Positions 1 to 46,380 of a stretch of 46,380 bases of DNA are shown here, in pieces. This DNA is from a virus. Within the stretch, counting starts at the first letter, position 1. Each line of letters starts with the position of its first letter. The stretch covers positions 1-46,380 of IMG/VR virus record IMGVR_UViG_3300047476_000964. One strand, written 5' to 3'. The notes beneath the pieces were generated by a model that did not search any database, had not been told where the DNA came from, and saw only the letters and a program-made list of their open reading frames with translations. The position numbers and the translations under genes were made by a program.

Positions 1-212
1 TCCCTTTCCTTGGGCTTGAAGAAGTTGACGCGAACGCCCCGGTCGCCCGGACAACCAGCCGGGTTGAACCACTTCTCCAAAATCAGGCACTGCCCGCCAT
101 CCTCGAATTGCAAGACGGCCCCGACATTCACCCAGTTCTTTTTGGTGCTGCCATCGCGGGCCTGATATTCGCTAGTGGCGACTGCCGCGTCATAAATTTT
201 CTGTGCTGCCAT
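1..212 (-). CDS. Small phage protein, possibly SSB-like (cut by window edge)
   Basis: The reading frame is open to the window edge: 70 codons starting MAAQKIYDAAVATSEY. It has a beta-rich pattern (NVGAVLQFEDG, CLILEKWFNP, GVRVNFFKPKE) like small phage proteins next to replication genes that may bind single-stranded DNA; this resemblance is from memory and weak. The ATG lies 3 bp after the stop of the upstream gene in the same operon. If the window is circular, the frame continues in phase across the join for nine more codons to a TAG at 46353-46355, giving a 79-residue protein. Confidence 0.6.
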   Translation of the reverse strand, partial: MAAQKIYDAAVATSEYQARDGSTKKNWVNVGAVLQFEDGGQCLILEKWFNPAGCPGDRGVRVNFFKPKER

Positions 213-215
213 GTG

Positions 216-455
216 CTACTTCCAGTGGTTTGAATCGAGAATGAGTCCGGTGTCATCCTTCACGCGAATGCGCCGGATGTCGCCGGGTTGGTTGAAGACG
301 GACGCAAAGCCCGCCAGAAAGTCGGCCATGTCGGGATGGTGGTTGCGCAGGTAGGCTTTCTCTTCGCGTTGTTTTTGGCGCTTGGGTTCACGTACCGAAT
401 TGACGGTATCGGTCAGGCGATTTAACCGCGCCGTAATATCGACTAACTCACCCAT
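216..455 (-). CDS. Small hypothetical early protein
   Basis: 79 residues, highly charged, N-terminal half probably alpha-helical with a basic stretch (REPKRQKQREEK), C-terminal half beta-like (RRIRVKDDTGLILD). Not recognised. Its start overlaps the end of the P-like gene by 13 bp, so it is co-transcribed with the replication genes and may assist replication or middle gene expression. Confidence 0.6.
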   Translation of the reverse strand: MGELVDITARLNRLTDTVNSVREPKRQKQREEKAYLRNHHPDMADFLAGFASVFNQPGDIRRIRVKDDTGLILDSNHWK

Positions 456-991
456 GCGCGTACCGTCCGCAGATGACTGTCGAAATCGCTGATAACCCGG
501 CCCGCATTGGCCTGAAGCCAGTCACGATAGCGCCCCTCTTCCCGCAGGTTGGCTAGATGCGCGATGCCAATGGCCTTGCGTTGGGCGCGATGTTCTGCCG
601 GTTCCGGTAAGCGTTGATAAACCTGGTGCGCCTCTTCGCGAATAGGCCGACACAGCAGCCGAAACTGCGGCAACGTCGGAGGCCATTCGGGTTCCCACGT
701 CATGCACGCCACCAGCCCGGTGCGTAACTCTTCCGGCGTCATGTCCACCAGTCCCGCCAGCCAGGTTTCCGATGGCATGGCACCGTAGGATGAAATCCAC
801 TTGTGGCCGAAGGTTGCTGAGAGGTGTTGCCATAGCCGGTCAATATGCGACTGCGTAATAGTCGGCCTGTCCAAGTTCGATGCAGTCGTTGCCCGGAACG
901 CCTGCGCCAGCGGATTGCTGGGCGTCGCGTTCGGCAATGGCCCTGGCGACTTTGCCGGGAGCCGAGTTGTCAGGTCGCTGATGGGTTGCAT
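443..991 (-). CDS. Replication protein P-like (helicase loader role)
   Basis: 182 residues. The middle (about residues 48-115: HIDRLWQHLSATFGHKW, ELRTGLVACMTW, WPPTLPQFRLLCRP) matches the compact P-type replication proteins that follow an O-type initiator in lambdoid phages; in lambda, P delivers the host DnaB helicase to the origin. The start ATG at 991 is preceded by AGGGTGA at good spacing, which makes it overlap the end of the upstream O-like gene by about 150 bp in another frame. A TTG at about 874 would avoid this but has no ribosome site. The role is inferred from family and position. Confidence 0.72.
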   Translation of the reverse strand: MQPISDLTTRLPAKSPGPLPNATPSNPLAQAFRATTASNLDRPTITQSHIDRLWQHLSATFGHKWISSYGAMPSETWLAGLVDMTPEELRTGLVACMTWEPEWPPTLPQFRLLCRPIREEAHQVYQRLPEPAEHRAQRKAIGIAHLANLREEGRYRDWLQANAGRVISDFDSHLRTVRAWVS

Positions 992-1712
992 GAGAAATCA
1001 CCCTGAGTGATGGTTTGCGTCGTGCCCATTGGTCCTTGACGCGGTTGAGAAACGTCGCGTTCCAGCTTTTGCGCCGGGTGCCTTCGTCTCGCCAGTACAA
1101 ACGAAACTCGCCCATCATCGATTCGGCAAAGTCTCGCGGGATGCCCGCCTTGTCCACCAGACGCCAGCAATCCTCGCTGGGTGTCCAGGTATCGGTCATC
1201 GAAATGGCGCGTGCTGTTTTCGGCTTGGCCGAATCGCCGTTATGCGGTCCCTCGCCACCACCGGATGCTCCCGATGGTTGCTTGTCCTCCTCGCGCACGC
1301 GCTGTGCAGTGTTGGTCTGTTCCTTGGTCTGTTCTTGGTCTGTTATATGTCGTACCGATTCGGTAACTTCTTTAGTACCGTTTCGGTAACTTCTAGGTAC
1401 TGAATCGGTAACTGCTACCGTTTTGGTAACGGTTACTGATTCGGTAACTTCTGGCAGTCGCAATGTGTACTGATTCGGGTTAGGTCCACACTGCTTGCGT
1501 TCAATCCAACCGAAGTCAATCAGGCGCGACATGGAAACAGAAACGTGTGGTGCCTTTATGCGCGTCAGGTCACAAATGGCCTTGCGTGAAGGCCATACCA
1601 CGTCGCCTGGATTCGCGCCGAATGAGTAGAGCGCCATCAATACCCGCAAGTCACGATGCGACAGACGGTCGTCTGTCAGTGCGTAAGTTGGGAGTTTGAT
1701 GAATGCCGACAC
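840..1712 (-). CDS. Replication initiator, lambda O-like
   Basis: 290 residues. Residues about 12-85 form a winged helix typical of phage O proteins (LSHRDLRVLMALYSFG, WPSRKAICDLTR, SVSMSRLIDFGWIERK). Residues 88-121 are repetitive (EVTESVTVTKTVAVTDSV) because they are encoded by origin iterons. Residues about 175-232 (WTPSEDCWRLVDKAGIPRDF, FRLYWRDEG, KSWNATFLNRVKDQW) resemble the DnaT/PriC-type DNA-binding segment found at the C-terminus of many such initiators. It should bind the repeats within its own gene and recruit the P-like protein encoded next. Confidence 0.85.
   Translation of the reverse strand: MSAFIKLPTYALTDDRLSHRDLRVLMALYSFGANPGDVVWPSRKAICDLTRIKAPHVSVSMSRLIDFGWIERKQCGPNPNQYTLRLPEVTESVTVTKTVAVTDSVPRSYRNGTKEVTESVRHITDQEQTKEQTNTAQRVREEDKQPSGASGGGEGPHNGDSAKPKTARAISMTDTWTPSEDCWRLVDKAGIPRDFAESMMGEFRLYWRDEGTRRKSWNATFLNRVKDQWARRKPSLRVISHATHQRPDNSAPGKVARAIAERDAQQSAGAGVPGNDCIELGQADYYAVAY
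1353..1451. repeat. Replication origin iterons (five 18-bp repeats) inside the O-like gene
   Basis: Five imperfect 18-bp repeats start at 1353, 1376, 1398, 1416 and 1434; the last three are exactly contiguous. Consensus TACYGWWTCGGTAACTKC. Each contains a near-palindrome, TACCGA-T-TCGGTA in the best copy. This is the arrangement of lambda ori, where iterons with dyad symmetry inside gene O bind O protein. Just beside them (1312-1344) the 10-mer TTGGTCTGTT occurs three times, a second small repeat set that may belong to the origin. Function inferred. Confidence 0.8.
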
Positions 1713-1714
1713 GG

Positions 1715-2251
1715 TTATGCCGCTTGCTTGATGGCCTGATATGGGTTGCTGTAAATAATCAACCCAGTTTGCTTTAAAAGGTCAGAAATTGGAACGCAAA
1801 GACCAAAGGTTTGATTGGGTTGGTTGTACTTTTTCTGTGGTTTTTCTTGATATTTAGCAAAAGTTTCAACCTTGCCGGTGTTGTGTGTTTCAAACAAAAA
1901 GCGGCGCAGATTTTCCATCTTCATCTGGTAAAGCTGATCTTCCTTGATGAAGTAGTAAAAAAGCCAATCAGCTTTTGTTTTGTAAAGCCATCCTGGATTC
2001 CACCAATTTTTATTACTCCATGTCTCAATGAAGAGATTTCCATAAATGTTGGTCTCTTCAATCTTAAGCTCAACCAGTTCGTGTTTGTCTTTTACGGCCC
2101 GCTTAACAATCAAATCACCATAAGTTTGAAACTCAGCGTTCCTAATATCATGACGGTTAAAGACAACAACATGGCCAAGCTGTCTCAGCCAGCTAGTAAT
2201 AATTTCTTGTCCTTTAGCTTCAACAGAGAGGCAAGTATCATAGGCCGTCAT
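1715..2251 (-). CDS. PD-(D/E)XK-like nuclease, coupled to methyltransferase
   Basis: 178 residues from the ATG at 2251, chosen because AGAAGGAGG precedes it at ideal distance; a longer frame from 2350 lies inside the upstream gene. The order E16, GDLIV (D46), VELK (E61-x-K63) resembles the PD-(D/E)XK nuclease core, followed by an aromatic-rich segment (SNKNWWNPGWLYKTKADWL). No close family is recognised. It overlaps the end of the MT-A70 methyltransferase gene by 14 bp, so the two are translationally linked. The gene is clearly more AT-rich than its neighbours, suggesting separate acquisition. Nuclease activity is an inference from the motif. Confidence 0.6.
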   Translation of the reverse strand: MTAYDTCLSVEAKGQEIITSWLRQLGHVVVFNRHDIRNAEFQTYGDLIVKRAVKDKHELVELKIEETNIYGNLFIETWSNKNWWNPGWLYKTKADWLFYYFIKEDQLYQMKMENLRRFLFETHNTGKVETFAKYQEKPQKKYNQPNQTFGLCVPISDLLKQTGLIIYSNPYQAIKQAA

Positions 2252-3242
2252 AGAAAACCTCCTTCTCAATCTCGTTGCCCCATACAGTCCAACCCGGAGC
2301 ATTGCGTCTGGCAAACATTTCAAGGTATGAAGGTGGGCTGGCCCGCTCAATAAACTGACGAAATGCCTCCGGCTTGGCGGAATGCTTTGTCCGCTTTTCT
2401 TCGTGCCAGCTTTTCAGTGAACGATCTTGAAATGGTGCCTTTCCGCGCACACCAAATAGAAGAAACTCATGGGACACACGCCAGTAATTGCCGATGCCCA
2501 TCTGTGGCTTAACCCATACACAGCATGACTTGTATGTGAATCCCCAGGCTTCCATGATTTCTCGGCATTCAAACAGGAAAGCGTTGGTAGTCCATAGGTG
2601 AAGATGGGCGTTCTCTTCAGCCAATTCGGATACAGGCAGCGCAGCTATCTCAGCATTAGTCATGCCACCATAGTGGTTTCCAGTGGCAGCGCGAGTGCCT
2701 TGGTTTCCATATAGCCACGGCGGGTCGGCGTAGATAGTCGAGAAACGCTTACCCCCGTTGATGAGTTCATGAAGGTCAGTAGTGCTACAGGTTTGGATAG
2801 GGCCGCGCACCATTCCATCAAGTGCGTCATCCCTTGAAGAATCGTCGCGCAGCTTGGCAACGTCTTTGCGCTGCATTTCCGGGTGAATCAGGCCGTCGCT
2901 TAACGCTGATTCGAAAGCACCTTCGTCTAGTTTCGACAGTTCATAAAGCGTTCCCCAACTGGGCGGCAAAATGTGCACATGTGCACGATTTGAAACCATT
3001 GGATGCCGTCCAATAATCATTAGCCTTCGTGCTGTGGCGTCCTTAAACGGCAATTTCGTATCGCACATTTCCATGAACTCCCCATGAGCCAAATCATCCT
3101 TTGCCTCAATAAGTAAGCGCCCAACATCAATAATCGACTCAACAGAGTCCTGCCAGCGTGAACAAATGCGTTCAGCCCATTGGTCTGCTTTTGAACCAAT
3201 CCTGATAATGTTGCTTTCTTCAAGGCTAATGACTGCATTCAT
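2238..3242 (-). CDS. MT-A70 family DNA N6-adenine methyltransferase with N-terminal helical domain
   Basis: 334 residues. Residues about 20-135 are an all-helical domain (GRLLIEAKDDLAHGEF, LPFKDATARRLMIIGRH, ELSKLDEGAFESAL) like those in phage DUF3102-type proteins. Residues about 165-330 are an MT-A70-type methyltransferase: FSTIYADPPW with DPPW at 173-176, then THLHLWTTNAF-like (HLHLWTTNAFLFE) and WVKPQMGIGNYWR. The family transfers a methyl group from S-adenosylmethionine to adenine N6. The ATG is preceded by AAGGAATAC. The downstream nuclease-like gene overlaps its end. It could protect phage DNA from restriction, regulate phage functions, or pair with that neighbour. Confidence 0.85.
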   Translation of the reverse strand: MNAVISLEESNIIRIGSKADQWAERICSRWQDSVESIIDVGRLLIEAKDDLAHGEFMEMCDTKLPFKDATARRLMIIGRHPMVSNRAHVHILPPSWGTLYELSKLDEGAFESALSDGLIHPEMQRKDVAKLRDDSSRDDALDGMVRGPIQTCSTTDLHELINGGKRFSTIYADPPWLYGNQGTRAATGNHYGGMTNAEIAALPVSELAEENAHLHLWTTNAFLFECREIMEAWGFTYKSCCVWVKPQMGIGNYWRVSHEFLLFGVRGKAPFQDRSLKSWHEEKRTKHSAKPEAFRQFIERASPPSYLEMFARRNAPGWTVWGNEIEKEVFYDGL

Positions 3243-3270
3243 TTATTTTTGTATTCCTTTTGCCTTGTAG

Positions 3271-3525
3271 TTATGCCCAATTCCCCGTCCTAATCCGATG
3301 CGGGCTGTTATGCGGCCCACTCTCAATCCCCACCTGAAACCGCCTCGGCAGCGCGTCGCAAATCATCTCGACGGCCATGCGTTCCGATGACTTGTGCAGG
3401 TCCAGCCGCTGGCAAATGTCATTCACCAGCATCCCGGCGCGGCGAAGGCTCACGACTTGCGCCCGCAGTTGCACATCAATCGGCATGGGGCCGCGAAATC
3501 CACCGTGCTTGCGCCGCTTCCCCAT
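3271..3525 (-). CDS. Small basic protein with possible helix-turn-helix
   Basis: 84 residues; basic N-terminus (MGKRRKHGGFRGP) followed by helices with an HTH-like pattern (QVVSLRRAGMLVNDICQRLDL). Not recognised as a family. It lies 3 bp after the stop of the next upstream gene in the same operon. Confidence 0.6.
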   Translation of the reverse strand: MGKRRKHGGFRGPMPIDVQLRAQVVSLRRAGMLVNDICQRLDLHKSSERMAVEMICDALPRRFQVGIESGPHNSPHRIRTGNWA

Positions 3526-3528
3526 TGC

Positions 3529-3762
3529 CTAGTTTTTAACCAGCCGCATCGGCTGCATCGGTTGGTTGCCCTCGATGAAGACACTGCGGCTATTTATGTC
3601 GCCCACCTTGTTGATGTAATCCACCTCAACTTTGGCGCTAGCCACTAGGGTTTGCGCCACGTTATTGATGGCCATCGCCTTCGCCACCTCCATCTCACCT
3701 GACTTCAGCATTTCGATGGACTCGAACAAGTGGTTACGCAAATCTTCCATGCGATTCTTCAT
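3529..3762 (-). CDS. Small conserved-looking phage protein
   Basis: 77 residues, mostly helical: RNHLFESIEMLKSGEMEVAKAMAINNVAQTLVASAKVEVDYI. This pattern (HLFETIE..K....D...AKA....QT.I..AKVEV) recurs in small early proteins of many proteobacterial phages, with no known function. Its start overlaps the end of the HNH gene by 29 bp. Confidence 0.7.
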   Translation of the reverse strand: MKNRMEDLRNHLFESIEMLKSGEMEVAKAMAINNVAQTLVASAKVEVDYINKVGDINSRSVFIEGNQPMQPMRLVKN

Positions 3763-4531
3763 CGGCTTCTCGCTGCTTGTTGTTGATAATTCGATTCAGC
3801 ACGCCGCGCAGTTGAATGACGGCATTGAGTTCTGGCGGTAACCGATGGCGCGTGTTACGCAGCATCAGCTCGGCACGGGTGACGAGTAGCAGGTTGTCCA
3901 GGGTGATGTTTTGCTTGTTGCCATCGATAAAGATGACGGCATGACCGGGCGGCAATGGCCCGTTGACGGACTCCCACAGGATCAGGTGGACAGCGCGGTA
4001 GTTCTTCACGCCTTGCAGGTCGGTAATTTTGCGTTCCAGGTAGCCGTCCTTGCTGATGCGTTCAAAACCAAGCGGCTTCCAGTTTTGTGGAATCTGGCCT
4101 TTCTTGAATTGCGTCAATTCGCAGCCTTCACCACACCAGCCTTTCTTGCCTTTGTTCCACGGTGTCTGCGCCGAGTGAAAGCGATGCGCCTTGCCTTTTT
4201 CCGATAGGTTGAGATTTGTGCGGGCCTGGACGCGGGCCTTGTATTCAGGCGACTTGTGCAGGTTCAGCAGGAAGGCGTGGTTGTAGATTGAGTCGATGGA
4301 CCGGCCAAAGTGTGCAGCCAGTGCAGGCGTGTCCATGTCTGGATAAAGCCGGATGAACTCGGCGGATTCAGCGTCCGTCCACCAGCGTCCCGTCTTGATG
4401 TCCAGCTTCTTCGCCCGGCCACGAATACCCATGATGGATCGGCCCATCAGCACGGCCAGGTCACTCGTCGGCATCTGCCCGTATTCACGGCGCAGCAGGT
4501 CGTCCTCTTTGGGTGTCCAGAGGCGTCTCAT
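3734..4531 (-). CDS. HNH endonuclease with N-terminal SANT/Myb-like DNA-binding repeats
   Basis: 265 residues from the ATG at 4531, which overlaps the upstream stop as ATGA; the longer frame to 4786 is a shadow. Residues 1-80 hold two Myb/SANT-like units (WTPKEDDLLRREYGQMP; WWTDAESAEFIRLYPDMD). The C-terminal part (VHLILWESVNGPLPPGHAVIF, DGNKQNITLDNLLLV) is an HNH_3-type nuclease: His and Trp, P.GH, DGN, and N..NL. Such proteins cut or nick DNA and are frequent in phage early regions, sometimes as homing enzymes. Confidence 0.85.
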   Translation of the reverse strand: MRRLWTPKEDDLLRREYGQMPTSDLAVLMGRSIMGIRGRAKKLDIKTGRWWTDAESAEFIRLYPDMDTPALAAHFGRSIDSIYNHAFLLNLHKSPEYKARVQARTNLNLSEKGKAHRFHSAQTPWNKGKKGWCGEGCELTQFKKGQIPQNWKPLGFERISKDGYLERKITDLQGVKNYRAVHLILWESVNGPLPPGHAVIFIDGNKQNITLDNLLLVTRAELMLRNTRHRLPPELNAVIQLRGVLNRIINNKQREADEESHGRFA

Positions 4532-4800
4532 GCCACCTCCTTCAAAACTTTGTAAATGGTCTGCCGGTTCACGCCAAACTTGTCTGCAATGGCCTGCTTG
4601 GTGATGGCCGGGTGCAGCGCAACAATCAACTGCTTGTCGTCTTGGGTCAGCTTGGCAGCAACACACAGCCACGAAGCCCGGTTGATAATGGCCTGCTGAC
4701 TGCGATGCGGTAGCAAAGCCTGGACATGCCGCCAGCCACCGCACGGGTATTCCTGCTGCATCAGCCGGTCTTCTTCTGGCGTCCAAAAGCGGTGTCTCAT
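4528..4800 (-). CDS. Myb/SANT plus HTH DNA-binding protein
   Basis: 90 residues. It starts with RFWTPEEDRLMQQEYPCGGW, clearly similar to the first unit of the adjacent HNH protein (RLWTPKEDDLLRREY), and ends with an HTH of Hin/resolvase type (AITKQAIADKFGVNRQTIYKVLKE). No catalytic motif. Likely a small regulator or a duplicated DNA-binding module. It overlaps both neighbours by ATGA, so all three genes are translationally coupled. Confidence 0.75.
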   Translation of the reverse strand: MRHRFWTPEEDRLMQQEYPCGGWRHVQALLPHRSQQAIINRASWLCVAAKLTQDDKQLIVALHPAITKQAIADKFGVNRQTIYKVLKEVA

Positions 4801-4925
4801 GCTGCCTTACCCGTCTCGGCCCAATACTCGAAGCGATAGCACTGAATTGGACAGGCCGCGCAGCGTTCCCGCCGAAAGCAGGTTTCGCATGGGGATGGTG
4901 TTTCTTGTTGGGTGTCTTCCTTCAC
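4797..4925 (-). CDS. Very small Cys-rich protein, probable zinc binder
   Basis: 42 residues with a GTG start at 4925 (GAGG upstream; the same frame is closed just before it). It has six cysteines in a compact pattern: CETCFRRERCAACPIQCY. This spacing suggests one small zinc site. Its stop overlaps the next gene as ATGA, which supports it as a real gene. Function unknown. Confidence 0.6.
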   Translation of the reverse strand: MKEDTQQETPSPCETCFRRERCAACPIQCYRFEYWAETGKAA

Positions 4926-5085
4926 GCCATCACCTCAAAAAGATCCCGCCGTCTGTCTGCCCGACGGGGAGTGAGGAGAGAAGGATCTGCCGATACTGAT
5001 CCGCCTCGGCAGCAGGGCGGTGAAATGGGTGGAAAGCCCCTGTGCCAGAATGCGAATTCTCAACAACACATTCAGAAGGCTTTCC

Positions 5086-5355
5086 ATGGGAAACAATGCA
5101 ACAGCGGCGATGCTCGACCTGATGAAAGACATGCAGCAGGTGATCCTTAAACACGAGCGGGAGCTGCGTGTGACACAGGCCATACTCACGGCTTTATCCC
5201 GCCAAGGAGAACTTGACCGAGAACGGCTTCTGCTTGATGCAGACGCTGCTCTAGGTGGTCAATACGACACACTAGAGTCATCACATTGGTCTCGATCGCA
5301 TCAAGCCGAGGCAATGAAGACCCTGTACCAGTGGTTAGGCCACCGATCCGCGTAA
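5086..5355 (+). CDS. Possible small coiled-coil protein (opposite strand, doubtful)
   Basis: 89 codons from an ATG preceded by AGAAGG. The N-terminal half is strongly helical and protein-like (MLDLMKDMQQVILKHEREL, RVTQAILTALSRQGELDRER). It runs against the operon direction and its last 170 bp overlap the minus-strand gene at 5186-5485, which also looks real. Between 4926 and 5185 there is no convincing minus-strand gene. I cannot settle which reading is used. Confidence 0.35.
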   Translation: MGNNATAAMLDLMKDMQQVILKHERELRVTQAILTALSRQGELDRERLLLDADAALGGQYDTLESSHWSRSHQAEAMKTLYQWLGHRSA

Positions 5356-5485
5356 GCCTTTCATCCAGAGCCAGCATCTTGTCTGTGATGGTCGTCGCGA
5401 CCATGCCTGCTGGTTTTGTCACGGCTTTAAGTTCGGCAGTCATGGCCTTCAATGCCGCAATCGGGTCAGCGTCTTCAATCGTCAC
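5186..5485 (-). CDS. Coiled-coil early protein
   Basis: 99 residues, GTG start at 5485 overlapping the upstream stop as GTGA. The helical, heptad-like pattern is clear (DKMLALDERLTRIGG; LDAIETNVMTLVCRIDHLEQRL). Not recognised. Translational coupling with the 58-residue coiled-coil protein before it suggests that the pair may form a complex. Confidence 0.6.
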   Translation of the reverse strand: MTIEDADPIAALKAMTAELKAVTKPAGMVATTITDKMLALDERLTRIGGLTTGTGSSLPRLDAIETNVMTLVCRIDHLEQRLHQAEAVLGQVLLGGIKP

Positions 5486-5658
5486 GTCCGCAACCTCAGC
5501 TCTCTTTTGATGGCTGCCAGTTCTGTCGTAACCTGAGCTAACAGCGACTTGAGTGTTTCAACCTCGGCCATCCATGCGCGCTTGCAATGTGGGCACGGCT
5601 GCTGTTCTAGGCTGATCAATTCAGGCCCATCCCTGCCCACCAAGGATTCATCGTTCAT
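5482..5658 (-). CDS. Small CxxC coiled-coil protein
   Basis: 58 residues, too short for a usual ORF cut-off. Start ATG at 5658 is preceded by GGGGAGGGG. It contains CPHC (residues 22-25) and a leucine-rich helix (VETLKSLLAQVTTELAAIK). The stop overlaps the next GTG start by four bases. Function unknown; it is the first gene after the terminator that follows cro. Confidence 0.6.
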   Translation of the reverse strand: MNDESLVGRDGPELISLEQQPCPHCKRAWMAEVETLKSLLAQVTTELAAIKRELRLRT

Positions 5659-5673
5659 CAGCCCCTCCCCAAA

Positions 5674-5711
5674 TAAAAAAGCCCCACGGGAGCGCGGCTC
5701 GACCGTGAGGC
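5674..5711 (-). terminator. Rho-independent terminator after the Cro-like gene (tR1-like position)
   Basis: On the minus strand, GCCTCACGG (5711-5703) pairs with CCGTGGGGC (5689-5681), an inner stem GCTC/GAGC tightens the loop, and a run of T follows. It sits between the Cro-like gene and the rest of the leftward operon, so downstream expression would need read-through or antitermination, as at lambda tR1. No N-like antiterminator is recognised. Confidence 0.8.
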
Positions 5712-5767
5712 AGTGTGAAATAGGTAGTTATACGGATAGGCAGGCATGGCCAAAGGGGGGATGATGG

Positions 5768-5965
5768 TCATGCGGCTGACTTAGCCTTTTCAGCCTGCCA
5801 AGGTGCTTCAGGCTTGGCAATTTGCAAGTACATCAGCCTGGCTTCTGGAATCCCGTCCTTGCGCCATTTAGAAACGGCTTGAGATGTGACCCGGCACATT
5901 TCAGCCACAGCAACGGTCCCGCCGAGCGAATCAATGATCTTTGAATGTGGGTGGTGTGTGCTCAT
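5768..5965 (-). CDS. Cro-like transcriptional regulator (YdaS/Cro fold)
   Basis: 65 residues from the ATG at 5965. Core: IIDSLGGTVAVAEMCRVTSQAVSKWRKDGIP, cut here into its HTH signs GGTVAVAEMC and SQAVSKWRKDGIP, typical of Cro/DicC/YdaS proteins. It is divergent from the CI-like repressor and should compete for the same operators. An upstream in-frame ATG at 5983 lies before the predicted transcription start and inside an operator, so the shorter start is preferred; it has no proper ribosome site and may be translated from a nearly leaderless mRNA. Confidence 0.85.
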   Translation of the reverse strand: MSTHHPHSKIIDSLGGTVAVAEMCRVTSQAVSKWRKDGIPEARLMYLQIAKPEAPWQAEKAKSAA

Positions 5966-5972
5966 GCCTTTG

Positions 5973-6001
5973 ATTGTAAGCATAGTTACGCGCTATTGCA
6001 A
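5973..6001 (-). promoter_or_regulatory. Leftward early promoter (to cro)
   Basis: On the minus strand the -35 is TTGCAA (6001-5996), spacer 17 bp, and the -10 is TACAAT (5978-5973), five of six to consensus. The expected start of transcription is about 5966, next to the cro ATG at 5965. The operator at 5975-5990 covers the spacer and part of the -10. Confidence 0.65.
5975..5990. promoter_or_regulatory. Repressor operator (imperfect)
   Basis: TGTAAGCATAGTTACG matches the 16-bp palindrome TGTAAC-TATA-GTTACA, seen in perfect form at 7416-7431, at 13 of 16 positions. It covers the spacer of the leftward promoter. Confidence 0.7.
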
Positions 6002-6025
6002 ACCATACTTTCGTCCCAATATGTA
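5996..6025 (+). promoter_or_regulatory. Repressor-maintenance promoter (to the CI-like gene)
   Basis: The same palindromic TTGCAA at 5996-6001 can serve as -35 in this direction, with an 18-bp spacer and TATGTA at 6020-6025 as a weaker -10. Transcription would begin around 6032-6037, at or just before the repressor ATG, as with the leaderless lambda cI message from pRM. Weaker match than the leftward promoter. Confidence 0.5.
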
Positions 6026-6037
6026 ACGATAGTTACA
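6022..6037. promoter_or_regulatory. Repressor operator over the repressor start
   Basis: TGTAACGATAGTTACA differs from the perfect operator by one central base; the palindromic arms extend by one base on each side. It overlaps the -10 of the repressor promoter and the A of the repressor start codon, which fits negative autoregulation. Confidence 0.75.
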
Positions 6038-6699
6038 TGAGCAAATTAATCAGCATGAAAATTAGAGAGCTTCGCAAGGAGCGAAAATTGACGCAGCAAC
6101 AAGTGGCAGATGCGATTGGAATATCGCGGGTTGCCGTATCAAAATGGGAGTCTGGCGAGACTAAAGACCTCAAGCGCGATAGCCTCATTGGCCTTTCGGC
6201 TTTGTTTGGCGTTAGCCTGAACGAGCTGTTAGACGCAGAGAGCCTGGTAAAAGAGGAGCCAAATGTCTCTTATGGCATAAATCTGCATCCAGAACGCCGA
6301 GGCTATCCCATCATCAGCCCAGTCCAGGCAGGCCACTGGCGCGAGATCGTGGACACCTTCCCGCGTGGTGGCGCAGATGAGTACGTGATGGGCCTGAACA
6401 CCTACGGTCCTCACACCTTTGCCCTACGGATTGTCGGCAACAGCATGGAGCCTGAGTTTAGAGAAGGCGATATTGTCATCATCGACCCGGACGTGATGCC
6501 CGATCCAGGCAACTACGTGGTGGCCCGCAATGACGAAGAAGAGGCCACCTTCAAAAAATACCGGCCTCGCGGCATTGTCAATGGGGTAGAGGTTTTTGAA
6601 CTGGTCCCGCTTAACGAGGATTATGCCGTGATGCGTTCAGACCAGCAGCCGATTCAGATCATCGGAACGATGATGGAGCACACGCGCTACCGGCGCTGA
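6037..6699 (+). CDS. CI/LexA-type phage repressor (XRE HTH plus S24 peptidase)
   Basis: 220 residues. HTH_XRE at about 7-62 (LTQQQVADAIGISRVAVSKW). Hinge near 70-95 with a probable self-cleavage site Ala98-Gly99 (SPVQAGHW). S24 peptidase at about 120-215 with nucleophile Ser136 in GNSMEPEFREGD and general base Lys173 (EATFKKYR). It should keep lysogeny and be inactivated by RecA-stimulated self-cleavage after DNA damage. The ATG lies inside an operator, and no ribosome site precedes either it or the second Met at codon 7. Confidence 0.95.
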   Translation: MSKLISMKIRELRKERKLTQQQVADAIGISRVAVSKWESGETKDLKRDSLIGLSALFGVSLNELLDAESLVKEEPNVSYGINLHPERRGYPIISPVQAGHWREIVDTFPRGGADEYVMGLNTYGPHTFALRIVGNSMEPEFREGDIVIIDPDVMPDPGNYVVARNDEEEATFKKYRPRGIVNGVEVFELVPLNEDYAVMRSDQQPIQIIGTMMEHTRYRR

Positions 6700-6722
6700 G
6701 CTTTAAAACAGGAGGGGGTGAA

Positions 6723-7328
6723 ATGAAACAGCAAGCAAAATTCAATTCAAGGCGCAACGTGACCAAAGCCATGCAAACCTTGCTGGGTATATGTCGCGGA
6801 CTCACAGCAGACAACCATCTTAATGATGACGAAATCGGGTTCCTATCCACATGGATTCTTGATAACCAAGAAGTCACCCATGACTGGCCCGGTAGCGTCA
6901 TTCGTGACCGCATCCAGCATGTCATGGCCGATGGTGTCATTTCAGAAGAAGAACGCGAACAACTGCTGGAAACGCTAAAAAGCATATCTGGCGACGATTT
7001 CAAGGAAACCGGATCGGCTGAACCGGCGCCCGTCGCCTTCCCGACCGAAGAAGTTGACATCAAGGTCGATGGTTCCACCTTCTGCCTGACAGGTAAATTC
7101 ATCTTTGGGCCTCGCTCCAGCGTGGAGCGTGTCATTGAGAGCCAAGGCGGCAGCATGAGCGGCAATGTCACGCACAAAACCGATTACCTTGTCATTGGTA
7201 CCCTATCAAGCCCAGACTGGTTGCATACCAATCATGGTCTGAAGATTCAGAAAGCCGTCGAACTGAAGAACTCCGGCGGGAAGATCGCCATCATCACCGA
7301 AAAGGCATGGCTTGATGCCGTGAGCTAA
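6723..7328 (+). CDS. BRCT-domain protein with TerB-like N-terminal helical domain
   Basis: 201 residues; strong ribosome site (AGGAGGGGG). Residues about 15-92 are helical and acidic (LLGICRGLTADNHLNDDEI, HVMADGVISEEEREQLLETL), like TerB or other tellurite-resistance-type domains. Residues about 110-200 form a BRCT domain (STFCLTGKF, VERVIESQGGSMSGNVT, KTDYLVIG, KIAIITEKAWLDAV) as at the end of NAD-dependent DNA ligase. It is 23 bp after the repressor and before the terminator, so it is expressed in the lysogen. Possible roles: DNA-damage sensing, exclusion, or host-fitness factor. Confidence 0.8.
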   Translation: MKQQAKFNSRRNVTKAMQTLLGICRGLTADNHLNDDEIGFLSTWILDNQEVTHDWPGSVIRDRIQHVMADGVISEEEREQLLETLKSISGDDFKETGSAEPAPVAFPTEEVDIKVDGSTFCLTGKFIFGPRSSVERVIESQGGSMSGNVTHKTDYLVIGTLSSPDWLHTNHGLKIQKAVELKNSGGKIAIITEKAWLDAVS

Positions 7329-7349
7329 TCAGCAGCAAAAACAGAAAGG

Positions 7350-7371
7350 CCCGCCCAGTGCGGGTTTTTTT
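7350..7371 (+). terminator. Rho-independent terminator ending the repressor-BRCT operon
   Basis: CCCGC-ccagt-GCGGG stem followed by seven T. It lies 21 bp after the BRCT stop and insulates the lysogenic operon from the rightward early promoter that follows. Confidence 0.85.
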
Positions 7372-7387
7372 GTGCCTAAAAAAAGAT

Positions 7388-7404
7388 TGTAACTATGGTT
7401 GACA
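7388..7404. promoter_or_regulatory. Repressor operator (degenerate) over the -35
   Basis: A full left arm TGTAAC with TATG centre, and a right half GTTGACA that differs by one extra base from GTTACA. It overlaps the -35 hexamer. Centre-to-centre distance to the next operator is about 28 bp. Confidence 0.6.
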
Positions 7405-7427
7405 TCGCTTCGTGATGTAACTATAGT
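7399..7427 (+). promoter_or_regulatory. Rightward early promoter, operator-controlled
   Basis: TTGACA (7399-7404), 17-bp spacer, TATAGT (7422-7427): a near-perfect sigma70 promoter. Both hexamers are overlapped by TGTAAC-type operators. It should drive the whole rightward operon from 7498 on, and be silent in the lysogen. Confidence 0.85.
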
Positions 7428-7431
7428 TACA
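7416..7431. promoter_or_regulatory. Repressor operator (perfect palindrome) over the -10
   Basis: TGTAACTATAGTTACA, a perfect 16-bp palindrome containing the -10 hexamer TATAGT. Best copy of the operator family seen in this window, used here as the reference. Confidence 0.85.
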
Positions 7432-7497
7432 GCCAACGCCACACAAGGCGTCCGGTACACCCACCCGGATATGTGGGTTTTCCAATAGGTAAACATC

Positions 7498-7914
7498 ATG
7501 ACCAAGTTTGACATCATCGCGCTGAATGCCAAACAGCCTCAGACGCGGAACCACAAAGCAGCCATCAAGTATCTGCTGCTGAAGGACAACGCTGCCATTT
7601 ACGCCAGGATCGAGGACTACCTCACCGTTCCCGGTGTCGCTGGCCGTGCTCAGTTCGACCAGGCGCTGACGGCTGACGTAATTAAGCAAGAAGCTGAAAA
7701 GCTGAAAGGAACGGATGCCGATGCCGCCATCGTTGCAGAGTTAAGCCATGCGGACATTTGGCGTCATGTGCCAAGCATCCTGTCGGCAATGGGCTTGGAT
7801 ATTCGTCGCGGCAAGATCGCCGGATTGCTGGAAGACAAAACTGAAGACGACGACCTGATGCCAGAAGTGGCGGTTGAGTCGGTCGCTCCGGTGCAGTCTG
7901 CATACATTCAGTAA
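7498..7914 (+). CDS. Unrecognised early protein, first gene of rightward operon
   Basis: 138 residues, mostly helical, acidic C-terminus (LLEDKTEDDDLMPEV). Segments such as HKAAIKYLLLKDNAAIYARIEDYL and SHADIWRHVPSILSAMGLDI suggest a folded helical protein. The leader from about 7434 contains a weak hairpin (7466-7482). The position is like that of lambda N or other first early genes, but no family is recognised, so function is open (antitermination or host takeover are possibilities only). Confidence 0.6.
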   Translation: MTKFDIIALNAKQPQTRNHKAAIKYLLLKDNAAIYARIEDYLTVPGVAGRAQFDQALTADVIKQEAEKLKGTDADAAIVAELSHADIWRHVPSILSAMGLDIRRGKIAGLLEDKTEDDDLMPEVAVESVAPVQSAYIQ

Positions 7915-7922
7915 TTGAACGC

Positions 7923-7944
7923 GGGGAGGGTAGCCGCCCTCCCC
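7923..7944 (+). other. Intergenic hairpin without T-run
   Basis: GGGGAGGG-tagccg-CCCTCCCC, a perfect 8-bp GC stem just after the first early gene. No poly-T follows, so it is not a standard terminator; it could be a transcript-stability element or a pause. Confidence 0.5.
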
Positions 7945-7963
7945 CACTTCACCGGAGACAACC

Positions 7964-9013
7964 GTGAACAATTATCCGCACCACGAAGCCGCCGACAAGT
8001 ACCCAATGATTGAGGGTGAGGCTTTCGCGGCATTCAAGGCCGACATACAGGCCAAAGGCCAGCGGCTACCGATCTACATTCAGAACGGCTTGGTTGTTGA
8101 TGGGCGCAATCGCCAGAAAGCGTGTGCCGAGCTGGGTATTGAACCCGTCTATGAAGAGATCGAGGGCGATCCGTTTGAGCTGGCTGAGTCGCTCAATGAA
8201 CACCGTCGCCATCTGACCAAAGATCAGAGGAACGACTTGATTATGAAAAAGCGTAGTGAAGGCAAGTCCACTCGGCAGATTGCTGAGGAGGTTGGGGTAA
8301 GCAACGTCACGGTCAAGAACGTGATCGACTCTACTGTTAAAAATTTAACAGTAGACCAACCCACCGAAGTCATCGGCAAAGACGGCAAGAAGCGCAAGGC
8401 CAAAACATCCAAGGTCAACCCATATAAAGACGAAGTGATCGACGGCAAGGTGACAGAACTTGCCAAGCAAGGCTTGGGTGAGGCCGCGATTGCCAGAGAA
8501 GCTGGGCTGACACGATTCCAAGCTAGAAACCGACTTGCCAACATCGCTAAGGAAAAGCTGAAGGAAGAAGCCGACGCGCTCCCTGCTAAATGCGAAGAAG
8601 TAAAACAAGAACTCAGCCTGACGGCACAACAGAAACTTGACAAGGCTATCGCGCTGTTTGAGCAGGCAAAGCTGGTTGAAATGCAGAAGGATTTCCAAAC
8701 AGAACTACAAGCTGCCATCGGCCGTGAGCAAGACAAGATCAACGCGGCCCGCAAAGAGTTGATTGAGCTTGAAAAGAAGATCAGCAAGGCCGCTACGACC
8801 ATCACCACGATCATCACTTATGACGAATTCAAGATGATTCGTGGATGCCTGCATCCAGACCGCCAGCCAGAAGAACTCAAAGACAAATTTGGCAAGGCGT
8901 TTGAGCTGTTCAACCGGCTTGAACAGCACGTCAACATCAAAGCGCCGATTGATTTTCTGCGCCGTTACGGATGGGAACAAAAAAGCCCGTTTTACAAGGG
9001 GAAAAAGTCATGA
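7964..9013 (+). CDS. ParB-like N-terminal domain/HTH coiled-coil protein with HPD motif
   Basis: 349 residues, GTG start at 7964 after GGAG. Residues about 15-75 are a ParB/Srx-like domain (GQRLPIYIQNGLVVDGRNR, GDPFELAESLNEHRRHLT). Residues about 85-115 are an HTH (STRQIAEEVGVSNVTVKNVI), with a second one at about 160-185 (GEAAIAREAGLTRFQARNRL). Residues 195-285 are coiled coil. Near the end, YDEFKMIRGCLHPDRQPEE with KFGKAFELFNRLEQ resembles the helix-HPD-helix core of a J domain. Likely a DNA-binding organiser of phage DNA; partition activity is not implied. Confidence 0.75.
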   Translation: MNNYPHHEAADKYPMIEGEAFAAFKADIQAKGQRLPIYIQNGLVVDGRNRQKACAELGIEPVYEEIEGDPFELAESLNEHRRHLTKDQRNDLIMKKRSEGKSTRQIAEEVGVSNVTVKNVIDSTVKNLTVDQPTEVIGKDGKKRKAKTSKVNPYKDEVIDGKVTELAKQGLGEAAIAREAGLTRFQARNRLANIAKEKLKEEADALPAKCEEVKQELSLTAQQKLDKAIALFEQAKLVEMQKDFQTELQAAIGREQDKINAARKELIELEKKISKAATTITTIITYDEFKMIRGCLHPDRQPEELKDKFGKAFELFNRLEQHVNIKAPIDFLRRYGWEQKSPFYKGKKS

Positions 9014-9135
9014 ACCAAAACCTCGCCCTCATCGCTATCACCCTCGGCCTGCTGCTGGCCGGATACCTCGACGGCCAAGACGCCAAGCTGATGGTAAAGC
9101 CGATTCAACTGGCCTGTGTGAAGTGCCAGCCATGA
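9010..9135 (+). CDS. Tiny membrane peptide
   Basis: 41 residues: MNQNLALIAITLGLLLAGYL is a transmembrane or signal segment, followed by a short tail with a CVKC motif. It overlaps the upstream stop by ATGA and its stop overlaps the next ATG. Function unknown. Confidence 0.6.
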   Translation: MNQNLALIAITLGLLLAGYLDGQDAKLMVKPIQLACVKCQP

Positions 9136-9320
9136 GCAGCATCAGCATTCGGCAACTCATGCAGATTCACGAAGCCATCACCAAAGCGATGGACGCAATG
9201 GATCGGGCCTCGATGGATGACTCCGGCGAATCATGGCGCGAACTCAATAAGGCCCGTTCGGTGGTCCGCGTGACTATTGAGCAGTCGGGCGTCAAGTTTG
9301 TCGTGCAGGAGGCGGCATGA
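9132..9320 (+). CDS. Small helical early protein
   Basis: 62 residues (MSSISIRQLMQIHEAITKAM...). Start at the ATGA overlap with the previous gene; the longer frame to 8841 lies inside the ParB-like gene. No recognised family. Confidence 0.65.
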   Translation: MSSISIRQLMQIHEAITKAMDAMDRASMDDSGESWRELNKARSVVRVTIEQSGVKFVVQEAA

Positions 9321-9571
9321 GCGCCTGTTTCGACTGGGACTATGGGCCAATGACCAACGACCCCCGCGACCCGCGTTATGACGACAGCGAAGACCTTGCC
9401 CGCGAAGAGTGGGAGTCCGAGAACACCTATGCCGAGCGCATTGGTGAAGACGCGGTGGAGGAGATCCTTTACGCGCTTGAGAACTGGTCGGCTGCTGAAG
9501 CCGCCCGCGATCTGAAAAAGGCCGTCGATGCGGCTTGGGAACAAGAGAAGAAAAGACAGGAGGAATGCTGA
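9317..9571 (+). CDS. Small acidic early protein
   Basis: 84 residues, very acidic N-terminal part (DPRDPRYDDSEDLAREEWE) and a helical end (LENWSAAEAARDLKKAVDAA). ATGA overlap with the gene before. The charge is reminiscent of DNA-mimic inhibitors but there is no other support for that. Confidence 0.6.
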   Translation: MSACFDWDYGPMTNDPRDPRYDDSEDLAREEWESENTYAERIGEDAVEEILYALENWSAAEAARDLKKAVDAAWEQEKKRQEEC

Positions 9572-9762
9572 TGGAAGCCTTTTATTTCACATTAAGCCGA
9601 AACCAAGGCGGCCCTGGTTGTGTGCAAATCAACGCCGAAAACTGGGATCAAGCTAGAGCGACCATGTTTGAGAAATGCGGCTACTCATGGGCTTTCCAAT
9701 ATAGGTCGTTAAACGACGTACACAAAAACGACAGAACAATCCTCAAAGTAATCGAGGCATAA
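9571..9762 (+). CDS. Small early protein
   Basis: 63 residues starting MEAFYFTLSRNQGGPG; ATG overlaps the previous stop (TGATG) and AGGAGG lies upstream. Pattern YFTLSR...GCVQINAENWDQARATMFEKCG suggests a small alpha-beta fold. Not recognised. Confidence 0.65.
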   Translation: MEAFYFTLSRNQGGPGCVQINAENWDQARATMFEKCGYSWAFQYRSLNDVHKNDRTILKVIEA

Positions 9763-9764
9763 AC

Positions 9765-9950
9765 ATGAGCGTCATTGACCTATACGGCTTACGCCTTAAA
9801 GAAGGCAAACCCGCCTACACCATTTGGTCGTGGAAGCCACGCTTTCACGGCGACATTATCCGCAAGGGCCGCAAGGCCTACCAGATTGTCGAGAAGGTCG
9901 GCTTCTTTTCGTACCTCGCCACCCCTTACAAGTGGCACGCGCACAGATGA
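9765..9950 (+). CDS. Small basic early protein
   Basis: 61 residues, basic and aromatic (IWSWKPRFHGDIIRKGRKAYQ). Its TGA overlaps the next ATG. No recognised family. Confidence 0.6.
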   Translation: MSVIDLYGLRLKEGKPAYTIWSWKPRFHGDIIRKGRKAYQIVEKVGFFSYLATPYKWHAHR

Positions 9951-10135
9951 GCGCGTGGCATCGCTTCATGGACTGGGCCGGCCTCGGAGACATGAATCGC
10001 CGTCATCGCGAATGGCGACGGCAACAGATAGCGCTTGAACTCGAAGAAGCGCATTTGGAAGTAGCCCAACTCGCCGCATGGATCGGGAAGTTGCAGCGAG
10101 AGAAAAGCGAGCTTGAGAGAGACCTTAATGATTGA
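9947..10135 (+). CDS. Small coiled-coil early protein
   Basis: 62 residues: MSAWHRFMDWAGLGDMNRRH then a helix rich in Glu, Leu and Arg (IALELEEAHLEVAQLAAWIG). Start at the ATGA overlap; the longer frame from 9824 is the shadow of the preceding gene. Overlaps the exonuclease start by 8 bp. Confidence 0.6.
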   Translation: MSAWHRFMDWAGLGDMNRRHREWRRQQIALELEEAHLEVAQLAAWIGKLQREKSELERDLND

Positions 10136-10928
10136 CCACACCCCAACCAACGCCGAATACCACCGGCATCCCGCCATCAGCAAAAGCGGGCTGGACCGCA
10201 TCGACCAGTCACCCGCCCACTATCGCGCCTGGTTGGAATCACCCCGCGAAACCACCCCGGCCTTGACCTTTGGCAGCGCGGCCCATGCTTACCTGCTGGA
10301 GCGCGATGTGTTTGACGAATCCTATGTCGTCATGAGCGAAAAGATTGACCGCCGCACCAAGGCCGGAAAAGAAGCTTGGGAAGCGTTTCAGGCAGACGCC
10401 AATGGCCGCGAGGTGCTGACACTGGATGACATGGCCACCCTGGCAGCGATGAATGCCAGCGTCGGCCAACACCCTATTGCCGAAGAACTACTGGATAGCG
10501 GCGCGGGCAAGGCGGAAGTGTCGTTTTTTTCGGAACTGTGGGGCGTCAGCGTCAAATGCCGCCCGGATTGGTTGCGCGAGGATGGCATCGTCGTTGACTT
10601 GAAGACCACCGACAACGCGGGGCCGAATGCCTTTGCCAAGTCATGCGCCAAATGGCGTTATCACGTGCAGGCGGCTTTTTATTCAGACGTGCTAGCCAAT
10701 GAAGGCATCGACGTGAAGGCCTTTGTCTTCATTGCGGTTGAGAAAGCCGCGCCCTATGCGGTGGGCGTCTATGAGTTGGACATGGACTCACTGGAAGCGG
10801 GCCGCGAAGCCTATCAGCGCAATCTGGATACCTACAAACGCTGCATGGACACTGGCCACTGGCCTGCCTACAGCAACACCATTGAAACCCTCACCCTGCC
10901 GCGATGGGCGATCCAGCAAGCGGCATAA
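10128..10928 (+). CDS. RecE/exonuclease VIII-like PD-(D/E)XK nuclease
   Basis: 266 residues from MIDHTPTNAEYH. N-terminal ISKSGLDRIDQSPAHYRAWL and LTFGSAAHAYLLE are typical of RecE C-terminal domain and phage exonucleases; the active site is CRPDW...VVDLKTT (PD and D-x-K) at about residues 144-163, followed by YHVQAAFYSDVL. It would chew 5' strands to make 3' single strands for the RecT annealase encoded next. Shorter than E. coli RecE, equal to its catalytic part, as usual in phages. Confidence 0.88.
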   Translation: MIDHTPTNAEYHRHPAISKSGLDRIDQSPAHYRAWLESPRETTPALTFGSAAHAYLLERDVFDESYVVMSEKIDRRTKAGKEAWEAFQADANGREVLTLDDMATLAAMNASVGQHPIAEELLDSGAGKAEVSFFSELWGVSVKCRPDWLREDGIVVDLKTTDNAGPNAFAKSCAKWRYHVQAAFYSDVLANEGIDVKAFVFIAVEKAAPYAVGVYELDMDSLEAGREAYQRNLDTYKRCMDTGHWPAYSNTIETLTLPRWAIQQAA

Positions 10929-10946
10929 ATACCCAAGGAAAACATT

Positions 10947-11744
10947 ATGAGTACCACTGTTGCAGAACTGAAAAGCCGGACCTCCGCACCCGTCAAGAAC
11001 GACTTCCCGGCCTTGCTGGAACGATTCAAGCCGGAGATAGCCCGCGCTTTGCCGAGGCATCTTAATGCTGACCGCATGAGTCGCATCGCGCTGACTTCAT
11101 TTCGGCGCAATCCCGGCCTGGGCAAGTGCGACCCATTGAGCGTCTTTGCTGCCGTCATTCAGGCCGCTCAGTTGGGGCTGGAGCCAGACACGCTAGGCCG
11201 TTCGTACCTGATTCCGTATGGCCGCGAGTGCCAATTCGTGCCGGGATGGAAAGGCATGGTGGATCTGGTCAACCGCACCGGCAACGCCACCGTCTGGACC
11301 GGCGCTGTGTTTCAGGGTGACGAGTTCGATTACGCGCTGGGTGATTCGCCTTTTGTGAAGCACAAGCCATCCGGTGAATCCGATCCCGACTTGCTGACGC
11401 ACGTCTACGCGATTGGTCGCGTCAAGGGTAGCGAGTGGCCCGTCATTGAAGTGTGGCCGATTGCCCGCGTCAAGAAGCACCGGGACCGCTTCAACAAAGT
11501 CGGAACCAGGCATTACTCGCATCAGAACTGGGAAATGTATTCGAGAAAAACTGTTTTGCTCCAGGTCATCAAGTACATGCCCGCCAGCGCCGACCTATCC
11601 GCCGCCATTGCACTCAACGATTCCGCTGAAGTCGGTCACCAGAACCTCACGGTTCAGGATGCAATTGATGGGACATGGGTGGCTGTGGATGCTGACTCTG
11701 GTGTGGATACTGAAACAGGCGAGATTGTGACGGCTGATTCATAA
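10947..11744 (+). CDS. recT: RecT single-strand annealing protein
   Basis: 265 residues. Family hallmarks: RMSRIALTSFRRNPGLGKCDP, AAVIQAAQLGLEPDTLGRSY, LIPYGRECQFVPGWKGMVDL, GRVKGSEWPVIEVWP and TVLLQVIKYMP. It binds single strands and promotes annealing or strand invasion, working with the exonuclease encoded 18 bp upstream. Ribosome site AAGGA. The acidic C-terminal tail is usual for the family. Confidence 0.95.
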   Translation: MSTTVAELKSRTSAPVKNDFPALLERFKPEIARALPRHLNADRMSRIALTSFRRNPGLGKCDPLSVFAAVIQAAQLGLEPDTLGRSYLIPYGRECQFVPGWKGMVDLVNRTGNATVWTGAVFQGDEFDYALGDSPFVKHKPSGESDPDLLTHVYAIGRVKGSEWPVIEVWPIARVKKHRDRFNKVGTRHYSHQNWEMYSRKTVLLQVIKYMPASADLSAAIALNDSAEVGHQNLTVQDAIDGTWVAVDADSGVDTETGEIVTADS

Positions 11745-11757
11745 GTAAGGCACTGAG

Positions 11758-12074
11758 CGGCGCGGAAAGCTATGGCGCGGAGAGGCCTGGACGGGAAAGG
11801 AACCGCAGGCATGGCCCGTCTGGGACCCGAACTGAGCGCAACGGATGGGTTAGGCACGGCAGGCGGGGACCGGCGTGGACAGGTCTGGTGCGGCGGGGCG
11901 AGGCCGGGTGGGGCGTGGACCGGAATGGCAAGGCAGGCAAGGCCTGGCCCGGCGAGGCGCGGCCTGGACAGGAAAGGCAGGCCGGGCGGGGCTTGGCTTG
12001 GCGCGGATAGGCAAAGCAAGGCAGGCGGGGATTGGCGAGGCGTGGCTCGGCGAGGCAAGGCAAGGCAAGGCAGG
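11758..12074. repeat. GGCNN pentanucleotide array
   Basis: About 320 bp made mostly of 5-bp units of form GGCNN (GGCAA, GGCGA, GGCGC, GGCTT, GGCCT, with drifted units GGANN). The last part is the most regular, e.g. GGCGAGGCAAGGCAAGGCAA. Strong G/purine bias on the plus strand. Because 5 is not a multiple of 3, every frame reads a 5-residue repeat, giving long but meaningless ORFs on both strands. It separates recT from the next gene. No function known to me; candidates are a recombination site, RNA structure, or a replication or transcription pause. Confidence 0.85.
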
Positions 12075-12096
12075 CAAATCACGGAAACAGGAAAAC

Positions 12097-12351
12097 ATGA
12101 GCATCATCCACCCCATCCCAGATCCCGGCACCCGCTACGGACGCTGGCAGGTCATCGGCGGCGAACGCCACACCAGCGACAAAACGCGGATCAGGCAGAC
12201 GCTATGCCAGTGTGAATGCGGAACAAAACGCTGGGTTGCAATCATTGCATTGCGCCGTGGCAGCAGCAAATCCTGCGGCTGCCGAGTGAAAGAGCGCCAC
12301 GCGGCGTTCATGAAGCGCAAAGCTGCGCTACCGAAGAGTTTTGACGCATAG
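12097..12351 (+). CDS. Zinc-ribbon phage protein (AP2/HNH-associated type)
   Basis: 84 residues after an AGGA ribosome site; the longer frames upstream are array artefacts. Pattern GTRYGRWQVIG, CQCECGTKRWV, LRRGSSKSCGCRVKER is the zinc-binding N-terminal module seen in many phage AP2/HNH proteins, here standing alone. Probably a nucleic-acid-binding remnant or small accessory protein. Confidence 0.7.
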   Translation: MSIIHPIPDPGTRYGRWQVIGGERHTSDKTRIRQTLCQCECGTKRWVAIIALRRGSSKSCGCRVKERHAAFMKRKAALPKSFDA

Positions 12352-12368
12352 ATCACGGATACCGAATC

Positions 12369-12659
12369 ATGAGCCTAGAGAGAGTAATCGCAGAGCAACA
12401 AGCCCGAATTGATCGACTTGAGAAACTGCTAAAAGCCACAGAACTCAACATCATGGACCGGCACAGGAAGGGCGAGATATTCGCCACCGCTGTCGTCAAT
12501 TATCAGGCCAGCGCACTGAGATGGATGAGCGTGACGCCGGAGACGAACGAGAAGTGGCTAGCCGCTAACCAGCACCTTCGGCAAGAGATGAAAGACTTCG
12601 GTTTCTGTGTTGATTGTGGCTGTCTTGATTACTGTCAGTGTGGCCAGTGTGATTATTGA
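12369..12659 (+). CDS. Coiled-coil protein with Cys-rich tail
   Basis: 96 residues: N-terminal coiled coil (VIAEQQARIDRLEKLLKATE) and a C-terminal cysteine cluster (FCVDCGCLDYCQCGQCDY) likely to bind metal. Not recognised. Lies 17 bp after the zinc-ribbon gene. Confidence 0.6.
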   Translation: MSLERVIAEQQARIDRLEKLLKATELNIMDRHRKGEIFATAVVNYQASALRWMSVTPETNEKWLAANQHLRQEMKDFGFCVDCGCLDYCQCGQCDY

Positions 12660-12884
12660 GTTACGGGCGGCGGGAACCATTTTTTAACGGGTTCAATATA
12701 ACGACCGCTGCCCACCCTTTTATGGGGCGGGACTTCCATTAACGAGGTCACTCAGCAAAAAACCGCCCCACCCTTTTGCCCTCGGCAATCTATTTCACCC
12801 ATTGAAATGGGCAGTTCGATCAAAACTCCGAGGGCACCCAACCCCGCGCCAGCAGGTAGCTGGCATCAGTAATAGGAGAATGAA
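12660..12884 (+). other. Gene-free stretch with nested hairpins, possible structured leader
   Basis: No gene seen. GCCCTCGG (12778-12785) pairs perfectly with CCGAGGGC (12828-12835), enclosing a CCCAT-tgaa-ATGGG hairpin (12798-12811). A separate perfect hairpin GCCAGC-aggta-GCTGGC (12848-12864) follows, 20 bp before the next ATG and its GGAGA site. A short motif CCACCCTTTT occurs twice (about 12712 and 12769). This looks like a structured 5' leader or small RNA. Confidence 0.5.
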
Positions 12885-13181
12885 ATGGAAAATCTAGTAA
12901 TAAATGGCATTGAGTACGCGCCCGTCAAACAGCCAGCCGATGTTAATCGTGCTGTAATCGTTGTAGATCGCGGATGGATTTTTGCAGGAGACATTGAGCG
13001 CAAAAACGGCAGGATTTATCTGACGCGAGCAGTCTGGGTATTCAGATGGGAGTCGTGCGGATTTGCAGCCGTTATCACAGACCCATCAAAAGCAGATATC
13101 AGGCCGATAGACGATGTAGATTTGCCAGAAGTATCAGAGATTTTCTGCATCCCTGTAACCTTATCGTGGGGGCTGAGATGA
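12885..13181 (+). CDS. Small conserved-looking phage protein
   Basis: 98 residues: MENLVINGIEYAPVK, AVIVVDRGWIFAGDIER, IYLTRAVWVFRWES. The NGIEY.PV start and W-rich strand pattern recur in small phage and prophage proteins of unknown function. Ribosome site AGGAGA. Its stop overlaps the start of the glycine-repeat gene (ATGA). Confidence 0.65.
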   Translation: MENLVINGIEYAPVKQPADVNRAVIVVDRGWIFAGDIERKNGRIYLTRAVWVFRWESCGFAAVITDPSKADIRPIDDVDLPEVSEIFCIPVTLSWGLR

Positions 13182-13510
13182 AGTCGGCCATGAGGCCGGT
13201 CGGTGACGGCCACGGCCACGGCAACGGTGACGGCCACGGCTATGGCTACGGCTACGGCTACGGCTACGGCCACGGTAACGGCTACGGTGACGGCAACGGT
13301 AACGGCTACGGTGACGGCAACGGTAACGGCTACGGTGACGGCAACGGCTACGGTGACGGTAACGGCTACGGTGACGGCTACGGTGACGGCTACGGTGACG
13401 GCAACGGTGACGGCCACGGCTATGGCTACGGCCACGGCTATGGCTACGGCTACGGCTACGGCTACGGTGACGGCTACGGAACGGTGCAAAGTCGGGACAG
13501 ACGCCGGTAA
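13178..13510 (+). CDS. Glycine-dipeptide repeat protein (G-[YDNH])n
   Basis: 110 residues from the ATG at 13178, coupled by ATGA to the gene before. After MKSAMRPVGD, almost 90 residues alternate Gly with Tyr, Asp, Asn or His (GYGDGNGYGDGY, GHGYGYGHGYGYG). The DNA is a hexamer repeat GGYNAC: only the first base of every second codon varies while the AC stays. The tail is TVQSRDRRR. Such low-complexity chains can phase-separate, bind metal or adhere; function unknown. Longer frames in the same DNA (Thr-Ala or Ala-Val repeats) are shadows. Confidence 0.6.
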   Translation: MKSAMRPVGDGHGHGNGDGHGYGYGYGYGYGHGNGYGDGNGNGYGDGNGNGYGDGNGYGDGNGYGDGYGDGYGDGNGDGHGYGYGHGYGYGYGYGYGDGYGTVQSRDRRR

Positions 13511-13673
13511 AGAACCCCGCGCTGCCGCTGACTGGTAATCAGTGGGCAGCAACTATTTACGAAGCGCATCAGGATCAGCCGGGGCTGGCCAGCCCATAGG
13601 CAAACGGCTGTTAACGGGAGTGCCGACCCCGCCCGCTTCACCCTTTCATCAGTTTGTATCAGAAAACTGAGAA
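13511..13673 (+). other. Short non-coding stretch with two inverted repeats
   Basis: A perfect 14-bp palindrome GGGCTGGCCAGCCC (13582-13595) and a hairpin TCAGTTT/AAACTGA (13649-13655 with 13664-13670). No poly-T, so not clear terminators. No tRNA or promoter of good quality seen. Confidence 0.4.
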
Positions 13674-13703
13674 TTGATACAAAAACACAAGATTAGTGTA
13701 AGT

Positions 13704-13871
13704 ATGCTTAAACTAAAACACTTCGTAATTTACACAGGCGCTTATCTGTGGGGGTGGCGCATGATCGGAATAGGCTGGAAGACTAGATGGTTCTTTGGGT
13801 TTAGCCTCAACACAAGGGAGCGGTCTGATACAGAGCAGTCTCACACGGTAGTGAGGTGTGACTTTGAATGA
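13704..13871 (+). CDS. Small hypothetical protein, uncertain start
   Basis: 55 residues from ATG at 13704 (MLKLKHFVIYTGAYLWGW), then IGIGWKTRWFFGFSLNTRERSD. A TTG at 13674 with GAGA upstream would add 10 residues. The aromatic N-terminal part could sit in a membrane. Neither start has a good ribosome site. Not recognised. Confidence 0.4.
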   Translation: MLKLKHFVIYTGAYLWGWRMIGIGWKTRWFFGFSLNTRERSDTEQSHTVVRCDFE

Positions 13872-13892
13872 ACAACGAAGAGATTCAGCAAA

Positions 13893-14117
13893 ATGACTGA
13901 AGACAAGATAATCGAGCTAGCCGCTCAGTTTAACGACGACGCGCCTGATTTCGTGACGTCAACAGAAGCAGTGATTGACTTCGCGCAAGCGGTGATTAAG
14001 GAAGAGAGGAAGCGGGTTAACCAGATCATTGATGAAGTCTATCGGCAAGGAGATCACCTCAGGTGGCTCGATTGCGCCATTGCTATTGCGGATAGGATTG
14101 AGGAGAAAGCGGAATGA
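13893..14117 (+). CDS. Small helical protein, member of a local paralogue family
   Basis: 74 residues: MTEDKIIELAAQFNDDAPDF, AVIDFAQAVIKEERKRV, NQIIDEVYRQGDHLRW, IADRIEEKAE. The N-terminal half resembles the next gene and the C-terminal half resembles the split frame at 15153-15296, so at least three related modules exist in 1.4 kb. Function unknown; the DAVLAFARAVL-type motif is common in phage cargo proteins. Confidence 0.65.
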   Translation: MTEDKIIELAAQFNDDAPDFVTSTEAVIDFAQAVIKEERKRVNQIIDEVYRQGDHLRWLDCAIAIADRIEEKAE

Positions 14118-14440
14118 CTGAAGAAAAGATTATCGAAATAGCAGAGCGGTATGGGCGGCTTGAGAATATAGATCACGGCCTCGCATGGGTGATAGGTGAA
14201 GACGCGCTGTTAGACTTCGTGCAAGCGGCAATTCAGAAAGAGACAAAAGAATACAACGACCTGATCGCCCATGCTATCGAGGTGCTCCGGCGAAAGGTGA
14301 AACCTGCGCGGAAAAGCCGCCCCCAACCAAAAGCGCGGCTGACGGATGAGGACATTGAGGAAATACATAAAGAGTTTCCCAGTCGCCTTGATCTGTTGGT
14401 CCGCGCCATCGAACGGAAAATATTGGAGAAAGTGGAATGA
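14114..14440 (+). CDS. Small helical protein, paralogue of the preceding one
   Basis: 108 residues: MTEEKIIEIAERYGRLENID, DALLDFVQAAIQKETKEYN align with the previous gene; a basic linker (KPARKSRPQPKARLTDEDIEE) and extra C-terminal helix follow. ATGA overlap on both sides, so it belongs to a tightly coupled string of small genes. Confidence 0.65.
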   Translation: MTEEKIIEIAERYGRLENIDHGLAWVIGEDALLDFVQAAIQKETKEYNDLIAHAIEVLRRKVKPARKSRPQPKARLTDEDIEEIHKEFPSRLDLLVRAIERKILEKVE

Positions 14441-14751
14441 GATGCCCAATATGCGGAAGCAAGGACTGCTGCGGCGGCGAATTAAGTGAGAGAGCTGACC
14501 GGCTGGAAAGGGAAAAGGCTGAACTGATCGAGAAGGCTGAGGCTGAAAAAGAACGGTACCTTAGAAAAGATGTACTGCTAAAGGCTGCATACGACGTGCT
14601 GAAGAAGTGTGATGAATCACGCTATGTGCTGAATGCAATGTCAACAACTGTCCACTACGATGACGCGCAATGTGATGGCACATGCCTTATGAATGATATC
14701 GCCGTAGAGTTAGGGATTGATGACGTGGCTTTTATAGGGGAGGAAGAATGA
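14437..14751 (+). CDS. Zinc-site plus coiled-coil small protein
   Basis: 104 residues. Starts MRCPICGSKDCCGG (CxxC and CC, likely metal site), then a charged coiled coil (RADRLEREKAELIEKAEAEK) and a C-terminal segment with CDGTCLMNDIAVELG. No known family. Coupled by ATGA to its upstream neighbour. Confidence 0.6.
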   Translation: MRCPICGSKDCCGGELSERADRLEREKAELIEKAEAEKERYLRKDVLLKAAYDVLKKCDESRYVLNAMSTTVHYDDAQCDGTCLMNDIAVELGIDDVAFIGEEE

Positions 14752-14789
14752 AATCTGACCGAGGATGGGATTTTTGTGAAGGAGGAGTT

Positions 14790-15086
14790 ATGAGCGAGCC
14801 TAAATTTACGCCTGGGCCGTGGTTTATTCCAGACCATGCCAGCGGCTTTGAAATTGAGTCCTCCTGCAATAAACAGATCGCCAAGACATCACAGTTATAC
14901 GCTGTTAAACAAGCGTCAGATCATGACGAGCGCAGGGCTAACGCCCACCTAATCGCCGCTGCACCGGAGCTTTATGAGGCTTTGGAAAAGTTAGAAGGAT
15001 GGTTTGATAGCGATTCAAAAGAAAGTGCCGACAAATATCTGAAGAAAGCAAAAGCCGCACGAGCTAAAGCGAGAGGTGAGATATGA
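14790..15086 (+). CDS. Small phage protein of the PGPW / ANAHLIAAAPELYEAL type
   Basis: 98 residues from MSEPKFTPGPWFIP; GGAGGAG precedes this ATG. A coupled ATG at 14748 would add MKSDRGWDFCEGGV but has no own site. The pair of motifs FTPGPW and RRANAHLIAAAPELYEALE defines a very widespread small phage and prophage protein family with no known role. Confidence 0.75.
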   Translation: MSEPKFTPGPWFIPDHASGFEIESSCNKQIAKTSQLYAVKQASDHDERRANAHLIAAAPELYEALEKLEGWFDSDSKESADKYLKKAKAARAKARGEI

Positions 15087-15296
15087 CATTTGGAGAGTGG
15101 TTAGTTCAAGAATCTCCAGAACAATTCGTGCCAGTAAACGCTAGAGACGCTCATGAGAGCATGGGACGCCGCTAAACAAGCCGAGCGGGCGCGGATTAAG
15201 CAGATCGTTGATGAGGTCGGTAGGCAAGGAAATCACGATACATGGTTTGACTGTGCAGATGCTATTGCGGAGAGGATTGAGGAGTGTAGTAAATGA
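15083..15296 (+). pseudogene. Frame-split small gene (or two overlapping tiny genes)
   Basis: An ATGA-coupled frame gives MTFGEWLVQESPEQFVPVNA then RDAHESMGRR and stops at 15175. A second frame from ATG 15153 gives MRAWDAAKQAERARIKQIVD... to 15296, whose end (IKQIVDEVGRQGNHDTW, ADAIAERIEE) is a paralogue of the end of the gene at 13893-14117. Removing one base near 15151-15153 would fuse them into one ordinary protein, so this looks like a recent one-base insertion. Translation of the second part by reinitiation remains possible. Confidence 0.6.
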
Positions 15297-15565
15297 TCTA
15301 TTGGAAGAAAGCAGTTCCGCTTTCATGGGGAATCGGCATGGCGAAAGGCGATAGCCCGATCTACGGGGATCATCGGTGCCAAATATCCGTGTGGGACGAA
15401 GGGGCCGGACCGTACCTCCGGGTCGAGTTCTTCAACGAGGAGAAGGTCGGGCCGGATGAAACCGAACACATGGGGTTCTTTTTCGGTCACGCAGATATCG
15501 ACGCATTCGCCGCTCACCTACATGCTGCCCTAGATGCACTAAATGAGGTACCTGATGGTAGTTAA
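15293..15565 (+). CDS. Small hypothetical protein
   Basis: 90 residues; beta-rich core (CQISVWDEGAGPYLRVEFF) and C-terminal helix (IDAFAAHLHAALDALNE). Coupled to the gene before by ATGA. Not recognised, pattern typical of cargo genes just before excisionase. Confidence 0.65.
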   Translation: MIYWKKAVPLSWGIGMAKGDSPIYGDHRCQISVWDEGAGPYLRVEFFNEEKVGPDETEHMGFFFGHADIDAFAAHLHAALDALNEVPDGS

Positions 15566-15746
15566 AGACGTTGAGATAGATTCAGAAGGCAACAAGCATT
15601 ATGTATTCGGCGAGGACGTGCTGTTCCAGATGTGCGCCGAGGCTATTCTTACTGCCGATGGCGCAATCGATAACGGATTCCCTGATCTGGCTCTAAAACA
15701 GATACAGGCAATGGCGGCAAAGTTGCGGGAGGATGGAAATGGCTAG
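15555..15746 (+). CDS. Small hypothetical protein
   Basis: 63 residues from MVVKDVEIDSEGNKHYVFGE, with GAGG upstream; a slightly earlier in-frame ATG at 15543 is less well placed. C-terminal helix (LALKQIQAMAAKLREDG). Overlaps the previous gene by 11 bp and the next by 8 bp. Confidence 0.55.
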   Translation: MVVKDVEIDSEGNKHYVFGEDVLFQMCAEAILTADGAIDNGFPDLALKQIQAMAAKLREDGNG

Positions 15747-16008
15747 TGAAACGCTTGATACAAAAGGCGCTGCCGAACTGCTTCACATTTCTGTTCAGTA
15801 CACCCAACAACTTGCCAACCGTGGTGAACTACCTGCAGTTCAGTTAGGGGGTGCGTGGTTGTTTTTGAAGTCCGATCTGATTGAATGGCTGGCCGAACGC
15901 GCCAGAAATGAGCAGCGGTTCCGGCAGGAACAGGCTAAACTTGCTGACCAGATTCCGAAGCCGGTTCGGAGTCGCGGGAGGCCGAGGAAGACGGCAACTG
16001 CGGTTTAA
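15739..16008 (+). CDS. Excisionase-like HTH protein (MerR/HTH_17 type)
   Basis: 89 residues. Residues about 5-55 (LDTKGAAELLHISVQYTQQL, ANRGELPAVQLGGAWLFLKS, DLIEWLAER) are the winged HTH of excisionase/HTH_17 proteins, with a basic tail (RSRGRPRKTATAV). GGGAGGA precedes the ATG. Being last before attP and upstream of the integrase, with repeated AGTGCGGTT sites right after its stop, it is the best excisionase candidate. Confidence 0.75.
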   Translation: MASETLDTKGAAELLHISVQYTQQLANRGELPAVQLGGAWLFLKSDLIEWLAERARNEQRFRQEQAKLADQIPKPVRSRGRPRKTATAV

Positions 16009-16019
16009 AGTGCGGTTAA
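15997..16019. repeat. Left arm-type sites of attP (AGTGCGGTTAA)
   Basis: ACTGCGGTTTAA (15997-16008) and AGTGCGGTTAA (16009-16019) are adjacent near-identical repeats. The same word returns on the other side of the core at 16202-16220. Arrangement as for integrase arm sites or excisionase sites. Confidence 0.6.
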
Positions 16020-16054
16020 TGCTCTGAAAGACCTGAATTTACTAGGATCTCAAG

Positions 16055-16100
16055 GGATTGCAAATCCTCCCAGCCGAGTTCGACTCTCGGACGCGCCTCA
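16055..16100 (+). other. attP core: 3' half of tRNA-Cys(GCA)
   Basis: The block carries the tRNA-Cys anticodon loop TTGCAAA (anticodon GCA at 16060-16062), a perfect T-arm CCGAG-TTCGACT-CTCGG and the acceptor strand ACGCGCCT. The 5' half of a tRNA is absent upstream, so this is not a functional gene. It ends TCAATT, without an encoded CCA. Temperate phages commonly integrate in tRNA 3' ends and carry this sequence so the gene is restored. The integrase lies 158 bp downstream. Confidence 0.88.
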
Positions 16101-16201
16101 ATTTTTCATCATATAAATCAGCAACTTACGCCTGGATCGGCAAATAAAACCCAATCTAGGCAGGCTTGAAAATAGCCTAAAAATGCCGTAAAACGCTCCC
16201 A

Positions 16202-16220
16202 AGTGCGGTTAAACCGCACT
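16202..16220. repeat. Right arm site: 19-bp inverted repeat of AGTGCGGTT
   Basis: AGTGCGGTT-a-AACCGCACT, a perfect palindrome with one central base, made of two inverted copies of the word found left of the core. It lies 38 bp before the integrase ATG, so it may serve both attP assembly and integrase autoregulation. Between core and this repeat the DNA is AT-rich and a possible IHF site (AATCAGCAACTTA, 16116-16128) is visible. Confidence 0.65.
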
Positions 16221-16257
16221 AATTGGATACAAAAATCCACTTAACGGAGAGCGCACC

Positions 16258-17295
16258 ATGGCGAACATCAGACAACGAAAATCCGGCAGTTGGGAAATCA
16301 TCATCCGCCGGAAGATGCTCCCCAAACCTATATACGCATCCGCCGACACCGAGGCAGAAGCCCGCGCCTATGCGGATCGGGTCGAGGCTCAACTCGATGC
16401 AGGAATCATCCCCCGCGATTTCGTAGAGCAAAGCCGCCAGAATATCTGGACCGTCAACCAATGGCTTGATGAGTACGAACATAAATACCACCCATCCTCC
16501 TCGGATCGACCGCTGCTACCGATTGTCCAGAAAGCCATAGGCGCATTCCTTGTTCACGAACTGGACTATTCTGCTCTGGAGCCTTGGATCAGCGACATGA
16601 AGTCGCGCCAACTCACTCCTGGCTCAATCAAGAAGCGCGTCGGGGCGCTCAAGCGGGCGCTGGATGTCGCCGTAGCGAAACGCATCCTGCCCAGTAATCC
16701 CATCGCCGCCCTGCCCCGCAATTACTCTGCCTACAGCAAATCTGATGGCCCTGCGGTCATTGACGAGAAACGAGATAGGCGGTTGGAGCCGGGAGAGGAA
16801 GATCGGATCAGGAGGGTACTGAAGGGCGATCCCGATATGCTGCGCCTCTTTACCCTGGCGCTGGAATCGGCGATGCGGTTGTCGGAGATGTATACGCTGA
16901 CCGGAGGCCAGATCGATCTCGACAAGCGAACAATCTTTCTCGACAAGACCAAGAACGGTGACAAGCGTCAGGTGCCGATGAGTTCCGTGGTGATTGATCT
17001 CTTCAAGTCAATGGGGGAACTAGGGGAAGACCAACCCGTGTTTCCCTATTTTCATGATGGCGACCGGCGGAAGACCACCATGCGCCTGTCGTATCAGTGG
17101 AGTCAGATTGCAGATAAGGCGGGATGCCCCGGCCTCCATTTTCACGATCTCCGGCATGAAGCCACTTGCCGAATTTATGAGCGCACCCGATTAGGCGATC
17201 TGGAGGTGGCAAAGATTACAGGTCACAAGTCCCTGACTATGTTGATGCGCTATGCTAACTTGCGTGGCAGCAATCTGGCAGACGCCCTTTGGTAA
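16258..17295 (+). CDS. int: Tyrosine recombinase integrase
   Basis: 345 residues. N-terminal arm-binding region (MANIRQRKSGSWEIIIRRK), core-binding SAM-like domain about 80-160, catalytic domain 175-340. Catalytic residues visible: Arg207 (ESAMRLSE), Lys232 (LDKTKNGDKRQVPM), His296-x-x-Arg299 (HFHDLRHE), His323 (ITGHKS) and Tyr332 (LMRYANL). All six are present, so the enzyme looks active. It would recombine attP with the host tRNA-Cys. Ribosome site GGAGAG. Confidence 0.95.
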   Translation: MANIRQRKSGSWEIIIRRKMLPKPIYASADTEAEARAYADRVEAQLDAGIIPRDFVEQSRQNIWTVNQWLDEYEHKYHPSSSDRPLLPIVQKAIGAFLVHELDYSALEPWISDMKSRQLTPGSIKKRVGALKRALDVAVAKRILPSNPIAALPRNYSAYSKSDGPAVIDEKRDRRLEPGEEDRIRRVLKGDPDMLRLFTLALESAMRLSEMYTLTGGQIDLDKRTIFLDKTKNGDKRQVPMSSVVIDLFKSMGELGEDQPVFPYFHDGDRRKTTMRLSYQWSQIADKAGCPGLHFHDLRHEATCRIYERTRLGDLEVAKITGHKSLTMLMRYANLRGSNLADALW

Positions 17296-17307
17296 TCGGA
17301 GACCCCA

Positions 17308-17829
17308 ATGAAGACCAAGACACTTATCGTTCTATCTGTTTTGGCCATGCCCGCCTTTGCGGAGGATAGGCCGGAAGCACCCACGGGCGTATTTACCTGC
17401 AGCGGCCAAACCAGAGTTCGTTATAAAGGCGAAATTGATCGGTCCTTAAATCTAGCATATTCAAGCACCGTGTACTTTCCAGTCGAGAAGAAGCCTAAAT
17501 ACTCTTTTAGGTCGGCTTCGCCTAGCTATGTTTCAAATGGTAGCTATTGGTGGTGGTACGACCCGAAATACAGCCCATTATATGAACTGCACCTAGAAAC
17601 AAAAGCTCCGCCCCAAATCTACAGAAAAATAGCGATATCCGCTTGTAAGGAGCTTGGGTTGAAGTGCACGGCAACAACAACATCGAACTTTGCGTATGTA
17701 AAGATTGTTGATGATAGCCATCTGGAACTCCATGTAGCGAACACTACAAATGTGAAAGCGAGCACAAAGAACGGCCCTGTCAAATTTGACATATGGACAA
17801 CGTCCACGGCTCCCTGCTTAAAAAACTAA
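17308..17829 (+). CDS. Secreted protein of unknown function (probable lysogenic-conversion gene)
   Basis: 173 residues. Signal peptide MKTKTLIVLSVLAMPAFAED with an AFA-ED type I cleavage site. The mature part has four cysteines (about residues 31, 112, 119 and 170) that could form disulfides in the periplasm, an aromatic loop (GSYWWWYDPKYSPLY) and beta-like segments. It follows the integrase by 12 bp, is more AT-rich than its neighbours, and ends tail-to-tail with the tail operon (4-bp overlap). Best guess: a moron made by the lysogen, for example for superinfection exclusion; no homologue recognised. Confidence 0.7.
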   Translation: MKTKTLIVLSVLAMPAFAEDRPEAPTGVFTCSGQTRVRYKGEIDRSLNLAYSSTVYFPVEKKPKYSFRSASPSYVSNGSYWWWYDPKYSPLYELHLETKAPPQIYRKIAISACKELGLKCTATTTSNFAYVKIVDDSHLELHVANTTNVKASTKNGPVKFDIWTTSTAPCLKN

Positions 17830-18092
17830 TACTCCACCCCACTCGCCTCGATAAACAGCGCGTCCAACTGCTCATCGGTCCATCCCAGCGCCTGAGCGAC
17901 GGCGAGGATAGTGGGTGACTGGCGCTTGAATTTCAGTGCGTACTCCCAGGCAGATCGGATCAGTTCCGGCGTCTGCGGATCGGCAATCAGCGCCTCGACC
18001 TGCGGCATCAATCCGGCTCGGCGGATGGCCTCACGGGCTTGGATAGGATCGACCTCGAGATCGTCCAGGTTCTTCCGATAGGTAATCTTCAT
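17826..18092 (-). CDS. Small tail-region protein (last late gene)
   Basis: 88 residues, helical: PIQAREAIRRAGLMPQVEAL, TPELIRSAWEYALKFKRQSP, LGWTDEQLDALFIEA. This pattern is common in small genes after tail fibre genes (fibre or assembly accessory proteins). The ATG overlaps the upstream stop. Confidence 0.6.
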   Translation of the reverse strand: MKITYRKNLDDLEVDPIQAREAIRRAGLMPQVEALIADPQTPELIRSAWEYALKFKRQSPTILAVAQALGWTDEQLDALFIEASGVEY

Positions 18093-18307
18093 GATTCGGC
18101 TCCGAGATTTTCCCAGCGTATGGTTGGGTAACGATGCGACAAGAAGTCCTCATGCCCGCAAGAACTGCAGACATGCCTGAATTTTGGCCGAGAACTGAGC
18201 AACGCTATGCCACCAGCTACCTCTATACCCATCATCAATCCATTGCCGCATTTGTCACAGATGTAATCAACGCCGTAAGGGCGAACCTCAAATCGTCTTT
18301 CGCTCAT
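18089..18307 (-). CDS. Zinc-ribbon-like small late protein
   Basis: 72 residues from MSERRFEVRPYGVDYICDKC; the start overlaps the upstream stop, with GGGGAGGTGG just before. Two CxxC pairs (CDKCG; CSSCGHE) suggest a zinc ribbon. Function unknown. Confidence 0.65.
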   Translation of the reverse strand: MSERRFEVRPYGVDYICDKCGNGLMMGIEVAGGIALLSSRPKFRHVCSSCGHEDFLSHRYPTIRWENLGAES

Positions 18308-18660
18308 ACCACCACCTCCCCCTCCCAATCCTTATACGGCCACGCCTCCACGCGCAGTCGATAGGTTCCCGGCAGGATAAAGTCCAGTTCGGCCTCGCCG
18401 TTATCGACAGTGTAAGTCTCGCCGTCAATGTGCAATGTGGCGGGGACGGGTAGCCCAATCAGGGCGCAGCCATTCAGCGTGGTGGATTGCGTGGGGCGTT
18501 CGGTGGGTTGGCCGTTGAGCATGTAGTGGTCGGTGTTGGTGTAAAACCCGGACACATACGAGAAACCCTCTCGGCGGATAATGCCATCTTCACCCGATGG
18601 GAAAGAGTAAGCCATAAAGATTTGGCCTGTCTCTGTTTCGTACTCAGTTAGTGAATCCAT
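18304..18660 (-). CDS. Small late protein, probable fibre accessory
   Basis: 118 residues, beta-rich (YMLNGQPTERPTQSTTLNG, TLHIDGETYTVDNGEAELDF, TYRLRVEAWPYKDWEGEVVV), with an Ig-like flavour. Located directly after the large tail protein; resembles small proteins decorating tail fibres by context only. Confidence 0.6.
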   Translation of the reverse strand: MDSLTEYETETGQIFMAYSFPSGEDGIIRREGFSYVSGFYTNTDHYMLNGQPTERPTQSTTLNGCALIGLPVPATLHIDGETYTVDNGEAELDFILPGTYRLRVEAWPYKDWEGEVVV

Positions 18661-18662
18661 GA

Positions 18663-21572
18663 TTATCTCTGAAGCAGCAGGGCGTAAGCTGAATATCTGC
18701 GATTGACAGAACCGCTACTGTTGAGGCCATCCGCAAACTCAACATAAAAAGTATAGGTTCTTGATGTGCTGCTATTGGCTGGTTGCACCACAATCATCGG
18801 AACGGCTAAGGCAAAGGTATTGGCCGTACAGGCACCTTCTTGATAAAAGTAAAATCCGTCGTTCGACACCACGAGGCATTTTATATAAAGGCCGCGATCA
18901 TTAAATCGTGGATTTAGGGCTGAGACAGAAAGACCAAGAACGACCGGGCCTAAAGCGCCATAATTTGATGATACAGTTTGTGAAAAAACCTCTAGAGCAA
19001 CGCCATAGGCTATGGAATTGGTGGGATTGCCATAACCCGCATAGGTCTTGGTGACCGCACTGGCGGCCAGGTTTGCGGTATCAACGCCGCCAATCGTAAT
19101 TTTGTTGCCGGATATGCTATTGGCCGATATGCGGTCAACCGACAAGGTGCCACCCGTGATGTCGCTGGCATTGAGTACGCCGCGAATGGTGGCATTGCGG
19201 AACTCGGCCACCCCATCACCGCGAATCTGCCACCCGGCTGACCCGGCCACATAGCCACTGGATCGGAGAATGGAGGACGACCCATTGAGCGAGATTGTTT
19301 GGGCACCGATGGTGCCTGAGGTAATTTTGTCCGCGTTGAGGGTGGCGATCTTGGCCGCCGTGATGGTGCCGTCCTGAATCACGGCATTCTTGATATAGGT
19401 AATGCCGCTGACCACTTCAAACGGCACCACATTGCTGCCCGCCGATCCGACGACGAACTTGTCCGCCCGGACAATGAAGCCATTGGCGTTTGGCCCTTCG
19501 TTAAAGAGGCCGTAGCCGACGGTGTAGCCGTTCACGTCCAGCTTGACGGTGTATTGCGCTCGTAAGCCCCCCGCCCCATAGATCGTCTCGAACTGCTGCT
19601 GCACCGTGGCCGACTGGCCGTTGCCGGCGGTGATGCTGACTTGTCGGACGGCGGTCGCCCAAGGCAGGCCCGTGGCCCATGTGCCGCCTGCGGCTTCACA
19701 CGCGGTCTTGTCGCCATGCACCGACGTGTTGCCGCCAATGGTGCAATAGCCGATGCGGGCGGTTTCGATGGTGTTGATGCTGGCCACTGCCGTGGGCAAC
19801 CGCGTGTCGGTCGTTTCCACCCACGCCGATCCGCTCCAACGGAAGGCCTTGTTACCCTGGTCCGTCTGGAACCAAATATCCCCCGTGGTCGGAGATGACG
19901 GTGGGCTAGTGCTGGCCTGGTAGAACGTCCGGTTTTTGACGCTGGCCGTGGCACTGATGCTGTTGATGCGCTGGGCGGCGGCACCGGATGGGTTGGCCGT
20001 GGCGTTGCGGATGTCGAGGATTTCCGCCCAACTGTCCGCGAGGCGGGTGTCGGTGGTTTCTGCCCACGCCGATCCCGTCCAGCGGTACGGCTTGTTGCCG
20101 TCATCGGTGTCAAACCACAGGTCGTTGGCTTTCAGTGTGTAATTGGCATCGCTGGTCGGTGCGGCGTTCTGATAGAACACCCGCGTTTTGTTGTCCGACA
20201 GCACGCGCACGGCTTCGACTTGCGAGAACGATGCGCCGGGTGCATTGCGCCCGACGCCCAACCAGTCAATGCTGTAATTGTCGCCGGAGGCCGTGCCTAG
20301 CTGAATCTCAATGGCCGTGATGGTGTTGCCGGTGTACAGCGTCTGGGCCGACAGGTCCCAATCCACCTCGACATACTCGCTGCCGATCTGCGGCGGTTCG
20401 GAGACGGTCAGCACGGCGGAGCCGCCCGAATAGTAGTAGCGCAAGGTGCCAGTCCAGCCGCTGCCGCCCGTGCGCTTGACGCGGAGACGCACCAGCGGAT
20501 AAGCGCTGCCATCGACGGCGATGGTGGCGGTTTTGAACTTGGGATTGCTGCCCGTGGCAGTGACCGCCAAAAAGCCGCCAGAGACGGCCAGCGAGGCACT
20601 GGTGCCGGTCCAGCCGGTGATGTCCGATGCCTGGTCGAAGTAATAGATGATCCGCGAGTCGAACTGGCCGTTGCCGACCGAGACTTCGCTGATTTGCTGA
20701 ACCAGCGTGTCGTATTGGGCGGCCAGTCGGGCGTTGACGGAATTTGGCACCAAAGAGGACGCATCGATGAGGTTGATGCGGCTGGACAGGTCGCCAAACA
20801 GCTTGTCCTGGACAATGCTGCCGTCGCCAATCTCACCCCCCGACAGGCCATTGCCCCACGGGCTGTAGAAGGTGCTGGCCGTGTCGTAAGGCCCGATCTT
20901 CTCCTCCAGCATCAGCGCATCGATGTCGAGGCTGGTGCTGTTGTTCGTGAGGCTGACGCCCAATTGCCCGAAGGCGGACGTGTCACTCGACAAGTCCAGC
21001 ACACCGGAGACGCGCACCCAGCCGGTGGACGATGCGCCCGAGGTCAGGGTGACGCTATGCGTGGTGCCGCCTTGCGTCTTGAGTCGCAATGACAGGCTGA
21101 CCGCCGCATTCGTCAGCGGCCTGACATGGGCCGAGACGATCCACTTCGATGACGCGGCCAGCGGGATGTTGAAGTCCGATCCACTCGCGGCCAGCCAGAC
21201 GGTGCCACCTGCGGAGGTGGTGGTGAGTCGAACGCCATACTGCCCGTGATAGGTGGCTGCCGCCGTGCGGTTGACCGTCATGCCGCTGGTGTAAGTGGGC
21301 GGCATCGCCCCGGCCCACTCAAAGCTGCTGTAATCGTTCGGCAGGATGTTGATGCCCGATCCGGCATTGGTGTCGCGCCCCGGCACTTCAGCGCTGGCCA
21401 ATTCGGACGGATGCCACGCGGAGGTGAAGGTCCCCTTGTCCAGATTGCGCCACCATGTCACGCGGTTGGCGAGTGTGTCGGTCGGCTGCGCGGCAATCAG
21501 TACCCAGCCGGTACCCGGATTGCTGGCGAACTCACCGATGAACTGGGTGGCGGTCTGGCGATAGAGGGCCAT
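18663..21572 (-). CDS. Large tail tip/fibre protein with carbohydrate-binding-like modules and DUF1983-type C-terminus
   Basis: 969 residues. About 60-225: jelly-roll/CBM-like region (YHGQYGVRLTTTSAGGTVWL, WIVSAHVRPLTNAAVSLSLR). About 310-440: second beta-sandwich (GWTGTSASLAVSGGFLAVTA). About 465-600: two related units (RVFYQNAAPTSDANYTLKA with DLWFDTDDGNKPYRWTGSAW; RTFYQASTSPPSSPTTGD with DIWFQTDQGNKAFRWSGSAW). About 690-820: DUF1983 as in the lambda J C-terminus (FIVRADKFVVGSAG, VIQDGTITAAKIATLNADKI). Likely host-recognition protein at the tail tip. Confidence 0.82.
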   Translation of the reverse strand: MALYRQTATQFIGEFASNPGTGWVLIAAQPTDTLANRVTWWRNLDKGTFTSAWHPSELASAEVPGRDTNAGSGINILPNDYSSFEWAGAMPPTYTSGMTVNRTAAATYHGQYGVRLTTTSAGGTVWLAASGSDFNIPLAASSKWIVSAHVRPLTNAAVSLSLRLKTQGGTTHSVTLTSGASSTGWVRVSGVLDLSSDTSAFGQLGVSLTNNSTSLDIDALMLEEKIGPYDTASTFYSPWGNGLSGGEIGDGSIVQDKLFGDLSSRINLIDASSLVPNSVNARLAAQYDTLVQQISEVSVGNGQFDSRIIYYFDQASDITGWTGTSASLAVSGGFLAVTATGSNPKFKTATIAVDGSAYPLVRLRVKRTGGSGWTGTLRYYYSGGSAVLTVSEPPQIGSEYVEVDWDLSAQTLYTGNTITAIEIQLGTASGDNYSIDWLGVGRNAPGASFSQVEAVRVLSDNKTRVFYQNAAPTSDANYTLKANDLWFDTDDGNKPYRWTGSAWAETTDTRLADSWAEILDIRNATANPSGAAAQRINSISATASVKNRTFYQASTSPPSSPTTGDIWFQTDQGNKAFRWSGSAWVETTDTRLPTAVASINTIETARIGYCTIGGNTSVHGDKTACEAAGGTWATGLPWATAVRQVSITAGNGQSATVQQQFETIYGAGGLRAQYTVKLDVNGYTVGYGLFNEGPNANGFIVRADKFVVGSAGSNVVPFEVVSGITYIKNAVIQDGTITAAKIATLNADKITSGTIGAQTISLNGSSSILRSSGYVAGSAGWQIRGDGVAEFRNATIRGVLNASDITGGTLSVDRISANSISGNKITIGGVDTANLAASAVTKTYAGYGNPTNSIAYGVALEVFSQTVSSNYGALGPVVLGLSVSALNPRFNDRGLYIKCLVVSNDGFYFYQEGACTANTFALAVPMIVVQPANSSTSRTYTFYVEFADGLNSSGSVNRRYSAYALLLQR

Positions 21573-22336
21573 TACAGCACCTCTCCAATCTCGAAGCCGA
21601 CTGAGTGCCGGTCAAGGTAAGGCCATTCGATGGCATTCAGTGTCCTGAATCGCCCCAAGAACCAGCACTGGTCGGGAAACGGCGTGTCCGGGTCGAAGAT
21701 GGCGTAGACCTCCTTCTCCACGTCCTGCTGACGCAGGATGCTGAGATAAACGCCATGCGCCTCGGCCTGTGTCAGCCAGGACCATTGGCCGGTCACAATG
21801 CGGCGATTCGGGCGGCTGTCAAAGTATTCGGGACCCGCCAAGGCCTCCATCACCGCCGTCTTGGATTCGACGCCGATGGACAGGCCCCAGTCCGCACAAA
21901 CGGCGGGTTCAAACTTCCAGCCGATGAAGACGCGGCCCACTTCGATATAGTCATCCGGGTTGCCGCTGTCATCGATGATGATCTTCCAATAGCGGGCCGC
22001 GACCGGGGTGAAGGCATGGGCGAACTCGCCGCCCGGATACACCGACAGTTCCGTGGAGTCATAGGCCAACTCGGTCAGCCCCGCGTTTTCATAGCCGAGG
22101 ATTTGCACCGTGCCGTTGCTGCTGATGTTGTGCCGAATCAAGGCCACTACGCCGATGGTCTGGTTTTCGCCCGTGTCGATGACCATCGTGCTGCTGGTGG
22201 CCAGGTCATCGGTAGACCGCGCCCGCTGATAGAGATAGCGGGTCTTGATGTTGGTCAACGGGTAAGCCGTTTCCCAACTGCCGCCCGAGACGGGCGCATC
22301 ATCGACTTGGTTTGCGTATCCAAGAATAAAAGCCAT
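21572..22336 (-). CDS. Tail tip protein with discoidin-like domain
   Basis: 254 residues. The N-terminal part (TYPLTNIKTRYLYQ-like AYPLTNIKTRYLYQRAR, TMVIDTGENQTIGVVALIRH, ARYWKIIIDDSGNPDDYIEV) has the pattern of F5/8-type discoidin folds found in phage tail proteins. Shares one base with the following large tail gene, so translation is coupled. Confidence 0.7.
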   Translation of the reverse strand: MAFILGYANQVDDAPVSGGSWETAYPLTNIKTRYLYQRARSTDDLATSSTMVIDTGENQTIGVVALIRHNISSNGTVQILGYENAGLTELAYDSTELSVYPGGEFAHAFTPVAARYWKIIIDDSGNPDDYIEVGRVFIGWKFEPAVCADWGLSIGVESKTAVMEALAGPEYFDSRPNRRIVTGQWSWLTQAEAHGVYLSILRQQDVEKEVYAIFDPDTPFPDQCWFLGRFRTLNAIEWPYLDRHSVGFEIGEVL

Positions 22337-22337
22337 G

Positions 22338-23942
22338 CTATCCCCACAAAGTCAGGTCGATGGTATTGGTCTGGTAGTCCACAGCCACGCTTGTGACGGT
22401 CATCAGGCGCCCGGTGCCATAGCCGAGACGGGTCGAAGCCAGATTGACGACGGCACCCAGATCCAGCGAGGTGTAATACTGGTGCGGATTGGCCAGCGTG
22501 ATGTTGACGACATCGCGGCGAACCGCGTACAGGTTCAAGCGTCGGGCCGCTTCCGCCTGGGCGATGCTGATGCCGTTCAGCGACGTGTCATAGGTGATCT
22601 CATCGGCCAACAGTCGGGTGGATTTGACGGTGGCGTTTTCGGCCTTCTGTTCGCGGCTGGCTTCCTTCAGCCACGCGGCACGGGCCTCTGTCACCACTCC
22701 GGCGAGGCCATTCTTGTCCTGCGGGATATGGTTGATGTCTGCCTTGACCTTGACGGACCAGAACGGCAACTGCGTTTCCGGCTGGCGCTCGGCATCGATG
22801 ATAAGGTCATCGGTCAGCGTAGCGACAGGTGATCCGGTTGGCGCTTCAAAGCGGGCCACGCGGAACCGGCCCAAGGCATCAAAGCCCCACCAGGCTCCGA
22901 CACTGGCGCAGATGCGGTCCAGCAGACTGGCCGTCGTCTCTTCGCCTTCCACCACGATGCCGATGGAACCGGCGTTCTTCTGGTTCAGCAGGGTAAAGTC
23001 CCCGGATACCCAGTTCGTCACCCCCTTCTCGGTGAGGATTCGCTGAATCAGTCCGGCTGCGGTGTTCTGGAGGTGGTCCCATTTCTCGACCACCGATACC
23101 GACAGCGTGTTGATGGGCGTGGACCCTAACCGAATCAGCCCCAGCGCCGGATAAGCCCGCCACTGGCCCGCAGGCGGATCGTAGGCGTACATGTCGGACA
23201 GGCTGAGATAGTCGCTGGCCTTAGTCAGATACGCACCGCCATCGAAAGCATTCAGCACCGCATCAACAGGTTGTTCATTGACTTGGTAGATCAGCTTGCT
23301 GGTGTTCACCAAGACCGGCTGCATCAGCGCAATTCGGCCAAAGAGGCGCGGCTTGATCTGATCCTTGATGTCGTCTGCCGTGCCTTCCACGCCCAGCGGG
23401 AGTTCGTTATTCCCGGCATACTTGACCGTCGCAAATGGCTTGTCCAGCGTCACCGACTTATCGCGCAGTTGGATGCTGATGCGGTCTTTCTCGATACCGA
23501 CCGTTTCGATGGTGGCTGACAGGATCGTCTGGAAGCTGGCATACGTGCCATCGCGGTCGCCCCACTTCAGCGTCAGGGTGCGTCCGTCGAAGAAGTCCTC
23601 ACCCAACGCGGCAATGGCGTTGTCGGGATTCAGCAGCGTCAGTTCCCCGAACGACTGCCCGGTGCGGCCTGATAGGCCCGACATGGACCGGCTGAACGTC
23701 GCCGGATTCTCCATGCGCGGCGTGTAGAAATCCCCCGCCTTGTCAAAACCCGACCCGCTGGCAAAAAGCCAGGTCTTGGTCGTCTCGGTCGCCGGGTCAT
23801 ACGCCTCGATCTCCGCGAGGAAGATGTGCGTGAAGCGGCGGACAAAGTACGCCACATCTGCCGGGGCCTGCTCCAGCAGAATGCGGTCGCCATTCTCGGT
23901 CAGCAGCCGGTCGCCGGTCTCAAGAAGGAGGTAAAAGGACAT
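22338..23942 (-). CDS. Tail hub/tip protein
   Basis: 534 residues, beta-rich with lambda L/J-like or siphophage distal-tail features: VRRFTHIFLAEIEAYDPATE, YTPRMENPATFSRSM, LLDRICASVGAWWGFDALGRFRV, NITLANPHQYYTSLDLGAVVNLAS. The last motif is typical of gp27/hub-like tail proteins. Its N-terminus is repetitive (LLLETGDRLLTENGDRILLE), common in this family of tail genes. Exact role inferred from order after tape measure. Confidence 0.72.
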   Translation of the reverse strand: MSFYLLLETGDRLLTENGDRILLEQAPADVAYFVRRFTHIFLAEIEAYDPATETTKTWLFASGSGFDKAGDFYTPRMENPATFSRSMSGLSGRTGQSFGELTLLNPDNAIAALGEDFFDGRTLTLKWGDRDGTYASFQTILSATIETVGIEKDRISIQLRDKSVTLDKPFATVKYAGNNELPLGVEGTADDIKDQIKPRLFGRIALMQPVLVNTSKLIYQVNEQPVDAVLNAFDGGAYLTKASDYLSLSDMYAYDPPAGQWRAYPALGLIRLGSTPINTLSVSVVEKWDHLQNTAAGLIQRILTEKGVTNWVSGDFTLLNQKNAGSIGIVVEGEETTASLLDRICASVGAWWGFDALGRFRVARFEAPTGSPVATLTDDLIIDAERQPETQLPFWSVKVKADINHIPQDKNGLAGVVTEARAAWLKEASREQKAENATVKSTRLLADEITYDTSLNGISIAQAEAARRLNLYAVRRDVVNITLANPHQYYTSLDLGAVVNLASTRLGYGTGRLMTVTSVAVDYQTNTIDLTLWG

Positions 23943-23965
23943 ACGTCGGCTCCGCTCAGTACAAG

Positions 23966-24127
23966 TTACTCAGCCGCCGGTGCTTCCGCTTGGGCCGCAA
24001 CAACCTGCCCTTGCGCTTCGCTCTGAATGCCCTGAATGAGTTGCGCGACATTCTGGTATGGCTGGCTGCCGAGGTAGGCAAGCACGGCGTTTACAAGCTG
24101 GGTGGAAAGCGTGATTTTTTCGGGCAT
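23966..24127 (-). CDS. Small tail-region protein
   Basis: 53 residues: MPEKITLSTQLVNAVLAYLG, SQPYQNVAQLIQGIQSEAQG, acidic end. This LVNAVLNYLGSRPYQEV pattern is common in small phage tail-operon genes of unknown role. Below the usual ORF size cut-off. Confidence 0.7.
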   Translation of the reverse strand: MPEKITLSTQLVNAVLAYLGSQPYQNVAQLIQGIQSEAQGQVVAAQAEAPAAE

Positions 24128-24130
24128 GGT

Positions 24131-24478
24131 TTATTCCTCGATGGGGGTTTCAGGTTCCGGCTCAACGACCGGTGGGTTGTCGCGGATCTCGGCCCGGTTC
24201 ACGTAGTCCGAGAACAAGGCTTGATGCACCGTCGCCACCGGGATCGTTTCGCCGGTCAGTTCCAAGGTTTCTGGGTCGCGGAGTTCGATGATGCCGAGCG
24301 GGTCTACGGTGTAGCCCAAGGTACTGACCGTCTGCTTGATCTGGTCGTTGTTGAGGTTAATCACCTGCTCCTCGTCATAACGCACTGTTGGCGCTTGACC
24401 CAGTGGGTTTAGGATCAGTATTTGGTAAGCGCGTTGCCATGCGACCCCGGATACGTCAGTTCTTTTGTAATCGGCCAT
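24131..24478 (-). CDS. Small tail-region protein
   Basis: 115 residues, starts MADYKRTDVSGVAWQRAYQI, ends with an acidic proline-rich tail (VVEPEPETPIEE). The core (RYDEEQVINLNN, RDPETLELTGETIPVATVHQ) looks like a small adaptor. Not recognised. Confidence 0.65.
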   Translation of the reverse strand: MADYKRTDVSGVAWQRAYQILILNPLGQAPTVRYDEEQVINLNNDQIKQTVSTLGYTVDPLGIIELRDPETLELTGETIPVATVHQALFSDYVNRAEIRDNPPVVEPEPETPIEE

Positions 24479-24493
24479 TTTATTACCCTCTGA

Positions 24494-26095
24494 TTAACTT
24501 AATGGTATGCTGCCAGTCCGTGTGACACCATCGCTTCCGCGTACAGAGACACGCAAATTAGTATTACTGGTTAAATTGAATACCATTGTGCCATTCGTGC
24601 TTAATGATGGCGGCGTGGCGGGTGCGCCACTAATTACATTGCCACCGTAGGGTTGAATCAACAAATCACCAGCCGCAGCACCGTTTGCGCTGACCTGTAG
24701 TTGAGGAGAATCACCCGTACCCGAGGCAAACGCTAAAGAAAAGCCCGACGTGGATTTAGGAACCAAAACAAAAGATGCTACTGAATATGCAGTGGCAAGC
24801 GTGGTAGCGTTTGTTGCAAGTCCTGTTACTTGAAGTTTTGCATCTGTTCCAGCAGAGGGAGTTACGTTAACCCCTAATTTCCCACTACTATTTACCACCA
24901 ATGAGTTCGCTGTCGTGGGGTCGAGGCTGATGGCGCTGCCAATAGTTAATACACCAGAGGCGTTTATGCGGAGGCGTTCTGTTCCGCCAGCATTCCATAT
25001 ATATTGACCGTTTGAAGCAACATTGAACGTAGTGGTGCTACCACTAGTATTACTGGCGGAAAGCACTAATGTGCCAGCAGTTTTGTTTCCTGTAATACTT
25101 ACCCTGCCTGTACCACCTCCCCAAGCAAGCGAAGTGGAGTCGTCTAAATTAAAAGTCCCGCCCGCTACAGCAAACTTTGCATTCGCCCCGCTCGTTGAAA
25201 AGTCAGTGACTCCAATCCCCACATTCCCAGACGCGTCCTTGTAAATCTGGTTAGTCCCGATGGCGATAACGCCCGTGCCGCCCGTGAGCGTGCCGGTATA
25301 AGAAAGGTTGGTGAATGCCCCCGTAGAAGCCGAAGACGCTCCGATAGAAACGCCATTAAGCCCAGATACCGTACCGCCGAGAGAGACTGCGGTGGCGCCG
25401 AATGTGATGGCCGAATTGGTCAGCGAAGCGTTGCCGATATTCGAGAGTGTGTTATTCGCCCCGCTGAGGGTTTTGTTGGTGAGCGTCTGCGTCCCTGTCA
25501 GCGTGGTGACGACGCTGGTATCAATGGCCACAGTGACAGCGCTGGAGCCGTTATAGCTGGTGCCGGTCAGCCCGGTGCCGAGTGTCAGGGGATTGGATGC
25601 GGTAGCTGTCACGGTGGTGCTGCCACCCAGGCTGACCGCGTTGCCGTTGATCGTAATACTGCTGTTGGTCAGGCTGGTATTGCCGATGTTGGAGAGCGTG
25701 TTATTGGAGCCGCTGATGGTCTTGTTCGTCAGCGTCTGGCTGTCCGAGGTGCCCACTGCATTCCCGGTGGGCGCGGTCTTGCCGGCCCATGCCGTCAGGT
25801 CGGCATCGTAAGCCTGCACCGAAACACCAATGGCGGCGGACTTAAGAAGGGTGGCGTCTGCCGGTTCCTTACCATCCAGCGCCGTCTGCGTGGCGGTGCT
25901 GATGGGTTTGTTGAGGTCGCTGGTGTTATCGACATTGCCCAGGCCCACATCGGATTTGCTCAGTCCGTCCTTGACGTAGGTTTTGACGACACTGGCATTC
26001 GCTTGCTTCGTCTCGCCATCCTGGACCACGGCAAAGTCATCCGCGTCAAAGATCGTGGTTGCGGCATTGAGTTGACTGGTTTTCTTGTCGGCCAT
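24494..26095 (-). CDS. Tail fibre / appendage protein
   Basis: 533 residues, low-complexity Ser/Thr/Asn/Gly-rich. N-terminal KTSQLNAATTIFDADDFAVVQDGETKQ is a common attachment module of phage appendages; then WAGKTAPTGNAVGTSDSQTLTNKTIS-type fibre repeats, with the unit TLTNKTxSGxNNTLSNIGNxSLTNS present twice (about residues 120-150 and 205-235); then an IYKDASGNVGIG segment typical of tail fibres. Its place directly after tape measure, before the hub genes, is less usual. Confidence 0.8.
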   Translation of the reverse strand: MADKKTSQLNAATTIFDADDFAVVQDGETKQANASVVKTYVKDGLSKSDVGLGNVDNTSDLNKPISTATQTALDGKEPADATLLKSAAIGVSVQAYDADLTAWAGKTAPTGNAVGTSDSQTLTNKTISGSNNTLSNIGNTSLTNSSITINGNAVSLGGSTTVTATASNPLTLGTGLTGTSYNGSSAVTVAIDTSVVTTLTGTQTLTNKTLSGANNTLSNIGNASLTNSAITFGATAVSLGGTVSGLNGVSIGASSASTGAFTNLSYTGTLTGGTGVIAIGTNQIYKDASGNVGIGVTDFSTSGANAKFAVAGGTFNLDDSTSLAWGGGTGRVSITGNKTAGTLVLSASNTSGSTTTFNVASNGQYIWNAGGTERLRINASGVLTIGSAISLDPTTANSLVVNSSGKLGVNVTPSAGTDAKLQVTGLATNATTLATAYSVASFVLVPKSTSGFSLAFASGTGDSPQLQVSANGAAAGDLLIQPYGGNVISGAPATPPSLSTNGTMVFNLTSNTNLRVSVRGSDGVTRTGSIPLS

Positions 26096-26099
26096 CGGT

Positions 26100-29000
26100 T
26101 CAGGCTCCTACGTTAAAGCGTTGGGTGCGTTCCATCTTGCTCAGTCGGGCTTCCATGCCGGACAGCTTGTCGATGATTTGCGGGTTGGCGTTGGATTGCG
26201 TGACGACGACCGCCCGCATTTCGGCTTTGAGTTCTGCGATGGCGGCGACAATCTTCTGGTCGTCGGCCAGCATGGCGCGGGTGTCGTTGGCATTGATAAC
26301 CTGGCCGGGGCGATTGAAGCGGACCAGTTCCGGCCCCCGTTCACCCACCATCGCCAGCCCCGGTCCTGCCAAGCCGCCGTTGGCATAGCCGGGTATCGGG
26401 TTGAGCTTGGCATTGATGAGGATGGCGTTGAGCGCGGCGACGGTGTCGCGGCTGACCCGGGTACCGGCTTGAAGTTCTGCCAGTTGTTTGTTGGCCAGAT
26501 CCAGAGCGTCGCGGGCCATCTGTTCGGCTTGGGCCTTGGCCTCGTCCGCTTGCTTTTGTGCCTCAATGCGGGTGAGTTCGGCCAGTCGTTGCAGTTCTTT
26601 CAAATCACGTTCAGCGGCTTCCCGTGCGGCCCGCATGGCGAGGTTCTTGTTCGGGTCACTCAGGTCAGCGATGCTTTGCTGAGTCGCTTTCTGCGCGGCT
26701 TCGATCTGAGATTGTGCGGCCTCGCGGATCGCGTCGGTGGCCTTCTGGCTGGCCTCGCGCATGGCGTCGAGGTTGTCCTGATGGGATTCACGGATTGCGT
26801 CGAGTTGATCCGCCTGAATCTCGCGGATGGCATCCAGGCGCTCGGCTTGGCTCTCGCGCAGCGCATCCAGCCGCTCGGATTGGCTTTCGCGGATGGCATC
26901 CAGCTTTTCGGATTGCAACTCGCGCAGCTTGTCCATCTCTTCAGCCTGCGCTTCCCGCAGCAGGTCGATACGAGACTGGATGGAATCGGGATCGGGGGCT
27001 GACATGCCGCCAATAGCGGACATGGCATTCTTCACGGCATCAAAGGTGTTGGCATACTGCGTGCCGGAGCCGTAATACTGCTTGCTGGCTTCAAGGTAGG
27101 CATCCGACGAACCGGACAGCTTCTGCATCGCATCGGCATCGCCGCCTTGGGCGCGGACGAGTAAATCCTGATACTGCCGCTGGGCCTCGGCCAGACGTTG
27201 CTCAGGTGACAACGGGCTGTTGCCACCTAAAGCCATGCCGCGCACATAGTCATTGATGCTGGCGATGGCGTCCTTGAGCTTGTTAGCCGCGTCGAGTTCG
27301 TCACCCAGCGCCTTCAGTTGAGCATCGTGGGTTTTTTGCAGCGCCTTCTGCTCCAGGTCGAATTGCTTCTGGGTGAGCTTGTTGGCCGCATCAAAGGCTT
27401 TCTGTTCGGCCTTGATCTCGGCGTCGAATTGCTTCTGGGTGATCTTGTTGGCGGCGTCGAATTGCTTCTGCTGACTCTTGATGGCCGCTTCGTCAATCTT
27501 CTGCTGCACCTTGATGGCGGCATTCAGCCGGTCGTTTTCGGCTTCGATAGCGGCGTCGGTGGCGGCATTGATGGCGTCAATCTGCAACTGAAGCGCGGCG
27601 TTGAGCTTCTCGCTTTCCGCCGCGATGTAGGCTTGCTGCGCCTCTTGAATGGCCGCGACTTCCGCGTTGTACTTGGCCATCACCGCTTGCTGGGCGGTGT
27701 TCAGCAGACCCACCTCGACACCGACATCTCGCGCTCGGCCATCGGACAGGGTATTGATATAGGTGTCGATGGCACCAAAGGCGTTGTTGCGGTCAGTGCT
27801 GGCGAGGCCGAAGACGGCTTGCGGGCCTTGAAGCTGGGCGATCTGGCTGGCGATGGCTTTCTGCAAGTCCAGCACGGACTGGAGGCGTTGCTGGGCTTGC
27901 TGAATCGTCTGGACGATGCTGGTGAAAATATCTTCCAGCGTGGAACCCATAGCCAGACGGGCATCATCAATGATCGCCTGCTTCTCCAGTGCCAGACGGG
28001 CGGATTCTGCGGCCTTGTCGATGCCTTCCTGCGTGAGGATGTCAGCCAGTTGCTGGTTGATGTCGTTGATTTCAGCGTTGAAGTCAGACCATCGTTCAAT
28101 CTTCTGCCGCAAGGTCTTGATGACTTCTTTGTTCTGCTTCTTCGGTGCCTTGGCCAGTTCTGCTTCCAGCTTGCGCTCCCAGTACGCAATCTGTTCGTTC
28201 ATCTGGGCGACACCACCGAAGCGGGCCTTGATGCGCTTCATCAGGCGAGTGCGCTCGTCAAACAATGGTTCGCGGGCCTCGCGGGCGGCATTGCCAATCG
28301 CATCAATGCGGGCTTGCGAGCCACCGGTGACGCCACCGATCAGCTTGCCGAAGTCAGTGCCGACCTGTTTGATCTGGTCGCTGATGGCTTTGAACGGGTC
28401 GAGGATGGCGGCGTACTTGTCGCGGATGGCTTGCGCTTCGTTGGCCACCTGGGCAAAGGACTCGGACAGAGCGATCATCTGGCCGAAGAGTGTCTTCCCG
28501 GCGTCGGTGCTGGTGTCGATCCCGGCCACCAGATCGCGGAAGCCGTCCTTGCTGGTGGGTAAGGAGACGCCCAGACGGGCAAAGGATTCGCCCACATCGC
28601 GCACGGCCCCGGCGTATTGCTCGGCGGGTGTCAGGAAGTTGTCGGTAAAGGACTCCATCGCTTCGACAAAGGCGCTCAGCCCGCCCGCCGCGTTGGTCAT
28701 GACGATGCTGAAGCCACTGTCCCCGATGCCTGCGGTCTTCAATAGGCTGGAAGCCCGCATGATGGTCTTGTAGGCTTCGACAATCTCCTCGGCCCCGCCT
28801 TGCAGCACATTGATATATTCACGCACGCCGGATGAGAGAGTGGTCTGTGCCGCCAGCGATTGCCGAATGATTTCAGCGGCGACGTTGCCCTGGGCGTTGG
28901 TGATCTTCGTATAGCGGATGGCCTCGACACCCAGCCGTTCCAGTTCGCCCTGAGCGCGGCTGATGCCGGCCGAGACGCGGAGGAAGGTTTGCGCCATGCC

Positions 29001-32000
29001 TTCGCCCGATTGCCTGAATCGGTCGAGTTGCAGGCCGAGATTGCGGTCGAGGGTTTCGGCAATGCTGTCGGTGATGCTGGAGAAGACAGCATTGAGTGCC
29101 TTGGTCTGCTCTTCCAGCGTCATGTCCTTGAGGCTGATCTGCGTCTGGCCAATCGTGTAGCCTTCCAGCGCGGCCAGCACATCATTACCGGCCACCCCAA
29201 AGGCTTTAGCGCCCTCTTGGAATGCGGTGACGATATCGCGGAAGATGCGGATGATCTGATTGCTGACTTCCTGCCCCGCTTCCCCGACATAGGTCTTGGT
29301 GCTGCTGGACAACGCCATCCCGAAGACCTCAAAGGATTTCGTCACGTCGGCATACAATTTCGCGCTGAAACCGCCCTTGAGAATGTCGCCCAGCGCGGTT
29401 TCAAACCAGCCGATGCCGGAATCGGTCAACTGCTTGTTGAAGCCTGAGAAGAGACTGATCCGCGACATGCCAAACTTCATGCCGCTGTTTTTCAGGGCTT
29501 CGTCAATCGCGGGCATGACCGACATCGTGACCTGGTTGGCCAGCGCGAGGATGTTCAGGCTCAGGTCTTCCATTGCCCGCAGCATGGCGGCGGAGTAGTT
29601 CAGGTCGTTACTGCTGTTCTCGCGGATGATCTCCAGCGAGTTGGCGATGGAGTTGGATTTGGCCTCCGTGTCACCAAAGACGGTGCCGGTGCCTTGGGTT
29701 TTTTGGCGATCTTCGCGGCGTCCGGTAGCGCCACCCCCGCCACCCATTGCCCCGGCAACGCCCAGCCCGATGGCGGCCATAAGCGCTGCCATTGCAGCGG
29801 CGCGCGCAAAGGCTGAGTAAGGATCACCGCCAGACGCCTGATTGGCGACTGCTTCCGTTGCCTTGGCTTGGCCGCGAATGGCTGAGTTAGCCACCTCAGT
29901 GCCGGTCCGGGTAGCGTCCGAAGTCATCACGGAAGTATTGGAAGCGATTTGCAAGATCATGCTCTTGACGGCCATCGCCATTTCAAAGATGCGGAATGCC
30001 TTGGTGGCGGCCTCCATTGCCCGATAGCCTTTGCTGCCCTCGGCAAAGAAGCCCTTCGACGCATCCGTGATGTTGCCCATCATGGCGATCTGGTACTGGG
30101 CAGATTTATCGGCCCACTTCATCTGTTCCTTGGCCGTCAGTTCGGCCCGCTTGCCGGGATCAATCACTCCGGCATCAGCATCCTTTTCAATCTTTTTCAG
30201 CGCGTTTTCCCGGTCCCGCTCAATCTGATAAAGCTGCTCGGAAAATTGCATGACGCCGACGACCAGGGCGCCGATGGACTTGCCCACCTGCCCAAACGAC
30301 TCAGCCGCCTGCGTGGCAAATAGCTGGGCCTGCTGCACACCATTCTGGAAGGCGGCGTTGAGGCGCAACTGTTCATCTGCGACGGCCTGCTCGGCAGCGC
30401 GTTGCTTGTCATAGCTTCCCGCCATATCGTCCACTGCGACTTTGAGTGCTTGCGTGGAGAGCGTGTATTGCTCCATCCGCGCCAGTTGCTCGGGTGAAAC
30501 GAGTTCAGGCAAGGTATCTGTGGACTGATAGACGCTATTGAGCAAGCCCAACTGATTCGCCGATGCGCCCGCTTCCTTCGCCGCTGTCAATCGGGTCAGG
30601 ATGTCGAGTTGCCGCTGATAGGCACCGATGATTCCGTCAATGGCGCTGGCTTCGCCCTGCTTCAGGCTGATGGCTTTCTGGGCAAACTCGTTGGCTTTGC
30701 CGCTGGCCGCGATCTCGGCTTGGGCGCGATTCTGAGCCAGAATGGCGAGGTCATTATCAGCGGCACGGATGGCCTGCTTGAGCTTGAATTGCTCGTCGAT
30801 GGTGACGTTGTATTGATCCGCTTGCGCCAGTTCATTGGCCAGCGCGGCCTGTCGGGCTTTGATGACGGCTTCCTGTGCGTCAAACTCGGCTCGCACCATG
30901 TCCAGTGCTTCGGCGTTGTACGCCGCCGCCTTTTGTTGCGCGGCTTCGATGATGTCGGCTTTCTGCTGATAGGTTTTGGCCCCGGCCAATTCCTGCGTGG
31001 CCACATCCGCCGCCGCTTGCCGTTCCTGATCCATCGCCGCCAGTCGGGTCTTGATCTGTTCGACCTGAACCTTGGCGTATTCTTCGGCCTGTTTCACCTG
31101 ATCGTCCTGATGGGTTTTCAGGCGATTGAACGCGGTGCCGAGTTCATCGGCCTGGTCTTTGGCGGAGGTGAAGGACTCACCCTGCGCGCCGAGGACTTTC
31201 TGCCACTTCTCATACAGCGCCCCGACAGATGTGACGTACTGCTGGGTTTCTTTAAACGGCGGCACGCCACCGAATTTCTGCACGTTGCCGGGGCCAGCGT
31301 TGTACGCCGCCGCCGCCAGTCGCAGGGATTTGAACTGCTTTTCCTGCTGGGCCAGGTACATGACCCCGCCCTTGATGTTGTCGTTCAGGTCGTTGAAATT
31401 GACGCCCAATTGCTTGGCGGTTCCCGGCATCAACTGCATGACACCCCGCGCACCCACGGCAGATTTCGCCAACTGGTTGAAGCCGCTTTCCTGCTGGGCA
31501 ATCGCCAGCGCAAAGGCCGGATCGACCTTGTAGGCTTTGGCCGTCTCGATGACAATTTGAGCGACGGCTTTCTGCTTTTCAGAGAGCTTGGTCATAGCCA
31601 GCGCGGCATCATTGGCCCCGCGTTTTACGCCGTCGAAGAATGGCTTGGTGGTGTCTTCGCCGCCAAAGCCGCCGCCCGTGGTGTACTGTCCACCGCCGCC
31701 GCCGCGTTGCAGCCATTCATCTTTGCTGATGGCTTGATTGACGCCGAATTGTTCCTTGTAGGCTTGCAGGTCGCCCAGCGCGATACGGACTTGTTTGATG
31801 CTGTCGAATATCTTGGCCCAGCCGTTGACCATCGCGGATACCATGCTGGCCATCGGGTCCAGAATGGTGTTGAGATTGGTCGCAATGAGCGAGATGGATT
31901 GTGCGAGTTCGCGGGATGACCCGCTGGCCTGATCGGTTTGCCCCACATACGCCGTCAGCGCATTCTGGATCTGCTGAAACGCCCCGGATACCGTCACCGG

Positions 32001-32723
32001 CATGGTGGTGTATTCGCGCTTGATGGCCTCTGACTGCGAGAGGATGGCGTTGACGACCTTATCGGCGGTCAGTTCGCCCTGGGCAGCCATTTCGCGGAGC
32101 GAGCCTATCGGCACATTCAGCCCATCGGCCAGTGCTTTGGCGAGACGTGGCGAGTTCTCCATCATGCTGTTGAACTCGTCGCCACGCAGCACGCCGGAAC
32201 CAATCGCCTGCGAAAATTGCAGGATGCCCGCTGCCGCACTGGAGGCATCCGCACCGGAAATCCGAATGGTTTTGCCCACCAGATCGGTGATGGCCAGGGT
32301 GTCTTTCTGCGACCGCCCCAGATCCCGCATCGACGTGGCCAGCCGCGAATACAACTGCACGGTTTCCGCCAGCGGCGTCATATTGCGCTGGCTGATTTCA
32401 AACAGTTGTGACTGGGCAGCGGCAAACTCTTGGGTGGAACCCGAGACGAGCTTGAGCTTGGCGACGATGCCGGAATAGGCATCGGCGGTCTGAATCAATT
32501 GACGGGCTGACAAGGCCACTCCCAATCCCGCCAAGGCGCGGCCTGCGGTAGACGCCGCGCTGCTGAGTCCCTGGGTGGCTTTTTCAATGCCGCCGAGACT
32601 GGCACTGGCTTTGCGGGAGGAGTCCCCGACTTTCTCGATGGTCCGGTTGAGGCTGTTGATCGTGCCTTCGGCTCCTTTGCCGTCCGCCGTGATCCGAATG
32701 CCTAACTGGATAGAGTCTGCCAT
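26100..32723 (-). CDS. Tape measure protein with internal lytic transglycosylase domain
   Basis: 2207 residues. Residues about 60-290: tape-measure N-terminal domain (SGVLRGDEFNSMMENSPRLA, MAAQGELTADKVVNAI). Residues about 385-508: SLT lytic transglycosylase with catalytic Glu412 (QQESGFNQLAK), GVMQLMP and AYNAGPG. Small hydrophobic segments near 960-1010. Then long helices, and near the C-terminus an 11-residue heptad-like repeat (LDAIRESQSER and relatives) plus KQFDAANKITQKQFD repeats. Sets tail length and helps cross the peptidoglycan during DNA entry. 2207 residues suggest a tail clearly longer than that of lambda (gpH 853). Confidence 0.95.
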   Translation of the reverse strand: MADSIQLGIRITADGKGAEGTINSLNRTIEKVGDSSRKASASLGGIEKATQGLSSAASTAGRALAGLGVALSARQLIQTADAYSGIVAKLKLVSGSTQEFAAAQSQLFEISQRNMTPLAETVQLYSRLATSMRDLGRSQKDTLAITDLVGKTIRISGADASSAAAGILQFSQAIGSGVLRGDEFNSMMENSPRLAKALADGLNVPIGSLREMAAQGELTADKVVNAILSQSEAIKREYTTMPVTVSGAFQQIQNALTAYVGQTDQASGSSRELAQSISLIATNLNTILDPMASMVSAMVNGWAKIFDSIKQVRIALGDLQAYKEQFGVNQAISKDEWLQRGGGGGQYTTGGGFGGEDTTKPFFDGVKRGANDAALAMTKLSEKQKAVAQIVIETAKAYKVDPAFALAIAQQESGFNQLAKSAVGARGVMQLMPGTAKQLGVNFNDLNDNIKGGVMYLAQQEKQFKSLRLAAAAYNAGPGNVQKFGGVPPFKETQQYVTSVGALYEKWQKVLGAQGESFTSAKDQADELGTAFNRLKTHQDDQVKQAEEYAKVQVEQIKTRLAAMDQERQAAADVATQELAGAKTYQQKADIIEAAQQKAAAYNAEALDMVRAEFDAQEAVIKARQAALANELAQADQYNVTIDEQFKLKQAIRAADNDLAILAQNRAQAEIAASGKANEFAQKAISLKQGEASAIDGIIGAYQRQLDILTRLTAAKEAGASANQLGLLNSVYQSTDTLPELVSPEQLARMEQYTLSTQALKVAVDDMAGSYDKQRAAEQAVADEQLRLNAAFQNGVQQAQLFATQAAESFGQVGKSIGALVVGVMQFSEQLYQIERDRENALKKIEKDADAGVIDPGKRAELTAKEQMKWADKSAQYQIAMMGNITDASKGFFAEGSKGYRAMEAATKAFRIFEMAMAVKSMILQIASNTSVMTSDATRTGTEVANSAIRGQAKATEAVANQASGGDPYSAFARAAAMAALMAAIGLGVAGAMGGGGGATGRREDRQKTQGTGTVFGDTEAKSNSIANSLEIIRENSSNDLNYSAAMLRAMEDLSLNILALANQVTMSVMPAIDEALKNSGMKFGMSRISLFSGFNKQLTDSGIGWFETALGDILKGGFSAKLYADVTKSFEVFGMALSSSTKTYVGEAGQEVSNQIIRIFRDIVTAFQEGAKAFGVAGNDVLAALEGYTIGQTQISLKDMTLEEQTKALNAVFSSITDSIAETLDRNLGLQLDRFRQSGEGMAQTFLRVSAGISRAQGELERLGVEAIRYTKITNAQGNVAAEIIRQSLAAQTTLSSGVREYINVLQGGAEEIVEAYKTIMRASSLLKTAGIGDSGFSIVMTNAAGGLSAFVEAMESFTDNFLTPAEQYAGAVRDVGESFARLGVSLPTSKDGFRDLVAGIDTSTDAGKTLFGQMIALSESFAQVANEAQAIRDKYAAILDPFKAISDQIKQVGTDFGKLIGGVTGGSQARIDAIGNAAREAREPLFDERTRLMKRIKARFGGVAQMNEQIAYWERKLEAELAKAPKKQNKEVIKTLRQKIERWSDFNAEINDINQQLADILTQEGIDKAAESARLALEKQAIIDDARLAMGSTLEDIFTSIVQTIQQAQQRLQSVLDLQKAIASQIAQLQGPQAVFGLASTDRNNAFGAIDTYINTLSDGRARDVGVEVGLLNTAQQAVMAKYNAEVAAIQEAQQAYIAAESEKLNAALQLQIDAINAATDAAIEAENDRLNAAIKVQQKIDEAAIKSQQKQFDAANKITQKQFDAEIKAEQKAFDAANKLTQKQFDLEQKALQKTHDAQLKALGDELDAANKLKDAIASINDYVRGMALGGNSPLSPEQRLAEAQRQYQDLLVRAQGGDADAMQKLSGSSDAYLEASKQYYGSGTQYANTFDAVKNAMSAIGGMSAPDPDSIQSRIDLLREAQAEEMDKLRELQSEKLDAIRESQSERLDALRESQAERLDAIREIQADQLDAIRESHQDNLDAMREASQKATDAIREAAQSQIEAAQKATQQSIADLSDPNKNLAMRAAREAAERDLKELQRLAELTRIEAQKQADEAKAQAEQMARDALDLANKQLAELQAGTRVSRDTVAALNAILINAKLNPIPGYANGGLAGPGLAMVGERGPELVRFNRPGQVINANDTRAMLADDQKIVAAIAELKAEMRAVVVTQSNANPQIIDKLSGMEARLSKMERTQRFNVGA

Positions 32724-32726
32724 GTG

Positions 32727-33487
32727 TCACTTACTCGGCTTGTTGAGAATCGGCAGGGCGGTGGATTCCATCACGCGCAACCCGTCAAAAATATCCTTCT
32801 GCTGCTTCTGGTGGCCCATCATCCTGATGACCACCTCGGCCTCGGTGTACCGGAGGCCGTGCCAGATCATCTGCCCGGACATCGCGGGAATTTCCCGTCG
32901 CCATTGCGTCTGAAGTGCCAGGAACACCATCAGCGTGTCCCAGTTTTCCTCCCAGACCTGACATTGGCCGTCGTCTTCCACCTGGCTTTCCAGCGTGTCA
33001 TGGATGACATCCTCGGGTGCGCCGAAGGCCCGCATGGCCTCGGCCAGATCGTCGTTGCCGGCGTGCGGCCTGGAAGGCGCGGCCCAATGGCTGGCCGCGT
33101 CCTCTAGTTTTTTCGCTTGCCGCCCCCGAGAGTCGCTTCAAAAAACGCGGCGACAATCACGCTGGCCGCGTTGGGGTAGTTGTTCAGCATCAGCCAGACG
33201 TTAGCGCGGTTGAACGGCAAATCCTCCGCACCATCCGCTTCAGAGACGTGCCGCCAGCCCTCTGCAATGTCCATCACATAGTCGGTGTCCCGTTCCAGGC
33301 TATCGACCACCACTTCCGATTCCGTCATCTGCTCCTGGGCCTTTTGCAAGTCGTTCAGTTTTGAACGGCTGACCCGCTTGAACTTCATTTCAAACTTGAT
33401 GGCCTGGGATGCACCGGACTCGTTGACGACGGGGAGAATCACCCCGTAATAAAAGCCTTCGCTTTTGGGTTTGAGGACAAATGCCAT
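32727..33487 (-). CDS. Tail assembly chaperone G-T fusion by -1 frameshift
   Basis: The G-like frame (33487-33104) and the following frame (to 32727) join by a -1 shift on A-AAA-AAC at 33107-33113, giving ...KRKN then LEDAASHWAAPSRPHAGND and the T domain (IHDTLESQVEDD, VFLALQTQWRREIPAMSGQM; DUF1799-type). T has no convincing own start: the Met at 33035 lacks a ribosome site. As in lambda gpG/gpGT, the long form should bring tail tube subunits to the tape measure encoded next. Confidence 0.82.
33104..33487 (-). CDS. Tail assembly chaperone (G form)
   Basis: 127 residues ending ...GGGKRKN. Pattern: GVILPVVNESGASQAIKFEM, FKRVSRSKLNDLQKAQEQ, SDRDTDYV-like RDTDYVMDIAEGWRHV, NRANVWLMLNNYPNAASVI. 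This is the usual short tail chaperone between the major tail protein and tape measure. Made in excess over the frameshifted form. Confidence 0.82.
   Translation of the reverse strand: MAFVLKPKSEGFYYGVILPVVNESGASQAIKFEMKFKRVSRSKLNDLQKAQEQMTESEVVVDSLERDTDYVMDIAEGWRHVSEADGAEDLPFNRANVWLMLNNYPNAASVIVAAFFEATLGGGKRKN
33107..33113 (-). promoter_or_regulatory. Programmed -1 frameshift site A-AAA-AAC
   Basis: Canonical X-XXY-YYZ slippery heptamer in frame CGA-AAA-AAC, immediately followed by the zero-frame stop TAG. The -1 frame is open through the T region. Position and product fit the conserved chaperone frameshift of siphophages. Confidence 0.82.
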
Positions 33488-33602
33488 TGGGTTTACCTAT
33501 CTGTCTGTTTAGGGAATGAGTCCCCCGCTTCATCACCAGCGGCGGGGGGCGCTGTAGACAGCCCTGGACTCAGGGTCGTGATGCGACTGCCTGTCCGGGC
33601 GT
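33488..33602 (-). other. Intergenic hairpins after the major tail protein
   Basis: CCCCCGC (33522-33528) pairs with GCGGGGG (33542-33548), and CCCTG-gact-CAGGG forms a second stem (33562-33575). No T-run in the direction of transcription, so they may damp rather than end transcription, tuning chaperone level below that of the major tail protein. Confidence 0.45.
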
Positions 33603-34535
33603 TTACTTGAAGGTCAGAACCAGTTCGTCATTGCCGGCGCTGGTCGGCTCGAACACCATCGGCGCGGAGAGCATCAGCACGCCATCGCTGTCGGAATAGC
33701 TCGGCGGGTTGATGGTGACGGCGGGGGCGTCGATCTGGACGATGGACCCTGCGCCGGTGCCGTGGATGATCTGGAATGCGCCGGAGGTTTTGGTTCTGGC
33801 GGCTTCCACCCAGGCGTAGCTGGTCACGGTGGTCATCTCAAACACCAGCGTGCCGGTCGGGGCGCGGTCCGTGATGAGGGCCGCCGGATCGCAGCCGGGA
33901 AGATCGCGGTAGACGAGGTTATTGGCCAATTCCAGCGCGAACGATTCGGTACACAGGTCTTCACCAAAGAGGGTGATGGTCTGGGTATTGGCGCTGTTGG
34001 CACCCTTCGGAATCTTGAAGTCGCTGAAGTTCGGCGTCAGCGGTGAAGCGTCTGCCGGGGCCACATAGTTGCCCATGAAATTGAACGAGAGGCTGGGAAT
34101 CGCACCGCGTGCAATCGACAGGCTGAAACTACCCCGCGCACCCGTGATCTGGTGCTTGATGCCGTCCATGAAGACTTCGATGGTGACGGAATCAAAATCG
34201 GCGGATACCGGGGTATATTCGGTGTCCGTGGACGAGGTGATGGTTTCGTCGAAGCCACACGCCATCAGCGCATCGCCATAGGCTGGCCGGGTGCCCGCCG
34301 TGCCCGAGGACGCCAGTTCGACATCAAAGCTCAGCTCGACGTGCTGATCGAGTTGGATGCTGGACGACTGGCCAAAGTAAGGCCGGACGAAATCGCGGGT
34401 GGCGGTATTGCCAGCCAGCGGGGTGAGTGAGACATTGCTGACCAGGAAGCAGTCGGTGCCTGCCAGCGTTGCAGCGGTGCCGAAGGTCGTTTCCTTCTTC
34501 AGCGCCACCAGGGTTTTGTTCATAAACAGGGCCAT
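33603..34535 (-). CDS. Major tail tube protein
   Basis: 310 residues, beta-rich: KKETTFGTAATLAGTDCFLV, TRDFVRPYFGQSSSIQLDQH, ELSFDVELASSGTAGTRPAY with GDALMACGF, characteristic of siphophage tail tube proteins (phage_tail_2/gpV-like). It lies between the tail terminator genes and the chaperones, as expected. Confidence 0.88.
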   Translation of the reverse strand: MALFMNKTLVALKKETTFGTAATLAGTDCFLVSNVSLTPLAGNTATRDFVRPYFGQSSSIQLDQHVELSFDVELASSGTAGTRPAYGDALMACGFDETITSSTDTEYTPVSADFDSVTIEVFMDGIKHQITGARGSFSLSIARGAIPSLSFNFMGNYVAPADASPLTPNFSDFKIPKGANSANTQTITLFGEDLCTESFALELANNLVYRDLPGCDPAALITDRAPTGTLVFEMTTVTSYAWVEAARTKTSGAFQIIHGTGAGSIVQIDAPAVTINPPSYSDSDGVLMLSAPMVFEPTSAGNDELVLTFK

Positions 34536-34577
34536 AGCGGACTCCGGGTTTTAAGCCGGGGTCGCTGTGGCCTGAGT

Positions 34578-34611
34578 GCCTTCTGCGAAGGCGTCAGGAC
34601 GGGTGCCCGTC
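34578..34611 (-). other. Tandem perfect hairpins before the major tail gene
   Basis: GCCTTC-tgc-GAAGGC (34578-34592) and GACGG-gtgc-CCGTC (34598-34611). They sit in the leader between the small gene at 34631-34732 and the major tail gene. No poly-T. They may protect or process the transcript of the highly expressed tail protein. Confidence 0.5.
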
Positions 34612-34630
34612 GTGGTGTTAAAAAATCAGT

Positions 34631-34732
34631 TCAGGCTTTTTCGGCCTCTTTCATCCAGTCCTCAAGGGCGCTGATAGCCCCCTTGGCCACGCGGATGAGC
34701 GTCTTAATCAATACTTTCGTGTGAGGTTTCAT
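34631..34732 (-). CDS. Tiny basic amphipathic late protein
   Basis: 33 residues: MKPHTKVLIKTLIRVAKGAI then SALEDWMKEAEKA. The pattern resembles very small proteins seen beside the major tail genes of related phages. It overlaps the preceding gene by 29 bp and has only a weak GACGG ribosome site. Confidence 0.5.
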   Translation of the reverse strand: MKPHTKVLIKTLIRVAKGAISALEDWMKEAEKA

Positions 34733-34889
34733 CCGTCGGCTCTGTCGGTAGCGGTTCGGGCATGAAGGTTTTCTTCGTGGTCTTGGCTTTCACCTCGGCC
34801 ACTTCGACACAGCAACGGGCCTTGGGGGCCGTGGCCGGTGTCAGCAAGGTGCGTTCACCCGTTGCCGGGTCTTTGGTCCATGTCGCCAT
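34704..34889 (-). CDS. Small late protein
   Basis: 61 residues: MATWTKDPATGERTLLTPAT, then a basic Lys/Thr stretch and acidic end (EPTDETSHESID). Overlaps the previous gene by one base. Not recognised; probably a minor tail or assembly factor. Confidence 0.6.
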   Translation of the reverse strand: MATWTKDPATGERTLLTPATAPKARCCVEVAEVKAKTTKKTFMPEPLPTEPTDETSHESID

Positions 34890-35287
34890 CAGGTGGCCTC
34901 CAGGTGGTCAAAGTAGAAGCTGTAGGCATACTCATCGCGCCATACCGTGTAGCCCGCATCCAGAAATTCCATGCGGCCTGCCCGGTAGGTGATCGGGTCG
35001 CCATTGCTTTCGGGTTGGTAGTCGATGATCGCGTCCCGGACTGCATCGCGCAGGGGGAGTAGGTCATCCAGCGTCGCGGTCCCCATCACCAGTCCGAGGC
35101 GAACCTCGATGCGCTGGATGGCTGGCTTATTGACTCGCGGATTCGCGCCCGCCGTTTCCGCCAGATCGGTGATCCAGACAGCAGGGCCGTTGGACAGGCT
35201 GGCCGTTTCTGGCGGTAAGCCGACGACGACCTTGCCGTTGAGTCCCTCGACGGTTTCCAGTTGCGTGACGATGCCGCTGATGTTCAT
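34889..35287 (-). CDS. Tail terminator / gpU-like protein
   Basis: 132 residues: VWITDLAETAGANPR, IQRIEVRLGLVMGTAT, LLPLRDAVRDAIIDYQPE, RAGRMEFLDAGYTVWRDEY. This matches tail-completion proteins (phage_GP20/gpU-type) that cap the tail tube. Overlaps the head-tail joining gene by 4 bp (ATGA). Confidence 0.75.
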   Translation of the reverse strand: MNISGIVTQLETVEGLNGKVVVGLPPETASLSNGPAVWITDLAETAGANPRVNKPAIQRIEVRLGLVMGTATLDDLLPLRDAVRDAIIDYQPESNGDPITYRAGRMEFLDAGYTVWRDEYAYSFYFDHLEAT

Positions 35288-35583
35288 GCCGGGGCCATCC
35301 TGGCCTTGCGAATGCCTGCCGAGTCCACGTCATCGATTTCGATCACGGTGTACTCGGTATCGCCCACGGTCACGGCTGACCGCACTTCGATTGCAGGGAA
35401 ATCCGCTGCACGGAACATCAAGTGAGCGCCGTTGACCATCTGCACCGTATTGCCCAGCATCATGTCGTCTTGAGGCGTGACAATTGCTGTGCCTTGCACG
35501 TCGTCAATGCTGACGGCGCTGCCAAACACACGATCCAGAGAACCGTGGGCTTGGCTGGCGAGTTGGTCAAAGGCGCTGGTCAC
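35284..35583 (-). CDS. Head-tail joining protein (gpFII-like)
   Basis: 99 residues: LDRVFGSAVSID, VVTPQDD-like IVTPQDDMMLGN, MFRAADFPAIEVRSAVTVGD, YTVIEIDDVDSAG. Small beta-barrel pattern of the lambda gpFII/ATP-binding-like head-tail connector family. Confidence 0.72.
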   Translation of the reverse strand: MTSAFDQLASQAHGSLDRVFGSAVSIDDVQGTAIVTPQDDMMLGNTVQMVNGAHLMFRAADFPAIEVRSAVTVGDTEYTVIEIDDVDSAGIRKARMAPA

Positions 35584-35585
35584 GA

Positions 35586-35960
35586 TTAGCTGCCGGTCGC
35601 AACCGTACCGATGCGACGGTCAAAGTCCGCACGGATAGTGGTCACGCCATTCCCTGCGGCTTCGCATGCGATAACGCAGTTACTGACATCGCCCGCTGCC
35701 GGGGTCGCCAGATTGTCGTCAAACTTGCCTGCGGAAGCGTCCCAGATGATGTTTTCACCCTGGACAATCACCGCGCCGGAGACTTTCGGCACGGTGAAGA
35801 CGCCTTCCAGATACACAGAGCCGCTGGCACCGTTGGCAATATCCACCGCCGCCACGCCCATCGTTTTGCCGATGACCACGACTTGCCCTGATTCAACGGC
35901 AGAGCCGGTGCTGTTGGTCCAAGTGATGACATCACCGGATGATTTGAAATTGTTAGCCAT
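35586..35960 (-). CDS. DUF2190-type capsid decoration protein
   Basis: 124 residues: SSGDVITWTNSTGSAVESGQ, VVVIGKTMGVAAVDIANGAS, GSVYLEGVFTVPKVSG. This is the DUF2190 pattern, a small beta protein encoded next to major capsid genes and thought to decorate or stabilise capsids. Confidence 0.85.
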   Translation of the reverse strand: MANNFKSSGDVITWTNSTGSAVESGQVVVIGKTMGVAAVDIANGASGSVYLEGVFTVPKVSGAVIVQGENIIWDASAGKFDDNLATPAAGDVSNCVIACEAAGNGVTTIRADFDRRIGTVATGS

Positions 35961-36022
35961 TTGCGTTCCTCAAAGAGTTAGCTGGTGGGGCGGCGAACCG
36001 CCCCGATTCAGTCCGCTGGGGA

Positions 36023-37948
36023 TCAGGCCCCATCGTTCCAGTAGATGCCGCGATAATCGACGATGCCGACACCGAAGGGCAGCTCAACCGACCAGGACAA
36101 GCCCTTGGTGCGGAATGACTCTTCCTGCTGGATACGCGGGTTTTGGTTGCCGTCGAGGAAGACCACTTCGATGACCGGCGCATCGGTCGGGTTAGCCAAC
36201 AGATACCAGCCCGTGCTAAGACGCGGCGTGTCGATGACGGTGCTGATAAGGCCGTTGACCTTGTTCGGCACCAACAGGCGAGCCGCTGAGTCCGGGTCAT
36301 ACTGGGAGCCAGCGACCACGCGGGCATTGCCGCCCATGCTGATCGGGCAGAGCAGGATGCTGGGGCGGATGTTCAGATAGTCATTGCTATCGTTGTCCAT
36401 CTGCTGGGCCATGGCGACGCGGCCTGCATCCACAGCGGCCACGCTAATCGCGCCACCCGCCGTCTGGATGTTGCCGTGAGCGGAACTCAGCAGTGCGTTG
36501 CCATCCGACATGTTCGGGTTGGCAATCAGCTTGGCGTAAACCGCTGCCTCAATCGTGCGAGCGGCGGCGCGGCCTAGCGCGGTGGACTGATTAGCAATCC
36601 AGTCGAAGTCATCGTTGACGATGGTTTCCGGCGTGACGCTGATGATGTTGCCGTAGCGGCTGGCCTGTACGCTTTCAGCAGTCGCGTCGCTGATCGGCAT
36701 GTTGGTCAGTTCGCCCGCTTCGTTGACCGCGGTCAGGTTAGCCAGTGAGCCACCGCGCAGACGCTTCCAGGCGCGGAAGTCGGACACCGAACCCACGCGG
36801 GCAATCTGCCGCCAGGTGTCGGGTGCCGTCTGATACGCGGCCAGCAGAGTCTTGTGCATGACGTTTTCCAGCAGCACCGGGAAGTCGCTGGTGGTCTGGC
36901 CATTACGGAGAACGGTCTGAGCGATGCTGTCGTAGCTCATGCCACGCACGTTCTGGCCGGACTTTTCCAGAGACATTCTGGCGAAGTCAGACAGGCGCAT
37001 GCCTCTGAACTCGTTGCCGTTGAGGTCTTCGTGCTTGACCAGACCGGCGCGGGCTAGCAGGGCTTCTTCCATACCGCGCAAGGCTTTCTCTTCATGGGTC
37101 TTACCCATTTCGATATGGCTTGGCGTGGCGCTGGCGTCAGACTTGGCGGCCATGGCATCTAGAACGGAGGCGCGGGCTTCGTCAATGCTGATGCCTTTGT
37201 CGATCAGCTTGTCGGCAAATGCGTCATCCAATTTCGCCTTGCGAACGGCATCACGGATGGAGGCAATACGGGACAATTCCTGACTGCGAACCTGGGCGCG
37301 GATTTCGTTTGCGTCGGGTGCAACAGGGGTTGCAGCGGGAGATTCCGGTGTATTGTCTACCGGAGTGTTTTCATCAGGTTCCATTACCGGACTCCTATGG
37401 TTGATTAAAACTGGGTAAAGCTCTTGTGAGCCTCGGATTTGCGCGGACGCATCCGCAGGAATGGTTACGATGGAGAGTTCCATCGGTTCCCAATCTGTTG
37501 CCCGATACGTCGGCATTCCGCCGCGTTCGGTAGATTTCTCGACCTCGTAGGAATGCACCTGGTAGCCGACGCTGATGTTTCTCAAGACGCCAGAACGGAC
37601 ATCGCTGATGATGGGCGCCACTTCCTCGCGGTCGCTAAAGCGAACGAGTGCATGGCCCTCGTTGCCGTCAATCCATGCTTTCTCGACAACGCCGAGAACA
37701 TCATTCAGCGAATAGCTACGATGGTTTGAAAGTAGTGGCGCTCCGTTGTTGAGTCGCTCCATGCGAATCGACTTTTCATCAACGGTTAGCTCTTCAAAGT
37801 AGGCTTGGTCTTCCCACCAGTCGTAACGACGTACTTGAGCGCCGGTCGTCCACACCAGCTCAACGGTGCGGTTTTCTTCGCTGTAGGTTTGCGACTGAAC
37901 TGCTGCCCGTGTCGAAAGCATGGGCAGTTGCTTGGTTTTTTCAGGCAT
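36023..37948 (-). CDS. Prohead protease-major capsid protein fusion
   Basis: 641 residues from the ATG at 37948 (AGGAG upstream; the longer frame to 38020 overlaps portal). Residues about 15-175: HK97-type S78 protease, with His76 (PLLSNHRS) and Ser126 (VLRNISVGYQV) as likely catalytic residues. Residues 180-300: acidic, helical scaffold-like linker. Residues about 310-641: major capsid protein (GSVSDFRAWKRLRGGSLANL, SRYGNIISVTPETIVNDDFD, LCPISMGGNARVV). One gene thus carries protease, scaffold and shell; the protease must cut itself free during maturation. Confidence 0.9.
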   Translation of the reverse strand: MPEKTKQLPMLSTRAAVQSQTYSEENRTVELVWTTGAQVRRYDWWEDQAYFEELTVDEKSIRMERLNNGAPLLSNHRSYSLNDVLGVVEKAWIDGNEGHALVRFSDREEVAPIISDVRSGVLRNISVGYQVHSYEVEKSTERGGMPTYRATDWEPMELSIVTIPADASAQIRGSQELYPVLINHRSPVMEPDENTPVDNTPESPAATPVAPDANEIRAQVRSQELSRIASIRDAVRKAKLDDAFADKLIDKGISIDEARASVLDAMAAKSDASATPSHIEMGKTHEEKALRGMEEALLARAGLVKHEDLNGNEFRGMRLSDFARMSLEKSGQNVRGMSYDSIAQTVLRNGQTTSDFPVLLENVMHKTLLAAYQTAPDTWRQIARVGSVSDFRAWKRLRGGSLANLTAVNEAGELTNMPISDATAESVQASRYGNIISVTPETIVNDDFDWIANQSTALGRAAARTIEAAVYAKLIANPNMSDGNALLSSAHGNIQTAGGAISVAAVDAGRVAMAQQMDNDSNDYLNIRPSILLCPISMGGNARVVAGSQYDPDSAARLLVPNKVNGLISTVIDTPRLSTGWYLLANPTDAPVIEVVFLDGNQNPRIQQEESFRTKGLSWSVELPFGVGIVDYRGIYWNDGA

Positions 37949-39422
37949 TGATCGCTCCTGTTTGCGTATCGGTGGCGCTGACTTTCGGCTTGGCGTCGAA
38001 GCGGTAGTCGCTCTCAACAATCACGCCAGCGGCATCGAGTTTTTGTAGGTATTCGGCTTGTTCAGCCAGAACGGTGTCGGGGTCGTAGCCTTGCGAACGG
38101 ATGGCTTCAGGCAGTGTCATGAATCCGGCCCTGACCGCAGTCAGTAGCGCGTTCCATTCCTTGTTCGGGTCCACCAGGGTTCTGGCGGGCGGTGTCCACT
38201 CGGCGCTGAGGTCGGTGGTATTGATGCCCTGAATGGCAATGGTTTGTTTGAACCACTCGAAAACGCCGTGGCAGAAGCGCGGGATAAACAGGCTCCACTG
38301 CCAGGACTCGATGTTGCGGCCCATCTCCATCGCGCCGAGACGGGCGGAGGAAAAATTGACTTCGGACAGGTTGCCGGTGAGCGCCTCGAAGGTAATGCCG
38401 AGGCCAGCGGCGACACGGCGCAAGCAGGCATCGCGGAATTGCGGGTCTTCAGCGGCGGGGGGTGGTGAGGAGAATTCAATCCGCCGCCCGCTCTTCATCA
38501 TGTAGATGGTGCCGGGTTGCAGATCGGGGATTTCGTCATCCATCTCGTCAGCCATGTCGCTCGGATCGTCCGAGTACATGAAGCCCGCAAACAGGTTTTG
38601 TATCTGCGCCTTTTTCAGCATGGCGTCGTCATAGATACCCAGCTCGCGCAGGGTGACGATGACGGAGGCCAGCCACGGCACGCCGCGTTCCTGACCGGGC
38701 CTATCCTTCCGATAGAGATGAATGATGTCCTCTGCCGGGACGCGGGTGTATTGCGCAGGCGAGAGGTTAATCAGGTCAGAACCGGGGTGGACTTTGTAGA
38801 GGTAATACGCCACGCGACGACCGAGCGGGTCATACTCGATGCCGCGCTGAATGACGTTGTTGCCAACGGCACCGGAAAGCTGAACGGTAGTGATGCCGCT
38901 GAGGTCATCCACCAGCAAATCCGGTTCAATCACCTGAAGCTGGAACGGGACTGGGAGGTTGTCTTCTGCGCGGCGGGAGCGCATGCGAATCAGGCATTCG
39001 CCCGACTCAGCCAGGGAGCGCATGGCGATGGCTTGCAGACCATAAAGATCGTGCATGCCGTCCGCATCGCAAGAGGTGGTCTCTGCCCAGGCATTCCACA
39101 GGCTTTGCGCTTGCCGGGTGCGTAACGCGCTCGGCGCTTTGAGTTGGGCGCGGATACCGTAACCGACCGTGTTATTGACGATGACGCCGATGCCTTTGGC
39201 CGCCCACGGGTTATTGCGGACCAGATCGCGGGATCGGTTGCGGAGTGCGCCGGGGGTCTGAATCGCGGCATTCGCATCGGTTGCCGGAGCCAGCCAGTTC
39301 GAGAGACGGGGGGCGCGAGAGCCGCCGTCGTAGCGGCGCGTAGCTACATCCTTGCCGCGAAACGGCACGACATTGCTGATTGGCTTGCCGTACTGGTCTA
39401 GCAAGACAGGAACAGCACTCAT
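37941..39422 (-). CDS. Portal protein (lambda gpB family)
   Basis: 493 residues from the ATG that overlaps the gpW stop. Lambda-type portal motifs: RSRDLVRNNPWAAKGIGVIV, NNTVGYGIRAQ, ESGECLIRMRSRR, PGQERGVPWLASVI, MKSGRRIEFSSPPPAAEDPQ and EVNFSSARLGAMEMGRNIES. Forms the ring through which DNA is packaged and ejected. Overlaps the capsid fusion gene by 8 bp. Confidence 0.95.
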   Translation of the reverse strand: MSAVPVLLDQYGKPISNVVPFRGKDVATRRYDGGSRAPRLSNWLAPATDANAAIQTPGALRNRSRDLVRNNPWAAKGIGVIVNNTVGYGIRAQLKAPSALRTRQAQSLWNAWAETTSCDADGMHDLYGLQAIAMRSLAESGECLIRMRSRRAEDNLPVPFQLQVIEPDLLVDDLSGITTVQLSGAVGNNVIQRGIEYDPLGRRVAYYLYKVHPGSDLINLSPAQYTRVPAEDIIHLYRKDRPGQERGVPWLASVIVTLRELGIYDDAMLKKAQIQNLFAGFMYSDDPSDMADEMDDEIPDLQPGTIYMMKSGRRIEFSSPPPAAEDPQFRDACLRRVAAGLGITFEALTGNLSEVNFSSARLGAMEMGRNIESWQWSLFIPRFCHGVFEWFKQTIAIQGINTTDLSAEWTPPARTLVDPNKEWNALLTAVRAGFMTLPEAIRSQGYDPDTVLAEQAEYLQKLDAAGVIVESDYRFDAKPKVSATDTQTGAINA

Positions 39423-39628
39423 AGCCCGCTGCTCGTCAGCGGACGCCAAGCGCGGCCACGGGCCGTGGTTGGCAATGCGACACCCAACTCGGCCTTCATC
39501 TGGTCGCGGAGCTTGGTCAGTGCCTCCAGCGATTGATACACCACCACCCGCCCGTCGATTTCAACGCGCAGGGTGCCGGAAGCGATAGCCGCCTCAATGG
39601 TGTCAAGCTGGGTTTGGGTGTATGCCAT
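39419..39628 (-). CDS. gpW-like head-tail joining protein
   Basis: 69 residues: YTQTQLDTIEAAIASGTLRV, GRVVVYQSLEALTKLRDQM, matching the compact gpW family that binds below the portal. Placed directly before portal, as in lambda. Confidence 0.85.
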   Translation of the reverse strand: MAYTQTQLDTIEAAIASGTLRVEIDGRVVVYQSLEALTKLRDQMKAELGVALPTTARGRAWRPLTSSGL

Positions 39629-39676
39629 GCCGCACTTTTTACGCGGCAGGCGTCAAGCGTTTTAGGGGGAAACGCT

Positions 39677-39967
39677 TTACAGGATGGCGGAAGATTTGCG
39701 GGCGTTATGGACGGTTTGCCGTGTGACGCCGAGACGGGCGGATATTTCAGCAGGCGTCAGTCCCTTGCTGGACAATTCGGCAATGCGGGCCTGCCTGACC
39801 AGGTGAGCGCGACGGGCAATGTAGACCTCATCACCGCCGAACTTGACGCGCCATGCCTGTATTTTGGCGCGGACTTCGGACACGATGCCGTCAGCCTGGG
39901 CGGCTTGCAGGGTGTCGCAGATCATCACTTCCAAGGCATCAATCGGATCAGCCACGGTCCTTCTCAT
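39677..39967 (-). CDS. Mor-like HTH regulator
   Basis: 96 residues. The last part (FGGDEVYIARRAHLVRQA, RIAELSSKGLTPAEISARLG, VTRQTVHNARKS) has the GG-x-x-VYI strand and HTH of the Mor/C activators of Mu-like phages. Such proteins switch on middle or late promoters. Its location within the late region, not upstream of it, is unusual. A simple structural-operon HTH accessory protein is the alternative. Confidence 0.7.
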   Translation of the reverse strand: MRRTVADPIDALEVMICDTLQAAQADGIVSEVRAKIQAWRVKFGGDEVYIARRAHLVRQARIAELSSKGLTPAEISARLGVTRQTVHNARKSSAIL

Positions 39968-40157
39968 AGTAGCCCTGACATTCAGCGCAGCGGACGGCGT
40001 AGGGGAAAATCTTCAAGCGTGCCAGCGGAATATCATCGCCGCAGTCATTGCAATAATTGGACTGCCGGAACTGCGCGTGTGGCGTGATGGGCCGCGTTTG
40101 ATAACGGCGCATGGCCCGGTCGAGATACTCCTGGGCGCGGTCGGCGTCATCGGCCAT
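39948..40157 (-). CDS. TraR/DksA-type zinc-finger protein
   Basis: 69 residues: MADDADRAQEYLDRAM, then CNDCGDDIPLARLKIFPYAV and RCAECQGYYE, the four-cysteine zinc finger of TraR/DksA proteins. Phage TraR homologues bind in the RNA polymerase secondary channel and mimic DksA/ppGpp. Overlaps the Mor-like gene by 20 bp, forming a two-gene regulator module. Confidence 0.88.
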   Translation of the reverse strand: MADDADRAQEYLDRAMRRYQTRPITPHAQFRQSNYCNDCGDDIPLARLKIFPYAVRCAECQGYYEKDRG

Positions 40158-40359
40158 TGACGGTGGTCAGCCGGGTCAATGTCAGGTCAATCTCGCGCAG
40201 ACTTTTTTGAATCTCGCGATACTTGTCGTCTTGCTTTTCCAAGTGAGTCTTGAATCCATCCTCCAGTTGCCCGAGTCGGTATTCGTGCTGTTGCACCATG
40301 TTCCATACGGCGAAGACCGCCACCACCACCGTTCCGATAATCTTCAGCCAGTCGCTCAT
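40147..40359 (-). CDS. Membrane-anchored coiled-coil protein (inner-membrane spanin or XhlA-like)
   Basis: 70 residues from MSDWLKIIGTVVVAVFAVWN, with TTAGGAG upstream. One N-terminal transmembrane segment, then a charged coiled coil (EYRLGQLEDGFKTHLEKQDD, SLREIDLTLTRL). This is the topology of an inner-membrane spanin (Rz) and also of XhlA-like lysis helpers. It sits in the lysis cassette. An in-frame ATG at 40440 would add 27 residues but would overlap the preceding tiny gene. Confidence 0.65.
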   Translation of the reverse strand: MSDWLKIIGTVVVAVFAVWNMVQQHEYRLGQLEDGFKTHLEKQDDKYREIQKSLREIDLTLTRLTTVNGR

Positions 40360-40369
40360 TGATCTGCTC

Positions 40370-40465
40370 CTAATCCATTTCACAAGAGAGGTGAGCCATG
40401 AGTCCGTACTGTCTGATTGAACGTGGTTGATACTCGCCATATTTAAGTTCCTCGTCTTCAATCAC
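40370..40465 (-). CDS. Tiny protein in lysis cassette
   Basis: 31 residues with GTG start at 40465 overlapping the upstream stop (GTGA): MIEDEELKYGEYQPRSIRQY then GLMAHLSCEMD. No known family. The coupling and short gap to the next ribosome site support it, but length makes it uncertain. Confidence 0.45.
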   Translation of the reverse strand: MIEDEELKYGEYQPRSIRQYGLMAHLSCEMD

Positions 40466-40764
40466 TGCGGGGCTGATGTGGCAACTGCACCCGGTTTGAG
40501 TAAGGATCGCGCCCGCACATAGCCGCGCAGCAGCGTATCGCCGCAATCGTTGGCGGTTACTTTGTCGCCCTGGATGTCCAGCAGGCAATCGGTGCCGATG
40601 GGCGGCATCACCAGAGTCGGGCAGGCTTTGGCTTCGGGTATCTTGAGATTCGGCGCAATCTGCACCGGGGCGCAGGCGGCCAACGCGAGGGCGATGACAA
40701 AGACGACTAAAAAAAGTAGGTACCCGACCACCTCGGCCATCATTTGGTGATACGGGTCTTTCAC
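40462..40764 (-). CDS. Lipoprotein, outer-membrane spanin candidate
   Basis: 100 residues, GTG start overlapping the preceding stop (GTGA). A hydrophobic segment (GYLLFLVVFVIALALAAC) ends in the lipobox LAAC, so the mature chain would begin with a lipid-modified Cys. The mature part has three more Cys and ends TSAPQ. In a lysis cassette this fits an o-spanin (Rz1-like) partner for the membrane coiled-coil protein. Larger than classic Rz1 and not nested in another gene. Confidence 0.68.
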   Translation of the reverse strand: MKDPYHQMMAEVVGYLLFLVVFVIALALAACAPVQIAPNLKIPEAKACPTLVMPPIGTDCLLDIQGDKVTANDCGDTLLRGYVRARSLLKPGAVATSAPQ

Positions 40765-40859
40765 GTCAGCATCCAATACAGGAGGCCGGACAGGCCCAAG
40801 GCAAAGACGGCTGAAATCAGCACGCCGATCATGACTTGAGTGAGGAACTCGTCTTTCAT
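40761..40859 (-). CDS. Tiny transmembrane protein, holin-like
   Basis: 32 residues: MKDEFLTQVMIGVLISAVFA then LGLSGLLYWMLT, a single transmembrane helix. ATGA overlap with the endolysin stop and GTGA overlap with the lipoprotein start. Could be a pinholin-like or antiholin-like factor; unproven. Confidence 0.58.
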   Translation of the reverse strand: MKDEFLTQVMIGVLISAVFALGLSGLLYWMLT

Positions 40860-41287
40860 GAGAGGTAGAGCTTCCTTTCCGCATTGCGGCGGCGGACCAA
40901 GCCGGGAAGGGTTTTGCCGGCGGCTTTTACCCAGAGCAGGAAGCTGGCCGCTGCGCGGAGCCGGTGACCGGCTTTGTGATGTCGCAGGACAGAGGATTTG
41001 CCAAAAGCACCGAGGCCGATGTTGTAGGCGAGGCTGACCATCGCGGCAAATTCATTCTCGGTGGTGGGCGTTTCGCCCAAGGCTTGCTGGACGCCGCGCT
41101 CAAAGCGGGCAAGGTCATTGGCCAGGTAGGCGTCGGCTTGGGCTTGCGTGATGCGCTGACCGACGCGGACCTCCGGCCCCGTGTGGCCATAGCCGATGGT
41201 GGGGATACCGGCGGGGCAGCGGTAGCCGACCAGGCGCAAGCCTTCAAAGTCCTTGATGAGATCCAGACCGGCGCGGTTAATTTTCAT
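40856..41287 (-). CDS. Endolysin, GH24 lysozyme (T4/P22 type)
   Basis: 143 residues. Catalytic pattern E-8-C-5-T: Glu15 (IKDFEGLRL), Cys24, Thr30 (GIPTIGYGHT), then ENEFAAMVSLAYNIG and GLVRRRNAERKLY, as in P22/lambdoid lysozymes. Cleaves peptidoglycan glycan strands. No signal or SAR helix, so a separate holin is required for release. Confidence 0.93.
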   Translation of the reverse strand: MKINRAGLDLIKDFEGLRLVGYRCPAGIPTIGYGHTGPEVRVGQRITQAQADAYLANDLARFERGVQQALGETPTTENEFAAMVSLAYNIGLGAFGKSSVLRHHKAGHRLRAAASFLLWVKAAGKTLPGLVRRRNAERKLYLS

Positions 41288-41513
41288 CGCGGCCTTCTTT
41301 CAGCACGTCCTGAATGTCAGCGGTCGTGTCGAGGATTTCTGCGGATTCCTTTCGGGTCAGCCCGCTGCCGGCGGTGCGCCACGCGACAATGGCCATGACC
41401 ACCATCGCAACACCCAGCAACACGTGACGCTCCGTCCCGGTTTCCATTGCGGTAATTGCTGACATGGCCAACCACATCACCGCCTGCCAGTTCATGCCTG
41501 TGTTGGTAGTCAT
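41277..41513 (-). CDS. Holin candidate
   Basis: 78 residues with two hydrophobic segments (WQAVMWLAMSAITAM; HVLLGVAMVVMAIVAW) and a charged C-terminal tail (DIQDVLKEGRDEN). Immediately upstream of the endolysin (11-bp overlap) and coupled to the previous gene by ATGA. Best holin candidate by position and topology. Confidence 0.7.
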   Translation of the reverse strand: MTTNTGMNWQAVMWLAMSAITAMETGTERHVLLGVAMVVMAIVAWRTAGSGLTRKESAEILDTTADIQDVLKEGRDEN

Positions 41514-41755
41514 CGTGTCACCCGAATCAGGTAGAGGATGGTGCGGATGATCCAGTCAACCAAGTTGCTGCTGAGATCGTTCGTGATGGTCTTGACCAGC
41601 GCAGCCGTGCGCTCATGCTTGATGGCCTTGGTGATGGCCTCGGACTCTTGCGCCTCGATGAACCGCTTGATGCGCTCAACATCGGCCCGCTGAAGGGCGT
41701 CGTCGGTGTAGCGGGTAATCAGCCAGGATATGGCGAAATTGAGGATGGCTTTCAT
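41510..41755 (-). CDS. Amphipathic small protein heading the lysis cassette
   Basis: 81 residues. Hydrophobic ends (MKAILNFAISWLITRYT; SNLVDWIIRTILYLIRVTR) and a charged middle helix (RADVERIKRFIEAQESEAIT). Could be membrane-associated, perhaps a second holin-class protein. The ATG follows AGGAG, part of which is held in a CCTGAA-tcc-TTCAGG hairpin (41778-41764). It has its own upstream promoter candidate. Confidence 0.65.
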   Translation of the reverse strand: MKAILNFAISWLITRYTDDALQRADVERIKRFIEAQESEAITKAIKHERTAALVKTITNDLSSNLVDWIIRTILYLIRVTR

Positions 41756-41782
41756 CGCAAGCTCCTGAAGGATTCAGGGGCC

Positions 41783-41809
41783 ATTGTACTACATATTGTG
41801 TTTTGTCAA
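41783..41809 (-). promoter_or_regulatory. Candidate regulated promoter of the lysis cassette
   Basis: On the minus strand TTGACA (41809-41804), a short 15-bp spacer, then TACAAT (41788-41783), giving a start near 41776 and a leader of about 20 bases. The spacer is filled by one copy of a 14-bp repeat whose other copy lies just upstream. The short spacer suggests it needs or is shaped by a bound regulator. Confidence 0.55.
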
Positions 41810-41836
41810 GCCGTGAGACACAACATATTGTGTTTT
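41791..41836. repeat. Two 14-bp direct repeats ACATATTGTGTTTT
   Basis: Exact copies at 41791-41804 and 41823-41836, 32 bp apart (three helical turns). The second is part of a larger palindrome ACACAA-nnnn-TTGTGT on the minus strand; the first is a degenerate version of it. One copy lies between the -35 and -10, the other just upstream of the -35. Likely operators for a regulator different from the CI-like repressor. Confidence 0.65.
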
Positions 41837-42593
41837 ATCGGGATAGGGTGCGGTTGAGTGCTTTGTCAGTAGCGATGGCATTACGAAGATGCTTGGCGAA
41901 GGTCGCGCTGACATTCACGCCAGCCCGTGCGGCAATGTCCTCCAGTTGAATCACGCGGTCGTATTGGCCGGGTTTGACGAACGCCACGACCATCTGCACG
42001 GCGGTGCCTTTGCCTGCGCGGATGCGTCGATATACGCCGGGTTCCAGCCCCTTCTGGTTGCGCGTCGGAATCATGAAATAGCCGATGGCGGCGGCTCGCT
42101 TGCCGCGCCCACGGGTGATGGTGGCCGAAAAGCCCTTGCTGACACGATCCATGCGCCACGATGCCGACATGATGGCGCGAATCTCACTTAATGCCTGGTT
42201 GCCATAGGCGTCTTTGCGGGCATTATCGGTAGCCACCGCAATGATGCCGGTGCTGATGACATTCATGGCCCGCAGCCAGCCTTCAAACTTCTTGAAACGA
42301 CGACCGCCGCCCATGAAGTGATGACTCAGTGATTGACGGAAGCCGCCATCTTTGCGCAGACCCACCCAGGCCGATGGATTGCCCTTGGTGGCTTTTTCAA
42401 CCACGATGGAACGGAGGGTAAAGTTGGGTTTGGGCCGGTCAAATACCCCGCCCATTGCCTGATGCACGTCTTCCCGCACCTTGAAAGCCAGATCATTGAT
42501 GGTTCGCATCAAGGCAAACGGCATCTGACGTTTGGCAACGCTCTCGAAATAGCTTTGGACGCCCTTGCTGTCAGCCGTAATCTCAATCTTCAT
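41835..42593 (-). CDS. gpZ-like minor tail/virion protein
   Basis: 252 residues from the ATG overlapping the terL stop; the frame upstream of that is a shadow. Pattern MPFALMRTINDLAFKVREDV, RPKPNFTLRSIVVEKATKGN, SAWVGLRKDGG, RNQKGLEPGVYRR, and the C-terminal FAKHLRNAIATDKALNR resembles the gpZ/minor tail Z family of tail completion proteins. The position between terminase and lysis genes, far from the tail genes, is odd. Unknown virion protein is the alternative. Confidence 0.55.
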   Translation of the reverse strand: MKIEITADSKGVQSYFESVAKRQMPFALMRTINDLAFKVREDVHQAMGGVFDRPKPNFTLRSIVVEKATKGNPSAWVGLRKDGGFRQSLSHHFMGGGRRFKKFEGWLRAMNVISTGIIAVATDNARKDAYGNQALSEIRAIMSASWRMDRVSKGFSATITRGRGKRAAAIGYFMIPTRNQKGLEPGVYRRIRAGKGTAVQMVVAFVKPGQYDRVIQLEDIAARAGVNVSATFAKHLRNAIATDKALNRTLSR

Positions 42594-44452
42594 AAAATGG
42601 CGCTCGATGTGCGTCTGGTCGCGGGTGGACGGGGTGGCGCTGTCTCGGCGTCGGGGGTGGCTTTGGGTTTGGGGGCGGAATACTGCGGGCGGGCAAAGCG
42701 CAACAGGTTCGGCTTCATGGATTCCAGCATCTTTAACGCCGCCAAGGCATAGACGAAACAGTCCAGCGCCTCGTTGCGGTCGCCGGATTTCTTCACCCAT
42801 GACCGGATCGGCTGGCCGTTCTTGTTGAACTTGGTGATGCGCCGCTCGGAGACCAACTGGCCGAAGTAATCCTCGGGCAGGCCAGCAGCAAAGGCCACGT
42901 ATTTGGGCAGCGCCGGGTCGATGACCGACAGGCTGGAGTGAATGACATCCTTGGCGGTATCGACGCCGACCAGGTGCAGACTGGCCCCGTGTCGAAGCCT
43001 AGCCTTGCTGAGCTTGGTGGGCCAGATCGGATGCGGACCGGCCCGACCCTTGATGGCCATGACGCGACGACCGATGCGTTCGCCGCAGAAGCGGTAGACC
43101 TCTTGCGTGTGATGACCGCCCGAGTCGATACAGGCGGCGCGAATCGACATGAGCGCCCCGGTTTCGGTCATCAGCGGTTGCAGCAGCAGGTCATCCAGCG
43201 TTTGCCAGATTTTCGGCTCACCGGGATTGCCGTATAGGCGGAGGTGATGCAGCACGCGGCTCTGGTCTTTGGCGGTGTAACCGATGATCGAGACTTCCAG
43301 GCGGTCGCCCTGCACGTCCACGCCAGCGGTTATCAGTACCACGTCCTCGGGTACGTGGTCCCATTGTTCGCGCCGTGCCATGAGGCCGGATTGGTCTATC
43401 TTTTCGCCGGTGCGGTCCTCCCAACATTCACCCAACTTGGTGTTGATGAACGATTGCAGCTTTTCCGGGAAGCCTTTGGCGCTGGCAAACTCTTTTGCAG
43501 CATCTGACCATGAATACCACCCCGGGGGCGCATAGAGCGATGACAAGTGAAACCCGGCAACACGGGCATCCTGACCGTCATGCGTGGATCGCCATTCACC
43601 ACGGGCCAGCATCTGACCTTTGTAGCGTTCTTCGATCATCACGCCGCAATGCTCACACGCGAGCGCGGCTTCATCAGGGTGGCCTTCATTCCACACAATG
43701 CGGCCCCACTCAATGCGCTGATATTCGTCGCAATGCGGACACGGCACAAAGTAATAACGCTGATCGGTCTGCTCAAAAGCGGACCAGATGCGGGACTGGC
43801 CTTCAATCGTCGGCGTGCTGCACAGGTAGATTTTGCGATTGCGCTTGAACGTGGAGGTTCGGGCAATGGCCAGCTCGATGGGATCGCCCTCGCCTTCCAC
43901 GTCGCCAGGGTAGGCGTCCACTTCATCCAGAAACAGGTAGCGGGCGGGCATGGATCGGAGGCCCGCTGCGCTGTTCGCGCCGGTCATGACGAAGGTACCG
44001 GCTGGAAAGTCTTTCTGGAAAAGCGTATTTCCGGCATCCCGCGCCCGACTTTCCGCGATGCGCTCCGACAGGCACGGCGTCTCGTCAATCATCGGTTGGA
44101 TGCGTTGCTTGCTGATGCGCTTGCACATATCCAGCGTGGGTTGAACCATCAACATCGGCGCGGGTGCGTGGTGGATGCAGTAGGCCAGCCAGTTCAACCC
44201 GGCCTCGGATGCGCCAATCTGCGAACCCTTGGCAAAGACGACGGTGTGATACGGCGAACCCGTCGACAAGGCATCCAGAATGCCCTTGAGATAGGGCGTG
44301 CGCGAGGTGCGCCACGGCCCCGGCTCAGAGCCGCCCTTGCTCGGCAGGATGCGATTGCGGTCCGCCCATTCGGACACCAGCAGAATTGGCTCGGGCTGGA
44401 TGCGCTCCAGAAACCGTAGCCAGCAAGCGCGGTCAGAAACGATCTTTTGCAT
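42590..44452 (-). CDS. terL: Terminase large subunit (lambda GpA family)
   Basis: 620 residues from ATG 44452; a longer TTG frame to 44503 has no ribosome site. ATPase region: Walker A variant VVFAKGSQIGASE, GANSAAGLRSMPARYLFLDE with Walker B LFLDEVD, motif III-like CSTPTI. A zinc-ribbon-like insertion (CPHCDEYQRI, CEHCGVM). Nuclease domain with VDVQGDRLEV (first acidic residue) and GHHTQEVYRFC, ending in an NEALDCFVYALAA motif. Translocates and cuts DNA; GpA-type enzymes normally cut at cos. Confidence 0.95.
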   Translation of the reverse strand: MQKIVSDRACWLRFLERIQPEPILLVSEWADRNRILPSKGGSEPGPWRTSRTPYLKGILDALSTGSPYHTVVFAKGSQIGASEAGLNWLAYCIHHAPAPMLMVQPTLDMCKRISKQRIQPMIDETPCLSERIAESRARDAGNTLFQKDFPAGTFVMTGANSAAGLRSMPARYLFLDEVDAYPGDVEGEGDPIELAIARTSTFKRNRKIYLCSTPTIEGQSRIWSAFEQTDQRYYFVPCPHCDEYQRIEWGRIVWNEGHPDEAALACEHCGVMIEERYKGQMLARGEWRSTHDGQDARVAGFHLSSLYAPPGWYSWSDAAKEFASAKGFPEKLQSFINTKLGECWEDRTGEKIDQSGLMARREQWDHVPEDVVLITAGVDVQGDRLEVSIIGYTAKDQSRVLHHLRLYGNPGEPKIWQTLDDLLLQPLMTETGALMSIRAACIDSGGHHTQEVYRFCGERIGRRVMAIKGRAGPHPIWPTKLSKARLRHGASLHLVGVDTAKDVIHSSLSVIDPALPKYVAFAAGLPEDYFGQLVSERRITKFNKNGQPIRSWVKKSGDRNEALDCFVYALAALKMLESMKPNLLRFARPQYSAPKPKATPDAETAPPRPPATRRTSSAIL

Positions 44453-44840
44453 CGGCGATATGCTGCAAAGCGGTTCTGATTTCAGACTCCAGGTCTTGCT
44501 CAATCTTCATGGCGTCCACCTCTGCCGCGAAGATGGAGGCAAAGCGGCCCGGTATGCCCATGAGATGTTCGCGGCACGACGTGGCAGCGGTATCGATGAC
44601 CTTGAAGACGGATTCGACGTGGATTAGCTCGCCCTGCTTTTGCTTGAATTCAAGTTCGGCAAGATTGGCTAGGTACATTTCTTTTTTTGCGCGGGCGTTC
44701 TTGATGACGAGATTGGCCTTAGTGCCTTCACTCCCCAACGCGCCCCCGCCGTGGCGGTTGTTGTTGCCCTTCGGCGCGCCCGCTCCCGGTCGGCGTCCGC
44801 CTTTGCCGGTGTAGATTTCGTCGTCGGCAGTGGTGGCCAT
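44433..44840 (-). CDS. terS: Terminase small subunit
   Basis: 135 residues. Basic Gly-rich N-terminus (GKGGRRPGAGAPKGNNNRHG) then helices (KEMYLANLAELEFKQKQGEL) and VFKVIDTAATSCREHLMGIP, typical of small subunits that recognise packaging sites. Overlaps terL by 20 bp and the Mom-like gene by one base. Confidence 0.88.
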   Translation of the reverse strand: MATTADDEIYTGKGGRRPGAGAPKGNNNRHGGGALGSEGTKANLVIKNARAKKEMYLANLAELEFKQKQGELIHVESVFKVIDTAATSCREHLMGIPGRFASIFAAEVDAMKIEQDLESEIRTALQHIADAKDRF

Positions 44841-45706
44841 TATGTTTGGAGCGTCCGGGTCGGTGTCGCACCGCCGCTGTCTGCCTGGTCGGCAGATTCG
44901 CCTGCTTCGGACGCTGAAGGATGGAGCGTGCCGGTCGGAGTCGAACCGCCCAGACCGGAGGGGTACTCCGGTTCCTGCCGTTTGGCGCGCGTAATGGATT
45001 TCCCACGATACATGCCCGCGCCCATGTCGTCGATCTTGCTGAACGGCAGGATCTGCACGGTGAGGCGCTCTCGGGCTGCGGGGTTGATAAAGTAGATGTA
45101 GCGAAGCTGGTAGCCGGGTAGCGTTACGCCTCCGGTTGCTTTTGCGTATGCCGCCAAATTGTAACGCCCGCCAGTTATTGCGTAATAGGATCGCCCGCCC
45201 AATTCGGGGCGCGGTGATGTCGGATTCGATTCGAGCGTCATTTTATGAATGACGACGCCATCCGCCCGCTTTACCAAATTTACCGATGACACGATCCCCG
45301 TCAACACAAACCCGCTCGCCCGGTAAATGGTGCCGTCACCACATTGGGTGCCGTCCGCAAAAGAGACGACCCATTCGATGTGCGGGTAGTGCTGGCGAAT
45401 AAGGCGCATAGCAACGGCAATGGCTCGGCTTTCGCTGTTTCTTGGCAAGGCATCCGAGAATGCCATTCGGTTCAATTCAATAAAACCGTTCCACGAAGTT
45501 CCCTCAACTAACCCAAGCATTTTGCGTTTGTCTAGGCTAGGGCCGAACTGCATAACGCCCTCAAGCCGATTGCCGAGAAACACGCCAAGATGAAGTTGGC
45601 TGTTTTGCACCACTTTCCCGCTGTAATGAACACGCTTTACCAACGCATTTGCATCAGCCGACTTTATTGGCGCAACACGTATGTCCTTGGCCGTGTACTC
45701 AGGCAT
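44840..45706 (-). CDS. mom: Mom-like DNA modification protein (adenine carbamoylmethylation family)
   Basis: 288 residues. Similar in plan to phage Mu Mom: ANALVKRVHYSGKVVQNSQL, GVFLGNRLEGVMQFGPSLDK, GFIELNRMAFSDALPRNSES, RAIAVAMRLIRQHYP, WVVSFADGTQCGDGTIYRAS, GFVLTGI, a GNAT-like fold. Mu Mom turns adenine into a bulky N6-modified base that blocks many restriction enzymes. The last 50 residues (TPTGTLHPSASEAGESADQA) are low complexity. Overlaps the ParB-like gene by 8 bp. No Com-like zinc partner is seen. Confidence 0.82.
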   Translation of the reverse strand: MPEYTAKDIRVAPIKSADANALVKRVHYSGKVVQNSQLHLGVFLGNRLEGVMQFGPSLDKRKMLGLVEGTSWNGFIELNRMAFSDALPRNSESRAIAVAMRLIRQHYPHIEWVVSFADGTQCGDGTIYRASGFVLTGIVSSVNLVKRADGVVIHKMTLESNPTSPRPELGGRSYYAITGGRYNLAAYAKATGGVTLPGYQLRYIYFINPAARERLTVQILPFSKIDDMGAGMYRGKSITRAKRQEPEYPSGLGGSTPTGTLHPSASEAGESADQADSGGATPTRTLQT

Positions 45707-46313
45707 TGTGAGTCAGGTAGGTTTCGCAAATCCGCGCCAATGCGTTGCCGTTGCTGTTTTCGTTTAGTGAGCCGACAAATTCACCTACTGATTTGGCTTG
45801 CTTGAGTGCAATACTGACCTGTTCTGCTTGTTCGTCGTGAAGGGTAAATGTCATTTGCTGAAAAGGCTCTTTGTCACCCTCTGGCAAATCTGGCATTCCA
45901 TCCAACTCATCAACGTCATCGAACATACTCGCCAGCGCAGCCGCATCAAACCCCGTCAGGTCAATATCGAAATCCTCAAGCCGCAGGTCTTCAATTTCAA
46001 GCGCCAGCAGTTCGGTATCCCAACCGCCGCCCGTTTCGGCTAGACGGTTGTCAGCAATGATGTATGCCCGCTTCTGAATGTCCGTCAGGTGCGAAAGGCG
46101 CAAGCATGGGATTTCATCAAGGCCAAGTTTCTGCGCGGCCAACACGCGCCCGTGGCCCGCAATGATGCCGTGGTCCTTGTCAATCAAGACGGGATTGTTG
46201 AAGCCAAACTCTCGAATAGACGCTGAGATTTGCGCGATTTGTTCTTGCGAATGTAGCCGCGAATTTCTGGCGTAAGGGATTAGCTTTTCGGTTTTAATCT
46301 GCTCGATTTTCAT
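45699..46313 (-). CDS. ParB/Srx-like protein linked to Mom
   Basis: 204 residues. Residues 1-95 are a ParB-type N-terminal domain (KLIPYARNSRLHSQEQIAQI, FGFNNPVLIDKDHGIIAGHGR, AAQKLGLDEIPCLRL, RAYIIADNRLAETGGW-like ending). This form is usually fused to a DNA adenine methylase in phages; here the methylase is missing and the C-terminal part (MTFTLHDEQAEQVSIALKQA) is of another type. Translationally linked to the Mom-like gene, so it may guide or enable modification. Confidence 0.85.
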   Translation of the reverse strand: MKIEQIKTEKLIPYARNSRLHSQEQIAQISASIREFGFNNPVLIDKDHGIIAGHGRVLAAQKLGLDEIPCLRLSHLTDIQKRAYIIADNRLAETGGGWDTELLALEIEDLRLEDFDIDLTGFDAAALASMFDDVDELDGMPDLPEGDKEPFQQMTFTLHDEQAEQVSIALKQAKSVGEFVGSLNENSNGNALARICETYLTHNA

Positions 46314-46380
46314 TTAATAACCATTCTCGTCAATCAATTTCCGTGCCAGACGCTAATTAAAGCCCGGGGTTCGCACTACC
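46314..46380 (-). other. Window end; probable 3' end of the gene cut at position 1
   Basis: On the minus strand, nine codons (EVVRTPGFN) continue the position-1 gene in phase if the ends are joined, ending at TAG (46355-46353). Twelve further sense codons in the same frame (RLARKLIDENGY) then run up to a TAA directly touching the ParB-like ATG. This tail looks protein-like, so either TAG is read through, or a former longer gene was cut by an amber mutation. Confidence 0.4.

Follow-up and report, generated by a model that had tools for sequence, protein, structure and literature searches.

MunI-type restriction-modification systems place a beta-class adenine methylase with a DPPW motif beside a small PD-(D/E)XK endonuclease. 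The gene pair described here resembles type II systems with MT-A70/M.MunI-type methylases in joining a DPPW beta-class methylase to a small PD-(D/E)XK protein. It differs from them in that its nuclease family is not recognised by Pfam, NCBIfam or PADLOC, the two genes overlap, the methylase has a DUF3102 N-terminus, and the pair is phage-borne and known from its genes alone. Phage-borne type II systems have a precedent in the isolated Mesorhizobium phage Lo5R7ANS, where the gene of a BglII-family endonuclease (Pfam, 3.2e-50) overlaps an MT-A70 gene. That arrangement is like the present one in its overlap with an MT-A70 gene, but its endonuclease is of the BglII family and not of the family studied here (the P0001 family), its MT-A70 protein is short, and its nuclease gene lies upstream of the methylase gene rather than downstream.

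Among 831 surveyed phage genomes, restriction-modification systems were nearly absent, and 143 solitary methyltransferases were counted as against 12 solitary endonucleases (PMC4176335). The MT-A70 protein described here would be counted among the solitary enzymes, with no library naming its neighbour; unlike them, it is overlapped by a conserved gene with a nuclease fold. Hjc- and RecU-type resolvases and the homing enzyme I-Ssp6803I share the PD-(D/E)XK core with this neighbour, which differs from them in being linked to a methylase and in having no sequence similarity to them in PDB searches. A literature search of partial coverage returned no description of a phage MT-A70-nuclease pair or of the nuclease family.

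An MT-A70 gene overlaps a small gene on a temperate phage

The stretch of DNA analysed as a whole (the window) is a record of 46,380 bases of virus DNA. It encodes a CI-like repressor (6037-6699), an excisionase-like protein (15733-16008) and an integrase (16258-17295), along with RecE/exonuclease VIII and RecT-like genes, a terminase and a portal, and is therefore taken to be a temperate phage. A near-identity search of the phage collection with the packaging end of the window gave no match. We further note that an open reading frame adjoining the repressor (6723-7328) has a C-terminal part that appears BRCT-like by eye, which is unusual in a phage, and that two highly repetitive frames, one G/R/A-rich (11875-12351) and one V/A/I-rich (13016-13552), are probably tandem repeats rather than genes. 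A ParB-like protein (45699-46313) also matches the N-terminal part of the ParB-methyltransferase family phrog_498.

The methyltransferase (P0002; 2238-3242, on the minus strand like all features of the locus given below) is a 334-residue protein, translated from an ATG start, with a helical/DUF3102 region at its N-terminus. Residues 167-324 match Pfam MT-A70 (1.9e-19), the protein matches phrog_359 at 1.6e-60, and PADLOC models of Type II DNA methyltransferases match it as well; the PDB matches are MT-A70 and METTL3 structures, with RNA enzymes among them. The catalytic DPPW motif, residues 173-176 within YADPPW (2715-2726), is invariant in our alignment of the family (A4), and the DUF3102 segment, residues 35-77 (3012-3140), scores above the curated Pfam cut-off (8.9e-6). 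Profile and motif together place the protein in the MT-A70 family, and the initial annotation of an MT-A70 enzyme with a DPPW motif and a helical N-terminal domain is borne out. We infer from its sequence that it acts as an adenine methylase on a DNA site. The DUF3102-type N-terminal region is found as a stand-alone protein in other phages (L062, 2417-3256, and L063; 43% identity to residues 11-132), and a ParB_N or ParB-like region takes its place in L006, L072 and, as read from the sequence, L168.

The methyltransferase gene shares exactly 14 bp (2238-2251), as originally annotated, with a gene for a protein of 178 residues (P0001; 1715-2251, ATG at 2251). A Shine-Dalgarno-like AAGGAGG (2258-2264) lies inside the methyltransferase gene, 6 nt before this ATG. 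The small gene has a GC content of 39.3%; the window as a whole has 56.8%, and a value this low is reached in just 0.1% of its 537-bp segments. Downstream follows a replication gene with a DnaT domain (840-1712; Pfam, 2.3e-21); the pair sits upstream of this gene, a position that, with the temperate nature of the phage, corrects the initial annotation.

The small protein is a predicted PD-(D/E)XK nuclease

The 178-residue protein has no match in Pfam, NCBIfam, PADLOC or PDB sequences, and its sole library match is to phrog_13596 (3.7e-4), a family of unknown function. Pfam hits to FliP, SfsA and NERD were disregarded for their weak scores, and PDB sequence searches gave only a non-significant match to Hpy188I (E 4.5). 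No homologue was found by tblastn against 50,697 phage records, nor in viral contigs scanned with the single sequence or with the first alignment. The bridge to relatives was provided by Nostoc and Tolypothrix plasmids, which encode proteins of about 30% identity; 30 bacterial loci and then 22 viral loci were found next.

Alignment of 19 homologues shows D46, E61 and K63 to be invariant in all. Across 25 homologues, the putative catalytic aspartate D46 (codon 2114-2116) and K63 remain invariant, and E61 of the (D/E)XK motif E61-L62-K63 (2063-2071) is kept in at least 90%; N72, F74, E76, T77, S79, N80, G87, Y99, F101 and G150 are also invariant. An AlphaFold2 model based on the 25-sequence alignment (pLDDT 84.2, pTM 0.82) has core strands at residues 47-51 and 56-65, and displays the features that define the PD-(D/E)XK superfamily, namely a catalytic D...(D/E)XK on core strands and an alpha-beta core fold. 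Almost all VIA-align matches of the model are PD-(D/E)XK enzymes, the best being the N-domain of Eco15I (Z 10.0, rmsd 2.5, 111 residues aligned), followed by I-Ssp6803I (9.3), NhoI (8.4), Hjc (8.4), RecU (8.0), HinP1I (7.9), PvuII (7.1) and DpnI (6.9). Foldseek, the check proposed with the initial annotation, likewise finds the nuclease core, with PvuII as its top match (E 0.012, prob 0.92). On the strength of the conserved D/ExK residues, the model and the structural matches, membership of the PD-(D/E)XK superfamily is well supported for this predicted nuclease, and the original reading of D46...E61-x-K63 as residues in a nuclease context stands. As modelled, these fold matches do not separate a restriction enzyme from a resolvase or a homing enzyme.

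The nuclease is exchanged in the closest relative

L059, the closest relative, shares the flanking genes and encodes a methylase of 91% identity. Nucleotide alignment by blastn extends at 89.5% identity up to window position 2239, where the methylase gene ends, and picks up again at 91% from position 992, inside the replication gene. The 1.2 kb between (993-2238), which separate the methylase gene from the final portion of the replication gene, correspond in L059 to unrelated DNA that carries an HNH nuclease gene (1598-2047 in L059; 41% GC; HNH_5, 7.7e-10) and a different N-terminal part of the replication gene. One nuclease has been replaced by another in this slot, and the methylase has been retained. 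Since most of the replication gene was exchanged as well, the nuclease may have hitch-hiked. The gene had been described as AT-rich and apparently acquired, and its base composition and the exact swap support a recent acquisition, as shown for this phage lineage only. The L059 record also has a RusA match (3888-4190) just behind a gene (3550-3867) whose counterpart in the window is truncated by the end of the record.

Nucleases recur behind long MT-A70 genes

A census that started from the methylase scanned viral loci with four MT-A70 proteins and took the best 80 of at least 600 MT-A70 stretches, ranked by methylase similarity alone (one of the 80, L065, repeats the L039 record). All 3098 six-frame open reading frames of these 80 loci and two more were then searched with a profile of the nuclease family from which the window and L039 proteins had been left out. 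Twelve frames matched at E<1e-3, each lying directly behind or overlapping an MT-A70 gene, and none was found elsewhere among the 3098; L104 and L099 fall just above this threshold. After clustering at 80% identity, a P0001-family match was present behind the methylase in 11 of 32 clusters of long MT-A70 proteins (at least 295 residues, with an N-terminal domain) and in 1 of 43 short clusters (Fisher p=2.2e-4). With any profile-supported nuclease in the next position included, the counts become 21/32 and 5/43 (p=1.5e-6), a wider comparison that is unblinded, with two of its families, A5 and A6, recognised in the same data.

Both of these downstream families are related to the P0001 family, A6 (L084 type) with an hhalign probability of 98.8% and A5 (L108 type) with 94.0% (E 1.4e-7); L089 was assigned to A6 by alignment alone. 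For one A5 member, the AlphaFold2 model (pLDDT 75) has PD-(D/E)XK enzymes as its best, weak matches (I-Ssp6803I, Z 7.2). L068 carries a PDDEXK_11 protein (5.2e-16) behind its methylase, and L059 and L070 carry HNH proteins. The nucleases counted behind MT-A70 genes are mostly unannotated PD-(D/E)XK variants with a few HNH enzymes, and the nuclease slot behind related methyltransferases is exchangeable, being filled by PD-(D/E)XK variants, PDDEXK_11 or HNH.

Long MT-A70 genes with no recognisable nuclease behind them occur in L074, L107, L115 and L119. L060 was removed from this group, since a re-chosen start gives a frame that overlaps the methylase stop by 4 bp; this frame has a GQVEI...VEWK pattern and, having no profile support, is not counted, as is also the case for L067, L099, L105 (RE_MjaI 0.009, below the cut-off), L106, L113 and L142. 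The overlap lengths given here rest on start codons picked by a rule that favours short overlaps. In the Gordonia phage Malisha (L144, 1674-3008), which has been isolated and has a laboratory host, an MT-A70 gene is followed after 36 bp by a gene annotated as a Holliday junction resolvase.

Relatives of the nuclease occur with and without a methyltransferase

Among relatives reached from the nuclease, a second MT-A70 gene shares 4 bp with the gene of a P0001 relative in L039; its product is 58% identical to P0002 over 204 residues, and the N-terminal halves align poorly. Methylases of other families are found in this position too: a ParB_N-Dam methylase gene overlaps the relative by 4 bp in L006, and a D12 methylase gene ends 46 bp before it in L032. 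Across 398 genomes of the phylum, a P0001 search gave no hit other than the L006 genome itself. A profile search also led to L168, in a bacterial genome, where the gene of a 402-residue protein, which by its sequence has a ParB-like N-terminus and MT-A70 motifs, precedes an A6-type nuclease gene and, behind that, a probable terminase small-subunit gene.

Most relatives reached through the nuclease have no adjacent methyltransferase. In L036-L038 the gene lies between a YqaJ-like exonuclease and NinB, and in a dozen or so viral loci (L041-L053, L055) the overlap is with the end of a gene for a family-A DNA polymerase; L057 and L167 also have no adjacent methyltransferase, and most copies in cyanobacteria stand alone. 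The polymerase-linked genes sit in a replication/recombination module. MT-A70 was absent from nine of ten whole records with relatives that were searched, the tenth being the L039 record, and searches for N6/N4-MTase (PF01555) and MT-A70 found none in the polymerase-linked or NinB-linked phage records. The initial annotation had set conservation of the gene away from any methyltransferase against its own reading; this is in part what we observe, in most cyanobacterial and in the polymerase- and NinB-linked phage relatives. In type II systems an endonuclease is not usually retained in the absence of its methylase.

In a tree of 44 sequences, one part, made up of cyanobacteria, Chloroflexi and the polymerase-linked phages, holds most of the unlinked relatives, with L037 and L057 as isolated unlinked members and the MT-A70-linked sequences on the remaining branches; linkage here refers to adjacency and not to whole bacterial genomes. 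We make no claim on the ancestral state, because the tree is arbitrarily rooted and has several linked branches of great length. Solitary cyanobacterial copies (L002, L005, L015, L020, L021, L025, L029 and L030) often have a small XRE-type regulator gene behind them, and next to it a variable large gene (HerA/NurA-like, TaqI-like methylase or exonuclease). Several Nostoc genomes carry two copies of the family, and in L016 (1411-2928) methylase-like frames, apparently split, end 117 bp before the cyanobacterial relative.

Discussion

The predicted fold, the gene overlap, the recurrent pairing and the exchange of nucleases in the L059 slot make a compact restriction-modification-like pair on a temperate phage the best reading of the two genes, and we place it at about even probability. 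The arrangement is that of Type II systems, in which methyltransferase and endonuclease genes are adjacent, and appears here as a 14-bp overlap and as a recurrent pairing. This reading is further supported by the coupling of the nuclease to other adenine methylase families (ParB_N-Dam in L006, D12 in L032) and by the L168 pairing, which was reached independently from the nuclease side. The small PD-(D/E)XK protein would cut the target site of the methylase when unmethylated, and the overlap with its internal ribosome-binding site may tie translation of the nuclease to that of the protective methylase. In a lysogen or an infected cell the pair could destroy incoming or competing DNA, and loss of the prophage would be costly to the cell that carries it. 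Against this reading stand the unlinked nuclease relatives, the four long MT-A70 loci with no recognisable nuclease, the resolvase and homing-endonuclease fold matches, which equal the restriction-enzyme matches in quality, and the L059 swap, which replaced most of the replication gene too and may not be driven by the nuclease. The interpretation offered by the initial annotation is thus partly supported: recurrent pairing of methyltransferase and nuclease speaks for its restriction-modification pair, and relatives without an adjacent methyltransferase speak against it.

Since relatives of the nuclease also occur away from a methyltransferase, it could instead be a recombination or a homing nuclease. 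It is known that phage resolvases of unrelated folds can take each other's place (PMC7824862), and this, with the unlinked relatives, makes a serious if unlikely rival of the proposal that the nuclease serves in recombination or replication (Holliday-junction-resolvase-like, or acting on flaps or branches) and happens to share its operon with a solitary anti-restriction methylase. Its structural likeness to Hjc (Z 8.4) and RecU (Z 8.0), the family members that have no methyltransferase beside them and either overlap the gene of a family-A DNA polymerase or are flanked by a YqaJ-like exonuclease and NinB, and the annotated resolvase behind the MT-A70 gene of Malisha all fit such a role. A resolvase leaves the bias of the nuclease towards long over short MT-A70 genes unexplained, however, and the resolvase RusA is already present in the records of L059, L069 and L135, the last two of which have a P0001-family nuclease besides.

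The same bias is not predicted if the nuclease is a homing or mobile endonuclease, free-standing and inserting next to methylase and replication genes, and deeply diverged families keep the same overlapping position behind MT-A70 genes. We consider this explanation improbable, even with the low GC content and exact mosaic boundaries, the different but also low-GC nuclease (HNH) in the same slot of the sibling L059, the second-best structural match to the cyanobacterial homing enzyme I-Ssp6803I (Z 9.3) and the scattered, multi-copy occurrence in Nostoc in its favour. The high scores of Eco15I (Z 10.0) and NhoI (Z 8.4), with DpnI (Z 6.9), could also point to a modification-dependent, type IV-like nuclease that cuts foreign-methylated DNA and whose recognition is blocked or redirected by the phage methylase. 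These scores tie within 1 to 2 Z with those of resolvases and ordinary type II enzymes, and no separate reader domain for modified bases is visible in the 178 residues, so that this appears very improbable.

Returning to the restriction-modification-like pair, we tentatively suggest that long phage MT-A70 proteins may, as a rule, be the modification half of phage-borne restriction-modification modules whose small overlapping nucleases are missed by libraries. On the same tentative footing, these nucleases would belong to several diverged PD-(D/E)XK families and sometimes be HNH enzymes. If true, part of the 'solitary' methylases of phages would not be solitary, and restriction systems would not be nearly absent from phages; an overlapping unannotated nuclease behind most long MT-A70 genes would alter the solitary-methylase count. 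Such modules would also offer a source of new small site-specific nucleases. Some 'orphan' phage methylases may thus be halves of small restriction-modification systems, and phage methylases would gain an offensive role besides protection, in superinfection exclusion, attack on host DNA and prophage addiction.
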